From contig NZ_CP022221.1 in the NCBI RefSeq assembly GCF_004114935.1, positions 3,431,001 through 3,495,000 of the forward strand: DNA of 64,000 bases. The letters are read 5' to 3'. Shown piece by piece: positions 1 to 64,000 of this stretch. The stretch's first letter is position 1. Each line of letters begins with the position of its first letter. The notes below the pieces were generated by a model. It was not told the DNA's origin. It did no database searches and saw only the letters and a list, made by a program, of their open reading frames with translations. The DNA comes from Bradyrhizobium zhanjiangense (GTDB taxonomy: Bacteria > Pseudomonadota > Alphaproteobacteria > Rhizobiales > Xanthobacteraceae). The position numbers and the translations under genes were made by a program.

Positions 1-1
1 G

Positions 2-736
2 ATCACCGCACTTGCGCTCCAGGAAGATGTTTTCGTGCGGCCGAAAGTGCTGCTGCCGGACGATCCCGCTGCGGCCGAGGAAACAGGGTCGCTTGGGACC
101 GGCGATATGCAACTGCTCCTGAATGCCTTCACAGATGCATCGTCCCGCGCCGACATTCGCGCCCACGGCCGATCGGCCAAGGTGCCCGCAGACCAGATCG
201 CCTCGATCCTGGCCGAACATGGGCGCTTCAGCGATCTTACGTTGCTCCCGGTGAAGCCGCACGACAGCCGAACGGAACACATCATCGAGACGTTCCTGTT
301 CGAATCTGGGCGGCCGCTCCTGCTCTGCCCGGAACAGCATGTCGATGAGCTGCGACCGGAGTTCGAGAACGTCATGATCGCGTGGGATCACTCCGCGCGT
401 GCGGCGCGTGCGGTCGGCGATGCGCTGCCAGTCCTTCAGGCGGCCGCCTCGGTCCGCGTGGTGACTGTGGCGGACGAGAAGACCGACGCGATCGTGCAAT
501 CCGGAACGGCTCTCGTCGACCACCTCTGGGAACACGGTGTTCACGCCTCGTTCGAATCGGCGAAATGCGGGGGCAGTTCGATCGGCAAAGTGCTCGGAAG
601 CTGGGCGAATTCCCATGCTATCGATACGATCGTGATGGGCGCTTATCATCATTCGCGCCTCAACGAGATCGTTTGGGGCGGTGTGACAAAGACCGTCATT
701 GGCCAGCCACCGTGCTGGGTTATGATCTCGCACTAG
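2..736 (+). CDS. Universal stress protein, 5' end cut by window
   Basis: The reading frame is open from base 2, so the N-terminus lies outside the window; the GTG at 35 is internal. About 244 residues are visible. The last ~110 form a UspA-type domain ending in a G-x-x-H-S-R-x-x-E-x-x-x-G-G-V-T pattern (MGAYHHSRLNEIVWGGVT), which in the family binds the nucleotide phosphates. The earlier part looks like a degenerate first Usp domain, giving a tandem-Usp protein typical of low-oxygen and stress regulons in Bradyrhizobium. It is followed by the acyl-CoA synthetase in the same direction 63 bp downstream. The family is sure; the ligand and signal are unknown. Confidence 0.9.
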   Translation: MTALALQEDVFVRPKVLLPDDPAAAEETGSLGTGDMQLLLNAFTDASSRADIRAHGRSAKVPADQIASILAEHGRFSDLTLLPVKPHDSRTEHIIETFLFESGRPLLLCPEQHVDELRPEFENVMIAWDHSARAARAVGDALPVLQAAASVRVVTVADEKTDAIVQSGTALVDHLWEHGVHASFESAKCGGSSIGKVLGSWANSHAIDTIVMGAYHHSRLNEIVWGGVTKTVIGQPPCWVMISH

Positions 737-799
737 GCACGCAGTTTTCAGCCTGATTTCCATCCTCGGAACCGCCAGCGACCGGGCGCATTTGCTTTC

Positions 800-3493
800 A
801 TGTCCACCTACCGCCTGAAGAATCTGCTGTCACCGCGTTCGGTCGCGCTGGTCGGCGCGAGTGCTCGCCCGGTCTCGGTGGGACGCGCCGTCCTGGAGAA
901 CATCCGCAGCGCTGAATTCAAGGGGCAGTTTGGGCTGGTCAATCTGCGCCATAGCGAGATCGGCGGCATCGCCGCCGTGAAGAGCTTGGACAGGTTGGAC
1001 TTTGTGCCCGAGCTCGTGGTCATCACTGCGCCTGCGCGGGAAGTTCCCGGCATCATCGACCAGGCCGGACGGCGCGGCTCGGCGGGCGCGCTGATCGTCT
1101 CGGCCGGACTGGGCCACGGACCGGGATCCCTGCACGAGGCTGCAATCGCCGCGGCCTGCAAATACGGCATGCGGCTGATCGGCCCGAACTGTCTCGGCAT
1201 CATGATGCCCGCAGTGAGCCTCAATGCCAGCTTCGCCGCGCATATGCCAGGCGCGGGCAATCTCGCGCTGATCTCGCAATCGGGCGCGATCGCGGCCGGC
1301 ATGGTCGATTGGGCGGCGCAGCGCGGCGTCGGCTTCTCAGGCATCGTCTCGATCGGCGATCAGACCGACGTCGACCTTGCCGACCTGCTCGACTATTTCG
1401 CGTTGGATCACAAGACCCGCGCGATCCTGCTCTATATCGAGGCGATCAAGGACGCCCGCAAATTCATGTCGGCGGCGCGCGCCGCCGCGCGCGTGAAGCC
1501 GGTCGTCGTGGTGAAGTCCGGCCGGATGGCGCAGGGAGCGAAGGCCGCGGCCACGCATACCGGGGCGCTCGCCGGCGCCGACGCCGTCTATGACGCGGCG
1601 TTCCGCCGCGCGGGCGTGCTGCGGGTCTCCGATCTGCGCGAGCTGTTCGATTGCGCCGAGACGCTCGGCCGCGTCGAATCGCCGGCGGGAAAGCGGCTCG
1701 CCATCCTGACCAATGGCGGTGGCATCGGCGTCCTTGCCATCGATCGATTGGTCGAGCTTGGCGGTATTCCGGCATCGATCTCGGCGGACGCGCGTAAGAA
1801 ACTCGATGACGTGCTGCCGCCGACCTGGTCCGGTGCAAATCCCGTCGACATCGTAGGTGACGCCGACGCCTCGCGCTACGCAGCAGCGCTGGAGGTGCTG
1901 CTCGCCGATCCCGACAATGACGCCGTGCTTGTCCTCAACGTGCAGACGGCGATCGCCTCGGCGGCCGACATCGCCACGACCGTGACGGAGCTCGTCGGCA
2001 AATATCGCGAGCAGCACCGCCGCTGGGCAAAGCCCGTCCTTGCCGCCTGGGTCGGAGCCGACCAGAACATCATTCAGACGCTCTCCGGCGCGGGCATTCC
2101 GAACTACCCGACCGAGGATGATGCCGTGCGCGGCTTCATGCATCTGGTCCGGCACCGCGAAGTGGTGGAGGAGCTGAGCCAGGTTCCGCCGGCGATGCCC
2201 GATACGTTCGTGCCGGACGCCAAGGCGGCGAGGCAGATCGTCACTGCCGCGATCGCAGACGGCCGTCAATGGCTCGAGCCTGTCGAGATCAAGCACCTGC
2301 TCGAAGCCTACGACATTGCGATGGTGCCGACCTATGCCGCAACCGATGTCGAGCAGGCGGTGGCCTATGCGAACGACATGTTCGCGAAAGGCGCCACCGT
2401 CGTGCTGAAGATCATGTCGCGTGACATCGTCCACAAATCAGATGTCGGCGGTGTCGTCCTCAATCTGACCACGCCGGATGCGGTGCGCGCGGCGGCCACC
2501 GACATTCTCGCCCGGGCGAGGAAGCTGCGACCCGAAGCCCGCATCAGCGGTGTCATCGTGCAAGCGATGGTGGTCAAGGCGAAGGCGCGCGAGCTGATCC
2601 TCGGTCTTGCCGATGATCCCACCTTCGGCACCGTCGTCGTCTTCGGCCGGGGCGGGACGGCCGTGGAGATCATCAATGACAAGGCGCTTGCGCTGCCGCC
2701 GCTCGACCTGCAGCTCGCCCGCGACCTGATCGACCGCACGCGCGTGTCACGGCTGCTTCGCGCCTACCGGGACGTGCCGGCAGTGAAGCCGGATGCTGTC
2801 GCCATGGTGCTGGTCAAGCTGGCGCAGATGGCCGCTGACATTCCCGAAATCCGCGAATTCGACATCAACCCGCTGCTCGCGGACGAAATCGGCGTGACCG
2901 CGGTCGATGCCCGCGTCGCCGTGGGGCCGCCGCAGCGAAAGTTCGCCGGCTCCGGCCCGGCCAATTTCGCCGTTCGGGCCTATCCGTCACAATGGGAGCG
3001 CCGCCTCAAGCTCAAGGACGACTGGCGGATCTTCGTGCGGCCCATGCGCCCCGAGGACGAGCCGACCATCCACGAATTCCTTCGTCACGTCACGCCGCAA
3101 GACCTCCGCCTGCGCTTCTTCGCGCCGATGAAGGAGTTCACCCACGAGTTCATCGCGCGCCTGACCCAGCTCGATTATGCACGCGCGATGGCCTTCATCG
3201 CATTCGACCAGGAGACCGGCGAGATGGTCGGCGTCGTCCGGCTCCATTCGGATTCGATCTACGAGAGCGGCGAATATGCCATTCTGCTGCGGTCCGATCT
3301 CAAGGGCAGGGGACTCGGATGGGCCCTGATGCAGCTGATCATCGACTACGCGAAGTCGGAAGGGTTGAAGACCATATCGGGCGACGTGCTCCAGGAGAAC
3401 ATAGTGATGCTCGAGATGTGCCGGCAGCTCGGCTTCGAGGTCAAGCCGGATCCCGCCGAGCCTGATATCTGCGACGTCAGGCTGAAGCTCTGA
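800..3493 (+). CDS. Acetate-CoA ligase (ADP-forming)-like protein fused to GNAT acetyltransferase
   Basis: The 897-residue protein has, in order, a CoA-binding Rossmann domain (about 8-130), succinyl-CoA-ligase-like domains (about 150-460) with a conserved His in ATHTGALAG, an ATP-grasp domain (about 490-700) and a C-terminal GNAT domain (about 735-895) with the acetyl-CoA loop KGRGLGWAL. This is the architecture of Pat/PatZ-type protein lysine acetyltransferases, in which the synthetase part is often regulatory. Here the ligase domains look intact, so acyl-CoA formation, protein acetylation or both are possible. ATG start at 800. It ends 10 bp from the convergent YqjE-like gene. Confidence 0.93.
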   Translation: MSTYRLKNLLSPRSVALVGASARPVSVGRAVLENIRSAEFKGQFGLVNLRHSEIGGIAAVKSLDRLDFVPELVVITAPAREVPGIIDQAGRRGSAGALIVSAGLGHGPGSLHEAAIAAACKYGMRLIGPNCLGIMMPAVSLNASFAAHMPGAGNLALISQSGAIAAGMVDWAAQRGVGFSGIVSIGDQTDVDLADLLDYFALDHKTRAILLYIEAIKDARKFMSAARAAARVKPVVVVKSGRMAQGAKAAATHTGALAGADAVYDAAFRRAGVLRVSDLRELFDCAETLGRVESPAGKRLAILTNGGGIGVLAIDRLVELGGIPASISADARKKLDDVLPPTWSGANPVDIVGDADASRYAAALEVLLADPDNDAVLVLNVQTAIASAADIATTVTELVGKYREQHRRWAKPVLAAWVGADQNIIQTLSGAGIPNYPTEDDAVRGFMHLVRHREVVEELSQVPPAMPDTFVPDAKAARQIVTAAIADGRQWLEPVEIKHLLEAYDIAMVPTYAATDVEQAVAYANDMFAKGATVVLKIMSRDIVHKSDVGGVVLNLTTPDAVRAAATDILARARKLRPEARISGVIVQAMVVKAKARELILGLADDPTFGTVVVFGRGGTAVEIINDKALALPPLDLQLARDLIDRTRVSRLLRAYRDVPAVKPDAVAMVLVKLAQMAADIPEIREFDINPLLADEIGVTAVDARVAVGPPQRKFAGSGPANFAVRAYPSQWERRLKLKDDWRIFVRPMRPEDEPTIHEFLRHVTPQDLRLRFFAPMKEFTHEFIARLTQLDYARAMAFIAFDQETGEMVGVVRLHSDSIYESGEYAILLRSDLKGRGLGWALMQLIIDYAKSEGLKTISGDVLQENIVMLEMCRQLGFEVKPDPAEPDICDVRLKL

Positions 3494-3502
3494 GCGCGTG
3501 CT

Positions 3503-3988
3503 TTAAGAGTGCGCTTCAGCCGACGTTGCGGTGGATTTCCTGGCCGTCGTTCGCAAATTCTTGACGATGATCGCAATTAGCGGCACCAGCACCGGCACGA
3601 CGGTGCTGAGCGGATGATGCACGGCGCCTGACACCTGGACCTGGAGCGCGCGCGCCTCGAGCTGAAGGGCTTCGATGGATGCATCATGAATTTCGTTCGC
3701 AAGTTCGATGTTACGCCCTGACGGAGCGCGGCCGGCGACCATGAACAGAGCGGCCGCGATGGCGAAGTTGACGGCGCCGAGGATGGCGGCGGCGGCAACC
3801 GCACTCCAGATCTGCACCAGCGCGAAATAGGCCGAGAGCTCCAGCATTAGGAGTCCGAAGGCCGCGATCAGCGCCGCGAAGGCGCGAAGGCCAAGCCCCA
3901 TCAACAGATGGCGCAGCCTGACGTCCGCGATGATCCGATCGGTGCGCCACAGCACGCGCAGATGTTTGACGACATTCTCGGTATTCAC
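3503..3988 (-). CDS. YqjE-like / phage-holin-family membrane protein
   Basis: 161 residues with two hydrophobic helices at about 30-55 and 62-85 and a weaker third near 125-140, followed by a basic Ser/Thr-rich tail. It matches the small inner-membrane 'holin superfamily III / YqjE' group rather than a phage lysis gene. The gene directly upstream (3989-4264) is YqjD/ElaB-like, the same pairing as in enterobacteria, and the two are adjacent with no gap. The likely role is membrane or ribosome association under stress. Function is inferred from family and neighbour only. Confidence 0.75.
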   Translation of the reverse strand: MNTENVVKHLRVLWRTDRIIADVRLRHLLMGLGLRAFAALIAAFGLLMLELSAYFALVQIWSAVAAAAILGAVNFAIAAALFMVAGRAPSGRNIELANEIHDASIEALQLEARALQVQVSGAVHHPLSTVVPVLVPLIAIIVKNLRTTARKSTATSAEAHS

Positions 3989-4264
3989 CTAGTGCCTCCT
4001 CAGCATGAAGCCGACCATCACGCCGAGCGCGAAGACGGAGGCGAGCGATGTGATCGGCCGCTCCGCAATGAGGCCCTGAAGCTGCTCCTGCTCTTCGTCG
4101 ACGGTCTCGCCAAGCTCGGTGAGCGCAGCCCTGATCTGATCGGCCAGCGCCTCGGCCCGATCTTTCGAACTGTCGTAGATCTCCTCGCCGGCGGTGCTCA
4201 AAAGGCGCGTGACGTCAACCTTCAGCGCTCGCAGTTCGTCGCTCATCTTGTCGCTGTCGAACAT
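3989..4264 (-). CDS. YqjD/ElaB (DUF883)-like protein
   Basis: 91 residues: a charged, helical N-terminal region with regularly spaced Asp/Glu/Lys, then one C-terminal membrane segment (about 70-87) ending in a basic RRH. This matches the ElaB/YqjD family of C-tail-anchored ribosome-binding proteins made in stationary phase. It is the first gene of a two-gene unit with the YqjE-like protein. An FNR-type box lies 57 bp upstream of the start, at 4321-4334, in the divergent promoter shared with the lipid transporter operon. Confidence 0.8.
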   Translation of the reverse strand: MFDSDKMSDELRALKVDVTRLLSTAGEEIYDSSKDRAEALADQIRAALTELGETVDEEQEQLQGLIAERPITSLASVFALGVMVGFMLRRH

Positions 4265-4320
4265 GGCTTGATACCCCCATTGATCGCCAGCGAATCTAGG
4301 ATCCTCGGGCGCAACCGTAC

Positions 4321-4334
4321 TTGATATGCGTCAA
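4321..4334. promoter_or_regulatory. FNR/FixK-type box
   Basis: TTGAT-ATGC-GTCAA, one base from the TTGAT-N4-ATCAA consensus. It lies between the divergent YqjD-like gene and the lipid transporter operon. A weaker copy, TTGAG-ACAG-GTCAA, is at 4358-4371. Confidence 0.6.
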
Positions 4335-4357
4335 GGAGGTGCGGTGTTGCCCTGGTC

Positions 4358-4371
4358 TTGAGACAGGTCAA
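4358..4371. promoter_or_regulatory. Degenerate FNR/FixK-type box
   Basis: TTGAG-ACAG-GTCAA, two changes from consensus, 37 bp from the stronger box at 4321 and 70 bp before the GTG of the permease gene. It could be a secondary site or chance. Confidence 0.35.
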
Positions 4372-4440
4372 CCCGGCCGCCACATGCTGGCCTAGAAATC
4401 CCGGCTGAATGGGCGCCAATCGTCCCGATGAGGTGGAAGC

Positions 4441-5577
4441 GTGAACCCCGAACCGCTGTTGCTGGCGACGCCATCCGGCGATGTGCTGAAATTGCGCCCG
4501 GAAGGGCCGTGGACCGCAGCGAATGTGGTGACGCTCGAATCGCTGTCCCGGTCGGTCGGGGCGGACGTCGATCGATCCAGAGCCGTGACCCTGGACATGT
4601 CGGGCGTCAGCGCGCTCGACACGCTCGGCGCCTGGGTCCTGGAGAAGCTGTCGCGCCGGGCTGCATCATCCGGCAGATCGGCTGAATTCGTCGGTGTCGC
4701 CGATCAATTCAGTGGGCTGATGGACGAGGTGCGCCAGGTCAACCGCGACAGGCCGGCACCCGTGGCCGTGCCGAATCCGGTTTTGCTCAGGCTCGGCGAT
4801 CTCGGCAAGGCCACGATCGGTGCGCGGGAAGACGTCACGATCTTTCTGCAAATGCTCGGCGCGCTATTCATGGCCGTGATCGGCGTGCTGCGCCGGCCAC
4901 GATCGCTGCGGCTGACCTCGCTGGTCTATCAGCTTTACCGCATCGGATGGCAGGCGATTCCCATCATCGTGCTGATCACCTTCCTGATCGGCGCCATCAT
5001 CGCCCAGCAGGGATTCTTCCATTTCCGCAGGTTCGGCGCGGAGTCGTACACCGTCGACATGGTCGGCATCCTGGTGCTGCGCGAGCTCGGCGTGCTGATC
5101 GTCGCCATCATGGTCGCGGGACGGTCGGGAAGCGCCTATACCGCCGAGCTCGGCTCGATGAAGATGCGCGAGGAGATCGACGCGCTCTCGACCATGGGGC
5201 TCGACCCCATCGACGTCCTGATCCTGCCGCGCGTTGCCGCGCTCGTCATCGCGCTGCCGATCCTCGCCTTCATCGGATCGATTGCCGCGCTTTATGGCGG
5301 CGGGTTGGTCGCACAGTTCTACGGCGACATGGGACCGGCGATCTACATCGCACGGCTGCATGACGCCGTTTCCATCACTCATTTCGAGGTGGGGATCCTG
5401 AAGGCGCCGTTCATGGCGCTGGTGATCGGGATCGTCGCCTGTAGCGAAGGATTGCGCGTGAAAGGCAGCGCCGAGTCGCTGGGACGGCAGACCACGACAT
5501 CGGTGGTGAAGTCGATCTTCCTGGTGATCGTGCTCGACGGCCTGTTCGCGATCTTCTTCGCTTCGATTGGAATGTGA
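4441..5577 (+). CDS. MlaE-family lipid ABC transporter permease with N-terminal STAS domain
   Basis: 378 residues. The first ~105 form a STAS-like domain (TLDMSGVSALDTLGAWVL), as seen fused to MlaE in many alphaproteobacteria in place of a separate MlaB. The rest is the MlaE permease fold with several membrane helices and the conserved block ELGVLIVAIMVAGRSGSAYT. GTG start at 4441. It is the first gene of a three-gene operon with the ATPase and the MCE protein and overlaps the ATPase gene by 4 bp if that starts at GTG 5574. The expected role is phospholipid or hydrophobic-compound traffic across the envelope. Confidence 0.93.
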   Translation: MNPEPLLLATPSGDVLKLRPEGPWTAANVVTLESLSRSVGADVDRSRAVTLDMSGVSALDTLGAWVLEKLSRRAASSGRSAEFVGVADQFSGLMDEVRQVNRDRPAPVAVPNPVLLRLGDLGKATIGAREDVTIFLQMLGALFMAVIGVLRRPRSLRLTSLVYQLYRIGWQAIPIIVLITFLIGAIIAQQGFFHFRRFGAESYTVDMVGILVLRELGVLIVAIMVAGRSGSAYTAELGSMKMREEIDALSTMGLDPIDVLILPRVAALVIALPILAFIGSIAALYGGGLVAQFYGDMGPAIYIARLHDAVSITHFEVGILKAPFMALVIGIVACSEGLRVKGSAESLGRQTTTSVVKSIFLVIVLDGLFAIFFASIGM

Positions 5578-6347
5578 CGATGGAGGACTCACAGCAGGAG
5601 TTCGCGATCCGCGTCCGCGACCTCGTGGTCGGCTTCGGCCGCCAGACCGTGCTCGACCATCTGTCGCTCGACGTCCGCCGCGGTGAGATACTCGGGCTGG
5701 TCGGGGCGTCCGGCGGCGGCAAGTCGGTGCTGATGCGCACTATCATCGGCCTCATCCCGCGCCGAAGCGGCAGCATCGAAGTCATGGGACAGCCAGTCGG
5801 CGGCGGCGCTCAAGGTACGGCCACGACTTGGGGCATCCTTTTTCAGCAGGGCGCGCTGTTCTCATCGCTGACGGTGAGACAGAACGTCCAGTTTCCACTG
5901 CGGGAAAATCTCGTCCTGTCGCAGGAGCTGATGGACGAGATCGCGATTGCCAAGCTCGAGATGGTCGGGCTGCGGGCGCAGGATGCGGACAAATTTCCCG
6001 CGGAGCTGTCGGGCGGCATGACCAAGCGCGTGGCGCTGGCGCGCGCGCTCGCGCTCGATCCGCCGATCCTGTTCCTGGACGAGCCGACCTCCGGCCTCGA
6101 CCCGATCGCCGCCGGCGATTTCGACGCGCTGATCAAGACGCTGCAAAAGACTCTGGGCCTCACCGTGTTCATGGTCACCCACGACCTTGCGAGCCTGACG
6201 ACGGTCTGCGACCGCGTGGCCGCCCTGGCCGAGGGAAGGATCGTCGCGATCGGCCCGATGCGCGAACTGCTGCAATCCGAGCATCCCTGGGTGCGGGCCT
6301 ATTTCCACGGCAAGCGCTCGCAGATGCTGCAACACGAAATGAGATGA
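5574..6347 (+). CDS. MlaF-like ABC transporter ATP-binding protein
   Basis: 257 residues with Walker A GASGGGKSV (about 42-50), ABC signature LSGGMTKRVALARAL, Walker B ILFLDEPTSGLDP and switch His in MVTHD. This is the ATPase of the Mla/Ttg2-type lipid transporter, and its partner permease lies directly upstream. The start is GTG 5574, overlapping the permease stop; ATG 5580 is an alternative. It is followed by the MCE gene after 3 bp. The family is sure. Confidence 0.95.
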   Translation: MTMEDSQQEFAIRVRDLVVGFGRQTVLDHLSLDVRRGEILGLVGASGGGKSVLMRTIIGLIPRRSGSIEVMGQPVGGGAQGTATTWGILFQQGALFSSLTVRQNVQFPLRENLVLSQELMDEIAIAKLEMVGLRAQDADKFPAELSGGMTKRVALARALALDPPILFLDEPTSGLDPIAAGDFDALIKTLQKTLGLTVFMVTHDLASLTTVCDRVAALAEGRIVAIGPMRELLQSEHPWVRAYFHGKRSQMLQHEMR

Positions 6348-6350
6348 CAC

Positions 6351-7502
6351 ATGGAAACCCGCGCTCCTTACGTGCTGATCGGCACCTTCGTGTTGGCTGC
6401 GATCGTTGCGGTGTTCGGCTTTGTCTATTGGCTGAACAACACCGGCGGCATCGGGCCGCGCACGAACTACCACGTACAGTTCCAGGGACCGGTGCCTGGC
6501 CTGCTGGTCGGCGCCGGCGTGCTGTTCAACGGCATCCGCGTCGGTGAGGTGACCGAGCTCGGGCTCGCGCCGGATAACCCGCGCTTCGTCAATGCGACGA
6601 TCTCGGTGGCCGCGGCAACGCCAGTGCGTGCCGACACCAAGGTCGGACTCGATTTCCAGGGCTTGACCGGCGTGCCGGTGGTGACGCTGGAGGGCGGCAT
6701 GATCGTCGCCAAGTCGGGCGCCAAGTCGGGCGCTAAGTCCGATGCCAAGTCCGACGCCAAGTCCGGCGAGCCGCTGACCTTGATCGCCGAGGCCGGGGCA
6801 GGCCAGAGCATGACGCAGGCGGCGCGCGATGCGCTGCGGAAGGTCGACACGGTGCTGGAGGACAATTCCGGCCCGCTGAAGGACACCATCGCCAATTTGA
6901 AGACGTTCTCCGACGGGCTCGCGCGCAACACCGGCAAGATCGACGGCATTCTGGCAGGCCTCGAGAAGATGACTGGTGGCGGAGCGCCCGCGCAGAAGGT
7001 CACCTATGACCTGCGCACGCCGAAGAATCTGGGGCCGGCCGGAAAGACGCTGTCTGCGTCACTGGCCATTCCCGAGCCGACCGCAGTCGCGATGCTCCAG
7101 ACCCAGCGCATGCTGTTCTCGCCGGTCGGCGACAATCCGGGCTTTGCCGATTTCCTCTGGGCCGACAGCATTCCAAAACTGGTGCAGGCACGCCTGATCG
7201 ACAGTTTCGAGAATTACGACATTGCCCACGCCCCGCTACGCACGACCGATCTCGGTCAGGCGGACTACCAGCTCCTGATCGACATCAGACGCTTTCGGAT
7301 CGCCACGGACGGGGAGGCGAAAGTCGAGATCGGACTGTCGGCGCGGATCGTCGACAAGAACGGCAAGGTGATTGCCTCGCGCCTCGTTGAGACCAGCGAG
7401 AAGCTCGACAAGGTCGAGCCGGCCGCTTCAGTGGCAGCGTTCGATGCCGCCTTTGCCCGGATCGCAAAGGAGCTGATCGGCTGGACCGTGCAGGCGGTAT
7501 GA
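6351..7502 (+). CDS. MlaD/MCE protein fused to ABC-transport auxiliary lipoprotein-like domain
   Basis: 383 residues: one N-terminal membrane anchor (about 8-28), an MCE domain (about 40-120), a low-complexity Lys-Ser-Gly-Ala linker made of five 12-bp units (6708-6767), a helical stretch (about 150-215), and a C-terminal domain (about 225-383) resembling the PqiC/DUF330 auxiliary component, which is usually a separate lipoprotein. The protein would combine the periplasmic lipid-binding ring with its outer-membrane partner in one chain. It is the last gene of the MlaEFD-like operon. The C-terminal domain call is from pattern memory and is less sure than the MCE call. Confidence 0.85.
   Translation: METRAPYVLIGTFVLAAIVAVFGFVYWLNNTGGIGPRTNYHVQFQGPVPGLLVGAGVLFNGIRVGEVTELGLAPDNPRFVNATISVAAATPVRADTKVGLDFQGLTGVPVVTLEGGMIVAKSGAKSGAKSDAKSDAKSGEPLTLIAEAGAGQSMTQAARDALRKVDTVLEDNSGPLKDTIANLKTFSDGLARNTGKIDGILAGLEKMTGGGAPAQKVTYDLRTPKNLGPAGKTLSASLAIPEPTAVAMLQTQRMLFSPVGDNPGFADFLWADSIPKLVQARLIDSFENYDIAHAPLRTTDLGQADYQLLIDIRRFRIATDGEAKVEIGLSARIVDKNGKVIASRLVETSEKLDKVEPAASVAAFDAAFARIAKELIGWTVQAV
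6708..6767 (+). repeat. Five 12-bp tandem repeats inside the MCE gene
   Basis: Units of the form gccaagtcsggc at 6708, 6720, 6732, 6744 and 6756 encode Ala-Lys-Ser-Gly/Asp repeats in the linker between the MCE domain and the C-terminal half. Copy number may vary between strains. Confidence 0.85.
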
Positions 7503-7508
7503 TGCCTG

Positions 7509-7826
7509 CTATTCCAGAGTCTTCAGGTAGGACAGGAGGTCGTGGATCTGGTCCGGATTGAGCTCGAAGGCGGGCATGTCGGCATGGCCGGTGTAGATAC
7601 CTTCGGCCAGTGCCTCTCCAAGGGTCTCGATCGGATAACGCCGATGCAGGGTGCGCAGCGCTGGCGCGCTCTTGAGCGGACTCTCGGAGACACGGTCGAT
7701 CGCATGGCAGCGAGCGCAATTTGCTCGTGCAAAGGCCTTGCCGCGCTGCTCGGCAGTCGTTGCGGCTAGCGCAGGCGTGATCAGGAGCAGCCCAATCAGG
7801 CCGTGACGCAGCGCGCTTTGCAGCAT
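7509..7826 (-). CDS. Small class I cytochrome c
   Basis: 105 residues from ATG 7826: a signal peptide (about 1-21, ending in an Ala-rich cleavage site), then the haem-attachment motif CARCH and a later Met (HADMPAF) as a candidate axial ligand. This is a periplasmic monohaem c-type cytochrome. An in-frame start further upstream exists but would put extra charged residues before the signal peptide. It is divergent from the FNR-like regulator; an FNR-type box lies 60 bp upstream of this start, so oxygen-responsive expression is likely. Its redox partner is unknown. Confidence 0.9.
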   Translation of the reverse strand: MLQSALRHGLIGLLLITPALAATTAEQRGKAFARANCARCHAIDRVSESPLKSAPALRTLHRRYPIETLGEALAEGIYTGHADMPAFELNPDQIHDLLSYLKTLE

Positions 7827-7885
7827 GGAAAGTGATCCCCGTCGAACTCTGGAAGGACAGAATAGAGCGGGGACCCCGGCCAAAA

Positions 7886-7899
7886 TTGATCTGAGTCAA
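7886..7899. promoter_or_regulatory. FNR/FixK-type box between cytochrome c and FNR-like gene
   Basis: TTGAT-CTGA-GTCAA, one base from consensus, 60 bp upstream of the cytochrome c start and 82 bp upstream of the regulator start. It could serve the cytochrome gene, autoregulation, or both. Confidence 0.65.
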
Positions 7900-7981
7900 T
7901 CGGGTTTGTCACAGCGCAGTAAAATGCAGGTGCGTGGCAACTCGGCCTGGGGCAGAGCGGGGCCGACGCTTGGAGCGGTGG

Positions 7982-8695
7982 ATGAAGCCTTCCGTGGTCA
8001 CGATTGAGCCGAACGGGCATTTCTGCAGCGATTGTGCCGTACGCGCATCGGCGGTTTGCTCGTCGCTGGATGCAGCCGAGCTCAGGGAATTCGAGCATCT
8101 GGGCCGCCGTGTCCATTTTGCCTCAGGCGAGACCGTGTTTTCCGAAGAGGACATCACGACCTCGTTCTACAATGTTATCGAAGGCGTCATGCGGCTGTAC
8201 AAGCTGCTGCCCGACGGTCGGCGGCAGATCGTGGGCTTTGCCCTGCCGGGCGATTTCCTGGGAATGAATATTTCCGGCCGCCACAATTTTTCGGCCGATG
8301 CGATCGGCGCGGTGACCGTGTGCCAGTTCGCCAAAGCAACTTTCGGCCGTTTCATCGAGAGCCGGCCGCAGCTGCTCAGGCGGATCAACGAGCTGGCCAT
8401 TCGCGAGCTGAGCCATGCGCGCGACCACATGGTCCTGCTCGGCCGCCGCTCGGCGGACGAGAAGGTCGCAACGTTTCTGCTCGGCTGGCGCCAGCGTCTG
8501 TTGGCGCTCGGGGGATCGCTGGACACCGTTCCGCTTCCGATGAGCCGTCAGGACATCGCCGACTATCTCGGCCTGACCATCGAAACCGTCAGCCGCACCT
8601 TCACCAAGCTCGTGCGTCACGGCGCAATCGAGATCCTTCATGGCGGTATCAGCCTGCGCGACCCCGCGCGCGTCGAGGCCCTGGCCGCGGCCTGA
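7982..8695 (+). CDS. FNR/FixK-family transcription regulator with Cys cluster
   Basis: 237 residues from ATG 7982. The N-terminus carries C15-x2-C18-x7-C26, and another Cys lies in the sensor domain (TVCQF), together resembling the 4Fe-4S ligands of FNR/FnrN/FixK1. A cyclic-nucleotide-binding-like domain follows (about 30-150). The C-terminal helix-turn-helix contains IETVSRTF, that is E-x-x-S-R, the FNR reading of TTGAT half-sites. It probably activates genes under low oxygen, including the neighbours with boxes at 7886 and 8723. An in-frame start at 7934 would add 16 residues without homology. Confidence 0.92.
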   Translation: MKPSVVTIEPNGHFCSDCAVRASAVCSSLDAAELREFEHLGRRVHFASGETVFSEEDITTSFYNVIEGVMRLYKLLPDGRRQIVGFALPGDFLGMNISGRHNFSADAIGAVTVCQFAKATFGRFIESRPQLLRRINELAIRELSHARDHMVLLGRRSADEKVATFLLGWRQRLLALGGSLDTVPLPMSRQDIADYLGLTIETVSRTFTKLVRHGAIEILHGGISLRDPARVEALAAA

Positions 8696-8722
8696 CATTC
8701 TGTCCGCAACGATCGCGGATTT

Positions 8723-8736
8723 TTGATCCCGATCAA
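8723..8736. promoter_or_regulatory. Perfect FNR/FixK box
   Basis: TTGAT-CCCG-ATCAA matches the consensus exactly. It lies 51 bp upstream of the ATG of a 42-residue membrane protein gene, a spacing compatible with a class II activated promoter. Confidence 0.75.
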
Positions 8737-8787
8737 TGACGCCGGCCATCCGCCGCAAAATAATGCCTCAGACAATCCGGGAGAAGC

Positions 8788-8916
8788 ATGATGCCCGCTG
8801 ACGCGTTGCTTGTGACTGTCGTCGTCGTCGCGATCTTCGTCGCTTTCGCCGCAGCCTTGGCTTGGGCGGACCGGCAGACCAGCGCAGGCCGGCTCGACCC
8901 GGATTCCAAGCGCTGA
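8788..8916 (+). CDS. Small single-span membrane protein
   Basis: 42 residues from ATG 8788 (a second ATG follows immediately), with a Shine-Dalgarno-like GGGAGAAG just upstream. Residues about 6-25 form a Val/Ala/Phe-rich membrane helix; the tail is hydrophilic and ends PDSKR. A perfect FNR/FixK box precedes it. No family is recognised. The size and layout resemble small subunits or assembly peptides of membrane respiratory enzymes such as CcoQ/CydX types, but no oxidase gene is adjacent, so that role is speculative. Confidence 0.6.
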   Translation: MMPADALLVTVVVVAIFVAFAAALAWADRQTSAGRLDPDSKR

Positions 8917-9194
8917 AGCTCCTGAGATCGTCGTCCGATCTGACGCGCCGACCGCCGACGCTCGTCCAGAGCTCTGGCCGTGCGGCAGCGCCTCAACGCA
9001 ATCATGACTTGCGCAATCTGCAACTCTGCATCGGTCCAAATGCATCGGCACACCCTTCGGATGTTGCCTTCCGCCTAACCACGGCGTTTTCGCGGCATCT
9101 GCCTAAAACGGCGCCCGTGCTTTCCGGTTGAAAAGCCTGATAACGTTGACTAGGCAGGAACCCCAATGCCTCGCAGTCTTAGGAGCCCAGCGGC

Positions 9195-9923
9195 GTGCCT
9201 CAGGACAAGACCGGCGACCCCCGACAGTCAGCGGGCAACAAACTATCGGTGCTGCGCAAGCACCCGATCTTCGCGGATCTGGAGCCGGAGGCGCTCGATC
9301 AACTCTGCCGCTATGCCAAGCACACCACCGTGAAGCGTGGCGCGACGATCGCCGCCAAGGGCGATCCCGGTAACAATCTATTCGCGGTGGTCACGGGGAC
9401 GGTGAAGATCTCCTCTTCGTCGCCGGATGGGCGGAATGCCATTCTCAATCTGATCGGTCCCGGAGAAATTTTTGGCGAGATCGCGGTGCTCGACGGCGCC
9501 CCCAGGTCGGCCGATGCCACCGCGAACACCAATTGCGAGCTCTACATCATCGATCGCCGGGACTTCCTGCCATTCGTGAAGAGCCAGCCGGCGCTGGCGA
9601 TGAAATTCATCGAGCTGCTCTGCGCGCGCCTGCGCTGGACCAGCCAGCAGGTCGAGCAGGTGATCCTCCAGAACCTGCCGGGCCGGCTCGCCAGCGCGCT
9701 GCTCGGTCTCACCGAGGAGCGCAAGCTCGACTCCGGCAGCGGCACGCTCGCCATCACCCAGCAGGAGATCAGCGAGATGGTGGGGATGACGCGCGAGAGC
9801 ATCAACAAGCAATTGCGCGCCTGGGCCGGCCGCAACTGGGTTCGTCTCGAGCACGGCGCCATCGTCGTGCTGGATACCGATGCACTGCGCGAACTCGCCG
9901 AGAGCGGCCTCTCCGGTGATTGA
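9195..9923 (+). CDS. Crp/Fnr-family transcription regulator
   Basis: 242 residues from GTG 9195. A cyclic-nucleotide-binding domain (about 25-140, with GEIFGEIAVLDGAPRSADA, the phosphate-binding cassette form) is followed by a winged helix-turn-helix (ITQQEISEMVGMTRESINKQL). It lacks the N-terminal Cys cluster and the E-x-x-S-R reading helix of the neighbour at 7982, so it should sense a different ligand, possibly a cyclic nucleotide, and bind a different site. Monocistronic; convergent with the cyclase gene. Confidence 0.92.
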   Translation: MPQDKTGDPRQSAGNKLSVLRKHPIFADLEPEALDQLCRYAKHTTVKRGATIAAKGDPGNNLFAVVTGTVKISSSSPDGRNAILNLIGPGEIFGEIAVLDGAPRSADATANTNCELYIIDRRDFLPFVKSQPALAMKFIELLCARLRWTSQQVEQVILQNLPGRLASALLGLTEERKLDSGSGTLAITQQEISEMVGMTRESINKQLRAWAGRNWVRLEHGAIVVLDTDALRELAESGLSGD

Positions 9924-9948
9924 GAGCGGGCTCTACATTGTTGAGCAT

Positions 9949-10725
9949 CTAGCCATCGATGATGGCGACCGCGCGGGTCCAGCCCGCGGAGGCGCGTTCG
10001 ATCTTGACCGGAAAGCATGAGACCGTGAACCCGGTCGCGGGCAGTTGATCGAGATTGTGCAGCTTCTCGAGATGGCAATAGCCGATGTGCCGTCCCGCCT
10101 TGTGGCCTTCCCAGATCAGGCCGGCATCCCTTGTTTCGGCGTATCTCTTCGCGGTGTAGACGAACGGCGCGTCCCAGCTCCAGCCATCGGTACCGGTCAG
10201 GCGGACGCCGCGTTCGAGCAGGTACATGGTGGCTTCATAGCCCATGCCGCAGCCGGAATTGACGTAGTCGGCTTGGCCGAATTTCGCGCCGGCGCCGGTG
10301 TTGACGACGACGATCTCCAGCGGCGACAGCGTGTGTCCGATCCGTTTCAGCTCCTTCTCGACATCGTCGGCGCTCGCCACGTAGCCGTCGGGCAGATGCC
10401 GGAAGTCGAGCTTCACGCCGGGTTGAAAGCACCATTCCAGCGGCACCTCGTCGATCGTCCATGACCGTTCGCCGCGGTTCATGGTCGGATGGAAGTGCCA
10501 GGGCGCGTCGAGATGCGTCCCGTTGTGGGTCGACAGCGAGGCCTGCTCGACGGCCCAGCCCTGGCCGTCCGGCAAATCCTGCGCCTTGAGGCCGTCGAAG
10601 AACTGCAGCATGCGCGGCAGGCCCTGCCGGTGATCGATATATTGGATCGTCGGATGGTTGCCGGGCGGATCGGACGTTACGTCGTTTCGGAGCGGCACTG
10701 AGATATCGATCAGCTTCCGCGGCAT
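9949..10725 (-). CDS. Cyclase-family metal hydrolase (kynurenine formamidase-like)
   Basis: 258 residues from ATG 10725, which has GAGGGA 7 bp upstream; ATG 10731 and a longer start at 10761 are alternatives. The metal-binding signature H-x-G-T-H-x-D appears as HNGTHLDAPWHF. The family includes arylformamidase and isatin hydrolase; the substrate cannot be told from sequence. It is divergent from the TRAP transporter operon, whose palindromic operator lies between them, so the two may serve one catabolic pathway. Confidence 0.88.
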   Translation of the reverse strand: MPRKLIDISVPLRNDVTSDPPGNHPTIQYIDHRQGLPRMLQFFDGLKAQDLPDGQGWAVEQASLSTHNGTHLDAPWHFHPTMNRGERSWTIDEVPLEWCFQPGVKLDFRHLPDGYVASADDVEKELKRIGHTLSPLEIVVVNTGAGAKFGQADYVNSGCGMGYEATMYLLERGVRLTGTDGWSWDAPFVYTAKRYAETRDAGLIWEGHKAGRHIGYCHLEKLHNLDQLPATGFTVSCFPVKIERASAGWTRAVAIIDG

Positions 10726-10853
10726 GGGCATTCCCTCGAGATGGTCCGCTGTTTCGAACATGTTGAGGGGGCTCCGCCGGTGGCGTCAAGTAACGTGCCG
10801 GCGACGTCGAGCCAGCCCGCCGTACCCCACCCTAATGCGAATTGCGCCAGAAA

Positions 10854-10882
10854 TTGATCGATGCAACTCTTGCATCGATCAA
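10854..10882. promoter_or_regulatory. 29-bp perfect palindrome, probable operator of TRAP operon
   Basis: Arms TTGATCGATGCAA and TTGCATCGATCAA, 13 bp each, with a 3-bp CTC spacer. It lies in the 305-bp gap between the divergent cyclase and TRAP receptor genes, 149 bp before the receptor start. There is no T-tract, so a dimeric repressor or activator site is more likely than a terminator. No regulator gene is adjacent. Confidence 0.65.
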
Positions 10883-11030
10883 TGCTGGATTTGGCTTGGA
10901 CTCAGAATGCCGCCAGCCCTAGGGACGACATTGGCGCTTGACTTCACACCGGAAGTGGGGCGACCCAAGGCGGCCTGCAGCCGGCCCGACAACGACATAA
11001 TCAACCCAGTCGACCAGGAGGAAAGCCCAG

Positions 11031-12002
11031 ATGAAGACACTCACCGGTATCATCACAGCCGTTGCACTGGCGGTCTCAGCGCCCCTGGCGACAGCGCGCG
11101 ATTTCCGCTCCGCCGACGTCCACCCCGCCGATTATCCGACCGTCGAGGCCGTCAAGTTCATGGGCAAGCAGCTCGCGGCGGCGAGCGGCGGCAAGCTCGG
11201 CGTGAAGGTGTTTCCCAACGGAGCCCTGGGATCCGAGAAGGACACCATCGAGCAGCTCAAGATCGGCGCGCTCGACATGATGCGGATCAACGCATCGCCG
11301 CTGAACAACTTCGTGCCGGAAACCATCGCGTTGTGCCTGCCTTTCGTCTTCCGCGATACGCAGCACATGCGCACCGTCCTCGACGGTCCCATCGGCGATG
11401 AGATCCTCGCGGCGATGGAGCCCGCGGGATTGGTCGGCCTTGCCTATTACGACAGCGGCGCCCGGTCCATCTACACCGTCAAGGCACCGGTCAAGTCGCT
11501 CGCCGACCTCAAGGGCCTCAAGATTCGCGTCCAGCAATCCGACCTGTGGGTCGGCATGATCCAGAGCCTCGGGGCCAACCCGACGCCGATGCCCTATGGC
11601 GAGGTCTATACCGCGCTCAAGACCGGCCTCGTGGACGCTGCCGAGAACAACTGGCCGTCCTACGAATCCTCGCGCCATTTCGAGGCCGCCAAGTTCTACA
11701 ACGTCACCGAGCACTCGCTGGCGCCGGAAGTTCTCGTGATGTCGAAGAAAGTCTGGGACACGCTGAGCAAGGATGATCAGGCCATGATCCGCAAGGCGGC
11801 CAAGGAATCGGTGCCCGTCATGCGCAAGCTCTGGGATGAGCGCGAGCAGGCCGCCCGCAAGACCGTCGAGGCCGCCGGCGTTCAGGTCGTGACCATCGCC
11901 AACAAGGCGGAGTTCGTCGACGCGATGAAGCCGGTGTACACGAAGTTCGCCGGTGACGAGAAGCTCCAGAGCCTCGTCAAGCGCATCCAGGACACGAAGT
12001 AA
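11031..12002 (+). CDS. dctP: TRAP transporter solute receptor (DctP type)
   Basis: 323 residues with a signal peptide (about 1-22, cleaved after LATA) and the DctP fold; the motif GLKIRVQQSDLW carries the family Arg that binds a substrate carboxylate. It is periplasmic and delivers an organic acid to the two membrane subunits encoded downstream. An AGGAGG ribosome-binding site precedes the ATG. First gene of an operon with the small and large permeases and an SDR. The substrate is unknown. Confidence 0.93.
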   Translation: MKTLTGIITAVALAVSAPLATARDFRSADVHPADYPTVEAVKFMGKQLAAASGGKLGVKVFPNGALGSEKDTIEQLKIGALDMMRINASPLNNFVPETIALCLPFVFRDTQHMRTVLDGPIGDEILAAMEPAGLVGLAYYDSGARSIYTVKAPVKSLADLKGLKIRVQQSDLWVGMIQSLGANPTPMPYGEVYTALKTGLVDAAENNWPSYESSRHFEAAKFYNVTEHSLAPEVLVMSKKVWDTLSKDDQAMIRKAAKESVPVMRKLWDEREQAARKTVEAAGVQVVTIANKAEFVDAMKPVYTKFAGDEKLQSLVKRIQDTK

Positions 12003-12068
12003 ACACAGCGGTATCGGGTCCGGAGTCGCCTCAGTTGCGGCACCGGACCCTCGCGAGGGAGGCGCGGG

Positions 12069-12620
12069 ATGACAGACCCACACGTCGCAAGCCACGAGCA
12101 CGAGGCGGTCACTGGTCGCCCGTCCACCGGATTGCTGTCGCGGATCAATGCTCCCGTCGCGCGCGCGGGCATGTATCTGTCCGTGGCCGGCCTGCTCGTC
12201 ATCGTCGTCATCGTGTTCTACCAGGTGTTCGGACGTTACGTGCTCAATTCCAGCCCGACCTGGACGGAGAACCTTGCGCTGGTTCTGATCCTGTATGTCA
12301 CCTTGATCGGCGCCGCCGTCGGCGTGCGCGATGCCGGACATATTGGCATGGACAGTCTCTTGGTGATGCTTCCGGATCACATGCGGGAGAAGATCGAGCT
12401 CGTGATCCACGTCCTGGTGGCCGTGTTCGGCATTGCGATGGCCTACAATGGCTGGATCCTCGGGGCGTCGGTCGGAACGGTGAAGATCCCCAATCTCGGC
12501 CTGCCTGAGGTGATCCGCTACGTGCCGCTGATCGCCTCCGGCATCCTGATCATCTCTTTTTCAATCGAGCACATCATTGCTCTCTTGCGCGGCGAAGAGG
12601 TCGTCCCCTCATGGAACTGA
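12069..12620 (+). CDS. dctQ: TRAP transporter small permease (DctQ type)
   Basis: 183 residues with four predicted membrane helices (about 35-58, 72-92, 115-135, 155-175) and the family block FYQVFGRYVLNSSPTW near residues 55-70. It overlaps the large permease gene by 10 bp. With the large subunit it forms the Na+-coupled membrane part of the transporter. Confidence 0.92.
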   Translation: MTDPHVASHEHEAVTGRPSTGLLSRINAPVARAGMYLSVAGLLVIVVIVFYQVFGRYVLNSSPTWTENLALVLILYVTLIGAAVGVRDAGHIGMDSLLVMLPDHMREKIELVIHVLVAVFGIAMAYNGWILGASVGTVKIPNLGLPEVIRYVPLIASGILIISFSIEHIIALLRGEEVVPSWN

Positions 12621-13903
12621 TCATCCTCGGCGCCACCTTCTTCGGCTTCCTGATCCTCGGCGTCCCGGTCGCGTTCGCGATCGGCCTCTCGGCGATCTGC
12701 ACCATCCTTTATGAAGGCTTGCCGGTCGCCGTCATCTTCCAGCAGATGATGTCGGGGATGAACATCTTCTCGTTCCTCGCCATCCCGTTCTTCGTCTTCA
12801 GTGGTGAGTTGATGCTGCATGGCGGCGTCGCCGACAAGATCGTACAGCTCGCCAAGAATCTCGTCGGGCACATCCGCGGCGGGCTCGGCATGTCGAACGT
12901 GGTCGCCTGCACCCTGTTCGGCGGCGTCTCCGGCTCGCCCGTCGCCGACGTGTCGGCGATGGGCGCGGTGATGATCCCGATGATGAAGAAGGAGGGTTTC
13001 GACACCGACTACGCCGTCAACGTCACCACCCATGCCTCGCTGGTCGGAGCCTTGATGCCGACCAGCCACAACATGATCATCTATGCCCTGGCCGCCGGCG
13101 GCAAGGTCTCGATCGGCGCGCTGATCGCCGCCGGCCTCTTACCGGCGCTGGTGCTGATGGTCTGCATGCTGGTCGCGGCTTACGCGGTCGCGGTGAAGCG
13201 CGGCTATCCGGCGGGCAAGTTTCCGGGCTGGGCCGAGGTCTTCCGCTCGCTTGCGGCCGCGCTGCCCGGCCTTCTGATCGTCGGCATCATCCTGGCCGGC
13301 ATCCTGTCCGGCGTCTTCACGGCAACCGAATCCGCTGCCGTCGCGGTCACCTACACGATCCTGCTGACCTTCTTCATCTACCGCACCATGACCTGGGGCA
13401 ATTTCCTGCGCGCCGCCTCCAAGGCGGTGAAGACGACGGGCGTGGTTCTGCTGCTGATCGGCGTCTCCACCATGTTCCAGTACCTGATGGGGCTTTACGA
13501 GGTGGCCGATCTTGCCGGCGAGATGATGAGCAAGGTCTCCACGCAGCCCTGGATGATCTTCCTGCTCATCAACGTCATCCTGTTCGTGCTCGGCACGTTC
13601 ATGGACATGGCCGCGACCATCCTGATCTGCACCCCGATCTTCCTGCCGATCGCGATGAAGGCGGGCATGGATCCAGTGCAGTTCGGCATGCTGATGCTGA
13701 TCAATTGCGCCCTAGGGCTGAACACGCCGCCGGTCGGAACGACGCAATTCGTGGGCTGCGCCATCGGCGGCATCTCGGTCGGCGCCGTGATGCGCACCAT
13801 CCTGCCGTTCTATGCCGCGCTGATCGCAGCACTGATGTTCGTGACCTACGTCCCTGCATTCTCGCTGTGGCTGCCGCGCCTGCTGATGGGCTACAAGGGC
13901 TAG
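12611..13903 (+). CDS. dctM: TRAP transporter large permease (DctM type)
   Basis: 430 residues, almost entirely hydrophobic, with about 12 predicted helices and conserved segments GVSGSPVADVSAMG and ALGLNTPPVGT typical of DctM/SiaM. It overlaps the small subunit gene and is followed 22 bp later by an SDR gene in the same operon. Confidence 0.94.
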   Translation: MELIILGATFFGFLILGVPVAFAIGLSAICTILYEGLPVAVIFQQMMSGMNIFSFLAIPFFVFSGELMLHGGVADKIVQLAKNLVGHIRGGLGMSNVVACTLFGGVSGSPVADVSAMGAVMIPMMKKEGFDTDYAVNVTTHASLVGALMPTSHNMIIYALAAGGKVSIGALIAAGLLPALVLMVCMLVAAYAVAVKRGYPAGKFPGWAEVFRSLAAALPGLLIVGIILAGILSGVFTATESAAVAVTYTILLTFFIYRTMTWGNFLRAASKAVKTTGVVLLLIGVSTMFQYLMGLYEVADLAGEMMSKVSTQPWMIFLLINVILFVLGTFMDMAATILICTPIFLPIAMKAGMDPVQFGMLMLINCALGLNTPPVGTTQFVGCAIGGISVGAVMRTILPFYAALIAALMFVTYVPAFSLWLPRLLMGYKG

Positions 13904-13925
13904 CAGCACCAGGGAGAAGCCATCA

Positions 13926-14732
13926 GTGACGGACTATCGCAAGCTCTTCGATCTCACCGGCAAGACCGCAGTCGTCCTCGGCGCCGCATCCGGCATCGGC
14001 AAGTCGTCGGCCGAGGCGCTGGCCGGGCTCGGTGCCCGCATCGTCTGCGCCGATCGCGCGCTCGACGCCGCGGAAGCGACCGCCTCCGGCATTCGCGACA
14101 AGGGTGGCTGGGCGGAAGCGGCTAGCTGCGACGCCGCAAGCGCTGCGGACGTCAACGCGCTGGCCAAAACCGTGATGCAGAAGTTTCCGCGGCTCGACAT
14201 CGCCGTGACGACGCCCGGTCTCAACATCCGCAAGACCATCCTCGACTACACCGAGGAGGATCTCGATCGCGTCCTGAACCTCAACGTCAAGGGCACGGTC
14301 TGGTTCTTCCAGGCTTTTGGCCGCATCATGGTCGAGCAGAAGGGCGGCAGCATCATCGCCTGCTCCTCGGTGCGCGCGGTCACCATCGAGCCGGGCCTCG
14401 GCGTTTACGGCTCGACCAAGGCGGCTATCGGCCTTTTGGTGAAGGGCTTTGCCTCCGAGGTGGGCCATGCCGGCGTGCGCGTCAATGCGATCGCGCCGAG
14501 CATCGCCGAAACGGCGCTGACCGGCCCGTTCAAGCAGCGCCCCGATATCTACAATCTCTACGCCGGGCACACCGTGTTCAATCGCTGGAGCAGCGCCGAC
14601 GAGGTCGCCACCGCTGTGGCCTATCTCGCTTCGGACGCCGCGAGCTATGTCAGCGGCAGCACGCTGTTCGTCGATGGCGGCTGGACTGCCGTCGATGGCC
14701 CGCCGACCGGCCTCACCCAGCTGCACAAATAG
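13926..14732 (+). CDS. SDR-family oxidoreductase
   Basis: 268 residues from GTG 13926, preceded by AGGGAGAAG. The Rossmann motif is G-A-A-S-G-I-G (about 18-24), and the catalytic Y-x-x-x-K is intact in YGSTKAA, with Ser upstream in CSSVR. It is a classical dehydrogenase, likely acting on the compound brought in by the TRAP system just upstream. Specificity unknown. Confidence 0.9.
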   Translation: MTDYRKLFDLTGKTAVVLGAASGIGKSSAEALAGLGARIVCADRALDAAEATASGIRDKGGWAEAASCDAASAADVNALAKTVMQKFPRLDIAVTTPGLNIRKTILDYTEEDLDRVLNLNVKGTVWFFQAFGRIMVEQKGGSIIACSSVRAVTIEPGLGVYGSTKAAIGLLVKGFASEVGHAGVRVNAIAPSIAETALTGPFKQRPDIYNLYAGHTVFNRWSSADEVATAVAYLASDAASYVSGSTLFVDGGWTAVDGPPTGLTQLHK

Positions 14733-14790
14733 GGGCGGCTTCTGGAGCCGAATGGCCTTTAGGTGGATCGGTTGCCGCGGGCTCGTTCAC

Positions 14791-14960
14791 CTCTCCCGCT
14801 TGCGGGAGAGGCATAGGCCACCATCGGTGGCCGTGCTTCAAGAGACGCCGAGGCAAAGCCTCGGCTACGGCGAAGCGCCGGGTGAGGGTTCTCTCCTCGA
14901 GGGGATTGTCCCATTGCGGAAGCACCCTCTCCCCAACCGTCTCCAGCAAGCGGGAGAGGG
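14791..14960. repeat. Dispersed intergenic inverted-repeat element
   Basis: CTCTCCCGC-TT-GCGGGAGAG at 14791-14810 is a perfect hairpin, and a related CCCTCTCC...GGGAGAGGG pair closes the segment near 14926-14960. The layout resembles the abundant 'ctctcccgcttgcgggagag' intergenic repeats of Bradyrhizobium and Rhodopseudomonas. It lies between convergent genes and may also end transcription. Confidence 0.6.
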
Positions 14961-15005
14961 AGCTTACCTCCGCCATCGCAGCTATCGAGCCTCATCTCAT
15001 CCCGT

Positions 15006-15704
15006 TTAGCCGGTGAAGCCTGCGCGTTGGCGCAGCTCCTTCCGGTCTGCGCTGGTCAGCAGCGCGATCAACGCGGCCGCCTCTCTTGGATGTGCGGCCC
15101 GCGCGGTCACGCCGGCCGTGTACATCGTCACGAGTTCGCAGCCGGGCGGCAGCGACCCTGACAGCGCGATGCCGTCGGTCGCGATGATTTCGGTCGCCTG
15201 CGTGCAGCCGATCGGTCTTTGCGCGGTGGATGCCGCAAGCTCCCGCATCGCGGTTGTGCCGTTCGGAAAGATCTTGAGGCGTGAGGCAACCTCATAGGCG
15301 ATGCCGAGCTGATCCAGCACTTTTGCGACGTGTTGTCCCGCCGTGGACGCCTTCGTGTCCGGAACGTAGATGGCATCGGCGCTGCGCAAGACCTCGCGCA
15401 AATCGGCTTCGGTCCTCACCGTCACCCTGGGATCGCGGCTGCGGACGGCCAGTGCAGTCTCGACGCGGCCGACATCGGCGATCGAGGAGGCGGTGACAAG
15501 CTTCTCCTCGGCAAGCTTGGCAAGAAGCGCTTGCGTCAGGATCACGAGATCCGCCTGCGTGCCCGCGCGCAGCTTGTCGGCCATGAACCCGACCGCGCCG
15601 AACTCGCCGTCGATACTGAGGCCGGTCTGCGCCTTGAAGGCATCGGTAAGGCCGCGCACCAGCCCCTGCGCCGCGCCGCCGCTCAAAATGTTCACTGTCG
15701 TCAC
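15006..15704 (-). CDS. ModA-like substrate-binding protein without signal peptide
   Basis: 232 residues of the molybdate-binding/PBP type II class (start VNILSGGAAQGL, later GTTAMRELAAS). It has no N-terminal signal sequence: the GTG start at 15704 overlaps the stop of the xanthine-dehydrogenase-type large subunit by 4 bp, so there is no room for one. It may be a cytoplasmic binding or sensing protein for a small anion or for cofactor supply to the adjacent molybdenum enzyme. That role is inferred from position only. Confidence 0.75.
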   Translation of the reverse strand: MTTVNILSGGAAQGLVRGLTDAFKAQTGLSIDGEFGAVGFMADKLRAGTQADLVILTQALLAKLAEEKLVTASSIADVGRVETALAVRSRDPRVTVRTEADLREVLRSADAIYVPDTKASTAGQHVAKVLDQLGIAYEVASRLKIFPNGTTAMRELAASTAQRPIGCTQATEIIATDGIALSGSLPPGCELVTMYTAGVTARAAHPREAAALIALLTSADRKELRQRAGFTG

Positions 15705-17830
15705 GATGCAAGCTCCGCAGCTGCAATGATCCTGTCGCGCGTGATCGGCAGGTCGCGCACGCGCACGCCGAGGCAGTCAGAGACCGCATTGGCGATCGCT
15801 GCCGTCACCGGGCCGTGCGCGGCCTCACCGGCGCCGACGGGCTCGATCTCCGGCCGCTGGATGATCTCGACATCCACCGCCGGCACCTCGCTGAACCTCA
15901 GGATCGGATAATCCGTCCAGGTCGCTGACGTGATGCGCGTCCGATCGAAGCGGACACGCTCCTTCAGCACCCAGCTCGTCGCCTGGATCGCGCCGCCTTC
16001 GATCTGGTTGATGACACCGTCGGGATTGATGGCCTCGCCGACATCGACAGCAAGCGTCAGCCGCTTCACGCGGATGTCGTCGGTGCCTTCGATCTCGGCA
16101 ATCGCGGCGCAATAGGCTCCCATGTTCTTGTAGCGCGCAAATCCGACGCCGTGACCGATGCCGGTTCGCTTCTGCGGCTTCCACGCGGCACGTCGCGCCG
16201 CGGCGCGGATGACGTCCTTGGCGCGCTCGTCGCGCAGATGACGCAAGCGGAATGCGATCGGGTCCTCGCCGCGCAGGGCGGCGATCTCGTCGAGCAGGGA
16301 CTCGATGGCGAACACGTTGCCTTGCGCGCCGAGGGTCCGCAGCGCTGAGGTCCGCACCGGCATCGTCAGCAGCCGGTGGCTCGTGATCGTCCAGGCCGGG
16401 AGGTCATAGAGTGGAACGGCGTTGCGATCAGCGCCGCCGCCATTCGCGGCCGGCGGGTTGGACGAGATCATGCGCGGGTAGGGGTTTGCGATCTCGGTCG
16501 CGGCAAGCAGCGCCGGCTGTGCCGCGCGCCCCGGCCGCGCCGCGTGGCCATTGCTCCAGATCGCGTGGCGCCAGCCGGTGATCTCGTTGTCGGCATCGAG
16601 ATCGGCCTCGATCTCGATGGCCATGGCCGCGCCGAACGGTGCGTGGGTCATCTCATCGTGGCGCGACCATTGCACCCGCACCGGACGGCCACCGGCCGCC
16701 TTTGCCAGTAGCACGGCATCGAGCGCGACGTCGTCGGCCGCATTGTGCCCGTAACAGCCCGCGCCCTCCATGTGCTCGACGACGATATTCTCGGCCGGCA
16801 GCTTCAGCACGATCGCGAGATCCGCACGCAGCAGATAGACACCCTGGCTGTGGGTCCAGACATGGACGCGATCGCCCTCCCATTGCGCCATGGCGCAGGA
16901 TGGCGCGATCGAGCCGTGTGCGATGTAGGGGCGGGTGTATTGCCGGCGCAGGGTTTGGATCGACTTGTTCGTCGCTGCCGTCCTGGTGTCGATGACGGTG
17001 GTCTCGACCGGCTGGCTCTTCAGAAAGCCCGCGAGATGGTCTTCGTCGGGCAGCGGATCGCCGGCCGACCATGTCGCGCTCTTGCCCAGGGCTTTCACCG
17101 CGGCTTCCGCCGCGGCCTCGCCATCGGCAACGACGCCGGCAAAACCGCCGTCGCGGACGATCGCGACGAGGCCAGGGATAGCGCGTGCAGCCGTTTCGTC
17201 GAGTGCAATCATTTTTGCGCCCGAGACGTCCGGCCGCAGCACGCGTCCGTGCAAAAGGCCCGGCAGCGCATAGTCGTGGATGAAGCGCGGCCGCGCGAAC
17301 ACCTTGTCGGGAATGTCGACGCGCTGGACCGAATGTCCGGCGAGGGCGCGCTTCGTAGCGCTCTTCGCTGTCGCGCCCGCGGTGGCGTCGTGATCAAGCG
17401 AAACCTCGCCAGCCAGCTCCCAATAGCTGGTCCTGACATTGCCGGGACCCGAGATCGTGCCGTCATCGATGCCGAGCAGCGCCGCATCGACGCCGAGACG
17501 CTCCGATGCAGCAGTGAGAAAGCGCCGGCGCACCTCGGCACAGGCCTGGCGCAGCGCGCGGCCGGATTGCTGAATCGACAGGCTGCCCGAGGTGACGCCT
17601 TCATTCGGGCTCCTCGCCGTCGAGGCGCGGATCATCTCGACCCTGACGATATCGACATCGAGCTCGTCCGCTGCAATTTGCGCCAGCGCCGTGACGATGC
17701 CCTGGCCGATCTCGACCTTGCCAGGCGAGATCGCCACACGGCCTTCGCCCGTGAACCGCACCCAGGACGACAGCTTTGGATTGGCTACGAGGCTAACCGG
17801 TAGCTTCGGGGCAGGGGACGGCACATTCAT
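15701..17830 (-). CDS. Xanthine-dehydrogenase-family molybdopterin-binding subunit
   Basis: 709 residues from ATG 17830, overlapping the 2Fe-2S subunit stop (ATGA); the open frame continues upstream but only antisense to that gene. It belongs to the isoquinoline 1-oxidoreductase/nicotinate dehydrogenase-like large subunits. The active-site Glu lies in the C-terminal VGAGEAAHGP. With the small subunit it hydroxylates a heterocycle or oxidises an aldehyde using water as oxygen donor. No cytochrome or FAD subunit is adjacent, so the electron acceptor is unclear. Confidence 0.88.
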   Translation of the reverse strand: MNVPSPAPKLPVSLVANPKLSSWVRFTGEGRVAISPGKVEIGQGIVTALAQIAADELDVDIVRVEMIRASTARSPNEGVTSGSLSIQQSGRALRQACAEVRRRFLTAASERLGVDAALLGIDDGTISGPGNVRTSYWELAGEVSLDHDATAGATAKSATKRALAGHSVQRVDIPDKVFARPRFIHDYALPGLLHGRVLRPDVSGAKMIALDETAARAIPGLVAIVRDGGFAGVVADGEAAAEAAVKALGKSATWSAGDPLPDEDHLAGFLKSQPVETTVIDTRTAATNKSIQTLRRQYTRPYIAHGSIAPSCAMAQWEGDRVHVWTHSQGVYLLRADLAIVLKLPAENIVVEHMEGAGCYGHNAADDVALDAVLLAKAAGGRPVRVQWSRHDEMTHAPFGAAMAIEIEADLDADNEITGWRHAIWSNGHAARPGRAAQPALLAATEIANPYPRMISSNPPAANGGGADRNAVPLYDLPAWTITSHRLLTMPVRTSALRTLGAQGNVFAIESLLDEIAALRGEDPIAFRLRHLRDERAKDVIRAAARRAAWKPQKRTGIGHGVGFARYKNMGAYCAAIAEIEGTDDIRVKRLTLAVDVGEAINPDGVINQIEGGAIQATSWVLKERVRFDRTRITSATWTDYPILRFSEVPAVDVEIIQRPEIEPVGAGEAAHGPVTAAIANAVSDCLGVRVRDLPITRDRIIAAAELAS

Positions 17831-18297
17831 GACGTCGCCATCTCCGATGCTGCCCGCAGCACCGCGCGGACCATGCGGTTGTGCGATCCGCAGCGGCACA
17901 GATTGCGATCCAGCGCGGCTCTGATCTCGGCCTCCGTCGGTGACGGATTGCCCTTCAGCAGCGCCGCCGCGCTGATCAGGATTCCCGATACGCAATAGCC
18001 GCATTGCATCGCCTGTTCGGAGATAAAGGCGCGTTGCAGCGGGTGGGGCTTCTCCGCTGTGCCAAGGCCCTCCACCGTGACGACGTCCTTGCCCGCAACC
18101 GACCACGTCGGCATGTCGCATGAAGACATCGCGCGGCCGTCGACCATGACGTAACAGGCGCCGCACTCACCGGCGCCGCAGCCAAAATGCGTACCGGTGA
18201 CACCGAGCCGGCTGCGCAGCACGTCGAGCAGCGTCTGGTCCGGATCGGCATCCACAGCGGTGGCTGCGTCGTTGAGCTGGAATTGAATGGCAGGCAT
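17827..18297 (-). CDS. 2Fe-2S small subunit of molybdenum hydroxylase
   Basis: 156 residues with two 2Fe-2S sites: the plant-ferredoxin type (CGAGECGACYV, then a Cys after about 12 residues) and the second type (CGYC plus CRCGSH). It transfers electrons from the molybdenum centre of the subunit encoded downstream. Overlap of the two genes by 4 bp implies translational coupling. Confidence 0.93.
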   Translation of the reverse strand: MPAIQFQLNDAATAVDADPDQTLLDVLRSRLGVTGTHFGCGAGECGACYVMVDGRAMSSCDMPTWSVAGKDVVTVEGLGTAEKPHPLQRAFISEQAMQCGYCVSGILISAAALLKGNPSPTEAEIRAALDRNLCRCGSHNRMVRAVLRAASEMATS

Positions 18298-18312
18298 TCT
18301 CGCGCTAAGGCC

Positions 18313-19287
18313 TCACGACTTGTCGAACTTCTTGACGACGTCGGCCCATTTCTCGATGTCGCCGCGCAGGAATTTTTCGAACTGTTCCGGCGTCATCGAC
18401 ATGGGCACGGCGCCCTGTTCTGTCCAGAGCTTGACGATGTCGGGCCGCTTCACCATTGCGTTGACGGCCGCATTGAGCTTGTCGATGACGGGCTTCGGCG
18501 TACCCGCGGGAGCCATCAGGCCTAGCCAGATCGTCGCCTCATAGCCTGGCACTCCGGCCTCGATCGCGGTCGGCACGTTCGGCAGCACGGCCGAGCGCTG
18601 CTTGCCGGTGGTGGCGAGCGCGCGCACCTGGTTCTCGCCGATGTTCGGCGCCATTGCCGGTACCGCGTCGATCATCATCTGCACCTGTCCACCGATCACG
18701 CCGCTGCGCGCCTCGCCGCTGTTGCGATAGGGCACGTGGACGATCTCGACGCCGGCCATGGCTTTGAACAGCTCGCCCGCCATGTGATAGGGCGTGCCCT
18801 GTCCGGAGGAGGCGTAGTTCAATTTGCCCGGCTGCGCCTTGGCGCGCGCGATGAACTCTTGCAGCGTCTTCGCTGCGACTTGCGGGTTCACCACGATGAC
18901 GAGATCGGAATAGTTCACCGGCGCGATCGGCGCGAGGTCGCGCATCAGCTCGTATTTGCGCTTGTCGGGTGTCAGCAGCGATTCATTCGCGGTCTGGGTG
19001 TTGGACATCATCAGCAGCGTGTAGCCGTCGGGTGGCGACTTCGCCGCTTCGACCGTGCCAATGACGCCGCCCGCGCCGGTGCGGTTCTCGATCACGAAGG
19101 GCTGGCCAAAGCTCTCCTGGAGCACGTTGCCGATCAGCCGGGCCGCGACGTCCGCAGGGCCGCCGGCGCCAAAGGGCACCACGATCCGGACTGCGCGGGT
19201 GGGATAATCCTGTGCCAAGGAGGGGGCTGCGGAGAAGGCGCCGAGCAGGCCGACGGCGACCACCAGCACGAATCTTCGGGCTTTCAT
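18313..19287 (-). CDS. Tripartite tricarboxylate (Bug/TctC) solute receptor
   Basis: 324 residues from ATG 19287, with GGGAGGTTGGC upstream. A signal peptide (about 1-25, ending SLAQ) is followed by the Bug fold: YPTRAVRIVVPFGAGGPADV, then IENRTGAGG and GYTLL. Like most Bug proteins it is an orphan periplasmic receptor with no TctA/B genes nearby. It sits 15 bp upstream of the molybdenum hydroxylase genes on the same strand, suggesting uptake of that enzyme's substrate. The frame continues far upstream antisense to the next gene; that part is not coding. Confidence 0.92.
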   Translation of the reverse strand: MKARRFVLVVAVGLLGAFSAAPSLAQDYPTRAVRIVVPFGAGGPADVAARLIGNVLQESFGQPFVIENRTGAGGVIGTVEAAKSPPDGYTLLMMSNTQTANESLLTPDKRKYELMRDLAPIAPVNYSDLVIVVNPQVAAKTLQEFIARAKAQPGKLNYASSGQGTPYHMAGELFKAMAGVEIVHVPYRNSGEARSGVIGGQVQMMIDAVPAMAPNIGENQVRALATTGKQRSAVLPNVPTAIEAGVPGYEATIWLGLMAPAGTPKPVIDKLNAAVNAMVKRPDIVKLWTEQGAVPMSMTPEQFEKFLRGDIEKWADVVKKFDKS

Positions 19288-19521
19288 GCCAACCTCCCTG
19301 ATGTCGTTCTTGTTGGCCGGCACTGTAGCGGCAGGCGATGTGGACTGTCGACGGCTCACAAGGCCGATCATGCCGGGAATATCGGGACGGCATCGGTGTG
19401 GCTGCGCCGCTCTTCGCAGTCGCGGCAGGAACCGGCCGCGCACGTGATCTGAGCAAATCGCATGGGCATTGCCGGATAAATGCCCTCGGCTGACAGGTAT
19501 TTTGGTGTTACGAAATTGGCT

Positions 19522-21612
19522 ATGAACCAGCACGCCAAGATCGAAATCCGCCATTCGACCTGTCCGCATGATTGCCCCTCGGCCTGCGCCCTCGATGTCG
19601 AGGTGATTGAAGGCCGCAGCATCGGCCGCGTGCGCGGTTCGAAGCAGCAGACCTATACGGCCGGCGTCGTCTGCGCCAAGGTCGCCCGTTACGCCGAGCG
19701 CATCCATCACCCCGAGCGGGTGACGTTTCCGATGCGCCGCATTGGGCCGAAGGGCTCCGGGCAATTCGCGCGGATTTCCTGGGACGAGGCGCTGGACGAA
19801 ATTGCCGATCGCTTCAATCAAGCCGAGCGTGAGTTCGGCGCGGAATCGATCTGGCCCTATTACTACGCCGGCACGATGGGCGTCGTGATGCGCGACGGCC
19901 TCAACCGCCTCACCCATGTGAAGAAATATTCGCGCTTCTATCAGACCATCTGCGCCAATGTCGCCCGCATCGGCTTCGCGATCGGCACCGGCAGGATCGC
20001 CGGCGTCGATCCGCGCGAGATGGCGCTGTCCGACCTCGTCGTGATCTGGGGCACAAATCCCGTCAACACCCAGGTCAACGTGATGACGCACGCCTCGCGC
20101 GCGCGCAAGGAGCGCGGCGCGAGGATCGCGGCGGTCGACATCTACGACAACGAGACCATGAAGCAGGCTGACATCAAGATCATCCTGCGGCCCGGCACCG
20201 ACGGCGCGTTTGCCTGCGGCGTGATGCATGTCCTGTTCCGCGACGGCTATGCCGACCGCGCCTATATGGACAAATACACCGATTGCCCGAATGAGCTTGA
20301 GGCGCATCTGAAGACGCGCACACCGGAATGGGCGTCCGCCATTTGTGGCGTGCCGGTGTCGGAGATCGAGGCCTTCGCGAAAGCGGTTGGCGAGACCAAG
20401 CGCACCTTCTTCCGCTTCGGCTACGGCTTTACGCGCAGCCGCAATGGTGCCACGCAGATGCACGCGGCAAATTGCATTCCCGCAGTGACCGGCGCCTGGC
20501 AATATGAAGGCGGCGGCGCCTTCTTCAACAATTACGCGCTGTGGCATTTCAACGAATCCGTCATCGAAGGCCACGACGCGATCGACAAATCCACGCGCGC
20601 CCTCGACCAGTCGCAGATCGGCCGCATCCTCACCGGCGATGCCGAAGCCCTGCAGGGCAAGGGCCCGATCAAGGCGATGCTGATTCAGAACACCAACCCG
20701 ATGACGGTTGCGCCGGAGCAGGCGCTGGTTCGGCAGGGTTTTGCTCGCGAGGATCTGTTCGTCGTGGTGCACGAGCAGTTCATGACCGAGACCGCCGAGA
20801 TGGCTGACATCGTGCTCCCGGCGACCATGTTCATGGAGCATGACGATCTCTATTACGGCGGTGGCCATCAGCACATCTCGGTCGGGCCGAAGCTGATCGA
20901 CCCGCCCGGCGAATGCCGCTCCAACCACGAGGTGTTGCAGGCGCTGGCGCCGCGGCTCGGCGCCAAGCATCCGGGTTTTGAGATGACGCCCCGCGAATTG
21001 ATCGATGCGACGCTGAAGCTTAGCAATCACGGCGACATCGCCGGCCTTGAAGCTGATATCTGGCGCGACCTGCAGCCGGATTTCCGCACCTCGCATTATC
21101 TCGACGGCTTCGCCCATGCCGACGGGAAATTCCATTTTAGGGCGGACTGGGCGCATCCGCCGTTCGGTCAGACGATGGGCGATTTCGACAAGATGCCGGC
21201 GCTGCCGGATCATTGGGCGGTGATCGAGCACAGCGATCAGACCCATCCATTCCGGCTGGCGACCAGCCCGTCGCGCAGCTTCCTCAACACCACCTTCAAC
21301 GAGACGCCGTCCTCGCAGGCGCGCGAGGGCCGAGCCAGCGTGATGATCCATCCCCTCGACGCGGCTGCGCTCGACATTGCCGATGGCGATGCGGTGACAC
21401 TCGGCAACGGCCGCGGCGAGACCACGCTGCTCGCAACGCTGTTCGAGGGCGTGCGGCGCGGCGTTCTCATCGCCGAATCCGTTCACCCGAACAAGGGTCA
21501 TATCGGCGGCCGCGGCATCAACATGCTGACGGGCGCAGACACCATCGCGCCGATCGGCGGGGCGGCATTCCACGACAACAAGGTCTGGATCAGGAAGGCG
21601 CTCGCGGATTGA
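19522..21612 (+). CDS. Molybdopterin-dependent oxidoreductase with 4Fe-4S cluster
   Basis: 696 residues from ATG 19522. The N-terminal cluster motif is C-x3-C-x3-C (CPHDCPSAC) with a fourth Cys in GVVCAK, followed by the molybdopterin domains and a C-terminal dinucleotide-binding domain. It belongs to the DMSO-reductase superfamily, in the group annotated as formate dehydrogenase/thiosulfate reductase-like catalytic subunits. No Tat signal is present, so it is probably cytoplasmic. No partner subunits are adjacent; the substrate is unknown. Confidence 0.88.
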   Translation: MNQHAKIEIRHSTCPHDCPSACALDVEVIEGRSIGRVRGSKQQTYTAGVVCAKVARYAERIHHPERVTFPMRRIGPKGSGQFARISWDEALDEIADRFNQAEREFGAESIWPYYYAGTMGVVMRDGLNRLTHVKKYSRFYQTICANVARIGFAIGTGRIAGVDPREMALSDLVVIWGTNPVNTQVNVMTHASRARKERGARIAAVDIYDNETMKQADIKIILRPGTDGAFACGVMHVLFRDGYADRAYMDKYTDCPNELEAHLKTRTPEWASAICGVPVSEIEAFAKAVGETKRTFFRFGYGFTRSRNGATQMHAANCIPAVTGAWQYEGGGAFFNNYALWHFNESVIEGHDAIDKSTRALDQSQIGRILTGDAEALQGKGPIKAMLIQNTNPMTVAPEQALVRQGFAREDLFVVVHEQFMTETAEMADIVLPATMFMEHDDLYYGGGHQHISVGPKLIDPPGECRSNHEVLQALAPRLGAKHPGFEMTPRELIDATLKLSNHGDIAGLEADIWRDLQPDFRTSHYLDGFAHADGKFHFRADWAHPPFGQTMGDFDKMPALPDHWAVIEHSDQTHPFRLATSPSRSFLNTTFNETPSSQAREGRASVMIHPLDAAALDIADGDAVTLGNGRGETTLLATLFEGVRRGVLIAESVHPNKGHIGGRGINMLTGADTIAPIGGAAFHDNKVWIRKALAD

Positions 21613-21747
21613 AGCGTGATCGCACGCTGATCCTCCCGCATATTGTGTCGAGGCGCTAAAGCGGCGCCTCGCTGCAGATTGCCCTTGCGCGCGCTGCCCG
21701 AGCTGCTGCAAATGACAGCAAACCGGAGCCAAGGAAGCGAGCGTGTC

Positions 21748-22530
21748 ATGACCAACACCACAGCTGTCGTCACCGAAAAGCGCGGGCAAGCGTTCTGGAT
21801 CACCATCAACCGGCCGGAGAAACGCAACGCCCTGAACGGCGACGTCATCGCCGGCATCACCAAAGGCTATCGCGACGCGCATGACGATAGGGACGTTCGC
21901 GTTATCGTGCTGACGGGCGCGGGCGACAAGGCGTTCTGCGCGGGCGCCGACCTGCAGAATTCCGGCGCGGCTTTCGCGATGGATCATTCCAAACCAAATG
22001 TCGATTATGCTGATCTGTTACGTTTGTCACAGAACGCCACCAAGCCTGCGATTGCGCGCCTCAGTGGCGTCTGCATGGCCGGCGGCATGGGCCTTTTGTG
22101 CATGACCGACATGGCGGTTGCAGCCGATCACGTCATCTTCGGCCTGCCGGAGGTGAAGGTCGGCGTGTTTCCGATGCAGGTCCTGAGCCTGCTGCAGAGG
22201 ATCGCGCCGCCGCGGCTCGTCAACGAATGGGCGCTCACGGGGGAGCCGTTCGACGCCAAGGCGGCGCAGGCCGCGGGCCTCCTCAATTACGTCGTGCCCA
22301 AGGCCGAACTCGATGCCAAGGTCGACTGGCTGATTGGCCGCATCGTCGACAAATCGCCGACCGCGATCCGTCGCGGGAAATACGCCATGCGCGCGATCGC
22401 CTCGATGTCGTTCGACGAGAGCATCGCCTACACCGAAAGCCAGATTGCGCTGCTTGCGATGACCGAGGACGCGAAGGAAGGGCTGCGGGCGTTCAGCGAA
22501 AAACGCAAGCCCTCATGGACGGGAAAGTGA
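21748..22530 (+). CDS. Enoyl-CoA hydratase/isomerase family protein
   Basis: 260 residues from ATG 21748, with AAGGAAGCGAG upstream. Crotonase fold: NRPEKRNALNGDV at the start, the first oxyanion-hole segment GDKAFCAGADL and the second GGMGLLCMTDMAVAA. It is the last gene that looks chromosomal; the recombinase gene of the mobile element is convergent 54 bp downstream, so its 3' end is a candidate attachment site. Confidence 0.92.
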   Translation: MTNTTAVVTEKRGQAFWITINRPEKRNALNGDVIAGITKGYRDAHDDRDVRVIVLTGAGDKAFCAGADLQNSGAAFAMDHSKPNVDYADLLRLSQNATKPAIARLSGVCMAGGMGLLCMTDMAVAADHVIFGLPEVKVGVFPMQVLSLLQRIAPPRLVNEWALTGEPFDAKAAQAAGLLNYVVPKAELDAKVDWLIGRIVDKSPTAIRRGKYAMRAIASMSFDESIAYTESQIALLAMTEDAKEGLRAFSEKRKPSWTGK

Positions 22531-22584
22531 GTTTATCGGAGCGAAGGTTGCCACGTGGTCCGTCCATCGTTCCTGGTGCTTGGC

Positions 22585-23874
22585 TCAATCGGGTGGACCT
22601 GTAGAGACTCGTGCGATAAGGGCGGCTCTTTTCCGCTCCTCACGCCGCTTCTTGGAGCCTGCGATGAGCTGCTTGCGCGTTCTCTTGGCATAGGTGGGCA
22701 GTTGGCGAGTTGATCGATGGCGGGCAGCGGCACGTAGCTCTGCATCCGAGAGATCGCTGTCAGCACCTTCAGTAAACCCGCCATGGCGGAATGAAGTAAA
22801 TGAGAGTTCGTTACGAAGCCCGGCTGCTAGAATGATCTTTTTAACGACGCGACGCAAATATCGCAGGTCCCTGCGTTCGGTGATCCAAGGAAGTTGGACG
22901 CGAGACCTACGATGTTCATGATCGCGCCGGAAGACCAGTCCAGGAACTGAGGCGTCCTTGATGATGTCTAGCTCCGCCATCAGTTCGGGAAACAGCGGCT
23001 CGCCGGTTTCATCGAAGAGGGGCCACCAGGCTTCTTCACCATTCTTAGGATGCACAATCTTAACGCTGTTTGGACGCTCGCTGGGGCGATAGTGCGAAAT
23101 GTCGAAGGCGCCGAAGACGTGCTCTTCTCGTTGCAACCACTCCCAGGCCAACAAAGCAGCAGTTGCGAGTGAGTGATATCCTTGCCGCTTCGCCTCGCTC
23201 CTGAACGCGACGAGTTCCTCCCATGTCGCTGTAGGCATCTGGCGCACGGGTTGGCCCGGCGAGCGAGTCCTCAGTCCCATCCTAGAGAACGGATTTACTG
23301 CGGGTACTTCCGACTCTCGGGCTCGCTGACCAACAAACCAAGCGCGCCTGCACGCGGCCATTGCTGCATTAGCGAAACGGCGACGCTCGCGTCTGATGGT
23401 GTTGCCGCTAAGATCTTGACATTCTACCACGAGCAGCTTCGCGTAAACGACGTCGACGAAGCCTTTTGTGAAGTCAGAGAGCTGTTTGGAACCTGCGCGC
23501 GTGCCGTCCTTCAGAGTGTAGTTTGAAAACAGATCGAGCCCTTGCTGGTAGAGCCGCTGCGTCTTGTGATCGATTTCCTTCCACTTCTGGTGGCTCTTAA
23601 ACACGGTGACGAGCCAATCGAAGCTGCCAAGCGCAGGAAGAGATGGGACCATATCTGTCAATCCGTGAGAGCGCCAGCTGTCAAAAGCAGGCAAAAGCAC
23701 CTTCTCTGTTCGTGCGACGGCAATCGCGTATTCCGCCCCTAACGGTTCGGCTTTGATAGGACAACCTTCCATACGGGCCCAAGTGGGTGGTTCAAAGAAG
23801 TACCTCCACCCACGCTTCAGTGACTTTCGTCGAAAGTATCGGGGAAGACGAACGTAAACCTCAGATGATTTCAT
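22585..23874 (-). CDS. Tyrosine recombinase (ICE integrase)
   Basis: 429 residues. The C-terminal catalytic region contains R-H-x-x (SFRHGG), a second His-Arg pair (AAARHRSTRQL) and the nucleophile Tyr in PTYAKR, followed by a basic tail. The N-terminal half is a long helical DNA-binding region. It marks the left boundary of the mobile element. Its start overlaps the stop of the small gene upstream (ATGA). No tRNA gene is adjacent, unlike the symbiosis-island integrase IntS. Confidence 0.88.
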   Translation of the reverse strand: MKSSEVYVRLPRYFRRKSLKRGWRYFFEPPTWARMEGCPIKAEPLGAEYAIAVARTEKVLLPAFDSWRSHGLTDMVPSLPALGSFDWLVTVFKSHQKWKEIDHKTQRLYQQGLDLFSNYTLKDGTRAGSKQLSDFTKGFVDVVYAKLLVVECQDLSGNTIRRERRRFANAAMAACRRAWFVGQRARESEVPAVNPFSRMGLRTRSPGQPVRQMPTATWEELVAFRSEAKRQGYHSLATAALLAWEWLQREEHVFGAFDISHYRPSERPNSVKIVHPKNGEEAWWPLFDETGEPLFPELMAELDIIKDASVPGLVFRRDHEHRRSRVQLPWITERRDLRYLRRVVKKIILAAGLRNELSFTSFRHGGFTEGADSDLSDAELRAAARHRSTRQLPTYAKRTRKQLIAGSKKRREERKRAALIARVSTGPPD

Positions 23875-24086
23875 GCGAGTGAGGCCAAATCTTCTGAGTT
23901 GTCCGAATGGACTATGGTGGCCGTCGCCGAGAATGCATCAATAGCGGCTTTCGACCAAATAGGTTGTTGACGACGTCCAAGTCCGCGGTAGCGGATTGGC
24001 GGGGGGGCCTCGCCGCTACGCACAGCGCGTGCGAGTTCATGTGTATCGCGGTAGTCGAGGTATGCTGCAGTCATGTCTGCACGCAT
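23871..24086 (-). CDS. Small winged-helix/excisionase-like protein
   Basis: About 71 residues from ATG 24086 (ATG 24074 is also possible). The sequence AYLDYRDTHELARAVRSGE...PPIRYRGLGRRQQPIWSKAAIDAF has the form of an AlpA/Xis-type fold: a short helix-turn-helix, a basic wing, and a helix starting W-x-K-x-x-I-D-A. Overlap with the integrase by 4 bp supports a recombination directionality factor made with the integrase. A second such protein (RdfS-like) is at 33167. Fold and role are inferred. Confidence 0.5.
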   Translation of the reverse strand: MRADMTAAYLDYRDTHELARAVRSGEAPPPIRYRGLGRRQQPIWSKAAIDAFSATATIVHSDNSEDLASLA

Positions 24087-24532
24087 CAGCGTAGGCCAGC
24101 TGCTGGTTGGGGGATACCGGGCAGGGAGGGTACGGCGTGGGGCCATCGCGGGGACTCTATGTATTTAGCTGCTGCAGTCGTCACCTGGGAGGACATGGAC
24201 GGTTGAGAGCTTCTTAACCCGCGCGGGCCAAGAACACTCGATCGGAACGGTTCAGCGCACCCGAGTATCTCGCCCTTCTCGCTTGCATTTCGTTCCTCGT
24301 ATTTCGACGCAGTTTCCGTATCGAAAAACGTCTCAAGTTCAAATGGAAAGACGAACTGAACTTTGGTGCGGAGATCGGTCAGGATAGCGAGCAAATGGGA
24401 GGAATATGCTGCCGGCGGAAGATAGTCGTCTTGAAACGATTCAAGATGCTGCTGCTGGCTGGCCAGCTCTTCCCAGGGCAGGATCTCCTGGGCGCCCGGC
24501 GTGACTCCAGTTACGCGAAGGCGCTCGTTCAC
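24086..24532 (-). CDS. Hypothetical protein, possibly a remnant
   Basis: 148 residues. The first ~95 look protein-like (acidic/aromatic, DDYLPPAAYSSHLL, FPFELETFFDTE); the last ~50 are Ser/Pro-rich and may be read-through past a lost stop. No family recognised. It lies on the integrase strand just upstream of the small Xis-like gene. Confidence 0.3.
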   Translation of the reverse strand: MNERLRVTGVTPGAQEILPWEELASQQQHLESFQDDYLPPAAYSSHLLAILTDLRTKVQFVFPFELETFFDTETASKYEERNASEKGEILGCAEPFRSSVLGPRGLRSSQPSMSSQVTTAAAKYIESPRWPHAVPSLPGIPQPAAGLR

Positions 24533-25425
24533 GTTCTAGAGGTCGATTTGGGCCACTGGAGGAGAGTCAACGGATTTAGATGCATCATCAATGGCCTTTC
24601 CGACAGATTCGCCGGTGAACTTACATTGAATCTATCGGACCGTTTTCCGGTGTCGGAATTTGGATGTGTCGCGCTGCATCAAACCGACTTGTCGACGCAG
24701 GGCAAGTTCGAGCACGTGCTCGGCCACTCTATTCAAATGCTCCAGATCAGGATCTGTGGAACGCAGAGGAGTGCGCGTTAGGAAATTTCGTCCTCCGACT
24801 GGCGGATTCTCTGGCTTGCGCGCGTGCGGCTGCCGCCGCACCGGGCTCTCGTAGAACCGAGCCGCTTTGCGTCTCGGCCTGCGGCGTCGATCCCTCGCGC
24901 AAAGACTAACGGTGCTCCTCGCCGGGGGCACTCGGGAAAGGGGCTCGCCTGCGGCGATCGCTATCACTGCCCCGTTCCCGGGTGCCGCTATTGAACCGGT
25001 CTCGTCGCTGCACTCGGACCCGCGTGCCCCTTCGGGTCGCTATGCTCACGCTCTCCGGGTGCCATTTTTGGTTGAGGCGACGTGCCGTTGGCGCGCGCCT
25101 AGCCACGCCTGCAGCCCAAGGCACTTCAATCCCATCAAGAATCGGACGCTGGCGGTCTGCGTCGCAGAGTTCGCATTCTCTGATGCAGACGCCGATCATG
25201 CCGTGGCGGTTATACGGCTGCCTTCGAAGACAATCGCGCGATTGCGCGAACTACTTCACAAGCCAGCAAGCTCATGAACTAGCTTGTTGGAGTCTTGCCC
25301 CGCGGTCGACATGATGACCGCGAGCGGAGCGGGAGGCGGGACGAGAGTGAAAGGGGTGCGGCGGTTTTCGCGATGGGTTGGAGGCCGAGAGAGTGGCTCC
25401 CGGCCGCCCGTCGTGGAGAACCAAG
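24533..25425. other. Gene-poor, rearranged-looking segment
   Basis: About 890 bp without a convincing gene. Short frames on both strands give Arg/Pro/Ala-rich shadows with no family signature. GC-rich stretches (24880-25130) with repeated cgggtgcc-type words lie ahead of the ParB-like remnant and may be old leader or deleted gene material. Confidence 0.4.
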
Positions 25426-25863
25426 ATGACGGAGGCTGTCCAAAAGATCACCCTGTCGCCTTCGCGCGACATCCCCTTCAACAAACTGGTCCTCAGACAA
25501 TCGAAGGTTCGGCCTCTCAAGGCCGGAATTTCGATCGAGCAATTTGTCGAAAGTATCACACACCGTGCGCTGCTGCAGAGTCTCAATGTGTGGGCGATTG
25601 TGGACGCGGAAGGCAAGAGGACCGGCATGTTTGAGGTGTCGGCGGACGGCCTTCGCTATCGTGCGCTAGGACTTCTCACGAAAGGAAGTGCGAAGGCGCA
25701 AGCCTTTCCTTTTGTCGTGCGCGAGGGCGGCGTCCTTGAAGACGAGATCATGTCCTGGAAGCTGCGCATGTTCGTGCCCACGGACGCAAGCGGCATCGAG
25801 ATCCTGTCGAAAGTGCTCGACAGTTATCCGCTTGCACCCATCGGCGAGCGGGAGGCTGCGTGA
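25426..25863 (+). CDS. Truncated ParB N-terminal domain protein
   Basis: 145 residues from ATG 25426. Residues 5-90 match the N-terminal domain of the large ParB proteins of alphaproteobacterial ICEs (SPSRDIPFNKLVL, then ALLQSLNVWAIVDAEGKRTGMFEV). Such proteins are usually 600 or more residues with a C-terminal DNA-binding part; here the frame passes within ~20 residues into an unrelated-looking end (LRMFVPTDASGIEILSKVLD) and stops. This looks like an in-frame deletion fusion. It overlaps the toprim gene (TGATG). ParB function is unlikely to survive. Confidence 0.7.
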   Translation: MTEAVQKITLSPSRDIPFNKLVLRQSKVRPLKAGISIEQFVESITHRALLQSLNVWAIVDAEGKRTGMFEVSADGLRYRALGLLTKGSAKAQAFPFVVREGGVLEDEIMSWKLRMFVPTDASGIEILSKVLDSYPLAPIGEREAA

Positions 25864-26924
25864 TGTCCCGCGAGCCTTGCGAACTGGCACGCCGCCTCGC
25901 GCGCGAGGCGGAGGCGGTCTGCCGACACTATCTCTCCAATGGCAAGCGGTCGGGTCGGTACTGGGTCGTCGGTGACGTCCACAACACCCCGGGGCGCTCG
26001 CTGTTCGTGCGCCTCCAGGAATCACCTAAAGGCCCAGCTGGCAAGTGGATCGATGCTGCGACAGCGGAGCATGGCGATCTGCTCGACATCATCCGGGAAA
26101 GTCTGGCTTTGCGGAGTTTCCGCGAGGTCGCCGAGGAGGCGAGGCGCTTTCTGAAGCTACCTCGTTCTGAGCGGCAATCTACCCCGAAACTCGTTCGTCC
26201 AACGGTGCTGGCAGGATCGCAGAAAGCCGCCCGCCGGCTCTTTGCGATGTCCGACCCGATTGGGGGGACGGCGGTCGAAACATATTTGCGCCGTCGTGGG
26301 ATAACACGTATCCACGATGGTGGCAGCCTGCGCTTCCACCCACGATGCTACTATCGAGCCAACGAGCATTCGCCGACCGAGACCTGGCCAGCGATGATTG
26401 CCCGCGTCACGGACCTCGATGGACGGCTCACCGGTGTGCACCGCACCTGGCTCGATCCAGATAGGTTTGATCGGAAGCGGCTTGGCAAGGCTCCACTTGA
26501 CACGCCACGACGTGCCATGGGCGACCTGCTCGGCAACGCCGTTCGCTTTGGTGCGGTAGACGATGTGCTCGTTGCTGGTGAGGGTATCGAGACCATGCTG
26601 TCGCTGCGGCACGTGTTGCCGACGTTGCCGATGGCAGCTGCGCTTTCGGCCAACCACCTCGCAGCTATGTTGCTGCCGACTGGCCTGCGTCGGCTCTATA
26701 TCGCACGCGACGCCGATGCCGCAGGAGATGCGGCACAGGCTATTCTCACCCAGCGCGCGGAAGCCGTCAGCATTGAATTGATCCCGCTATCGCCGCGGGT
26801 CGGCGACTTCAACGACGATTTGCAAATCTTCGGCTCCGATGCCGTACGAGAAGCGATACGGCGTCAACTCGTCCCAGAGGACGTCGCCCGTTTTCTGCAT
26901 TGGTCGATGGTAGCCGCTGGATAG
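25863..26924 (+). CDS. Toprim-domain, DNA-primase-like protein (DUF7146 type)
   Basis: 353 residues. The N-terminal part has a Cys/His-rich remnant (CELARR...CRHYL) and an aromatic segment; the middle contains IARVTDLDGRLTGVHRTWLD; the C-terminal toprim domain (about 235-330) shows the Glu in VAGEGIETML and an Asp pair in IARDADAAGD. It probably primes or processes element DNA during replication after excision or transfer. ATG 25863 overlaps the previous stop. A frequent ICE backbone gene in Rhizobiales. Confidence 0.85.
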   Translation: MSREPCELARRLAREAEAVCRHYLSNGKRSGRYWVVGDVHNTPGRSLFVRLQESPKGPAGKWIDAATAEHGDLLDIIRESLALRSFREVAEEARRFLKLPRSERQSTPKLVRPTVLAGSQKAARRLFAMSDPIGGTAVETYLRRRGITRIHDGGSLRFHPRCYYRANEHSPTETWPAMIARVTDLDGRLTGVHRTWLDPDRFDRKRLGKAPLDTPRRAMGDLLGNAVRFGAVDDVLVAGEGIETMLSLRHVLPTLPMAAALSANHLAAMLLPTGLRRLYIARDADAAGDAAQAILTQRAEAVSIELIPLSPRVGDFNDDLQIFGSDAVREAIRRQLVPEDVARFLHWSMVAAG

Positions 26925-27046
26925 CTCCGGTGCCTCGATCGAAGTCGACAGGTCGATCATCGAGAGGCGTTTCCGGAAGCGCACACGTCCTCGGCCTTCT
27001 AGAGGGCGATCGGACGGCAAGCGGCCCAGGCCGGCAATGGCTACAT

Positions 27047-27239
27047 CCGGCTATTTTCCGCCGCGCGCGTGCTGGCTGGCGCGCTTTGCATCGCGAAGCA
27101 AAATAGCCGGCCTCCGCCATCCTCCGCTGCCGCTTCGGCCCTCCGCTCTGCTCCGGGTTCTGACCCAGTCCGCCCGCCGTCTGAGTGATCGCCACGAAGG
27201 CCGCGATGAGCGCGGCCGATCCAGCAAAGGACCTCTTCC
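27047..27239 (+). promoter_or_regulatory. Candidate structured 5' leader of the DUF2493 gene
   Basis: CCGGCTATTTT (27047-27057) pairs perfectly with AAAATAGCCGG (27100-27110) around a GC-rich 42-nt loop that can itself pair. Nine bases later comes TCCTCCGCTG (27120-27129), then about 110 nt to the ATG. The same plan occurs before the DUF736 gene at 29175. The 315-bp gap has no coding signal. Confidence 0.55.
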
Positions 27240-28163
27240 ATGACCGACCACGACGACATAGAACCGCCGCACGCCTCTTCTCCAACGGACCACGTCCTCA
27301 CCGAAGTACAGCTCTTCGGCTACCGTCCCTTCGACGACCAGCCCGATCCACGGCCGCTTCCCGAGGCCAAGATGATCGCCGGCGCCACTTCCGAAATCTT
27401 CGATGCCTTGGTCGCGACGTTGAGCGACACGCGGCTTGAGCCGGACCTCAATGATCTGCTCTGGTCGACCGTCAACCTATTCCATCGGGCCGTCGACCGC
27501 ATCGGACGTCAACTCGACGAAAACGAACAGGCGCAACAAAAGAGCCAGCGCGAGCAGAACGGCTCCGAAGTCAGATCGGTCGAACTCGAACGCCTGACGG
27601 CGGAAGGCATCACATTGATCGAGCGCCGTAACTGCCTGGAGCTCTTCCGCGATCAGGCCATCGAACGCTTTGAGATACACACTGGGTCATTCTGGCGCCC
27701 TCGGTCGGGATCACTGGTGAATCACCGCGCATTGACCGCAGCGATGATCGACTCCCGCGACTTCATCGCGGCCAGGCGTCGCGCCGAAACCGAGGTCATG
27801 TTGCCGCCGGGCCCGAAGATCGCACTCACAGGCGGACTCGACTTCAACGACTATCACCTCATCTGGGATCGTCTCGACAAGGTTCATGCCAAGCATCCCG
27901 ACATGGTCCTGCTCCATGGTGGCTCTCCCAAAGGGACCGAACTGATCGCCTCCAAATGGGCGACTAACCGGAAGGTGCCTCAAATCGCCTTCAAGCCCGA
28001 CTGGACGAAGCACGCCAAGGCAGCACCGTTCAAGCGCAACGACGCCATGCTCGAACTCTTGCCGATCGGCGTCATGCAATTCCCGGGCACGGGAATTCAG
28101 GACAATCTCGCCGACAAGGCGAAGCGGCTCGGCGTCCCTGTCTGGAGGTTCGGCGGCGCGTGA
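27240..28163 (+). CDS. DUF2493 (SLOG-like) protein
   Basis: 307 residues. The C-terminal ~115 form the DUF2493/YspA SLOG domain: KIALTGGLDFNDYHLIWDRLD, then LLHGGSPKGTE, a Rossmann-like fold thought to bind nucleotide-derived ligands. The N-terminal ~190 residues are helical and charged. It is a common ICE backbone gene of unknown role. A candidate structured leader precedes it and a hairpin terminator follows. Confidence 0.88.
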   Translation: MTDHDDIEPPHASSPTDHVLTEVQLFGYRPFDDQPDPRPLPEAKMIAGATSEIFDALVATLSDTRLEPDLNDLLWSTVNLFHRAVDRIGRQLDENEQAQQKSQREQNGSEVRSVELERLTAEGITLIERRNCLELFRDQAIERFEIHTGSFWRPRSGSLVNHRALTAAMIDSRDFIAARRRAETEVMLPPGPKIALTGGLDFNDYHLIWDRLDKVHAKHPDMVLLHGGSPKGTELIASKWATNRKVPQIAFKPDWTKHAKAAPFKRNDAMLELLPIGVMQFPGTGIQDNLADKAKRLGVPVWRFGGA

Positions 28164-28192
28164 GCGCCGTCTTCTCCACTCCAGGCCATCAA

Positions 28193-28228
28193 GGCGGAAT
28201 TGCTTAAAGGCGCAACTCCGCCTCCTTT
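28193..28228 (+). terminator. Terminator after DUF2493 gene
   Basis: GGCGGAATTGC (28193-28203) pairs with GCAACTCCGCC (28212-28222), 10 of 11 bp, followed by TCCTTTT. Confidence 0.6.
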
Positions 28229-28660
28229 TGCTTTCAATATTCCAGAGTTGCGCCGTGGTGGTGGAAGCGCGACGGGTACATCTATGCACAGGAGCCACCA
28301 CCGTGCTCGCCCTTGCACTTGTTTCTGAACACAATCGGCATTGGCTTTGTTCTGCTGGGCCATCGTTGCGAGTGCTTTGTAATGCCCTTCTTTTTTTCTC
28401 GCACTGAGTATCGGGATGACAGCGTTTCATAGCGGCGCCGGCATCGTTCTGGAGGCAGTTCGCGAACCGTGAGCGGCGAGACCGCCGAGCGAATGTAGAT
28501 ATGAAGCAGATCGACATGGTGAGAGCCGCGGAACAGTTGCTGGCGACGACCGCTTGGCGCTCACTGCTGAGAACGACCAAGCCGGAGAATCGGGCGGCTG
28601 CGCCAAACGAGGCGCAAGGCGGTGATGCATACTCGCAGCCTGCAGAGTGATACCAGAGCC
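28229..28660. other. Non-coding segment
   Basis: No frame here has a credible ribosome-binding site or family signature. Part of a 1.2-kb stretch between the DUF2493 and DUF736 genes, where an ICE gene may have been lost. Confidence 0.4.
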
Positions 28661-28680
28661 GGGGCCGCCTGAGCGGCCCC
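28661..28680. repeat. GC-rich hairpin
   Basis: GGGGCCGC-CTGA-GCGGCCCC, an 8-bp perfect stem with a tetraloop, 17 bp before the larger terminator hairpin. No T-tract of its own. Confidence 0.5.
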
Positions 28681-28697
28681 GGTCAGCATCAAATTTT

Positions 28698-28732
28698 CGG
28701 CCGCGCGCCTGCCCGGCGCGCGGCCGATTTTT
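28698..28732 (+). terminator. Strong intrinsic terminator
   Basis: CGGCCGCGCGCC (28698-28709) and GGCGCGCGGCCG (28715-28726) form a 12-bp perfect stem with a 5-nt loop, followed by ATTTTT. No gene ends close upstream, so it may terminate a lost gene or a small RNA. Confidence 0.75.
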
Positions 28733-29174
28733 GCGCACAGCGGCGTCCGCTAAATGGAAGGCATGCCATGATCAAGGCCTCGATCCCTCTGATCTATGCC
28801 GTTTGCGGCAGCAAAGGGGGCGGCTGTATCGTGCTCGTCAATCAGCAGCAAGCGATGAGGCTGGACGTATTGATCGTGTGATGCCTGCAGCATTTGAGAT
28901 TGCTGTCTGGGGATTACCCTGGTCGCATTCTCGCACCTAGCACGCGGGAATACGAAGTCGGGCGCTAGCGTTTGCCAAGATGTGTCTTTCTTGCCGTTGA
29001 TGCTCCGGCGCCAGCAGGTGTTCGATCGACCCAGGTATGTCCTTGTGCTGCGTCGGCATCGGCCGCCATGGTGGTCTCCGTCAGTTCGTTCATGGCGCGT
29101 CCAACGCAACCTCGAATGGGCTGATCAGGCCCGAGGGACGGCAAGAGCCTCGATCGCCTTCCCGCAACGGCTGC
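28733..29174. other. Non-coding segment
   Basis: Only a 37-codon frame from ATG 28768 (contains VCGSKGGG) is notable; it is not long enough to call and has no clear homologue. Otherwise no coding signal. Confidence 0.35.
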
Positions 29175-29352
29175 GCCTGCTTTTTTCCCCTGCCGCGAAG
29201 AGGCGACATTCCTCGCGGAAGACAAAAAAGCAGGCTATCGCCGTCCTCCGCTGGCGCTGCGGGCCTGAAGGCTGCGGGCCGATCGCTCCCCGGGCCAAGG
29301 ATCGCCATCGAGGCTGCGATGGGCGCGGCCCGAGCAACAAACGGAGACCACC
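29175..29352 (+). promoter_or_regulatory. Candidate structured 5' leader of the DUF736 gene
   Basis: GCCTGCTTTTTT (29175-29186) pairs perfectly with AAAAAAGCAGGC (29224-29235) around a 37-nt loop holding a further CCGCGA/TCGCGG pairing. Eight bases later comes TCCTCCGCTG (29244-29253), then about 99 nt to the ATG. It matches the leader at 27047 in layout and in the TCCTCCGCTG block. Confidence 0.55.
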
Positions 29353-29664
29353 ATGGCTACCATCGGCAACTTCAGCGCTTCGGACAATGGCTACATCGGC
29401 TCGATCAAGACGCTGACGCTGAACATCAAGGCACGCTTCGCCGCATCCGACAAGGACAACGAGAAGGCGCCGGACTACCGCATCTTCGCCGGTATGATCG
29501 AATTCGGCGCCGCCTGGAAGAAGACCGCCCGCGACAGCGACCGTGAATACCTCTCGGTCAAGCTCGACGACCCGAGCTTCCCGGCCCCGATCTACGCCTC
29601 GCTGGTGAAGGTCGAAGGCGACGAGGGCTTCACCCTGATCTGGTCCCGCCGCAACGGCGACTGA
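29353..29664 (+). CDS. DUF736 family protein
   Basis: 103 residues, start [18 protein letters not shown], then [10 protein letters not shown] and a C-terminal [11 protein letters not shown], which is diagnostic for DUF736. The protein is small and soluble, very common on rhizobial plasmids and ICEs, and of unknown function. It has its own structured leader and its own strong terminator, suggesting a separately regulated, highly expressed unit. Confidence 0.93.
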
Positions 29665-29679
29665 TCCCTCGGCATCATC

Positions 29680-29711
29680 GGCCCCGCCTCCTCGGAGGCG
29701 GGGCCTTTTTT
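29680..29711 (+). terminator. Intrinsic terminator after DUF736 gene
   Basis: GGCCCCGCCTCC (29680-29691) and GGAGGCGGGGCC (29694-29705), a 12-bp perfect palindrome, followed by TTTTTT. Confidence 0.92.
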
Positions 29712-30020
29712 GCGTTTCCCACGCTGCTTTGCGGGAAGAAAAGCATTTTTCTTTGAAGAGATGGCTAAGGGCTTCGCCCTCGCGCGGGCAAGGGTGAAGC
29801 ACGGCTCGCCGTGCCGGCCGGAGCGGTATCCCCGGTCTTCCGCGTTTCATGACGACGTCGTCGTCAGGCGCGTGCAGACGCGCGCTGTTAGCGCGCCCTT
29901 GTCAGGCGGGTGATCCCCCTCCGCGTCCTGCCGCCCTTGCCCTTGCTACCCCAGGTCTCGCCGACGGGCAGGGTTGCAGCGCAGCGCTGCGCTTCAACCT
30001 CAGCCCATAGGAGAATGACC
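29712..30020. other. Leader region of the DUF932 gene
   Basis: 309 bp without a credible gene. It contains overlapping hairpins, GCGCGT-GCAG-ACGCGC at 29868-29883 and GCGCGC-TGTTA-GCGCGC at 29880-29896, which are mutually exclusive and could form alternative structures. It does not share the TCCTCCGCTG block of the two leaders at 27047 and 29175. Confidence 0.4.
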
Positions 30021-31361
30021 ATGAACATGATGACCCTATCCCAGAGCGAGCAGCCTGCTTCGGGCGGTTTTCGCGTGGATGTATCGCGCGGCCAGCGGAT
30101 CGGCCGCGTGTCGTCCGAGTGGTTTGCGCGACCGGATGACGAGCGGTACCTGAACCTGCCGGACCTCTTTGAAGCGGTACGAGGCCGAGCCGAACGCGCA
30201 CAGGCGCGAACGGTGGAGAGCCGGGCCATTCGGGTGGAGGCAAATCGAGACAATTTGGAGCGGCTGGCCCTGACGGTACCGGGACGTGACGAGCCGGTGG
30301 TGCCGACCCATTGGAGCTTTGGCCAGTTGTGCACACTGGTCGGTGCGCCGACATCCTATCTGAGGCAGCTTCCCGCGGCCCTGTCCGCCATCAATCTGCA
30401 ACACGGGCTGCTGGCGCATCGCGCCGAGCTCGTGAAGACCCTGGAGACCAATAGCGGACGTGTTGAGCTTCGTGCTGTTACCGGGCCGGACTATGGCCGC
30501 ATTTGGGATCATGAGTTGGTCACCGCGGTCATGAAGATCGCAGGTAATGGCACCGGTGACACGCGGTGGAAGGTGCCGGGCGTGATGGATTGGGCGACCA
30601 TGACCCACAATCCCTTTGTGGACGTGACCAAGGACACGACCACGCTCTACGCCAGTGACCGGGATGTGTTTCTGTTTCTGGTCGACGACACCAACCCAAT
30701 TGAGGCGGGGCGCCTGCCGGATGGGGCGCCGGATTTGTATTTCCGGGGATTTTATTGCTGGAACAGCGAAGTTGGTAGCAAAACGCTGAGTATTGCCAGC
30801 TTCTATCTTCGCGCCGTCTGCATGAACCGCAATCTCTGGGGCGTGGAGAATTTCGAACAGATCAACATCCGGCATTCGAAATTCGCCGCGCAACGCTTTG
30901 CGCATGAAGCCGCTCCCGCGTTGACGACCTTTGCCAATTCCTCGCCCGGGCCATTCGTCGCCGGTATCAAGGCGGCGCGAGAGCGGATTGTTGCCCGCAC
31001 GGACGAGGACCGGGAGACTTTCCTCCGCAGGGGTGGATTTTCTAAATCCGAGGCCTCGAAAATCATCGAAACTGTCTTGGGCGAAGAAAACCGCAAGCCC
31101 GAAAGCATCTTCGATTTCGTGCAGGGCATTACGGCATTTGCTCGTGGCAAGGCTCATCAGGACACGCGCCTTGATTTGGAAGGCAAGGCAAAGCGCTTTG
31201 ATGGAGCGCGCAATCTGACAATCCGAGCCGCGCAATCGGGAACGATCGCGCGGCTTCGCCCGATGCCTAATGCGCCGCCGCCGATCCGGCAAGCCGGATC
31301 GGCGGCGGCGCCGCGTGAACGCGTCCGGCGCTCGCCGGGCCTCGGGCCCGGCTCGCGATAA
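30021..31361 (+). CDS. DUF932 family protein
   Basis: 446 residues from ATG 30021, which has AGGAG seven bases upstream; the ATG at 30015 is too close to that site. It matches the phage/plasmid-like DUF932 family: FGQLCTLVGAPTSYLRQLP, then TGPDYGRIWDHELV and FYCWNSEVGSKTLSI. Function is unknown; it is a standard gene in this ICE type. The last 30 codons overlap a 19-bp-arm palindrome at 31272-31311. Confidence 0.9.
   Translation: MNMMTLSQSEQPASGGFRVDVSRGQRIGRVSSEWFARPDDERYLNLPDLFEAVRGRAERAQARTVESRAIRVEANRDNLERLALTVPGRDEPVVPTHWSFGQLCTLVGAPTSYLRQLPAALSAINLQHGLLAHRAELVKTLETNSGRVELRAVTGPDYGRIWDHELVTAVMKIAGNGTGDTRWKVPGVMDWATMTHNPFVDVTKDTTTLYASDRDVFLFLVDDTNPIEAGRLPDGAPDLYFRGFYCWNSEVGSKTLSIASFYLRAVCMNRNLWGVENFEQINIRHSKFAAQRFAHEAAPALTTFANSSPGPFVAGIKAARERIVARTDEDRETFLRRGGFSKSEASKIIETVLGEENRKPESIFDFVQGITAFARGKAHQDTRLDLEGKAKRFDGARNLTIRAAQSGTIARLRPMPNAPPPIRQAGSAAAPRERVRRSPGLGPGSR
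31272..31311. repeat. Long perfect palindrome inside the DUF932 gene end
   Basis: 19-bp arms (31272-31290 and 31293-31311) with only AA between them, pure GC apart from one AT pair per half. In the gene it encodes A-P-P-P-I-R-Q-A-G-S-A-A-A. A second hairpin, GCCGGGCC...GGCCCGGC, follows near 31336-31353. No T-tract. Confidence 0.85.
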
Positions 31362-31435
31362 AAAAGGCACGAATTAAGGAAGTGAGACACATGGCATCTA
31401 GCCACTCCAAGATGGCTCGAAGAGTTGCGAAACAA

Positions 31436-31723
31436 TTACTTCTGCTTGCGATTCGGTCGGATCGGCTTGCGACCCTTGGGTAATGTCTTGGGCGTCGTCG
31501 CTCCTCTAGGGGGCTGAACGAAGAATTCCGACAACTGAACGCCTAGTGTTTCCGCCAGTCGATCGAGCAGATCAATCGTCGGGTTCTCCGATTGCCGTTC
31601 AAGGCCACTCATGTACGAGCGATCTATCCCAGCATCGTAAGCCAATTGCTCTTGCGGAATGCCGCGATCGACGCGGATCCGGCGGACATTCCAGGCCACA
31701 AGCGCACGAGCTTTCATGCGCAA
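31436..31723 (-). CDS. qseC: XRE-family regulator, QseC-like
   Basis: 95 residues with a Cro/CI helix-turn-helix (about 10-62; IPQEQLAYDAGIDRSYMSGLERQSENPT) and a basic, Pro-rich tail. It is divergent from a DUF2285 protein resembling QseM. The same pair, a Cro-like QseC and the antiactivator QseM, controls transfer of ICEMlSymR7A. The 85-bp gap between them should hold the operators. Identity as QseC is by family and position; this is not the E. coli sensor kinase of that name. Confidence 0.7.
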   Translation of the reverse strand: MRMKARALVAWNVRRIRVDRGIPQEQLAYDAGIDRSYMSGLERQSENPTIDLLDRLAETLGVQLSEFFVQPPRGATTPKTLPKGRKPIRPNRKQK

Positions 31724-31808
31724 AAGCAGCCATTTGGTAGGCCATCAAACCACTGGCTATAACCAATCTATTTCGATAGTTTAGACCATAAGATAGGCCC
31801 AGGCTTCA
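31724..31808. promoter_or_regulatory. Divergent promoter/operator region of qseC- and qseM-like genes
   Basis: AT-rich compared with its surroundings. Dyad elements: TGG-N6-CCA at 31754-31765 and CTAT-TTCG-ATAG at 31768-31779. Two adjacent dyads would fit a bistable Cro-type switch, but the sites are inferred. Confidence 0.4.
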
Positions 31809-32093
31809 ATGAGATGCCGTACGCTAATGAATAGACTGCCGCTGGACCCCGACGTTGCAGATGTGGCCCCGAGTGAATCGGCGATGACGGCCTATGACGA
31901 AGGGCATGTGGTCACGTACATGCGCCTTCTGCAGGCGGAGGGTGAGGGGGCGGACTGGCGCGAAGTGGCTCGCGTGGTCTTGCATATGGACCCAGAGCGA
32001 GAGCCGGATCGTGCGCGGCGCTCATATCAGAGTCATCTTGCGCGCGCCAAGTGGGTGACGGAGCAGGGGCGACTCTTCCGCGGCACAGGCTGA
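31809..32093 (+). CDS. qseM: DUF2285 protein, QseM-like antiactivator
   Basis: 94 residues (ATG 31809; ATG 31827 is an alternative). The start LDPDVADVAPSESAMTAYDEGHVVTYMRLL and the later GADWREVARVVLHMDPEREPDRARR match the short, stand-alone DUF2285 proteins of these ICEs. In ICEMlSymR7A, QseM binds and blocks both TraR and the excision activator FseA. Here the FseA-like gene is 170 bp downstream, while no TraR gene is visible in the window. Confidence 0.75.
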   Translation: MRCRTLMNRLPLDPDVADVAPSESAMTAYDEGHVVTYMRLLQAEGEGADWREVARVVLHMDPEREPDRARRSYQSHLARAKWVTEQGRLFRGTG

Positions 32094-32263
32094 AATAGAA
32101 TAAAATCGCCGGCTGGCGACCTGCAGGCAGAACTATTTTCTTTTGCTAACCAGTGGTCATTCCGGTGCACCACGTGGTGCCAAACTAGGGGCTTCCTACA
32201 ACCGCCTCGTTCATACCTATTGCGCCGCAATCCTTGTTAGCTGCGTGCAATGGGGCGGAAGCA

Positions 32264-32458
32264 ATGCCTGAATTCGACTGGCGGTCGCCGGAATCCTACA
32301 AGAGCCTACAAGACGCGGAAATCACCGACATCGTCTGGGAATGTCTCCGCCGCAACGCGGACTATCGACGCGAGTATGAACTGATGATCGCAAGCAGCCC
32401 GAACGGCGAAGTGACGGAGGAATTCAGGAGGAGGTGGGGCGTCTGCTTTCGCCCATGA
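32264..32458 (+). CDS. fseA: FseA N-terminal part (DUF6499), frame 1 of a +1 frameshifted gene
   Basis: 64 residues from ATG 32264 (GGCGGAAG upstream). MPEFDWRSPESY and the following helices are the DUF6499 domain. The frame ends at TGA 32456, right after W-G-V-C-F-R-P. The DUF2285 domain continues without a start codon in the +1 frame. The sequence before the stop is TTT-CGC-CCA-TGA (32447-32458); tRNA-Phe could slip from TTT to TTC at TTT-C. This matches the split excision activator FseA of ICEMlSymR7A, made by programmed +1 frameshifting. Confidence 0.8.
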   Translation: MPEFDWRSPESYKSLQDAEITDIVWECLRRNADYRREYELMIASSPNGEVTEEFRRRWGVCFRP

Positions 32459-33035
32459 CCCGCAGCGGTCCTTCGACGAGCAAACGATCTTTTGGGCACC
32501 TGAGGTTTTAGCCGCGGTCGTTCCGGTCAAAGTCGCAATGGCCGACGACGGCAGGGTGTCGTCTCAGCCACTGCTCGACTTTACAGCTGGCCAAGTACGC
32601 CGCGCTGTCGACGGCTGGCATGCCGTGCTGCGCATCGGTTCGGTGGACCACCGCATTTGGTCCAAGCATGCGCCAGTGCTCGGCGCGTCATACACAGCCG
32701 AATTGCCGTTTGATGGCGATTTCGACGCGCGTGCGTATGCAGCACGGCGGCTGTGGCGCGCGATGAATGGACGCGCGCCAGGTCCTGCATTTCATCAATT
32801 ATCGAAACAGCGACGCGAACGTCTGAGCGCCGCGATCCGCGCGCTCGATGCGCATAGTGCCGGCGGCAGTTATCGCGTTATCGCCGAAGCGCTGTTCGGC
32901 AAAAGGCGCATCCCCGATCGCGCCTGGAAGACGCATGATCTGCGCAATCGAACAATCCGCTTGGTGCAAGGCGGCCTCGCGTTGATGCGCGGTGGTTACC
33001 GCAAACTTCTGCGGCCCGGGCGCAAGGACGAGTAG
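32451..33035 (+). CDS. fseA: FseA C-terminal part (DUF2285), +1 frame
   Basis: About 194 residues read from 32451 in the +1 frame: AHDPQRSFDE, then FWAPEVLAAVVPVKV, and the DUF2285 core ending RAWKTHDLRNRTIRLVQGGLALM. The natural homologues carry both domains in one chain, so the first sensible start is not the internal ATG at 32538 but the frameshift from the DUF6499 part. The fused protein (about 256 residues) should activate the rdfS promoter immediately downstream. Confidence 0.8.
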   Translation, partial: AHDPQRSFDEQTIFWAPEVLAAVVPVKVAMADDGRVSSQPLLDFTAGQVRRAVDGWHAVLRIGSVDHRIWSKHAPVLGASYTAELPFDGDFDARAYAARRLWRAMNGRAPGPAFHQLSKQRRERLSAAIRALDAHSAGGSYRVIAEALFGKRRIPDRAWKTHDLRNRTIRLVQGGLALMRGGYRKLLRPGRKDE

Positions 33036-33044
33036 TGCTCCCAA

Positions 33045-33083
33045 GGGGTGCCGAAAATCGCCCCCTCCATATTCGGCATCCCC
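33045..33083. promoter_or_regulatory. Inverted repeat upstream of rdfS-like gene
   Basis: GGGGTGCCGAA (33045-33055) faces TTCGGCATCCCC (33072-33083), one inserted base, 16-bp spacer, 84 bp before the ATG of the RdfS-like gene. A candidate binding site for the FseA-like activator; alternatively a hairpin ending fseA (no T-tract). Confidence 0.45.
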
Positions 33084-33166
33084 CTCCGATATCGCGCTCC
33101 TCCATGATTACCGCAACACACGCCGGCCTAGCCAAGCGTAGTGCGCTGTCCTCTTGGAGCTCTCAA

Positions 33167-33448
33167 ATGCCCGATCCGATGGCCGGTCTTCCCCCGCGAT
33201 TCCTGCGTACACCTGAGGCCGCGCGCTATCTTGGCCTATCCGGTCGCACGCTCGAGAAGCACCGCACGTACGGCACCGGACCAACATATCGAAAGATTGG
33301 CGGACGTGTCGTCTACGCCGTCGATGACCTGAAAGCATGGGCCGACCGCGGCGCCAAGACGTCGACCTCCGATCCCGGCAAGGGGACCGTGCTGCCCGCC
33401 AAGAAGCATCCGGCCCTGCGCCCCTACGCAGGTCAAGAACGTCGCTGA
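33167..33448 (+). CDS. rdfS: AlpA/MerR-type helix-turn-helix protein, RdfS-like
   Basis: 93 residues from ATG 33167 (GGAG upstream). PRFLRTPEAARYLGLSGRTLEKHR is a helix-turn-helix, followed by the wing GPTYRKIGGRVVYAVDDLKAWAD, the standard excisionase/AlpA layout, and a basic tail. Its position directly after the FseA-like gene and before repA and the transfer genes matches RdfS, the recombination directionality factor of ICEMlSymR7A, which drives excision. Assignment is by family and order. Confidence 0.75.
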   Translation: MPDPMAGLPPRFLRTPEAARYLGLSGRTLEKHRTYGTGPTYRKIGGRVVYAVDDLKAWADRGAKTSTSDPGKGTVLPAKKHPALRPYAGQERR

Positions 33449-33455
33449 TGTCAGC

Positions 33456-34352
33456 ATGAGAGCAGTGACTATGCGGCGCAAACTCCATTCCGAGCGCGAC
33501 CAGCTTGAGCTCTTTCGGGCGCTGCCGGGTGATCTCGCGCCCCGCGATGCGCAAGATCTGATGGCTTATCCGTTCTTCTCGCTTGCAAAAACAAAGCGAA
33601 CTGTGCCGATCGATTTCCGCGCAGGTGCGATCTCAATTCGTGTCGAAGCTGTTCCGGAACACGGCATGGCGACCATCTGGGATGCAGACGTTCTGATCTG
33701 GGCGGCGTCCCAGATCATCGAAGCACGTGATCCCGGCTTGAAGACGTCGCGCCTGATGGCTGCAACGCCTTACGAAATTTTGACGTTCGTCGGCCGCGGC
33801 ACCAGCGCGCGCGACTATGACCGCCTGAAGGCAGGTCTCGACAGACTCCAGTCAACGACGGTGCTGACGTCGATCCGTCAACCGCCAGAACGGCGACGGC
33901 ATCGCTTCTCCTGGATCAACGAATGGAAGGAGACGGCCGATGCAAACGGTCGTCCATTTGGGATCGAACTGATTCTGCCGGATTGGTTTTACGCCGGCGT
34001 CATCGATGAAGCGCTCGTGCTGACGATCGATCGCGCCTATTTCGAGCTGATGGGCGGACTTGAGCGGTGGCTCTACCGGCTCGTGCGCAAGCACGGTGGA
34101 CGCCAGGACGGCGGCTGGAGTGTTGACCTTGTGCACCTCCATGCCAAGTCCGGCATCCTCTCGCCACTCAATCACTTTGCTTACGACGTACGTCAGATCG
34201 TCCAGCGCCAGACATTGCCCGGCTATCAGCTCGTGCTCTCGTGCGATCCGAACGGCATCGAGCGACCGAACTTCGCGCCAACGCCTGTTGATCCCCTAAC
34301 GGCTCGCCTGCGCCGGCGCGGTCCTATTCCAAACTCGGAGGATAGCCTGTGA
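33456..34352 (+). CDS. repA: Replication initiator protein A
   Basis: 298 residues. Start HSERDQLELFRALPGDLAPRDAQDLMAYPFFSLAKTKRTVPIDF, then the winged-helix initiator core (TPYEILTFVGRG, GGLERWLYRLVRKHGG). RepA-like initiators of this type are carried by rhizobial ICEs and allow replication of the excised circle. Iteron-like repeats follow the stop codon at 34358. It is 7 bp after rdfS, so probably expressed with it when excision is induced. Confidence 0.85.
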   Translation: MRAVTMRRKLHSERDQLELFRALPGDLAPRDAQDLMAYPFFSLAKTKRTVPIDFRAGAISIRVEAVPEHGMATIWDADVLIWAASQIIEARDPGLKTSRLMAATPYEILTFVGRGTSARDYDRLKAGLDRLQSTTVLTSIRQPPERRRHRFSWINEWKETADANGRPFGIELILPDWFYAGVIDEALVLTIDRAYFELMGGLERWLYRLVRKHGGRQDGGWSVDLVHLHAKSGILSPLNHFAYDVRQIVQRQTLPGYQLVLSCDPNGIERPNFAPTPVDPLTARLRRRGPIPNSEDSL

Positions 34353-34357
34353 ATCTG

Positions 34358-34396
34358 CTCGTGCTATTGGGGATCCGATCCTCGTGCTATCGGGGA
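34358..34396. repeat. Two iteron-like direct repeats, candidate replication origin
   Basis: CTCGTGCTATTGGGGA (34358-34373) and CTCGTGCTATCGGGGA (34381-34396): 15 of 16 identical, start-to-start spacing 23 bp, with CCGA following each. An AT-rich stretch with CTTGTT...AACAAG ends follows (34440-34490), suitable for melting. Confidence 0.65.
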
Positions 34397-34745
34397 CCGA
34401 AATCGAGCCTAAGCGCTTGTTTCTCGGCGCTTTACGTTACTAACATACTGACACTAACTTCTTGTTGTGAATCAGTACGTTGTGAACAAGTCGGCCGCGC
34501 GTGCAACGAGGATGCCTCATGCATCCACTCTCTCACGCGCAAAGCTTCGCTGCAATACGATTGTTGTCGCCAATGCACGCGCGCCAACGCGATCGCGCAC
34601 AAGTCTGCGCGATCGCTCACGTCAACATCATCGCCTGCTGCGCGTCACATCCTTTTGCAGCCACTCGCTCGTCGAGGAGAACTCGCTAACATCCGTGGTT
34701 GGCACGACGGCCACCACAAGCCGGAATCTGAGGAAAGGGCGGTCA
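34397..34745. other. Non-coding segment between iterons and IS110 copy 1
   Basis: 349 bp. AT-rich part at 34430-34490, then gcgatcgc-rich short repeats near 34590-34620. No coding signal; the long open frame through here is antisense to the transposase further right. May be part of the replication origin. Confidence 0.4.
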
Positions 34746-36073
34746 GGCTAACCAGCGCCGTGCTTGATGGCTTCAAACGCCGTCATGAAGCCGCCGGCAA
34801 GGAAAGTTGCGATCTCACCCAAATCCCCGTCTCCTCGGGAGACGCTGCTTCGCCGTGGCAGAAGGAGAAGGCGCGCGTGGAAGCGGCCGGGTCGCGGAGG
34901 CCCCTAATGCGCCGCAGCGACCCGGCCGCGCTTGCCGCCGGCGCCAAACCGGAAGGTCGTACCATCGATCCAGATCTTGTGCAGCAGCACGGCGAGCGCG
35001 CGCGCCACCGGGGTCGCCGCGCGCTTCAGACCCTTCTTCCTGGCCAGCCGCAGGCCCCACAGGTTCAGCTTAAAGTTCTTCGGAATGCGGGTGAGGATCG
35101 CGATCGCCGCCTCGTACAGCATCGCCCGTGTCAACTCGTCGCCGCATTTGGAGATGCCGCCGATGCGGTCGGTCTGTCCGGATTGATAGCGCCGCGGCGT
35201 CAGGCCGAAATGGGCGCCGACATTGGTCGACTTCCTGAATCGTGCGGGATCGTCGACAGTCGCGCGGAATGTCAGTGCCACGAGCGCGCCGACACCAGGA
35301 ACGGTCATCATCCGCCGCACCGCATCGTCGCTCCGCGCCGCCGCCAGCGCCAGGCGCTGCAGTTTTGCCAGCTGCAGCCGCATTGCGCTTCTAGCGTCCA
35401 GCAATGGCGTGACGATCGCCTCCAGCTCCTTCTTCCCGGCCATGATCTCGCGCACCCGCGCGTCAAAGCGGCCGACCGAGATCTCGCCGACCTTGAGGCC
35501 AAACGGGCGCAACAGGCCGCGGATCATGTTCTCCATATCCAGCACCTTGCCGAGCAGCGCCTTGCGTCCGACCAGCAGCGCGCGCAGCGTTTGCGCGCCC
35601 TCCGATTTGACATGGACCGCACGGAACCAGCCGGTTCGCATCATTTGCACGATGCCCCTGGCGTCGTTGCGGTCGGTCTTGTTCAGCATCGCGTTCAGCG
35701 CCGCCTTGGCGTGCCGGATTTCGATGCAGATCACGGACAGGCCTTTTTCGGCGAGCGCCGTGTAGAGCCAGGCCGAGTACGAGAACGCCTCCAGCCCGAC
35801 GCGCTTGACGTGGATTCCCCATTCGGCCAGGAACAGCTCGATCGCGTCCGGATCGGTCTCGAGCTTCGCTTCCCGGACGACATTGCCGTCGCCATCCACC
35901 ACGCAAATATTCGTCGCCTCCAGCGACACGTCGAGCCCTGCATAGATGTCCATCGTTCGCCTCCACCGCCGACCGCCGGACCGCACCGCGCGCTCCGTTC
36001 GCGAATCGCTGCGAGGCATTTTCGCAGCGGCACGGCCGGCGAGGGGGCACCGGTCAGTACCCCGGCTAACCAG
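34746..36073 (-). mobile_element. IS110-family insertion sequence, copy 1, with 10-bp direct repeats
   Basis: GGCTAACCAG occurs at 34746-34755 and at 36064-36073, 1318 bp apart, bracketing the transposase gene on the minus strand. IS110 elements leave a repeated core rather than terminal inverted repeats, and 1.3 kb is a normal length. The right copy abuts a perfect palindrome AGAAATCC-TTC-GGATTTCT (36072-36090), a typical target context. The non-coding ends (34756-34903 and 35954-36063) could encode the guide (bridge) RNA of this family. Confidence 0.75.
34904..35953 (-). CDS. IS110-family transposase, copy 1
   Basis: 349 residues from ATG 35953. The N-terminal RuvC-like DEDD domain shows GLDVS, the Glu in GLEA, and Asp pairs in NKTDRNDARG; the C-terminal Tnp20 domain shows MMTVPGVGALVAL and the Ser region PRRYQSGQTD. 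It appears intact. An in-frame start at 36019 would add residues outside the family. Confidence 0.93.
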   Translation of the reverse strand: MDIYAGLDVSLEATNICVVDGDGNVVREAKLETDPDAIELFLAEWGIHVKRVGLEAFSYSAWLYTALAEKGLSVICIEIRHAKAALNAMLNKTDRNDARGIVQMMRTGWFRAVHVKSEGAQTLRALLVGRKALLGKVLDMENMIRGLLRPFGLKVGEISVGRFDARVREIMAGKKELEAIVTPLLDARSAMRLQLAKLQRLALAAARSDDAVRRMMTVPGVGALVALTFRATVDDPARFRKSTNVGAHFGLTPRRYQSGQTDRIGGISKCGDELTRAMLYEAAIAILTRIPKNFKLNLWGLRLARKKGLKRAATPVARALAVLLHKIWIDGTTFRFGAGGKRGRVAAAH

Positions 36074-36231
36074 AAATCCTTCGGATTTCTTCTAACGGAC
36101 CAGGTCGAAAAGCGCATGGAACGTGGCTGGCAAAGCCGGCCCGTCCATCCTGCTGGCCTTCATAAGCCGTACACGCACTTTCCCTCCGCCAAAGCGGACG
36201 GCTCCCAGTTCGAGCGCAGGGGAGCCACGGT

Positions 36232-36696
36232 ATGAGCGATCTTACCGAAGTAGAAGTGCTGTGGCTTGAGAAGCGCATTGAAAACCGCGTTCGGTTCGGT
36301 CGCATTGTCAAGGAACGGAAGCTTGATCGCCATCGGCGCGTCCTGTCATTTGGGCCCGGCAGCATCTTTGCCTTCGTCCGTTGGACCTCGAGCGACTTTG
36401 GAACGATCATTTCGCGGATCGACATCTTGCGCGCAGTTGCGCCAGGTCAGCGTTGCTTAACCGTGCCGTATGTGACGCCCGGCGGAGAGATTTTGCTGCG
36501 TCTGTCCTGCTGGCCGAAGGTCGAACGGGTGTTGCAGATGATCGATGCCGTTGAGGCGCTCGGCATCGAACCGGCGGATGTTGCGCCCGATCATTGGCAT
36601 CACGTTCATAACCGTTTGTCCGTCAACGAGAACCCGCGCCCGTATACGAAAGCGCGCCACCAGGCCTGGCTGCATCGTCAACGGGTGATGCGATGA
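36232..36696 (+). CDS. DUF2840 protein
   Basis: 154 residues with the family segments VRFGRIVKERKLDRHRRVLSF, SIFAFVRWTSSDFGT and HWHHVHNRL. Function unknown; in ICEs of this type it lies between parA and traF. It overlaps traF by 4 bp. The first ~20 bp upstream contain GGGGAGCC as a possible ribosome-binding site. Confidence 0.88.
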   Translation: MSDLTEVEVLWLEKRIENRVRFGRIVKERKLDRHRRVLSFGPGSIFAFVRWTSSDFGTIISRIDILRAVAPGQRCLTVPYVTPGGEILLRLSCWPKVERVLQMIDAVEALGIEPADVAPDHWHHVHNRLSVNENPRPYTKARHQAWLHRQRVMR

Positions 36697-37205
36697 CAGG
36701 CCGCTTGAAGATATTGGCCGCGACGTGTGGGACTGCTGCTGCTCTCATCGCGACGGTCGTCCTGGAGCCGCTTCCGCATTATATCTGGAACGCATCCGCG
36801 AGCGTGCCGATCGGTCTCTACCGCCTCCGACCGGTGGACCAATTCCAAGTCACTGAATTGGTCGCCGTGCAGCCGCCGGAACCGCTCGCGACGTTCCTCG
36901 ACCTTAACGGCTATTTGCCCATTGGCGTCCCCATGCTGAAGCGCGTGCTCGCCCTTCCGGGGCAGAGTGTTTGCAGAACCGGCCTCACGATTTCGGTCGA
37001 CGACGTCGCGGTGGGGGAGGCGAAGGATCACGACAGACGAGGCAGGCCGCTGCCGAAGTGGCAGGGCTGCCGCGTCGTCGGCGACGGCGAGCTGTTTCTG
37101 ATGAACTGGCAGTCGGACGACTCTCTTGATGGCCGGTATTTTGGATTTCTTCCGGCATCTAGCGTGATCGGCCGTGCGACGCCGGTATGGACGTCGGAGC
37201 AGTGA
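36693..37205 (+). CDS. traF: TraF, S26-family signal peptidase
   Basis: 170 residues. One N-terminal membrane helix (about 8-26), then the catalytic Ser in NASASVPIGLY and the catalytic Lys in PMLKRVLALPGQ, the S26 Ser-Lys dyad. In RP4-type systems TraF matures and circularises the TrbC pilin; trbC lies at 59231. It overlaps both neighbours. Confidence 0.92.
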   Translation: MTGRLKILAATCGTAAALIATVVLEPLPHYIWNASASVPIGLYRLRPVDQFQVTELVAVQPPEPLATFLDLNGYLPIGVPMLKRVLALPGQSVCRTGLTISVDDVAVGEAKDHDRRGRPLPKWQGCRVVGDGELFLMNWQSDDSLDGRYFGFLPASSVIGRATPVWTSEQ

Positions 37206-38038
37206 TCGTGCCTATTCGACGTGTTCTCCTTGCCATTCCCTTGTTCGATCGATTGCGGGATCATTCCTCCATCTCGATCGATATCTGCAAGGCTGGCGCG
37301 AGCCCGACCGCGTGCTTGGGTCGGTTGGGCACGCGCGTTTGTGCTGTCGTGCCCCTGATGCTTCTTCTGACCGCATTCGACAGTTCTGCTTTGGCCCGGA
37401 GCGGATCAGCCGCCCAGCCGGCGATCAGTCAGACCGCTCACTCATTTGCCGGCTTCATCAATGAAGCCTCACAACGCTTTGCGATTGCGCCGAACTGGAT
37501 CCGATCAGTCCAAAGCATCGAGAGTGCTGGTGACGTGCACGCCAGATCGCCAAAGGGCGCAATGGGCCTGATGCAAATCATGCCGGCGACATGGGCGGAA
37601 CTTCGCGAGCGCTACAATCTCGGGAACGACCCCTACGACCCGCATGACAACATTCTGGCCGGCACGGCGTACTTGCGCGAACTGCTCGATCGGTATGGCT
37701 CGCCTGGCGTGTTTGCCGCGTACAACGCGGGACCAGCTCGCTATGAAGAGCATCTCGCTGGTAGCTCCTTGCCAGACGAGACGCGAGCATTCGTCGCAAA
37801 GCTAGCAAATCTGCTTGCCATCGAACTGCCGCTGAGGTGGACCTCCAGCGGACAGTCATCAGCAGCTGCGACGTTGTTCGTCGGGCGAGCCAATCTTATG
37901 AAAACGCGCGATCGGTTGCCGGCGCTCATGCCGTCCAGCGGTGTCACGACCGCAATTTCGGCGCCCGATGTTTCGCACATGGTTCCCCGGCCAATTGGCG
38001 TGTTCGTCCCTCGATCGGATTCGGGAGCATCGCAATGA
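37187..38038 (+). CDS. Lytic transglycosylase of the transfer system
   Basis: 283 residues (ATG 37187, overlapping traF by 19 bp; GTG 37208 is an alternative). A signal-like hydrophobic segment (about 50-70) precedes the SLT domain, with the catalytic Glu in QSIESAGDVHARS and the motif GAMGLMQIMPATW, ending AAYNAGP. It opens peptidoglycan for the conjugation channel. IS110 copy 2 starts within 285 bp downstream. Confidence 0.92.
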   Translation: MDVGAVIVPIRRVLLAIPLFDRLRDHSSISIDICKAGASPTACLGRLGTRVCAVVPLMLLLTAFDSSALARSGSAAQPAISQTAHSFAGFINEASQRFAIAPNWIRSVQSIESAGDVHARSPKGAMGLMQIMPATWAELRERYNLGNDPYDPHDNILAGTAYLRELLDRYGSPGVFAAYNAGPARYEEHLAGSSLPDETRAFVAKLANLLAIELPLRWTSSGQSSAAATLFVGRANLMKTRDRLPALMPSSGVTTAISAPDVSHMVPRPIGVFVPRSDSGASQ

Positions 38039-38323
38039 CCAAGTGTGCGGGTTCGCAAGCTGATGGCGTATGGGCGATGCCTTCGGCCCGCGCTCTCTAC
38101 TCGTCGCTTCGCTCCTCACCGAGCCACCCTACGGGTGTCTCGGCTCTTCGGGTAACGATCGCTATCGCAAGCGCTCGCAAACAGTCGGGGGCGGCCGGGG
38201 GACTACGACGGCAGGACGGCCGCCCGTAATCGGTCTGCAGCGGGATGTGCGGCCGCAGCGCAAGTGGTCTGCGCGATGAATGAAGCGCACACTGCGCCGC
38301 CTCAGCAACGCGGGAGGCGAGCG
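38039..38323. other. Non-coding end of IS110 copy 2, candidate guide-RNA region
   Basis: 285 bp with a strong imperfect hairpin near 38119-38145 (CCGAGCCACCC facing GGGTGTCTCGG, 10 of 11 bp). IS110-group elements encode a bridge RNA in the end upstream of the transposase. The exact element boundary was not found. Confidence 0.4.
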
Positions 38324-39412
38324 ATGGAATTCTTCTGTGGCCTGGATGTCGGCATGGACGAGACGGCGATCTGCGTGGTGGACGACAAAGACCAGGTGGC
38401 CTTGGAGGTCACCGTGGTAACCGACCCCGAGACGATCAAGGTGGCGCTCACGCCGTATCTCGGCCGCTTGCGCCGGGTCGGCCACGAGGCGGGGTCGCTG
38501 TCACCCTGGCTGCACCCGGAATTGCTTCGCCTCGGTGTACCCGCGGTCTGCCTGGAAACCTTCCACGTCCGCGCCGCGCTGAAGGCGCAGCGCAACAAGA
38601 CCGACCGGACAGACGCGCTCGGCCTGGCGCATTTGATGCGCACCGGTTGGTTCCGCAAGGCGCATATCAAGAGCGAAGCCTGCTACCGGCTGCGGCTGCT
38701 CTTGACGCACCGGCGCAATCTGAAGCGCAAGTTTCTGGATCTGGAAAACGCGATTCGGCACTCGCTGAAGGTGTTTGGCATTCGTCTCAGTCATGTTGGC
38801 CGCGGCGGCTTCGCGCAGGCGGTGCGCGAGGTGGTGGCGGGTGATGCGCTGGTCAGCGAGCTGATCGATGCCATGCTGAACGCGCGCGCCGCGCTGTGGA
38901 AGGAGTACTGCCGGCTGCACGATCTCGTGGTCAAGCTGGTGGCGAGCCATGAACTGTGCCGGCGCTTCATGCAGATCCCCGGCGTCGGCCCGGTGGCAGC
39001 GCTGAGCTTCATGACGGCGATCGACGACCCTGCACGCTTCAAGCGGTCGCGTGATGTGGCGGCCTATTTTGGCTTGACATCGCGGCGTTGGCAGTCCGGC
39101 ACGTCGATCGACGTGCAGGGGCGGATCAGCAAGGCGGGCGATGGCGACGTGCGGCGGGCGCTTTATGAGGCGGCAAGTGCGTTGCTGACCCGCTTCAAGC
39201 GCAAGGACAAGGTCAAGACGTGGGGGCTGGCGATCGCCAAGCGCACGAGCCACCGCAAGGCGATCGTTGCGGTGGCACGCAAGCTCGCGGTGATCATGCA
39301 TGCGATGTGGGTCGATGGCACGTTTTATTGCGGCGATCCGGGCGCATCGCAGGCGGACGTGAGCGCGCGTGCCGCCGCCAAGGACCGCAAGCTGCTCGGA
39401 GCCCATGCATGA
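38324..39412 (+). CDS. IS110-family transposase, copy 2
   Basis: 362 residues from ATG 38324 (GGGAGGCGAGCG upstream). DEDD pattern: GLDVG, Glu in GHEAG, Asp pairs in NKTDRTDALG. The Tnp20 part has FMQIPGVGPVAALSF and SRRWQSGTSID. Intact, and clearly different in sequence from copies 1 and 3. Confidence 0.93.
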   Translation: MEFFCGLDVGMDETAICVVDDKDQVALEVTVVTDPETIKVALTPYLGRLRRVGHEAGSLSPWLHPELLRLGVPAVCLETFHVRAALKAQRNKTDRTDALGLAHLMRTGWFRKAHIKSEACYRLRLLLTHRRNLKRKFLDLENAIRHSLKVFGIRLSHVGRGGFAQAVREVVAGDALVSELIDAMLNARAALWKEYCRLHDLVVKLVASHELCRRFMQIPGVGPVAALSFMTAIDDPARFKRSRDVAAYFGLTSRRWQSGTSIDVQGRISKAGDGDVRRALYEAASALLTRFKRKDKVKTWGLAIAKRTSHRKAIVAVARKLAVIMHAMWVDGTFYCGDPGASQADVSARAAAKDRKLLGAHA

Positions 39413-39917
39413 CCAACCCGAGCCGATTGCAGATCAATGACCCGATGACCGCAAGGCTTTGAACACGGAGCTCCGCCACAAGCGGAAGAGACCTGGTGCA
39501 GATCAACGACGACGGAACGCACGCTATCTTGCCTGTGGCCACGCACGTGACGTGCGATGTGGACCACGCCGGACTGCCTGTGATGTGGCTCCGTCATGCC
39601 GAGGGAAAGATGCGCCGCGACGGCGTCCGCGCTGCCCTGCTGCAGCGAGATTATGCCGTCGATGAGCGCGGAACAGTGCACGGCGCACCGGGACTCCCGG
39701 CTGTGGTGGCACAGCGCGTTCAAGCGTGGCGCAGAGGTCCTTGTCGCAAGCGAGAAAGGAAGCGAAAATGGCTGAGAGCAAGCCAACGACACGACCGATT
39801 AAGAGGGCTCTTCAAATCGGGCTCCGAGAAACCAGTGCACGGCGATAGCCGCCGTGTGGCGGAATCCGGAGCCCGGTGCAACGACTTAGGTCGTCGTTGC
39901 CACACAGGAGAGCTCTG
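39413..39917. other. Gap between IS110 copies 2 and 3
   Basis: 505 bp. An open frame (39496-39918) encodes a hydrophilic Arg-rich product with no family signature and is not called. The last ~120 bp contain a CAACGAC...GTCGTCGTTG hairpin just before the ribosome-binding site of copy 3 and may be its guide-RNA end. Confidence 0.4.
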
Positions 39918-40982
39918 ATGAAGCTGTACGTTGGATTGGACGTCGGTCTTAAAGAAACCAGTCTGTGCATCGTCGATAGCGATGGCCTCACGCTCCGCGA
40001 AGTCAAGGTGAGCACAGAGCCAGAGGCGATCCGCTCCGCTGTAGAGGGCTACGCGGATCGCCTCGATAGGGTCGGAATCGAGGCGTCATCGCTAGGTATC
40101 TGGCTGTATCGCGAGCTGCAGCCAGCGGGGCTCCCGATTATTGTCGTCGAAGCGCGTCACATGCGCGTTTCGCTGTCGACAATGCGGAACAAGACCGACC
40201 GGAATGACGCGCGCGGCATCGCGCAGATGATGCGGTTGGGCTGGTATCGCGCAGTTCATGTCAAGAATATCGACATGCAGAAGATGCGCACGCTGCTGAC
40301 CAGCCGAAAGCTGCTCAAGCGCAAACTGATCGACCTCGAAAACCACATTCGTGGTGCGCTGCGGGCCTATGGGTTGCTCGTTGGAGCCATCGCCCGCGGT
40401 GCCTACGAAGTCCGTGTGCGCGAGCTGATCGAGCGCAGCGATCCGATCTTCGTAATGACCATTGAGGCCATGTTGGATGTGCGCCGCGCCATCCTTGAGG
40501 GTTACGATCGGCTGCATCGCGTGCTGCTGCAGGTGGTCCAGCATGATGCCGTCTGCCGGCGCCTGATGACGGTTCCAGGCGTCGGTCCCGTTGCGGCCCT
40601 GTCGTTCAAGGTCGGCGTCGATGATCCCCGGCGCTTTGCCAGATCGCGAACGGTAGGCGCGCATTTTGGCTTGGCGCCGAGGCGTCACCAGTCCGGCACG
40701 TCGATCGACTACGAAGGGCGCATCAGCAAACAGGGCGACGTAGCAGTGCGCGAGGCGCTTTCCGAGGCGGCCGCAAGCCTGCTGCTGCGGGTCAGGAAAT
40801 GGTCGGCGCTGCGGGCGTGGGGTCTGCGGATCGCCAAACGGTCGAGCATGCTGTGCGCGATCACCGCGGTCGCGCGCAAGCTCGCAAGCATTCTGCACCG
40901 GATGTGGGTCAGCGAGACCGACTTCCACGTCGGGTTCGGCGCCAAAGTCACGCAGCGGCTGCGCTTGAAGCCTGCACGGTAG
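39918..40982 (+). CDS. IS110-family transposase, copy 3
   Basis: 354 residues from ATG 39918 (AGGAGAGCTCTG upstream). DEDD pattern: GLDVG, Glu in GIEAS, Asp pairs in NKTDRNDARG; the Tnp20 part has LMTVPGVGPVAALSF and PRRHQSGTSID. Intact. Element ends are uncertain: similar words CCGATTA at about 39796 and 41358 would give a 1.56-kb element but are weak evidence. Confidence 0.93.
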   Translation: MKLYVGLDVGLKETSLCIVDSDGLTLREVKVSTEPEAIRSAVEGYADRLDRVGIEASSLGIWLYRELQPAGLPIIVVEARHMRVSLSTMRNKTDRNDARGIAQMMRLGWYRAVHVKNIDMQKMRTLLTSRKLLKRKLIDLENHIRGALRAYGLLVGAIARGAYEVRVRELIERSDPIFVMTIEAMLDVRRAILEGYDRLHRVLLQVVQHDAVCRRLMTVPGVGPVAALSFKVGVDDPRRFARSRTVGAHFGLAPRRHQSGTSIDYEGRISKQGDVAVREALSEAAASLLLRVRKWSALRAWGLRIAKRSSMLCAITAVARKLASILHRMWVSETDFHVGFGAKVTQRLRLKPAR

Positions 40983-41440
40983 CCGCGGTGCAGATGACGA
41001 CGGATTAGCGCTGGGTTTACGCCCGGCATGTTGAGGAGGAGCGAAATTAGAGATCCGCGCGCGCGGTGAGCGTCCCCTGGCGGGGCCGCGAAACGGGGAA
41101 TGTCCGCTATCTCTTGCCTGCTGCCGCCCTTCGGGGACGAGAGCGCCGGACTGCTTGGACAGCCCTGTTTACGAACCTGATGAAGAGCATGCGACGGCCG
41201 AAGTGCTGAACGCGAAGGAACGCATGGACCCCGCCTGGTGAATGCTGATCGCAAGCGCGGTTGTGGTGACGCTTGTGCGTTGTCGATGCAGGGAGTCGGT
41301 AATGGCTGAAGTTCGAAGAGTCGAAGAAAAGCGTAGGAATGAGTTGACTTTGCCCGCCCGATTAGGAAGGCGAGATAAAAGGGGCTCGCCGGTCGCACCG
41401 CAACCCATTGGCATGGCTTGGGTTCTGGCGTGCCGGTCGG
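40983..41440. other. Non-coding segment right of IS110 copy 3
   Basis: 458 bp without a credible gene; holds the right end of IS110 copy 3 and the left part of the relaxase promoter/oriT region. Confidence 0.4.
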
Positions 41441-41531
41441 TCGGGGCGCGTGCCGTGCTTTGCATTTTGATTAATGTAATCAAAGGCGTTTTCGGCACCG
41501 TGTGCGTTTTCGATGGTGGGGAGGCCCTGCC
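41441..41531. other. Candidate origin of transfer (oriT)
   Basis: A perfect inverted repeat TTTGATTA-ATG-TAATCAAA lies at 41466-41484, 47 bp before the relaxase start, in an otherwise non-coding strip. Relaxases of this type usually act on an oriT immediately upstream of their own gene, and short inverted repeats flank the nick site. Confidence 0.5.
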
Positions 41532-43295
41532 GTGAGCGTGGGCGACAGCGATCTGCGTATTCGGCCTGGGCGCATTCGCAGCACCCGCGCGCCGAAACAA
41601 AAGAGCTTCATCAATCAGGTCCTGCGTGCCGCGAAGAAAGCAGGACACACCTCGGGTCAGACCGCAGCCGGCAGCCGTTCGGCGGCCTATGGGCGCTCGA
41701 CGTTTGGCCGCGGGCGCGTCGCCTTTAGCCGCGCCAGATTGTTCAGCCCGACGCGGCGCGTTGTGGTGAAGGCGCGCGTGGTTCGTCATAAAGGGCGAGC
41801 CTTCCGTTCAGCGCCACTGACCGCCCACCTCTCATATCTGAAGCGCGACGGCGTGACCCGGAGCGGCGAGCGTGCCGAGATGTTCGATGCGGGCAGCGAC
41901 CGCGCTGACAGCGCGGCTTTCGCAGAACGGTGCAAAGACGACCGGCATCATTTCCGGTTCATCGTCTCGCCGGAGGAAGCCGGCGACATGACCGACCTGA
42001 AGGCCTTCACCCGCGATCTCGCCAGGCAGATGGAAACCGATCTCGGCACGCGGCTCGATTGGGTGGCTGTCGATCATTGGAATACCGACAACCCTCACGT
42101 CCATATTCTCGTTCGTGGAGTAGATAAGGAAGGGGCGGATCTCGTGATCTCCCGCGACTACATCAGCCAGGGCTTGCGCTCACGCGCCGAGGAACTGGTC
42201 GCTATCGAGCTGGGGCCAAAGCTTGAGCACGAGATCCGTAATTCGCTGGAGAGGGAAGTCACAGCTGAACGATGGACGCGACTCGACCGAGAAATCCGAC
42301 TGGCGGCTGATGAGGCCGGCTACATCGATGTTCGGCCGGAGAATCCCGGAAAGTCCGATCCCGAGATCAGGCGCCTGATGGTCGGCCGCCTTAAGCACTT
42401 GGAGAAGATGGGCCTTGCCGCACCCGTCGCGTCAGGGGAATGGATGGTAGGGCTAGAAGTTGAGCGCAGCTTGCGCGACCTCGGCATGCGCGGCGACATC
42501 ATCAAAACCATGCACCGTGCCTTCACCGAGAGTGGGGAAGCGCGCGGCGTCGCCGACTTCGTCATCGAAGGCGGGCAGCCGACGTCGCAGATCATCGGTC
42601 GGTTGATCGATCGCGGTTTGCATGACGAACTGACTGGTGAGGCCTACGCTTTGATCGATGGAACAGACGGACGCGCTCATCATGTGCGCTTCCGAGGTCT
42701 GGAGGCTTTCGACCACGCACCGTCGATCGGCGGAATCGTCGAAATCCGACGTTTCGATCATACCGGCGATCCGCAGCCCACCTTGCTCCTCGCGACCCGT
42801 TCCGATCTTGATCTACCTGGGCAGGTTACCGCGAACGGGGCGACTTGGCTCGACCATAGGCTGGTCGAACGCGACCCCATGCCGCTCGCCATGGGCGGAT
42901 TCGGCCGCGAGACCCGCAGGGCCATGGAAGCCCGGACCGAGCATCTGATTCAGAAGGGTCTGGCACGGCGGCAGGGCCAACGCATCATCTTGCAGCGCGA
43001 CCTCCTCAACACGTTGCGCCGGCGCGAGCTGGACGAGGTGGCCGCAAAGGTCTCGGCCGACACGGGGCTAGCTCATGTGGCGGCCGCATCCGGGGAACAC
43101 GTGGCAGGCACGTATCGCCAGCGGCTGACCCTCAGCTCGGGACGCTTCGCCATGATCGATAATGGGCTCGGCTTCCAGCTAGTGCCGTGGTCGCGCGAGC
43201 TCGAAAAGAGGCTCGGCCAACACGTCACCGGCGTCGTCAAGGATGGCGGTGGCATCGAATGGGGCTTTGGTCGGAAGCGCCACCTCGGCCTCTAG
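41532..43295 (+). CDS. rlxS: DUF3363-type MOB relaxase (RlxS-like)
   Basis: 587 residues from GTG 41532 (GGGAGG eight bases upstream). The N-terminal relaxase half carries HHFRFIVSPEEAGD, DWVAVDHWNTDNPHVHILVRG (the HxH metal site) and later helices; the C-terminal DUF3363 half ends ERRLGQH-like, GGGIEWGFGRKRHLGL. It nicks oriT and pilots the strand. It is somewhat shorter than the usual ~650 residues. Directly upstream of traG. Confidence 0.9.
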   Translation: MSVGDSDLRIRPGRIRSTRAPKQKSFINQVLRAAKKAGHTSGQTAAGSRSAAYGRSTFGRGRVAFSRARLFSPTRRVVVKARVVRHKGRAFRSAPLTAHLSYLKRDGVTRSGERAEMFDAGSDRADSAAFAERCKDDRHHFRFIVSPEEAGDMTDLKAFTRDLARQMETDLGTRLDWVAVDHWNTDNPHVHILVRGVDKEGADLVISRDYISQGLRSRAEELVAIELGPKLEHEIRNSLEREVTAERWTRLDREIRLAADEAGYIDVRPENPGKSDPEIRRLMVGRLKHLEKMGLAAPVASGEWMVGLEVERSLRDLGMRGDIIKTMHRAFTESGEARGVADFVIEGGQPTSQIIGRLIDRGLHDELTGEAYALIDGTDGRAHHVRFRGLEAFDHAPSIGGIVEIRRFDHTGDPQPTLLLATRSDLDLPGQVTANGATWLDHRLVERDPMPLAMGGFGRETRRAMEARTEHLIQKGLARRQGQRIILQRDLLNTLRRRELDEVAAKVSADTGLAHVAAASGEHVAGTYRQRLTLSSGRFAMIDNGLGFQLVPWSRELEKRLGQHVTGVVKDGGGIEWGFGRKRHLGL

Positions 43296-43331
43296 GTATC
43301 TCGTCAATTCAGTTGCGGAAGGGCGTTCGGG

Positions 43332-45320
43332 ATGTCCGGAACCAAAATCCTCTGGGGACAGGTGATCGTCGTTGGCCTGATCGTTTTGTTGGCCATCTGG
43401 GGAGCGACCGAATGGACGGCCTGGCGGCTCGCGTACCAGCCGGAGCTTGGTAGGCCGTGGTTCGAGTTGGGAGGCTGGAAAATCTACTATCCCCCAATCT
43501 TCTTCTGGTGGTGGTTTGTCTACGACGCCTATGCCCCTCCGGTCTTTGTCGAGGGTGCCTTCATCGCGGCGTCGGGGACCTTCATTTCGATCGCGGCAGC
43601 GATCGGCATGTCGGTGTGGCGGGCGCGCGAGGCCAAGAACGTCGAGACCTATGGTTCGGCGCGCTGGGCTGGTCCAGAGGAGGTTCGAGCGGCCGGACTT
43701 CTTGGTCCGGATGGTGTGGTGCTGGGCAAACTCGATCGCGACTACCTCCGCCATGATGGGCCGGAGCACGTGTTGTGTTTTGCTCCCACCCGGTCCGGCA
43801 AGGGTGTCGGACTAGTCGTTCCCTCGTTGTTGGCATGGCCGGGTTCGGCCATCGTTCACGACATCAAGGGTGAGAACTGGCAGCTGACCGCCGGTTTCCG
43901 CTCCTGTCATGGCCGCGTGCTGCTGTTCGACCCGACCAACCCAAAGTCCTCAGCCTACAATCCGCTGCTCGAGGTCCGGCGCGGGGAGTGGGAGGTCCGC
44001 GATGTCCAGAACGTTGCCGATGTTCTGGTGGACCCCGAAGGCTCGCTCGACAAGCGGAACCACTGGGAGAAGACCAGTCACTCGCTTCTTGTCGGCGCCA
44101 TCCTCCATGTTCTCTATGCCGAGGCGGACAAGACCTTGGCTGGTGTTGCTGCTTTCCTGTCGGACCCGAAGCGGCCGATCGAGGCTACGTTGAAGGCCAT
44201 GATGACCACACCGCATCTCGGCGAGCATGGGGTCCATCCCGTGGTCGCCTCGACCGCCCGCGAACTCCTCAACAAATCCGAGAATGAACGTTCAGGCGTC
44301 CTGTCAACCGCGATGTCGTTTCTCGGGCTTTACCGCGATCCCGTCGTGGCTCAGGTGACTTGTCGCTGCGACTGGCGGATTGCCGATCTGATCGCAGATA
44401 GTCGCCCGACGACGCTTTACCTCGTGGTGCCGCCGTCAGATATTTCTCGGACCAAGCCGCTGATCCGTCTGGTGCTGAATCAGATCGGCCGGCGACTGAC
44501 CGAGGACCTGCAGGCCCGCGATCGAAAGCATCGCGTCCTGATGATGCTCGATGAGTTCCCAGCCCTTGGGCGGCTTGATTTCTTCGAGTCCGCGCTCGCT
44601 TTCATGGCGGGGTACGGCATCAAGAGTTTCTTGATCGCGCAGTCACTCAATCAGATCGAGAAGGCATACGGGCCGAACAATGCGATCCTGGACAACTGCC
44701 ACGTCCGCGTCAGCTTCGCGACCAATGATGAGAGGACGGCGAAGCGTGTGTCCGACGCGTTGGGTACGGCGACCGAGATGAGGGCGATGAAGAACTATGC
44801 CGGTCACAGGTTGAACCCGTGGCTGGGCCACCTCATGGTTTCGCGGCAGGAGACGGCAAGGCCGCTGCTGACCCCGGGCGAGGTCATGCAGCTTCCGCCG
44901 AGAGACGAGATCGTCATGGTGGCGGGGACAGCGCCGATCCGAGCCAAGAAGGTCCGCTATTACGAGGATAGGCGATTCACCGAGCGGGTTCTGCCGCCGC
45001 CTGATCCAGCTACGGCCGGCCGATCGTCGCGCACGGACGGATGGTCAGCGCTCGTACCGTTGAAGCCGACGGCAGGTCCAACTGACAAAGCCACGGAGGC
45101 CGAGGAAAACACGGCGAACAGCGGGCTCCGTCGTGAGCCTGAACTCCCCGATCACGTTGCGATCGCCAAGGAGACGACCGAACCGACGCCGGCAGAGGAG
45201 TTTGCCGCCGTGCTCGACGATGACGAAGATGCGGCCCGCCAGTCCCGGCTCATACGCCAGCAGATGCGCCGCGTCGCTCGTCAGGTCGCGCTGGACCCGA
45301 ATGACGGTATGGAGCTCTGA
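43332..45320 (+). CDS. traG: TraG/VirD4 type IV coupling protein
   Basis: 662 residues. N-terminal membrane helices (about 8-28 and 75-95), Walker A APTRSGKGVG (about 155-164), Walker B MMLDEFPALG (about 400), and the NVETYGSARWA segment typical of TraG. The hexameric ATPase brings the relaxase-DNA complex to the mating channel. The C-terminal ~100 residues are acidic and low-complexity, as often seen. Followed 6 bp later by the CopG gene. Confidence 0.95.
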   Translation: MSGTKILWGQVIVVGLIVLLAIWGATEWTAWRLAYQPELGRPWFELGGWKIYYPPIFFWWWFVYDAYAPPVFVEGAFIAASGTFISIAAAIGMSVWRAREAKNVETYGSARWAGPEEVRAAGLLGPDGVVLGKLDRDYLRHDGPEHVLCFAPTRSGKGVGLVVPSLLAWPGSAIVHDIKGENWQLTAGFRSCHGRVLLFDPTNPKSSAYNPLLEVRRGEWEVRDVQNVADVLVDPEGSLDKRNHWEKTSHSLLVGAILHVLYAEADKTLAGVAAFLSDPKRPIEATLKAMMTTPHLGEHGVHPVVASTARELLNKSENERSGVLSTAMSFLGLYRDPVVAQVTCRCDWRIADLIADSRPTTLYLVVPPSDISRTKPLIRLVLNQIGRRLTEDLQARDRKHRVLMMLDEFPALGRLDFFESALAFMAGYGIKSFLIAQSLNQIEKAYGPNNAILDNCHVRVSFATNDERTAKRVSDALGTATEMRAMKNYAGHRLNPWLGHLMVSRQETARPLLTPGEVMQLPPRDEIVMVAGTAPIRAKKVRYYEDRRFTERVLPPPDPATAGRSSRTDGWSALVPLKPTAGPTDKATEAEENTANSGLRREPELPDHVAIAKETTEPTPAEEFAAVLDDDEDAARQSRLIRQQMRRVARQVALDPNDGMEL

Positions 45321-45326
45321 GGCATT

Positions 45327-45752
45327 ATGCGCGACCGGATGAACGTCTACTTCCCGCCAGAACTGCTGAAACAGATTTCCGAGCTTGCCGATCGCAAGAA
45401 ACTTTCCCGGTCTGCGATCGTGGAGGCGGCGGTAGCCTCGTTTCTGTCACCGGATGGTGCGGACAGGCGGGAGGCGGCGTTCGCCCGGCGCCTGGACCGG
45501 CTGTCGCGTCAGATGCAGAGGCTCGAGCGTGACGTCGGTTTGACCGCCGAGTCCCTGGCTCTCTTCATCCGTTTCTGGCTGACTATCACGCCACCGTTGC
45601 CCAACGATGCCCAAGCGGCCGCGCAAGTAAAGGGCAGGGAGCGCTTTGAAGGATTTGTCGAGGCGCTTGGGCGCCGCCTGCAAAAGGGGCAAAGCTTTCT
45701 GCGCGAGATTCCAGATGATATTCGTCGTCAAAACGTAGCCGAGGAAAGCTAG
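45327..45752 (+). CDS. CopG/ribbon-helix-helix protein
   Basis: 141 residues. MNVYFPPELLKQISELADRKKLSRSAIVEAAVASFL is a ribbon-helix-helix domain (1-42); the rest contains coiled-coil and one hydrophobic segment (ALFIRFWLTITPPL). In related ICEs this gene links traG directly to trbB in one operon. Here trbB is 12.5 kb away, so transcription of the trb genes must start elsewhere. Confidence 0.88.
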   Translation: MRDRMNVYFPPELLKQISELADRKKLSRSAIVEAAVASFLSPDGADRREAAFARRLDRLSRQMQRLERDVGLTAESLALFIRFWLTITPPLPNDAQAAAQVKGRERFEGFVEALGRRLQKGQSFLREIPDDIRRQNVAEES

Positions 45753-45790
45753 GGCGCGAGTTCACAAAACGACCGGGAGAGCGCAGATGC

Positions 45791-45821
45791 CGTCAAGGCT
45801 GGAAATCGCTCAGCCTTGACG
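45791..45821. repeat. Perfect hairpin at the start of the cargo block
   Basis: CGTCAAGGCTG (45791-45801) and CAGCCTTGACG (45811-45821), 11-bp arms, 9-nt loop, 39 bp after the CopG stop. Could end the traG-copG transcript, though there is no T-tract directly after it, or mark the insertion junction. Confidence 0.5.
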
Positions 45822-45936
45822 CACCCAGCACTCGGTCTGGCCTCTTTTGTTTTTGGTAGAAGGGCTTGAGGGGCAATAGCTCTCCTGACGTGAACAGTTC
45901 ACGGCCAAGCTGCCGCCGCTCGGCGCCCGAATCCTC

Positions 45937-46743
45937 TCACATGAACCGGTCCGCGCCACCCGAAGCCTCGATCGTGTCGCCTGTCACGAAGCCGTTCCGC
46001 GCTGAGCTCAAGAAGGCGGCAATGGCCGCGATTTCCTCCGGCGTGCCAGCTCTGCCGACGGGGGTGAGTTCCGCCGAGATCCGAGCAAGCACTTCGTCAT
46101 CGCCGAGAGAGCTCATCTCGAGGCGGTTCTTTCGAACCGCGGGAAGCATATTGTTGGCCCAATTGTCGGTCGCGACAGCCCCTATTCCGATTGCGTTGAC
46201 GAGAATTCCGTCTTTCGCCACCTCGAGCGCAAGCGATCTGGTCAGATTGTTTATGGCTGCGCTGAGGACGTGGGACACGAAGAGCTTCGGATTGGGATAG
46301 ATTCCTCCGATAGAGGACATGTTCACGATGCGGCCCCATCGTTTCTGCTGCATGTGCGGGATGGCCTCCCTGCAAAGCCGTCGCATCGAGGTGAGCTTGA
46401 CCGCGGTCATATCGGTCCAATCATCCTCACTCGAGTTCATCAGTCCGCCGGCATGAGCTCGGCCGGCATTGTTGATAAGGATGTCGATCGAACCGAACGT
46501 CATGAGGGCTTTGTTGACGAGCGTCCGTGCCGCGTCCGGCGCGGCGACGTCGACATCGACGGACGCGACCTTGGCGCCAGGCGCGCGGAGCAGGATTTCC
46601 TTGGCTTGCTCCAGTCGCCTCCGATCACGCGCTGCGATCACGACGGCCACACCGTTCGAAACGAGTTCCTTCGCGACAGCAAATCCGATGCCGGTGCTCG
46701 CTCCGGTGACGATGGCGGCTCTGCCGGTAATTCCGAGGTCCAT
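45937..46743 (-). CDS. SDR-family protein lacking the catalytic Tyr and Lys
   Basis: 268 residues. The cofactor loop GASTGIG (14-20) and NNAG (91-94) are intact, and Ser144 is present, but the Y-x-x-x-K positions 157 and 161 are both Ser (FVSHVLSAAIN). A classical dehydrogenase mechanism is therefore unlikely; it may bind cofactor, use another residue, or catalyse a non-redox step. Last gene of the ring-cleavage operon (LigB-LigA-MFS-SDR). Confidence 0.8.
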   Translation of the reverse strand: MDLGITGRAAIVTGASTGIGFAVAKELVSNGVAVVIAARDRRRLEQAKEILLRAPGAKVASVDVDVAAPDAARTLVNKALMTFGSIDILINNAGRAHAGGLMNSSEDDWTDMTAVKLTSMRRLCREAIPHMQQKRWGRIVNMSSIGGIYPNPKLFVSHVLSAAINNLTRSLALEVAKDGILVNAIGIGAVATDNWANNMLPAVRKNRLEMSSLGDDEVLARISAELTPVGRAGTPEEIAAIAAFLSSARNGFVTGDTIEASGGADRFM

Positions 46744-46775
46744 TTTGTTCTCCGATAAAGCGGTTGATGATCAAG

Positions 46776-48050
46776 TCAGGTCGGCAGCAGCTTGCCCTTG
46801 GTTTCGGGAAGCAGGCTCAGCATGACGATTGAAGCGGCGTACAGCAGGGTCAGCATGAGCACGGTGGGTTGGTAGCCGCCGAGCTCGGTGAACAGAAACG
46901 CGGTCAGCCAGGGCAACGGAAATGCGACGAGCCTTGCGAGATTGAAGATCAAGCCCGACGCGGTCGACCGTACGCGCGTGTGGAAGAGCTCGGGCAGATA
47001 GATCGGCAGCCATGAGAATACACCCAGCGTGAACGTGCCGAGGACAAACACGCAAGCGAGCGAAGCGATGAGCGTCTGCGGTACGAAGTACATCAGCAAT
47101 CCCGAGAGGATCGCGCCACCGAAGGAGATGTACATGTATGGCTTTCGGCCGATCGCATCGGCCACAAAGCCGGCTGAGACGTAGCCGACAATAGATCCGG
47201 CATTATAAACGAGCGCGCTGACGCTTGCCATTGCGGGAGCGGAGAGGCCTTGTTTGGCGGCCAGGCCGCCGATATAGGGACCGGTGAGGGCCGAGATGCC
47301 GTAGAAGACGGCGACCGTGATCGAGGCCATTGCCAGCACCGCAAGCGTGCGCAGGACTGACCCAGGCTCGTCGAACATCTCGACCACGGTCCAGCGGCGG
47401 CTTCCTTTTGGATGGGCTTCGGTGTCGCGAACCGCTTCGAGCCATAGCTTGGATTCAGGCACGCTCCGCCTGATATAGATCAGAAGCAGAGCGGGCAGGA
47501 TGCCGATCACGAACATCCACCGCCATGCATCAGGGCCTCCGACCGGTTGCAAGACAAGCCAGAGTCCGGCGGCAAGGAAGAATCCAAATCCGTAGCCGGA
47601 TTGCATGATTCCGAGAGCCTTGGCCCGCGCGGAGGCCGGCCAGGTCTCCGCGACGAGCGCCGTGCCGGTGCTCCATTCTGTGCCCAGGAACATTCCTGTC
47701 AGAAACCTGAGAACGACGAGCATCGTCACTGAACTGCTCAAGGCCGTGAAGGCCGTGAAGGCGCAATAGCCGGCGATCGAAATCATCAGCATCTTCTTGC
47801 GCCCGACATAGTCGGCCATGACGCTGCCGATCGTGCCGCCGACAGCCCAGCCCATCAGCGTGCTGCTGAGAGCGGTGCCGACCGCGACACGAACCTGGTC
47901 GACTCCATGTTCGGGCAGAAGAGATAGGACGGCCGCGCCGCCGACGAGGATCAGCGTACTTGTCTCGAATCCGTCGAACATCCAGCCAATGAAACTGCTG
48001 AGGAGCGCCCGCCTCTGGATAGGGCCGATCGTTCCGGTCGTGCTTGTCAT
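46776..48050 (-). CDS. MFS transporter (aromatic acid/metabolite:H+ symporter type)
   Basis: 424 residues with 12 predicted helices; motifs DGFET in helix 1, DYVGRKK (loop 2-3) and RFLTGMFLGTEW match the metabolite:H+ symporter branch that includes aromatic-acid importers. It lies between ligA and the SDR gene, so it probably imports the operon's aromatic substrate. Confidence 0.88.
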   Translation of the reverse strand: MTSTTGTIGPIQRRALLSSFIGWMFDGFETSTLILVGGAAVLSLLPEHGVDQVRVAVGTALSSTLMGWAVGGTIGSVMADYVGRKKMLMISIAGYCAFTAFTALSSSVTMLVVLRFLTGMFLGTEWSTGTALVAETWPASARAKALGIMQSGYGFGFFLAAGLWLVLQPVGGPDAWRWMFVIGILPALLLIYIRRSVPESKLWLEAVRDTEAHPKGSRRWTVVEMFDEPGSVLRTLAVLAMASITVAVFYGISALTGPYIGGLAAKQGLSAPAMASVSALVYNAGSIVGYVSAGFVADAIGRKPYMYISFGGAILSGLLMYFVPQTLIASLACVFVLGTFTLGVFSWLPIYLPELFHTRVRSTASGLIFNLARLVAFPLPWLTAFLFTELGGYQPTVLMLTLLYAASIVMLSLLPETKGKLLPT

Positions 48051-48116
48051 TATCTTTCCTCCCGGGTTCGCCGATGGCGAACGGATGCTTCACTGCTGGC
48101 GGCGTTTTGATCCGCT

Positions 48117-48407
48117 CTATTTTTCTTGGAATGACCTGGGCTGATCCGGCAGGATTGCCCGCATGCGTCCGTTGAAGACGGGAAGTGTCAGGCCGAGCAC
48201 TTCGAAACGGCACAAGATCAGCAACAGGAATGCCGATGCCCCCTCGTGATACAGCGCGGCGACGTCGCCGTTGAGGAGCGCGTCGCGCTCGGACGGGCTG
48301 AGGGGCATCGAAGAGATCGCCGTCGACGGGTCTCTGAGGACAAGCTCCCGAAAGCTCTTGTCGTGCAGCACGCGTCGGCAGAATTTGTTGACCAGATACC
48401 CCTTCAT
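48117..48407 (-). CDS. Extradiol dioxygenase small subunit (LigA-like)
   Basis: 96 residues from ATG 48407, overlapping the large-subunit stop (ATGA), with GGTAGGGA seven bases upstream; ATG 48413 is an alternative. MKGYLVNKFCRRVLHD and LSPSERDALLNGDVAALYHEGA are the LigA fold found in protocatechuate 4,5-dioxygenase and related class III enzymes. It forms the lid over the active site of the LigB-like subunit. Confidence 0.85.
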   Translation of the reverse strand: MKGYLVNKFCRRVLHDKSFRELVLRDPSTAISSMPLSPSERDALLNGDVAALYHEGASAFLLLILCRFEVLGLTLPVFNGRMRAILPDQPRSFQEK

Positions 48408-49249
48408 GACCATGTCCCTACCGACCATGCCGCGAAGGCATTGCCCAATTGGGGCTGGTTGATAAGAATGTCGGGCACCGACCTGCCGACGGCTCCCAAT
48501 GCGATCATCCAGTTCAGGAACTCGCCGGCAACGTTGCCGGCTTGGAGCATTCGGGCTTCCGTCGCGGCGTCGATCAGGGCCTGATGGTCGTTTGATCGAA
48601 TGCAGTCCAGAATCCATCCTGCCCAATCGGGGTCGGGAACGCCGAATGTCTTGCCCTCGAATGCGCGCGGTCCGCCGATTTCGAGGCTGAGGGATCCGCT
48701 GGTCACGATCGCGACCCGCGATGCCTCGCTTCGACAGCTCAAAGCGCGAATCCCGTTGGCAAGGCAACGACCGAGGTTGTAGCAACGCGCCGCGGATGGC
48801 AGGGGAGGCACGACGCAGTTGATGAAGATAGGGACGATGGGGAGGTCCATCTTGGGCGTCATGAAGTGGAGCGGGACGAGCGCTCCGTGATCGATTTGAA
48901 ATTCCTGAGTGGAGGAGAAATCGAACCCGTCATTGAAGAAGTTGCGCTGCAGGCCGACGGCTGCTTCCGCATCCACCTCGACCTCGTACCAAGGCATGCC
49001 TAGCGTCCGGTCGTTTGGCCCTGCGGTTCGGTCGGCCAAGCCGATCGCGAACGTCGGCAGATTGTCGAGAAAGAACGTGTTGAAATGGTCGTTGTTGACG
49101 GTGACGATCAGGTTTGCCCGGACACTCGCCAAATGGCGGCGGATTTTCGCAAAGAATTGTGCCGCTTCGGACCGGTCTCCATTTTGCAGAACTTCCGCGA
49201 CAAAGCTCGGCGTATGCGGCACTGCGTAAACTGCGACTAGTTCGGCCAT
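48404..49249 (-). CDS. Class III extradiol dioxygenase large subunit (LigB-like)
   Basis: 281 residues. The iron ligands of LigB are present: His12 (VPHTPS), His55 (NNDHFN) and Glu243 (AGEFLNW). The conserved catalytic His, normally S-H-Q/E, is replaced: GSLSLEIGG puts Leu189 there. The protein may therefore be altered in mechanism or substrate, or not be a ring-cleaving enzyme. First gene of the operon; the large regulator gene lies 112 bp upstream on the same strand. Confidence 0.83.
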   Translation of the reverse strand: MAELVAVYAVPHTPSFVAEVLQNGDRSEAAQFFAKIRRHLASVRANLIVTVNNDHFNTFFLDNLPTFAIGLADRTAGPNDRTLGMPWYEVEVDAEAAVGLQRNFFNDGFDFSSTQEFQIDHGALVPLHFMTPKMDLPIVPIFINCVVPPLPSAARCYNLGRCLANGIRALSCRSEASRVAIVTSGSLSLEIGGPRAFEGKTFGVPDPDWAGWILDCIRSNDHQALIDAATEARMLQAGNVAGEFLNWMIALGAVGRSVPDILINQPQLGNAFAAWSVGTWS

Positions 49250-49361
49250 CCAAGCGCCTCCCGATGTGGTTGGGTGCAGAATGGTCGGTGAGGTCGTTCA
49301 GGCGCAATGACGGTGAATTTCAGACGTCTGAAAAGGTGCGTCGGGCATGCGCGGCCCGAGG

Positions 49362-52190
49362 TTAATCGGGGGCGCACCCGGCCATCAGGCTCCGAGCCTC
49401 CTCGGCCAGCGCGCCAGTGGCGGCAGGCAGGGTCGACAACGCGGAACCGAGGACCTCCCGGGCTTGGGCGACGCGCGCCTCATTGATCAGCAGGCGTCCC
49501 AAGTCGATCGCAACCTTGAGCTCCCAGGCGTGGGCGCCGCTGCCCTTCGCCAGCGACAATGCGCGATTTAGCGAATGCTCCGCTGCCGACTGGTCCAACG
49601 AGGCCGGCAGGCGCGCCCGAATCCGCGCAAATTCTGGCGTTGCCCAGTTGATCTCTTCATCGCGACCTCGAAGAAGTCCGATGTCGATTTGCGCGAGCGA
49701 CGCGGCACTCGAAGCCCGGACAAGAAGGTCCCCCACAAGGCTCGAATAGCCGGGATCGAGGTCGATGTCCTTGTGCAGGGAGATCAATCGCAACAGTGCG
49801 TCGTCAGGTTGCTTCGCGCCTGTGGCTTCGGCCCAGGTCTGAAAAATCTCACCATAGGCGGTCCAGAACCCGAGCCCGTATTTTGCGCCGGTCTTAATCA
49901 GCATGAGCGAGCCGCTCTCGACAGCGTCCCGATCACCTGCCAGCGCATTGACGGTGCACCATCCCTCCGCAAGCGCGCAACACATTGTGCATGCATGATC
50001 CAACGAACGAGCTCCTGCGATCGATGCTGAAGCGGCTTCAAAGGCCTTGGCAAACTCTCCCTGGACCCAAAGAACGCGCGACAAGAAGGCGAGCCCTGAG
50101 ACCCTCTGGTCGAGCCCGAACCGGAACGGTTGGCTGCAAAGTCCCTGGTCGTACCAAGCGAGCGACGTTTCAATCAGCGATCGGGCTTCGCTGTGGTCCC
50201 CCAGAAAATGCCGGGATACTCCCACGATGCGTTGCGCCGCCGCCAATGCTTCGGCGTCACCGACCGCCTGTGCCAGCTTCATCATTTCGGCTGCGTGCGC
50301 CAGGGCTTGTTTGTATTCGCCGCTGCGCAGAAAGAAGAGCCACAGCCCATACCGCGATTGAAGCTGCGCTTCGACATGGTTCAATCGAACGGCCAGTTCG
50401 CAAGCCGATGCCCAAACGGAGCCGGTTTCCTTGACAGGTCCCTTGGCCCAACTGAGCGATGTGCCGAGGGCGACCCGCAATGCAAGCTCTTCTTCCGGCG
50501 GAATGCTCGACGACGTTGCGAGTGCCAGGGTCAACCAGCGTTGGCATTCGTCGTGCATCGAGAGCTGAATCCAATACGGGGCAGAACTCGCGAGAATCTT
50601 GAGCCCGGTCGGCTTGGCGCCTGCGGGGGAAAAGGCCCAGTCAAGCGCGGCTCGCAGATCGTCGATCTCGCTTTGGTGCTCCCGCCTCCAGACCTCGGTC
50701 GGTGCGGTGACCCACTCCCGAGCTCCCGTTTCAACCATCGCAGCCACGAAATCGGCGTGCCGCTGAGCGACCGCCGCAACGTCACTGCTCTCAGCGAGCT
50801 TCTCGAGTGCGTAAAATCGAATCGTCTCGAGCAGCCGATAACGCGGACGGGAAGTGTCGACCTCGCAAAGCAGAAGCGATTTCGCGACGAGATCGGCGAG
50901 CAAGTCGGAGATCCGCCACGGCTCCGCGAAGTCCGGCCCGGCGACGTGACGAGCCGCGGCGGCGTTGAAATAGGATGCGAAGACGGCAAGCCGGTGAAAA
51001 AAACTCCGTTCCTCGGCATTCAAAAGGCTGTGGCTCCAGTCGACCGTGGCCCGCAGGGTCCGATGGCGGGGCAAGGCCGTCCGACGCCCGGCTGTCAGGA
51101 GCTTGAACCGGTCGTCGAGACCTACGATCACGCCCTGAAGTCCGAGAGCCGAGACGCGTGCCGAGGCCAACTCAAGGCTCAGCGGTAGTCCATCGAGCCG
51201 CCGGCAGATGGCGCAGACATCCCGAAAATTATCTTGCGTCAGCGCGAAAGACTGCGAACTGGCCGAAGCACGGTCGACAAAGAGCTGCACCGCTGCATGC
51301 GAGAGCGCCTCTTCCCTGGAGTCGGTTTCAGGCGGCGGAATTGACAGTGGCGAGAGCCGATAAACATGTTCGCCTTCGGCCCCGAGCGGCTCCTGAGCGG
51401 TGACTAAAATATGCAATTTGCTGACAGCCCGTAATAGGACCTCCACCGCAACGGCGATGGAGTCCGTTAGATGCTCGCAATTGTCGACGATCAAGAGAAG
51501 ATGTTTGTCCTTGATATCCTTCAGGATCTGCTCTGGTTGGTCGGTGTTAGGAACTTGCAGGCACCCGGCAATCGTCGACCAAACCAAACTGTCCTCGGTG
51601 ACGCGAGCCATCTCGACGAGGTGAACCCCGTCAGAAAACACCGGAGCGATGGACCGGCCGACCTCCAGGGCCATACGTGTCTTCCCGATCCCCCCTGGAC
51701 CCGTGAGGGTGACACAGCGATTTCGCGCGATGAGTCGCGCGATTTCAGAGCACTCCCTTTCGCGTCCCAGCAACGGGGTGAGCGCGAGCGGAAGCTGTGT
51801 CGGGGGCAGCGTTCGGTCCGCATCATGGTGCTGTTCAACAGTTCGGCTCAAGCCCGCCAGGCGATAACCCCGACCGAAGTCGGTGGAGAGGAGGTCACGA
51901 TCAGGGCCGAGAGCTCGCCGGATTGCGGATATCTGGGCTTGCAAGCTGTTATCTTCGATCGCGGCTCCGGCCCATACTTTTTGGATGAGAAGTTCCTTGC
52001 TGACGACATCGCCACCGGCTTCGGCAAGAACCAGGAGAACGTCGAAGGCTCGTCCGCCAAGGTCGATCTTGATTCCGTCGCGGAGCAATAGTTTGAGATC
52101 TGCAAAGAGTTCGTATCGGCCGAACTTGGTCGATCGGCCTGACACAAATTGCACCGCGCTTCCCCGTTCAGATACGTTCCGCTCTGTCAT
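49362..52190 (-). CDS. Winged-helix regulator with NB-ARC-type ATPase and TPR-like repeats
   Basis: 942 residues from ATG 52190 (a TTG start 15 bp further up is less likely). An OmpR-type winged helix (about 25-115; GGRAFDVLLVLAEAGGDVVSKE) is followed by an AAA/STAND ATPase with Walker A LTGPGGIGKTRMAL and Walker B LLIVDNCEHL, then ~450 residues of helical repeats. These large one-protein regulators act on nearby genes when a ligand binds the repeat part. It probably controls the ring-cleavage operon downstream. Confidence 0.9.
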   Translation of the reverse strand: MTERNVSERGSAVQFVSGRSTKFGRYELFADLKLLLRDGIKIDLGGRAFDVLLVLAEAGGDVVSKELLIQKVWAGAAIEDNSLQAQISAIRRALGPDRDLLSTDFGRGYRLAGLSRTVEQHHDADRTLPPTQLPLALTPLLGRERECSEIARLIARNRCVTLTGPGGIGKTRMALEVGRSIAPVFSDGVHLVEMARVTEDSLVWSTIAGCLQVPNTDQPEQILKDIKDKHLLLIVDNCEHLTDSIAVAVEVLLRAVSKLHILVTAQEPLGAEGEHVYRLSPLSIPPPETDSREEALSHAAVQLFVDRASASSQSFALTQDNFRDVCAICRRLDGLPLSLELASARVSALGLQGVIVGLDDRFKLLTAGRRTALPRHRTLRATVDWSHSLLNAEERSFFHRLAVFASYFNAAAARHVAGPDFAEPWRISDLLADLVAKSLLLCEVDTSRPRYRLLETIRFYALEKLAESSDVAAVAQRHADFVAAMVETGAREWVTAPTEVWRREHQSEIDDLRAALDWAFSPAGAKPTGLKILASSAPYWIQLSMHDECQRWLTLALATSSSIPPEEELALRVALGTSLSWAKGPVKETGSVWASACELAVRLNHVEAQLQSRYGLWLFFLRSGEYKQALAHAAEMMKLAQAVGDAEALAAAQRIVGVSRHFLGDHSEARSLIETSLAWYDQGLCSQPFRFGLDQRVSGLAFLSRVLWVQGEFAKAFEAASASIAGARSLDHACTMCCALAEGWCTVNALAGDRDAVESGSLMLIKTGAKYGLGFWTAYGEIFQTWAEATGAKQPDDALLRLISLHKDIDLDPGYSSLVGDLLVRASSAASLAQIDIGLLRGRDEEINWATPEFARIRARLPASLDQSAAEHSLNRALSLAKGSGAHAWELKVAIDLGRLLINEARVAQAREVLGSALSTLPAATGALAEEARSLMAGCAPD

Positions 52191-52538
52191 CCCTGGTCCC
52201 GGCAATTATGCGGCCGTCCGTAGATGTACCTGAAACATGAGTTTCAGCCGCGGAACGATCTTTGACGAGCGCGGAAAGCAGAGTCAATTCATGGCGAAAG
52301 TGAAACCTAGAAAATGGACCCGGAGTCAGCGACTGGTCCATGGCGCTGGCCCCACAAGTATCAGTTTCCGGTTGAAGGTCGCCTCCTAATAGTAAGGCGG
52401 ACCCGGCGAGGGTACGGGACCCGCCACGATCAACTGTGTTTTCTTTTTATACGCCGGTCTGCGACGGCAGCAATTTAAGCGAGCCCATAAAAGCTGAACG
52501 CGCTATCGGCTCCCACGAGCTGAGAGCAAAGGGCCAGC
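52191..52538. promoter_or_regulatory. Divergent intergenic region
   Basis: 348 bp between the regulator and the MFS gene. A short sequence at 52438-52466 (TTTTCTTTTTATACGCCGGTC) resembles part of the ~80-bp repeat at 58138. No gene seen. Confidence 0.4.
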
Positions 52539-53870
52539 ATGCAAATTCCCGGGACATGGGTTCTCATCGCGCGCGTTTTTCTCCCGTTTGCTGCTGGATA
52601 CTATCTTTCGTATCTGTTTCGAACGATCAACGCTTTGATCGCCGGTCATCTCTGCTCGGATATCGGTCTTGGGACCGCCGACCTCGGATTGCTGACGTCA
52701 GTCTATTTCCTGGTATTCGCGGCGGCTCAGATCCCCATCGGAATCTTATTGGACCGCTTTGGACCGCGTCGCGTCCAGAGTGTTCTGCTCTTGCTAGCCG
52801 CGGCGGGCGCCGCACTCTTCGCGGTATCGACCGGGTTCCTTCCCCTCTTGATCGGGCGTGCGATGATCGGGCTTGGCGTGGGGGCTGCGTTCACAGCAGG
52901 TCTGAAATCCATCGTCCTTTGGTTCCCCAGGGAGCGCGTTGCCTTGCTGAACGGCTACATGGTCATGCTCGGCTCGCTAGGAGCGGTGACTGCTACGGCT
53001 CCCGTTGAACACCTGCTCGCCTGGATGGGCTGGCGGCAACTCTTTAAGATCCTAGCCTCCGCGACCGGTTTGACGGCCATTTTGATCCATGTCGTCGTGC
53101 CCGAACGAGGCATTGTCCCATCGACGTCAACCGCCACGACCCTAAGCGATGTTTTTGGAGATCGACGCTTTTGGCGAATGGCGCCGTTGTCGGCCACTTG
53201 CGTTGGATCGGCCTGGTCTTTGCAGGGATTGTGGGCATCCCCATGGCTCAAAGACGTAGAGGGACTTGATCGTGCAAGTCTCGTTGCGCGGCTGCTCATC
53301 ATGTCAATCGTATTGAGCTGTGGCGCGTGGTTGTTCGGTGCGATAGTCCATTATATCAGACGAAGAGGAGCGGCGACGGAGACTATCTTGGTGATAGTCG
53401 CAGTGCTGTTTATTCTAGCTGAGCTAGCCTTGACCGTGCGAGCGCCACTGCCGTCCTTCTTGCCGTGGTGCGTTGTCGCAATTACGGGAGCCGCAACCGT
53501 GGTGAGCTTCGCGGTGATGGCGGATTACTTTCCGCCGGAGCTTGCCGGTCGTGCCAATGGTGCCTTGAACGTGTTGCATTTTGGTTGGGCATTCCTGGCA
53601 CAATACGCAACAGGCCTGATCCTGGAGCAATGGTCTGGGAATGATGGCCAAAGGTCCGTCCGGGCCTACCAAGTCGCGCTTAACCTCAATGTAGCACTGC
53701 AGATCGCCGCGTTGATCTGGTTCGCACTGCCCTGGCGCCGATGCGTTGCTTCATGGATGGGCTCGATCTCTTTCTTCAGGCCGGCTTCTAGTTCCAACGC
53801 TGTCGAGTCAGTTGGTCACTTTGAGGACTCGGTTGTCCTCCTGCCCGGAGATGATGATGCGAAGTGGTGA
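52539..53870 (+). CDS. MFS transporter
   Basis: 443 residues with 12 predicted helices; GILLDRFGPRR in loop 2-3 is the standard MFS motif. Substrate unknown; it may import or export an organic acid. Followed within 50 bp by copy A of the ~80-bp repeat. Not closely like the MFS protein at 46776. Confidence 0.85.
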   Translation: MQIPGTWVLIARVFLPFAAGYYLSYLFRTINALIAGHLCSDIGLGTADLGLLTSVYFLVFAAAQIPIGILLDRFGPRRVQSVLLLLAAAGAALFAVSTGFLPLLIGRAMIGLGVGAAFTAGLKSIVLWFPRERVALLNGYMVMLGSLGAVTATAPVEHLLAWMGWRQLFKILASATGLTAILIHVVVPERGIVPSTSTATTLSDVFGDRRFWRMAPLSATCVGSAWSLQGLWASPWLKDVEGLDRASLVARLLIMSIVLSCGAWLFGAIVHYIRRRGAATETILVIVAVLFILAELALTVRAPLPSFLPWCVVAITGAATVVSFAVMADYFPPELAGRANGALNVLHFGWAFLAQYATGLILEQWSGNDGQRSVRAYQVALNLNVALQIAALIWFALPWRRCVASWMGSISFFRPASSSNAVESVGHFEDSVVLLPGDDDAKW

Positions 53871-53920
53871 GTAGCAACTGACAGCGACCCGATAGGCTTG
53901 AGTAGCGCGACAAAGACCGG

Positions 53921-54000
53921 TTCTCAGTCTTTCTCTTTGCACGTCGGTCTACGATCAACGAAAGCGGCTGTTGCGCCAAATCCATTGGTGCCTGTTCTAG
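53921..54000. repeat. ~80-bp repeat, copy A
   Basis: Gap-free alignment to 58138-58217 with roughly three-quarters identity by eye, including TACGATCA, TGTTGCGCCAA and the ends GTTCTCAG and TTCTA. Copy B sits just before trbB; copy A lies in the cargo. Confidence 0.75.
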
Positions 54001-54644
54001 TCTCACCTCGGACAGGCTCTGTTGATCCACTCTCATTTAGGATGAAGGGCCGGTCTCAACCATAGCCCCAAGGAGGAGAAAGACATCGATCTTTTCTGCT
54101 GCCGATTGTTGATCGGCCGTTGCCTAGTTTCTATCGGCGGACGGAGCGGACAGACGGGGCGCAGCATTTGCTCGATGTCCCGAGCTGCTGTCGGCAGATC
54201 CAGAGGGGGAGCGCGACGTTGTTTGACGACTGAGACATTGGCTCTCTTCATCCTTTCGCGTAAACATTACAATACCATTACCAAACGATGCGCACATGGC
54301 TGCGCAGGCAAGATGAAGGGAGTATTTGTAGGATTGCCGCGGCGCTGGGGCGACGTTAGTTTTGAGCGCGAGGTTCGGAAGATACCCGCGCTCAGAGGCG
54401 GGCGACTAACCCCGACTTGGTGGCCAAGATACGTTCTCGCTTCAGTCCCTCCGTTTTGTGCGCCAGCCCTGCGGCGCACCAATTTAGCCAGCTGGCAAAA
54501 AGCTGGGCGTGCTATGGCCCGAACGAACTGCGCAAGCAAGAGGGCGCACGCCATGCGCTTTTTTTCTTTTTCTTCGAGTGATGCTGAGGCAAAGGTGATG
54601 GTGTGAGAGTTGTTTCAGCGATGATCGAGGCGCAGTGTTGTTGC
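54001..54644. other. Gene-poor segment after repeat copy A
   Basis: About 640 bp. Several frames are open but give Arg/Pro-rich products without a family signature. AT-rich strip at 54245-54285. May be a degraded gene or old insertion. Confidence 0.35.
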
Positions 54645-55406
54645 TCACTTGCCACCGGTGACATCGAGGAACGTACCGGTGACGAACGAAGCCTCGGCGC
54701 CGGCCAACCACAGGATTGCCCGCGCGACCTCTTCAGGCTGACCGCCTCGTCCCATCGGGATCGAGTCCTTGACGCGATCTACCCGCCCCGGCTCTCCGCC
54801 GCTCGCATGCATCTCGGTGTAGATGTGTCCGGGGCGAATGCAGTTGACGCGGATTCCATCGCGCGCGACCTCCTTGGCGAAACCGGTCGTGAACGTCTCC
54901 AGCGCGCCCTTAGACGCGGCGTAGTCGAGATATTCGCCCGGACTGCCGAGCCGGGCCGACGCCGATGAGACGTTGATCACGGAGCCGCCCCGCCCGTTGT
55001 GACGATAGGACATCCGCTTCGCGGCCTGCTGTGCGCAGAGAATGGGGCCGATCGCGTTGACGGCGAAGATCCGCTGCATCCGCCCGAAACCGAGATCCTC
55101 CAGCCGGGACTGCCGCGCAAGGACCGCAGCGTTGTTCACCAGCACATCGATCCGGCCGAACTCCCGGTCGATCGCCGCGAAGAGCTGTGCCACCTGCTCC
55201 GGATCCGCGCTATCTGCGCGCACCGGCAACGCACGGCGCCCCGCGGCTTCCACATCAGCCGCCACTGCAAGGGCGGCAGCTTCGTTGGAGACGAAGCTGA
55301 TCGCGACATCGTAGCCCCGTGCGGCAGCAAGCCGCGCAGTCGCCGCGCCGACGCCCCGACTTCCACCCGTTATCAGAATGAGCGGCGCCTGCGAGATGGT
55401 ATCCAT
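54645..55406 (-). CDS. SDR-family oxidoreductase
   Basis: 253 residues from ATG 55406, with GGAGG eight bases upstream. Cofactor loop GGSRGVG, NNAA, and an intact Y-x-x-x-K in YAASKGA with the Ser in VSSAS. Glucose-1-dehydrogenase/FabG-like; substrate unknown. Transcribed with the MFS gene at 55513. Confidence 0.9.
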   Translation of the reverse strand: MDTISQAPLILITGGSRGVGAATARLAAARGYDVAISFVSNEAAALAVAADVEAAGRRALPVRADSADPEQVAQLFAAIDREFGRIDVLVNNAAVLARQSRLEDLGFGRMQRIFAVNAIGPILCAQQAAKRMSYRHNGRGGSVINVSSASARLGSPGEYLDYAASKGALETFTTGFAKEVARDGIRVNCIRPGHIYTEMHASGGEPGRVDRVKDSIPMGRGGQPEEVARAILWLAGAEASFVTGTFLDVTGGK

Positions 55407-55512
55407 TGAGCGAACCTCCATGTGGTGGATGGGATGATGATCCGGACGGTGACCGGCTGAATGCGGACGGCGCGGCGGCTTTGGCCGTTCAGCCGCCCAT
55501 CCGGCACCGCCA

Positions 55513-56739
55513 TCATACGGACTTTTCGCACGGTCCCGCGGCGGAGCTGCGCAGATGGGGCCGCAACGCCAGCACGAGTGGGACGACCAGGACGGCAGTC
55601 GCCGACGAGGCCAGCACGCCGATCTTCTGACTGCTGTGATCGGCAATCGCGCCGTAGAGGATCGGCGCGAGACCTCCTGCGCCGATGACGCTCGTATAGA
55701 AGACCGCGAAAGCCCGCTCCGTATCGCCGTCGGAAAGCTCCGGCACGGTGCCATAGAGCACCGAAGAGGTGCCGTTCAGCACGATGCCGAGCAACGGCAG
55801 CAGGATGAACGTTGGCGTCAATGGCGTGAACAGCGTCGCCGCGATGAGCAAGGCGGTTGCGGCCTCCGTCACCACGACGCTGCCGACGACACCCAGCCGC
55901 TCGCCGAGCCAGCCGAATGTCGCCTTGCCGAACGCGCCACCGATGAACAGCACGGCAAGCGCCAATCCGACGGCCGGCAAGTCCCCGCCCTGTCCATGGA
56001 TGAGGAAGGGCAGAAACAGCAGATATCCCATGCGGGTCGCCGTATCGAGCGCGCCGATCGTCGTGAGGATACCAAAGCCGCCGCGGCCGCGGCCGGACGT
56101 CGCCTCTCCCGTAACATTCCTCGTCACGGAGGCCGCCGGTGCCAGCGACACCAGCGCGGCCACCAGGACGATTCCAAGCACCGCCATCAAGCCCAACACC
56201 GACTGCCAGGCGAAGATCGGCAGCAGCACCGCGACTAGCGCCGGCAGCACGGCTTTTCCGAGATCGCCGGAAAAGTTGTAGATGCCGAGCGGATGTCGCG
56301 ACGCCGTGCCGTAGCTGTCGGTGACGAGCATCGAACCGCGTGGGTGCTGGATGCTCGATCCGATGCCGGCCATGACGAGGCCGACGCAAAGACCCGCAAA
56401 GCCGAACGGCAGCGCCATGATCAGCAAGCCCGCCGCCGCAGCGACGGTGGACAGGATCAGCGCCGCGCGCGGCGACAAGCCGCGAAGAGCTCGGTCGGCC
56501 GGAATCTGCATGCCCCCCATCGTCCCGAAATACAGCGCGCGCACGACGGCGAGCGCCGCATAGGACAGGCCGAACTGCGCCTGCCAGACCGGCAGGAAGG
56601 CATAGAGACCGTCGGTATAGCCGTCATGAAGCGCGTGGGTGAGGCACGCAGCCAGCAGGCTGCGCGATTTCGCCGGGGCCGACGAGCCTGATGCGGTTTC
56701 GCGCGGACGGCTCCCAGCCCCCATCGCCGCGTCGTTCAC
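55513..56739 (-). CDS. MFS transporter
   Basis: 408 residues from GTG 56739, which has GGAGGAATTGAC directly upstream; this start is preferred to an upstream in-frame one. About 12 helices; LTHALHDGYTDGLYAFLP in helix 1 and a Gly-rich helix 4 suggest the fosmidomycin-resistance-like branch. Divergent from the LysR gene at 56900, which probably regulates it and the SDR behind it. Confidence 0.85.
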   Translation of the reverse strand: MNDAAMGAGSRPRETASGSSAPAKSRSLLAACLTHALHDGYTDGLYAFLPVWQAQFGLSYAALAVVRALYFGTMGGMQIPADRALRGLSPRAALILSTVAAAAGLLIMALPFGFAGLCVGLVMAGIGSSIQHPRGSMLVTDSYGTASRHPLGIYNFSGDLGKAVLPALVAVLLPIFAWQSVLGLMAVLGIVLVAALVSLAPAASVTRNVTGEATSGRGRGGFGILTTIGALDTATRMGYLLFLPFLIHGQGGDLPAVGLALAVLFIGGAFGKATFGWLGERLGVVGSVVVTEAATALLIAATLFTPLTPTFILLPLLGIVLNGTSSVLYGTVPELSDGDTERAFAVFYTSVIGAGGLAPILYGAIADHSSQKIGVLASSATAVLVVPLVLALRPHLRSSAAGPCEKSV

Positions 56740-56899
56740 GTCAATTCCTCCCGCTTCCGGGCTGAAGAGAGAAAATCTACACTGTGATCCGTCTCGGACC
56801 CGCCGATCCACTGGTGCCTCATGACAAATTCATCCTGGACTATTGAGGCGACCGTCGCAAACCAGTAATAATCGATCTATGAGTTAGGATCTCTATCTT

Positions 56900-57835
56900 A
56901 TGAGTATTCCCGTCCAGCGCAGGACCTTGCCACCGCTCAACGCCGTCCGCGCCTTCGAAGCGGCAGCCCGCCTCGGCAGTTTCAAGGAGGCGGCCAGCGA
57001 ATTGGGCGTGACGCATGGCGCGATCAGTCAGCAGGTGCGCCTGCTTGAGGACCGGTTGGGGGCGCCGGCGCTGTTCTGGCGCTCGACGCGGCGCGTCTCG
57101 CTCACGCCGGCCGGCGCGGCGCTATTCGAAGAGCTCAGCCCGGCGCTCGACCGCATTTCGTTCGCCGTCCAGCGCCATCGCGCAACCCACGGCGAAGTGC
57201 CGGCGGCCGTGCTGCGCGTCAATGCACTGGCGACGTTCAGCATGCGCTGGCTGCTTCCACGGCTGAGCCGTTTTCGCGACGAGCGATCGGATATCGAGGT
57301 CCGCCTCACCACTTCGAACGACCCGATCGATGCGCTCGCCGACAACTTCGACGTAGTCATCCGCGGTGGCCCGGATTCTTTTCATGGCTTCACGTCGCGG
57401 CTGTTTCTTTCGGAGCGGCGGCTGCCGGTCTGCAGCCCCGCATTGGTCGCGAAACTTCCCCTGGAGGAAATTTCTGATCTCGCGCAGCACACACTGCTGA
57501 ATGTCACGTCGATGCCACGGCTTTGGCAAGATTGGTTGGTGAAGGCCGGACATCCTCGCCTTACCCCCACAGCGACGCTAACATTCGATCACTTCTTCCT
57601 GACCATTCAGGCGGCGATCGATGGTTTAGGAGTAGCAATGGGACCGACTGCTCTGATCGGCGATGACGTCGCCGCGGGCCGCTTAATCGCGCCGTTTCCA
57701 GACGTCAGCCTTCCGGCGAGGAGCTACTTCGCGTACCTGCCGGCAGGAAGGGAAAGCGGTTCACAAACAGCAGTGTTTTGCGATTGGCTGGAAGAAGAGG
57801 GACGGCAATCCGCTGGCAAGCCAACGGCCCCATGA
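56900..57835 (+). CDS. LysR-family regulator (GcvA-like)
   Basis: 311 residues. Helix-turn-helix at about 15-75 (PLNAVRAFEAAARLGSFKEAASELGVTHGAISQQV), then the substrate-binding effector domain. The gene faces away from the MFS/SDR pair with a 160-bp shared promoter, the usual LysR arrangement, so it likely controls them. GcvA-like members often sense amino-acid-like or aromatic ligands. Confidence 0.92.
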   Translation: MSIPVQRRTLPPLNAVRAFEAAARLGSFKEAASELGVTHGAISQQVRLLEDRLGAPALFWRSTRRVSLTPAGAALFEELSPALDRISFAVQRHRATHGEVPAAVLRVNALATFSMRWLLPRLSRFRDERSDIEVRLTTSNDPIDALADNFDVVIRGGPDSFHGFTSRLFLSERRLPVCSPALVAKLPLEEISDLAQHTLLNVTSMPRLWQDWLVKAGHPRLTPTATLTFDHFFLTIQAAIDGLGVAMGPTALIGDDVAAGRLIAPFPDVSLPARSYFAYLPAGRESGSQTAVFCDWLEEEGRQSAGKPTAP

Positions 57836-58137
57836 CACGGGCGAACAGGGTTGGACAGCCGGCTGGGACCTCGGCCTATTTCGTAGAGAGCTGATCCATG
57901 TTGTCGTCTCGTTCATGAAGTTATCGCGTCGAGCTCCTGAGGTTTGCGCGCAACGATTTGATCCTGCCGAGACCATACGTCGAGCCGGCTCATTCAAGAG
58001 CTGGATGACATCGAGTTCGCCCGGAAACGGTAATGCGTCCGTTTCGATTCTTCGGGATTTTGAACGTGCGGTCTTGCCCGCCGCTCTGAATGGATGTTCC
58101 GAGCGGGCTTCGCATCAACCCGGGGACTTCGCGAGTA
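57836..58137. other. Non-coding segment between cargo and repeat copy B
   Basis: 302 bp with no coding signal. Marks the right edge of the cargo block. Confidence 0.4.
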
Positions 58138-58217
58138 GTTCTCAGACTTTCTTTTTCTACGCCAGCCTACGATCACGGAAAGCGCTTGTTGCGCCAAGTC
58201 CACTGGCACCTTTTCTA
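58138..58217. repeat. ~80-bp repeat, copy B, upstream of trbB
   Basis: Counterpart of 53921-54000. A GAGGACG-CTCTTT-CGTCCTC hairpin follows at 58230-58249, then trbB. Because the cargo separates trbB from copG, this strip must contain or abut the trb promoter. Confidence 0.75.
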
Positions 58218-58254
58218 ATCACTCCATCTGAGGACGCTCTTTCGTCCTCATTCG

Positions 58255-59229
58255 GTGGGGCTAACGGTGGCAATCCATTCCATTCAATCGGAAGCGAGTT
58301 CGCGCGGTGCGCGAATGCTGCGTAGCGCGCTCGGCTCCGCGATTGCCGGCTACCTCGAAGACGAAGCGATCATCGAGGTGATGCTCAATCCGGATGGGCG
58401 GCTGTGGATCGACCGGTTGTCGAACGGCCTGATCGACACAGGCGAAACTCTGTCGGCCGTGGATGGCGAGCGCATTGTTCGCTTGGTAGCGCATCATGTA
58501 GGTGCAGAGGTGCATTCCGGCGCGCCACGGGTTTCGGCCGAACTGCCCGGAACAGGCGAGCGCTTCGAAGGTCTGTTGCCTCCGGTCGTTGCGGCACCGG
58601 CCTTTGCTATCCGCAAACCAGCCGTCGCCGTGTTCACGCTGGACGACTACGTCGCCAGCGGGATCATGACCTCGGAGCAGGCCAGGACCCTGAAGGACGC
58701 GGTCGCTGCACGGAAGAACATCCTCGTCGCCGGTGGGACATCAACCGGAAAGACAACCCTGACGAATGCGCTTCTGGCCGAGGTAGCGAAAACCTCCGAT
58801 CGGGTCGTGCTGATCGAAGACACGCGCGAACTTCAGTGCAAAGCACCCAATCTTGTAGCGCTCCGGACCAAGGACGGCGTGGCCACGCTATCGGACCTCG
58901 TTCGGTCTTCGCTGCGCCTGCGTCCCGATCGCATTCCGATTGGCGAAGTCCGAGGTGCCGAGGCGCTCGATCTGCTCAAGGCTTGGGGGACTGGGCATCC
59001 AGGCGGCATTGGGACCATTCATGCGGGTACCGCGCTCGGTGCGCTGCGGCGGCTCGAGCAGCTCATCCAGGAAGCCGTCATCACGGTTCCGCGCGCCCTG
59101 ATCGCCGAGACCATCAACCTCGTCGCCGTGCTGGTGGGACGCGGCGCTGACCGCCGCCTCGCTGAACTCGCCGCCGTCTCAGGGCTGGGTACCACCGGTG
59201 ACTACAGCCTTTCAACAGCAGGAGACTGA
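58255..59229 (+). CDS. trbB: TrbB, conjugal transfer ATPase
   Basis: 324 residues from GTG 58255. VirB11-type secretion ATPase: Walker [10 protein letters not shown] (about 163-171), Asp box LIEDTRELQ, Walker B-like [18 protein letters not shown] and the His box GTIHAGT. Hexameric, it powers pilus assembly and substrate transfer. First gene of the trb operon; trbC follows directly. Confidence 0.95.
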
Positions 59230-59230
59230 C

Positions 59231-59554
59231 ATGCGTCAGCAATTTAGCTTTCTTCGAGGTGCGCCGTTGGCCGTGTTCGGTGCGGTGGTTTTGGGGGCGG
59301 CGCCAGCATGGGCTGCCGGATCGAACATGCCGTGGGAGCAGCCACTCAATCAGATCCTGCAGTCGGTGGAAGGGCCGGTCGCCAAGATCATCGCCGTCAT
59401 CATCATCGTGGTGACAGGCCTCACGCTCGCGTTTGGCGATTCGTCGGGTGGTTTCCGCAGGCTGATCCAGATCGTGTTCGGTCTGTCGATCGCGTTTGCC
59501 GCCTCGAGCTTCTTCCTGTCGTTCTTCTCTTTCGGCGGTGGCGTGGTGATCTGA
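59231..59554 (+). CDS. trbC: TrbC, pilin precursor
   Basis: 107 residues from ATG 59231 (AGGAG upstream). A signal peptide (about 1-26, ending AWAA) and two hydrophobic helices, typical of TrbC/VirB2 pilins, which are processed and cyclised by TraF. Its last base overlaps the trbD start. Confidence 0.9.
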   Translation: MRQQFSFLRGAPLAVFGAVVLGAAPAWAAGSNMPWEQPLNQILQSVEGPVAKIIAVIIIVVTGLTLAFGDSSGGFRRLIQIVFGLSIAFAASSFFLSFFSFGGGVVI

Positions 59555-59816
59555 TGGATGAACTTGTCATGGGCTTTGTTGTGCCTGTTCATCGCGCACT
59601 GACCGAGCCCATCCTGCTGGGCGGCGCGCCACGATCGGTTGCCATCGTCAACGGCACGCTTGCGGCAGCCCTGGGGCTGGGGCTGCGGCTCTGGATCGCG
59701 GGTCTCGTCCTCTGGTTCATCGGCCACATGGCCGCCGTCTGGGCCGCCAAGCGCGACCCCGCTTTGTCGATGTGGTGCGCCGACATCTGCGTATCCCCGG
59801 TCATCTCAACACCTGA
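59554..59816 (+). pseudogene. trbD: Ancestral trbD reading frame, one-base frameshift
   Basis: 87 codons are restored if one C is added to the run at 59757-59760: D-P-R-F-V-D-V-V-R-R-H-L, stop TGA at 59814-59816, ten bases before the trbE ATG. Small inner-membrane protein of the mating-pair complex (VirB3-like). Confidence 0.75.
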
Positions 59817-62268
59817 GCTCTCGGTCATGATGAACCTTGCCGAATACCGCCATTCCAGCGCACGCCTCGCCGACTTCCTGCCCTGGGCAGCCCTAGTCGA
59901 CGAGGGAATCATCCTAAACAAGGATGGCTCGTTCCAGCGGACGGCAAAGTTCCGGGGGCCTGACCTTGACAGCGCGGTGCCGGCCGAACTTGTCGGCGTC
60001 GCCGGCCGTCTGAACAATGCGCTACGTCGCCTCGGATCCGGGTGGGCCGTATTTGTTGAGGCGCAGCGTCATTTCGCTGGGGCCTATCCTCCGAGTACAT
60101 TTCCGGATGTCGCGTCCGCGCTCGTGGACGCGGAACGCAGGGCTCAGTTCGAGGAGGCGGGCGCTCATTACGAGTCCAGCTATTTCCTGACCTTCCTCTT
60201 TCTGCCTCCGGAGGAGGGAGCGGCTAAGGCGGAGCGATTGCTCTATGAAGGTCGCGACCGCACCGTTGGAGCAGATGCCTGGGAGGTGCTGCGCGGGTTT
60301 ATCGACCAAACCAACCGCGTGCTCGGCCTCCTTGAAGGGTTCATGCCGGAATGCGCCTGGCTCGATGATCAAGATACGCTGACTTATCTGCATTCAACGA
60401 TCTCGACCAAACGTCATCGGGTTCGAGTGCCCGAGATTCCCATGTACATCGATGCGCTATTAGCCGACCAGCCACTCACTGGCGGGCTCGAGCCGATGTT
60501 GGGCTCAGCCAATCTGCGAGTCCTGACGATAGTTGGCTTTCCGGGCGCCACGACCCCGGGAATCCTGGACGACCTGAACCGCCTGGCGTTCTCGTATCGC
60601 TGGTCGACCCGGGCGATCATGCTCGACAAGACCGATGCCACCAAGCTGCTGACAAAGATTCGGCGGCAGTGGTTCGCCAAGCGAAAGTCGATCGGCGCCA
60701 TTCTCAAGGAGGTCATGACCAACGAGGCGTCGACGCTGCTCGATACCGACGCCCACAACAAGGCGCTTGATGCCGACGCGGCGTTGCAAGAACTGGGGTC
60801 CGACCAGGTCGGACAAGCCTTTGTCACGGCAACCATCACCGTCTGGGACCGCGATCCCAGTACCGCCGATGAAAAGCTGCGGCTGGTCGAGAAGGTCATT
60901 CAGGGGCGCGATTTCACCTGCATGATCGAGACGGTGAACGCCGTCGAAGCCTGGCTCGGTGGCTTGCCGGGCCATGTGTACGCCAATGTGCGGCAGCCAC
61001 CGGTGTCGACCCTCAACCTCGCCCACATGATTCCGATGTCCGCCGTGTGGGCCGGCGAGATGAGGGATCTACACTTCAAGGGCCCGCCGCTCCTGTTTGG
61101 GAAGACCGAGGGATCGACCCCATTCCGATTCTCCCTCCACGTCGGCGACGTCGGCCACACGCTCGTGGTAGGGCCGACCGGCGCCGGCAAGTCGGTCCTG
61201 CTAGCTCTGATGGCGCTACAGTTCCGGCGCTATCCGAACTCGCAGGTCTTTGCGTTCGATTTCGGTGGTTCGATTCGGGCGGCTGCACTCGCCATGGGCG
61301 GCGACTGGCATGATCTCGGCGGTGCGCTGTCTGACGGGGACGAAAACCCCGTCGCGCTGCAACCTTTGGCCTGGATCGACGATTCCGTCGAGCGCGGATG
61401 GGCCACGGAATGGATCGGCGCGATCCTGGCGCGGGAAAAGGTCGAGATCACGCCGGAGGTCAAGGATCATCTGTGGTCGGCGCTGACGTCTCTCGCTTCG
61501 GCGCCGAGAGAGGAGCGCACCCTGACGGGCCTCTCGGTCTTGCTGCAATCCAATTCTCTGAAAAGGGCCCTGCAGCCCTATTGCCTGGGCGGTCCCTCCG
61601 GGCGCCTGCTTGATGCCGAATTCGAGCGCCTTGGCGAGGCTTCGGTTCAGGCGTTCGAGACTGAAGGGTTGATCGGAACGAGCGCTGCCCCACCCGTTTT
61701 GGCTTACCTCTTTCATCGGATCGAAGACCGACTCGACGGCCGGCCCACACTTCTCATTGTCGACGAGGGCTGGCTTGCCCTCGACGACGAAGATTTTGCC
61801 GGTCAACTCCGGGAATGGCTGAAGACGCTCCGGAAGAAGAATGCGTCCGTCATCTTCGCCACCCAGTCACTTTCGGACATCGATGGCTCCGCGATTGCGC
61901 CAGCTATCATCGAAAGCTGCCCAACGCGATTGTTGCTGCCGAACGAACGGGCGATCGAACCGCAGATCACTGCCATCTACCGCCGCTTCGGCCTCAATGA
62001 CCGGCAGATCGAGCTTCTGAGCCGGGCAACGCCAAAGCGCGACTACTACTGCCAGTCCCGTCGCGGCAACCGGATGTTCGACCTTGGCCTTGGCGAGGTC
62101 GCTCTGGCCTTTGCCGCAGCCTCTTCCAAGACAGATCAGGCAGCCGTCTCGCAACTCCTCGCCGAACATGGACCTGATGGCTTCGTAGCGGCCTGGCTTC
62201 ATCACCGTGGCGTCGGCTGGGCTCTCGACCTAATCCCCAATCTCATCAATCTGGAGAAATCGCTATGA
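59554..62268 (+). CDS. trbE: TrbD-TrbE fusion as encoded (TrbD frameshifted into TrbE)
   Basis: As written, one frame of 904 residues. Residues 1-69 are TrbD (two membrane helices, EPILLGGAPRSVAIVNGTLAA). After W-A-A-K-R-D-P (59742-59762) the TrbD reading continues in another frame (RFVDVVRRHLRIPGHLNT, stop TGA 59814), as if one C of a five-C run at 59757 had been lost. The actual frame instead runs on through ~20 unrelated residues into TrbE at M-M-N-L-A-E-Y (ATG 59827). TrbE (813 residues) is the VirB4-type ATPase: Walker A GPTGAGKSV, Walker B TLLIVDEGWLAL. Either a base-call error or a real fusion. Confidence 0.85.
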   Translation: MDELVMGFVVPVHRALTEPILLGGAPRSVAIVNGTLAAALGLGLRLWIAGLVLWFIGHMAAVWAAKRDPALSMWCADICVSPVISTPELSVMMNLAEYRHSSARLADFLPWAALVDEGIILNKDGSFQRTAKFRGPDLDSAVPAELVGVAGRLNNALRRLGSGWAVFVEAQRHFAGAYPPSTFPDVASALVDAERRAQFEEAGAHYESSYFLTFLFLPPEEGAAKAERLLYEGRDRTVGADAWEVLRGFIDQTNRVLGLLEGFMPECAWLDDQDTLTYLHSTISTKRHRVRVPEIPMYIDALLADQPLTGGLEPMLGSANLRVLTIVGFPGATTPGILDDLNRLAFSYRWSTRAIMLDKTDATKLLTKIRRQWFAKRKSIGAILKEVMTNEASTLLDTDAHNKALDADAALQELGSDQVGQAFVTATITVWDRDPSTADEKLRLVEKVIQGRDFTCMIETVNAVEAWLGGLPGHVYANVRQPPVSTLNLAHMIPMSAVWAGEMRDLHFKGPPLLFGKTEGSTPFRFSLHVGDVGHTLVVGPTGAGKSVLLALMALQFRRYPNSQVFAFDFGGSIRAAALAMGGDWHDLGGALSDGDENPVALQPLAWIDDSVERGWATEWIGAILAREKVEITPEVKDHLWSALTSLASAPREERTLTGLSVLLQSNSLKRALQPYCLGGPSGRLLDAEFERLGEASVQAFETEGLIGTSAAPPVLAYLFHRIEDRLDGRPTLLIVDEGWLALDDEDFAGQLREWLKTLRKKNASVIFATQSLSDIDGSAIAPAIIESCPTRLLLPNERAIEPQITAIYRRFGLNDRQIELLSRATPKRDYYCQSRRGNRMFDLGLGEVALAFAAASSKTDQAAVSQLLAEHGPDGFVAAWLHHRGVGWALDLIPNLINLEKSL

Positions 62269-62993
62269 GGCGTCTTGGTCTATTGGCGGCTGCTGGCACG
62301 GTCGCGCTGATCCTGGGCGTCACGATGCCTGCAAGGGCGCTGATCGTCTTCGATCCCAATAACTACGTTCAGAACGTCCTGACGGCGGCACGAGAGCTGC
62401 AGCAGATCAACAATCAAATCACCTCGCTACAGAACGAGGCGCAGATGTTGATCAACCAAGCGAAGAACCTGGCAAACCTGCCGTATTCGTCGCTGCAGCA
62501 ACTGCAATCCTCGATACAGCGCACCCAGCAATTGCTGGCCCAGGCCCAGCGCATCGCATACGACGTGCAACAGATCGATCGTGCCTTCTCGACCAGCTAT
62601 GCACCGGCGACCAGCAGCCAGTCGAATCAATTGCTGATCGCCAACGCCCAATCGCGCTGGCAGAATTCGTATGCCGCAACGCAAGACGCGCTTCGCGTCC
62701 AGGCCGGCATCGTTGGCAACCTCGACACCAACCGCGTCCAGACCTCCGCGCTCGTTAGCTCAAGCCAAGGCGCTATCGGTGCCTTGCAGGCAACACAGGC
62801 TGGCAACCAGATTCTCGCGCTGAACGCGCAGCAGCTCGCCGACCTCACAGCTGTCGTGACGGCGCAGGGCAGGGCGCAAAGCCTTGAACTCGCGCAACGC
62901 GCGGCGGCCCAGGACCAGGGCCGCGAACAGCTCCGGCGGTTTCTTACGCCAGGGCAGGGCTATCAATCATCTAACGTGCAGATGTTCCACTGA
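62265..62993 (+). CDS. trbJ: TrbJ, mating-pair protein
   Basis: 242 residues with a signal peptide (about 1-25) and a long Gln-rich coiled-coil body (LQQINNQITSLQNEAQMLINQ), the VirB5-like TrbJ pattern. Overlaps trbE by 4 bp and trbK by 1 bp. A minor pilus component. Confidence 0.92.
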   Translation: MRRLGLLAAAGTVALILGVTMPARALIVFDPNNYVQNVLTAARELQQINNQITSLQNEAQMLINQAKNLANLPYSSLQQLQSSIQRTQQLLAQAQRIAYDVQQIDRAFSTSYAPATSSQSNQLLIANAQSRWQNSYAATQDALRVQAGIVGNLDTNRVQTSALVSSSQGAIGALQATQAGNQILALNAQQLADLTAVVTAQGRAQSLELAQRAAAQDQGREQLRRFLTPGQGYQSSNVQMFH

Positions 62994-63361
62994 TGACCGA
63001 CATCCGGGCATTCAAGGCGTTGTCGCTGCTTACGACTATTGGCGTGTTGGTCGTCACTGCCTGCACGATTCAGCTTCGCGGCGGAGACGGTCCTCCGCCG
63101 CCGAAAGCGGAGCAGATGACAGACGCAACCAGTTCAGACCTCGCGCGCTGCCGTAGCGTCACTGCGGAGGAAGCAGCGGGTTATGAGCATTGCAAGCAAG
63201 TTTGGGCCGAAAACCGCCGTCGCTTCTTTGGCAAGAAAGACGGTGCCGCGGTTCCAAACCACGACGATTCCGCCCCCGGCGTGGCGCTATTTCCAAAGGA
63301 CCAAAGCCGGATCCCGCTGGGATATCCAAAACTGGTGGCGCCTGAGGTGAGCAAACCATGA
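62993..63361 (+). CDS. trbK: TrbK-alt, entry exclusion lipoprotein
   Basis: 122 residues. Lipobox V-T-A-C near residue 25, then a Pro-rich stretch and AARCRSVTAEEAAGYEHCKQVWAENRRRFFG-like sequence, typical of the TrbK-alt family. Likely an outer- or inner-membrane lipoprotein blocking redundant transfer. Overlaps trbL by 4 bp. Confidence 0.88.
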   Translation: MTDIRAFKALSLLTTIGVLVVTACTIQLRGGDGPPPPKAEQMTDATSSDLARCRSVTAEEAAGYEHCKQVWAENRRRFFGKKDGAAVPNHDDSAPGVALFPKDQSRIPLGYPKLVAPEVSKP

Positions 63362-64000
63362 CCGGTACGGGGATCATCGACCAGTTCCTGGAAACGTTCA
63401 CGCGTTACATCGACAACGGCTTCGGGCTGCTGGGGAGCGATGTCGGATATCTCGCAACGACCCTTGCTGCGATCGACATTACGCTCGCAGCGTTGTTCTG
63501 GAGTTGGGGAACTGATGAGGACATCATCGCGCGTCTCGTCAAGAAGACGCTCTTCGTAGGGGTCTTCGCCTACCTCATCGGTAACTGGAACAGTCTGGCG
63601 CGCATCGTCTTCGAGAGCTTTGCCGGTCTTGGCCTGAAAGCATCAGGCGCAAGCCTCTCCGCATCGGATTTCCTGCGGCCCGGAAAGATCGCTCAAGTCG
63701 GCCTTGATGCCGGCCGACCATTGCTTGATTCGATCTCCAACCTGATGGGCTATATCAGTTTCTTCGAGAATTTCGTCCAGATCGTCGTTCTCCTGTTCGC
63801 GTGGGTCGTGGTGCTGCTCGCCTTCTTTATTCTGGCGATCCAGCTCTTTGTCACCCTGATCGAATTCAAGCTCACGACACTGGCCGGCTTCGTGCTCATT
63901 CCCTTCGGGCTATTTGGCAAGACCGCCTTCGCGGCGGAGCGCGTTCTGGGCAACGTCATATCTTCCGGCATCAAGATCCTGGTCCTGGCCGTCATCGTCG
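63358..64000 (+). CDS. trbL: TrbL, polytopic mating-pair protein, 3' end outside window
   Basis: 214 residues visible from ATG 63358. GIIDQFLETFTRYIDNGFGLL is the TrbL/VirB6 start, followed by several long membrane helices and the segment EFKLTTLAGFVLIPFGLFGKTAFAAE. The frame is open to the window edge; trbF, trbG and trbI are expected beyond. Confidence 0.93.
   Translation, partial: MTGTGIIDQFLETFTRYIDNGFGLLGSDVGYLATTLAAIDITLAALFWSWGTDEDIIARLVKKTLFVGVFAYLIGNWNSLARIVFESFAGLGLKASGASLSASDFLRPGKIAQVGLDAGRPLLDSISNLMGYISFFENFVQIVVLLFAWVVVLLAFFILAIQLFVTLIEFKLTTLAGFVLIPFGLFGKTAFAAERVLGNVISSGIKILVLAVIV

Follow-up and report, generated by a model that had tools for sequence, protein, structure and literature searches.

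What does the gene at this locus of Bradyrhizobium zhanjiangense encode, given that its two domains lie in different reading frames? We examined it within a window, the whole 64,000-nucleotide stretch of DNA analysed (C1:3431001-3495000 of a 9.34-Mb single-contig genome), whose nearest named relatives are mostly Bradyrhizobium. The 0-frame ORF runs from the ATG at 32264 to the TGA at 32456-32458 on the plus strand and carries DUF6499, the N-terminal domain of the FseA family. The +1 frame (TTC at 32448, then GCC, CAT, GAC) is open until the stop at 33033-33035, is intact over 195 codons and carries DUF2285, the C-terminal domain of that family (Pfam E-values in Table 1). The junction reads AGG AGG AGG TGG GGC GTC TGC TTT CGC CCA TGA C, with TTT at 32447-32449; DUF2285 in the +1 frame together with UUU-C at the junction corresponds to the frameshift type of FseA. 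An earlier note, made from the letters of the window, had stated that the DUF6499 frame ends at 32456, that DUF2285 lies in the +1 frame and that TTT-CGC-CCA-TGA occupies the junction. Coordinates, domains and letters bear this out, and the split is confirmed as a real feature. The note had also described the +1 part as lacking a start, which is correct for the 30 codons after the slip but not beyond, as the earliest ATG, GTG or TTG of this frame is the ATG at 32538, 30 codons past the slip. We consider it very probable that the gene is the fseA of an integrative and conjugative element of the ICEMlSymR7A type, in which a +1 slip would join DUF6499 and DUF2285 into one activator, probably one that turns on excision of the element.

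Table 1 Features of the split gene and its surroundings (positions counted from the first letter of the window)
Feature	Position	Strand	Evidence
XRE-type HTH protein, QseC-like by position only	31436..31723	-	PF01381 E 2.1e-10
Lone DUF2285 protein, QseM-like antiactivator candidate	31809..32093	+	PF10074 E 0.00085, below Pfam cut-off
fseA 5' ORF, DUF6499, 0 frame	32264..32458	+	PF20109 E 2.7e-20; dN/dS 0.13, 68 distinct relatives
Candidate relocated anti-SD element AGG AGG	32426..32431	+	-21 to -16 from slip codon
Slip site UUU-C (0-frame TTT, +1-frame TTC)	32447..32450	+	TTT invariant; codon-phase switch
fseA 3' ORF, +1 frame, DUF2285 (RovC_DNA-bd)	32448..33035	+	PF10074 E 7.2e-32; dN/dS 0.19, first 29 codons
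Inverted repeat TGCCGAA-N16-TTCGGCA, candidate FseA box	33049..33078	+	0 in 100 shuffles
Small HTH protein, RdfS-like excision factor candidate	33167..33448	+	PF12728 E 8.4e-9; TIGR01764 excise E 0.0056, below cut-off
Replication initiator protein A (RepA)	33456..34352	+	PF10134 E 1.7e-84
TraF-like signal peptidase	36693..37205	+	PF10502 E 8.7e-30; TIGR02771 E 1.4e-26, just below cut-off
Lytic transglycosylase	37187..38038	+	PF01464 E 1.4e-23
RlxS-like relaxase	41502..43295	+	PF11843 E 7.7e-86; NF041267 RlxS E 3.8e-177, 590.9 bits vs cut-off 850
TraG/VirD4 coupling protein	43332..45320	+	PF02534 E 4.5e-100

DUF6499 was searched in 195 genomes of the genus (146 matching at E 0.001, with up to 30 first-look candidates scored per genome) and, at E 0.0001, in 297 genomes of the order (61 matching), 385 of the class (24) and 398 of the phylum (42); these genome draws overlap, and part of the matching places was fetched. 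In the 273 locus sequences analysed, 69 of them named loci from one scan of genome contigs, our own profiles gave 270 DUF6499 matches in 266 sequences, repeat fetches of the same gene included. DUF2285 lies in the +1 frame relative to DUF6499 in 230 of the 270 matches, in the same ORF in 20 and in another frame in 13 (mostly window-clade copies carrying indels); seven matches showed no DUF2285 beside DUF6499. This distribution rules out a sequencing error or a private mutation. TGGGG-N7-TTT-[C/T] is kept in 66 of the 69 nearest named loci, the exceptions being L093 (stop), L110 (deletion) and L094, a close relative that forms a natural fusion via a one-base deletion upstream of the slip. An uninterrupted gene in relatives, which the earlier note would have read as a sign of mutation, was found in a single fused locus among these 69.

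That the gene is decayed, with a chance indel in a pseudogene, is barely credible: additional indels or stops do occur in the N or C part of several relatives (a further indel in the C part in 6/61 window-clade representatives), but position and frame are the same across the 230 matches, purifying selection is strong and the +1 frame is intact here. The 0-frame stop near the slip is not conserved, as relatives show CGA, TAC or TAA and many continue in frame 0; we dropped it as a required part of the mechanism because a stop close to the slip is missing from many split relatives.

Several single loci stand apart. L020 is a single-frame version that retains TTT, with the frame restored farther downstream. 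An identical slip junction occurs in eight loci (L052-L055, L057, L059, L114 and others) named Bradyrhizobium, Afipia, Rhizorhabdus MAG and others, reflecting either recent transfer or a binning error. L089, from a record named Frankia sp. RB7, has a Bradyrhizobium-type fseA and is probably misnamed or contaminated.

The slip codon is TTT in 182 of 183 distinct split junctions (48 bases, with TGGGG), L158 having its TTT one codon later, and in 1 of 14 unsplit, single-frame relatives (Fisher p 2.7e-18, ignoring kinship among sequences). This set leaves out 19 of the 230 +1 matches, which have no in-frame TGGGG; 12 of them are fetches of the UGU class described below and two are their TTT sisters with AGG. 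The base 3' of TTT in the 182 junctions is C (173) or T (9), which fits the re-pairing requirement of tRNA-Phe. Within the window clade, TTT is found in 68/68 distinct sequences. In these 68 distinct, ungapped relatives (three sequences with stops were dropped beforehand), variation concentrates at third codon positions, those of frame 0 as far as TTT and those of the +1 frame beyond it, with entropies at codon positions 1/2/3 of 0.25/0.29/0.88 before the slip in frame 0 and 0.51/0.34/0.94 after it in +1. The dN/dS of the N part (44 codons plus the slip codon) is 0.13 in frame 0 and 2.04 when read in +1; that of the first 29 codons of the C part is 0.19 in +1 and 1.00 and 1.88 in the other frames. 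Slippage at TTT is supported by the phase switch, the invariant TTT and purifying selection in both frames, and the assignment to an FseA-like DUF6499-DUF2285 regulator by the domains and the 230 of 270 matches. On these sequence comparisons, frameshifting at UUU-C is well supported. Transcriptional slippage was rejected, since the site lacks any extended stretch of T or A.

The same data bear on whether two separate proteins are made, with the DUF2285 ORF starting independently at ATG 32538 and no frameshift. An in-frame ATG does exist there, annotation pipelines likewise call two genes (for example in B. guangxiense and M. jarvisii), and for the homologous pair of Azorhizobium one paper argues for two genes with their own starts and no frameshift. 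Against this, the 29 codons before ATG 32538 evolve as +1 codons, a conserved stretch that a start at this ATG would lose. The first +1 start after the slip is moreover scattered between codons 19 and 59 in the 68 relatives, one of which has none, and a start upstream of the slip in this frame occurs in only 9/68. We regard separate proteins as very unlikely.

Two other places for the shift were weighed against TTT: the tandem rare AGG AGG codons and CCA-TGA. Tandem AGG causes frameshifting in Escherichia coli, AGG is rare here (8/161 Arg codons in seven window genes), and TGA-C is a weak stop. Between AGG and TTT, however, Gly GGC/GGT third-position changes and R/K changes prove silent or conservative when read in frame 0, and AGGAGG is missing from 119 of 121 other split junctions, all 121 of which have TTT. 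At the other end, the base after CGC (CGC [C/T/G]CA) varies synonymously as Ala GCN in +1 and nonsynonymously in frame 0, which places the shift before CCA-TGA. A shift at either of these places is highly improbable.

With slippage at UUU-C as the preferred reading, ribosomes would translate DUF6499 in frame 0, and at low frequency the peptidyl-tRNA-Phe on UUU would shift by one base to UUC and continue in +1. Slipped ribosomes would thus yield a single DUF6499-DUF2285 activator and the remainder would terminate at the UGA at 32456; AGGAGG, rich in purines and a short way upstream, probably slows the ribosome or puts it under strain. The activator would then bind the inverted repeat downstream of the gene and turn on the rdfS-like gene at 33167, and the lone DUF2285 protein encoded upstream would be its antiactivator.

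The surroundings of the gene are listed in Table 1. On an annotated Bradyrhizobium guangxiense plasmid the order HTH, HTH, DUF2285, DUF6499, DUF2285, HTH, RepA is the same as in the window, and on plasmid p53363 of this species the gene at the place of 31809..32093 is annotated as DUF2285. PMC10359603 describes the FseA box as a pair of inverted hexamers, separated by 16 bp, that immediately precedes the rdfS -35 element. This hexamer-N16-hexamer geometry beside an RdfS-like gene is present at 33049-33078: GCCGAA-N16-TTCGGC occurs once, at 33050-33077, against 0 in 100 shuffles, and exactly at the matching place in 32/69 related loci. The repeat is a candidate FseA box by geometry and position. 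Elsewhere in the genome, at C1:2040950-2041259 (L004, L006), a DUF2285 broken over two frames is followed by the same GCCGAA-N16-TTCGGC and is probably a remnant. The transfer module contains three IS110-type transposase ORFs, at 34904-36019 (minus strand, assigned by look) and at 38264-39412 and 39876-40982 (both Pfam-confirmed), and since they interrupt it the host element may be immobile. A search of the window for tRNA genes found none, the C part gave no match to PDB chains, and the single phage match was weak.

According to PMC10359603, the W-G-L codons of FseA frameshift sites form an RBS-like UGGGGG. The window has TGG GGC, so the published motif is absent; its absence leaves FseA membership standing, as UGGGGG is a stimulator and not a domain feature. 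The Gly codon is GGG in 0/61 window-clade junctions vs 95/121 other split junctions and 4/14 unsplit relatives (Fisher p 0.0003 for the latter two, kinship ignored), with a background of 15/129 Gly codons in seven window genes. Among distinct junctions, AGGAGG at -21 to -16 is found in 57/61 of the window clade, 2/121 of the other split and 0/14 of the unsplit. The best anti-SD pairing of the window clade averages -12.2 kcal/mol, and a pairing reached by no more than 10% of 40 synonymous shuffles occurs in 60/61 window-clade, 74/121 other split and 1/14 unsplit junctions. Third positions are invariant in 0/36 codons upstream of -24 and in 4/8 within -24 to -1. The pairing strength of AGGAGG and the invariant third positions near the slip indicate an RNA-level element here, farther upstream than UGGGGG. 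The distance of AGGAGG to the slip codon exceeds that of the published UGGGGG and the 3 nt seen in prfB. An SD element placed 8-11 nt before a slippery site promotes shifting to -1; promotion of a +1 shift has been reported for an SD adjoining the E site. AGGAGG may act by pausing, or through the rare AGG codons themselves. In the window clade it is present instead of the published stimulator, which looks new, and a stimulator apparently moved and rebuilt while UUU-C stayed fixed provides a natural series for testing the role of the SD. Outside the window clade, CGA stands directly before the slip codon in 58/121 distinct split junctions; it makes up 21/161 Arg codons in seven window genes.

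The genome contains two further DUF6499 genes. The one at C1:2418191 has TTT TCC (a TTT-T slip), and the one at C1:997030 reads TGG AGG TTG CGG TGT CGC CCA TGA, with UGU in place of UUU. The conjugation module around the latter (C1:997030-997792; L011, L307) also encodes a QseM-like protein, RepA, a relaxase and TraG. A pattern search of 265 genomes of the genus, fixing CGC-NCA-TRA after the slip codon so that other variants would escape, gave 26 places in 23 genomes, 19 with TGT (18 genomes) and seven with TTT. AGG precedes TGT (UGGAGG) in 19/19 TGT places; among TTT members of the subfamily, two distinct sequences have AGG (L198, L205) and seven GGG. Both frames are open in 10/12 distinct TGT sequences. 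In a tree of 20 sequences with the slip and -9 codons masked, nine TGT sequences form one clade (clade A, bootstrap 99), and L200/L201 fall in a separate one (bootstrap 100). The separation suggests either two origins of UGU or, as L200 has some downstream bases in common with clade A, a single origin and a short recombination tract.

In clade A (seven sequences, excluding the broken L290 and L278, which has one additional codon) dN/dS is 0.21 for the N part and 0.18 for the C part in +1, with 2.28, 1.62 and 2.08 in the controls, which argues that both frames remained under selection after the loss of UUU. Changes of the Leu codon preceding CGG (TTG, TTA or CTG) are silent when read in frame 0, and those of the base that follows CGC (C, A or G; L275, L294) are silent when read in +1, so the switch lies between these Leu and Ala codons. 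The UGU class, which is under purifying selection, would thus still require +1. The silent Ala variation also led us to reject slippage at CCA-UGA in this class. TTT to TGT additionally creates a GTG 5 nt after GGAGG in the third frame; a start there was rejected because its ORF ends after 25 codons in most sequences (9 in L202/L278; 172 in L273) and its dN/dS in clade A is 1.62. A separate start of the C part was rejected because 4/12 sequences (L202, L273, L275, L278) have no upstream start in that frame.

Copies of the UGU gene in seven genomes are 99.9-100% identical over 3,029 bases, with recA 91.0-95.7% identical; between G187 and G021 identity is 99.989% over 17,820 bases including relaxase and TraG, with recA at 93.0%. 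Three of the seven genomes (G021, G187 and G122) showed one DUF6499 match each, which is a lower bound. Near-identical elements in genomes with diverged recA point to recent movement of elements carrying a UGU fseA. We tentatively propose, at slightly less than even confidence, that the UGU subfamily, with C1:997030, shifts to +1 without re-pairing of a Phe codon: UGGAGG, in which the otherwise constant Gly is Arg, would be a stronger SD driving the shift, as neither tRNA-Cys (UGU to GUC) nor tRNA-Arg (CGG to GGU) re-pairs. The subfamily would have arisen twice, or once with a short recombination tract, in elements that still move between species. Two broken copies within clade A speak against this proposal. 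Another FseA in the donor may have acted in trans, or frameshifting may simply have been lost. Decay of the class was rejected, as only 2/12 distinct sequences are broken (L273, L290) and selection in clade A is strong. If the class is translated, it would be a bacterial +1 site from which the re-pairing tRNA has been removed, and whether the residue at the junction is Cys or Val would reveal which tRNA occupied the P site. UUU sites cannot tell, since a slip on UUU and a skipped U before UUC give Phe either way.

How do these genes compare with known systems? A literature search, with supplements and subscription journals outside its reach, found no description of the relocated AGGAGG or of the UGU class, and a UGU class with a +1 shift also looks new. 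The earlier note took the gene for a likely second case after R7A, with its own slip site; this did not hold, since PMC10359603 (NAR 2023) states that ~61% of curated FseA homologues require +1 frameshifting and reports the conserved +1 site in alpha-, beta- and gamma-proteobacteria. The cases of R7A and WSM1271 are described in a 2016 review and a 2018 PLoS Genetics paper. The window gene is of the frameshift type described in PMC10359603, in whose accessible part neither a stimulator of the Bradyrhizobium type nor a slip codon other than one for Phe is mentioned. Taken alone, it adds a further FseA whose frameshift is of a known kind, in a family often annotated as pairs of genes.

FseA (msi172-msi171) of ICEMlSymR7A likewise has DUF6499 followed by DUF2285 in +1, a conserved site adjoining W-G, an RdfS-like gene downstream and a lone DUF2285 protein nearby. 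Ramsay and colleagues reportedly placed the R7A slip at UUU to UUC in 2015, which we take to be the same slip as in the window. The window differs in having UGGGGC for UGGGGG, with AGGAGG upstream instead, in showing no TraI2 upstream ORF among the ORFs examined, and in that RepA comes after the rdfS-like gene. The window gene resembles prfB in that a P-site tRNA is proposed to slip by +1 and an SD-like element lies upstream. In prfB a gap of 3 nt separates the SD from CUU, which the stop follows immediately, whereas the window stop is two codons on and not required; in the UGU class, GGAGG lies 3 nt before CGG, which is the spacing of prfB.
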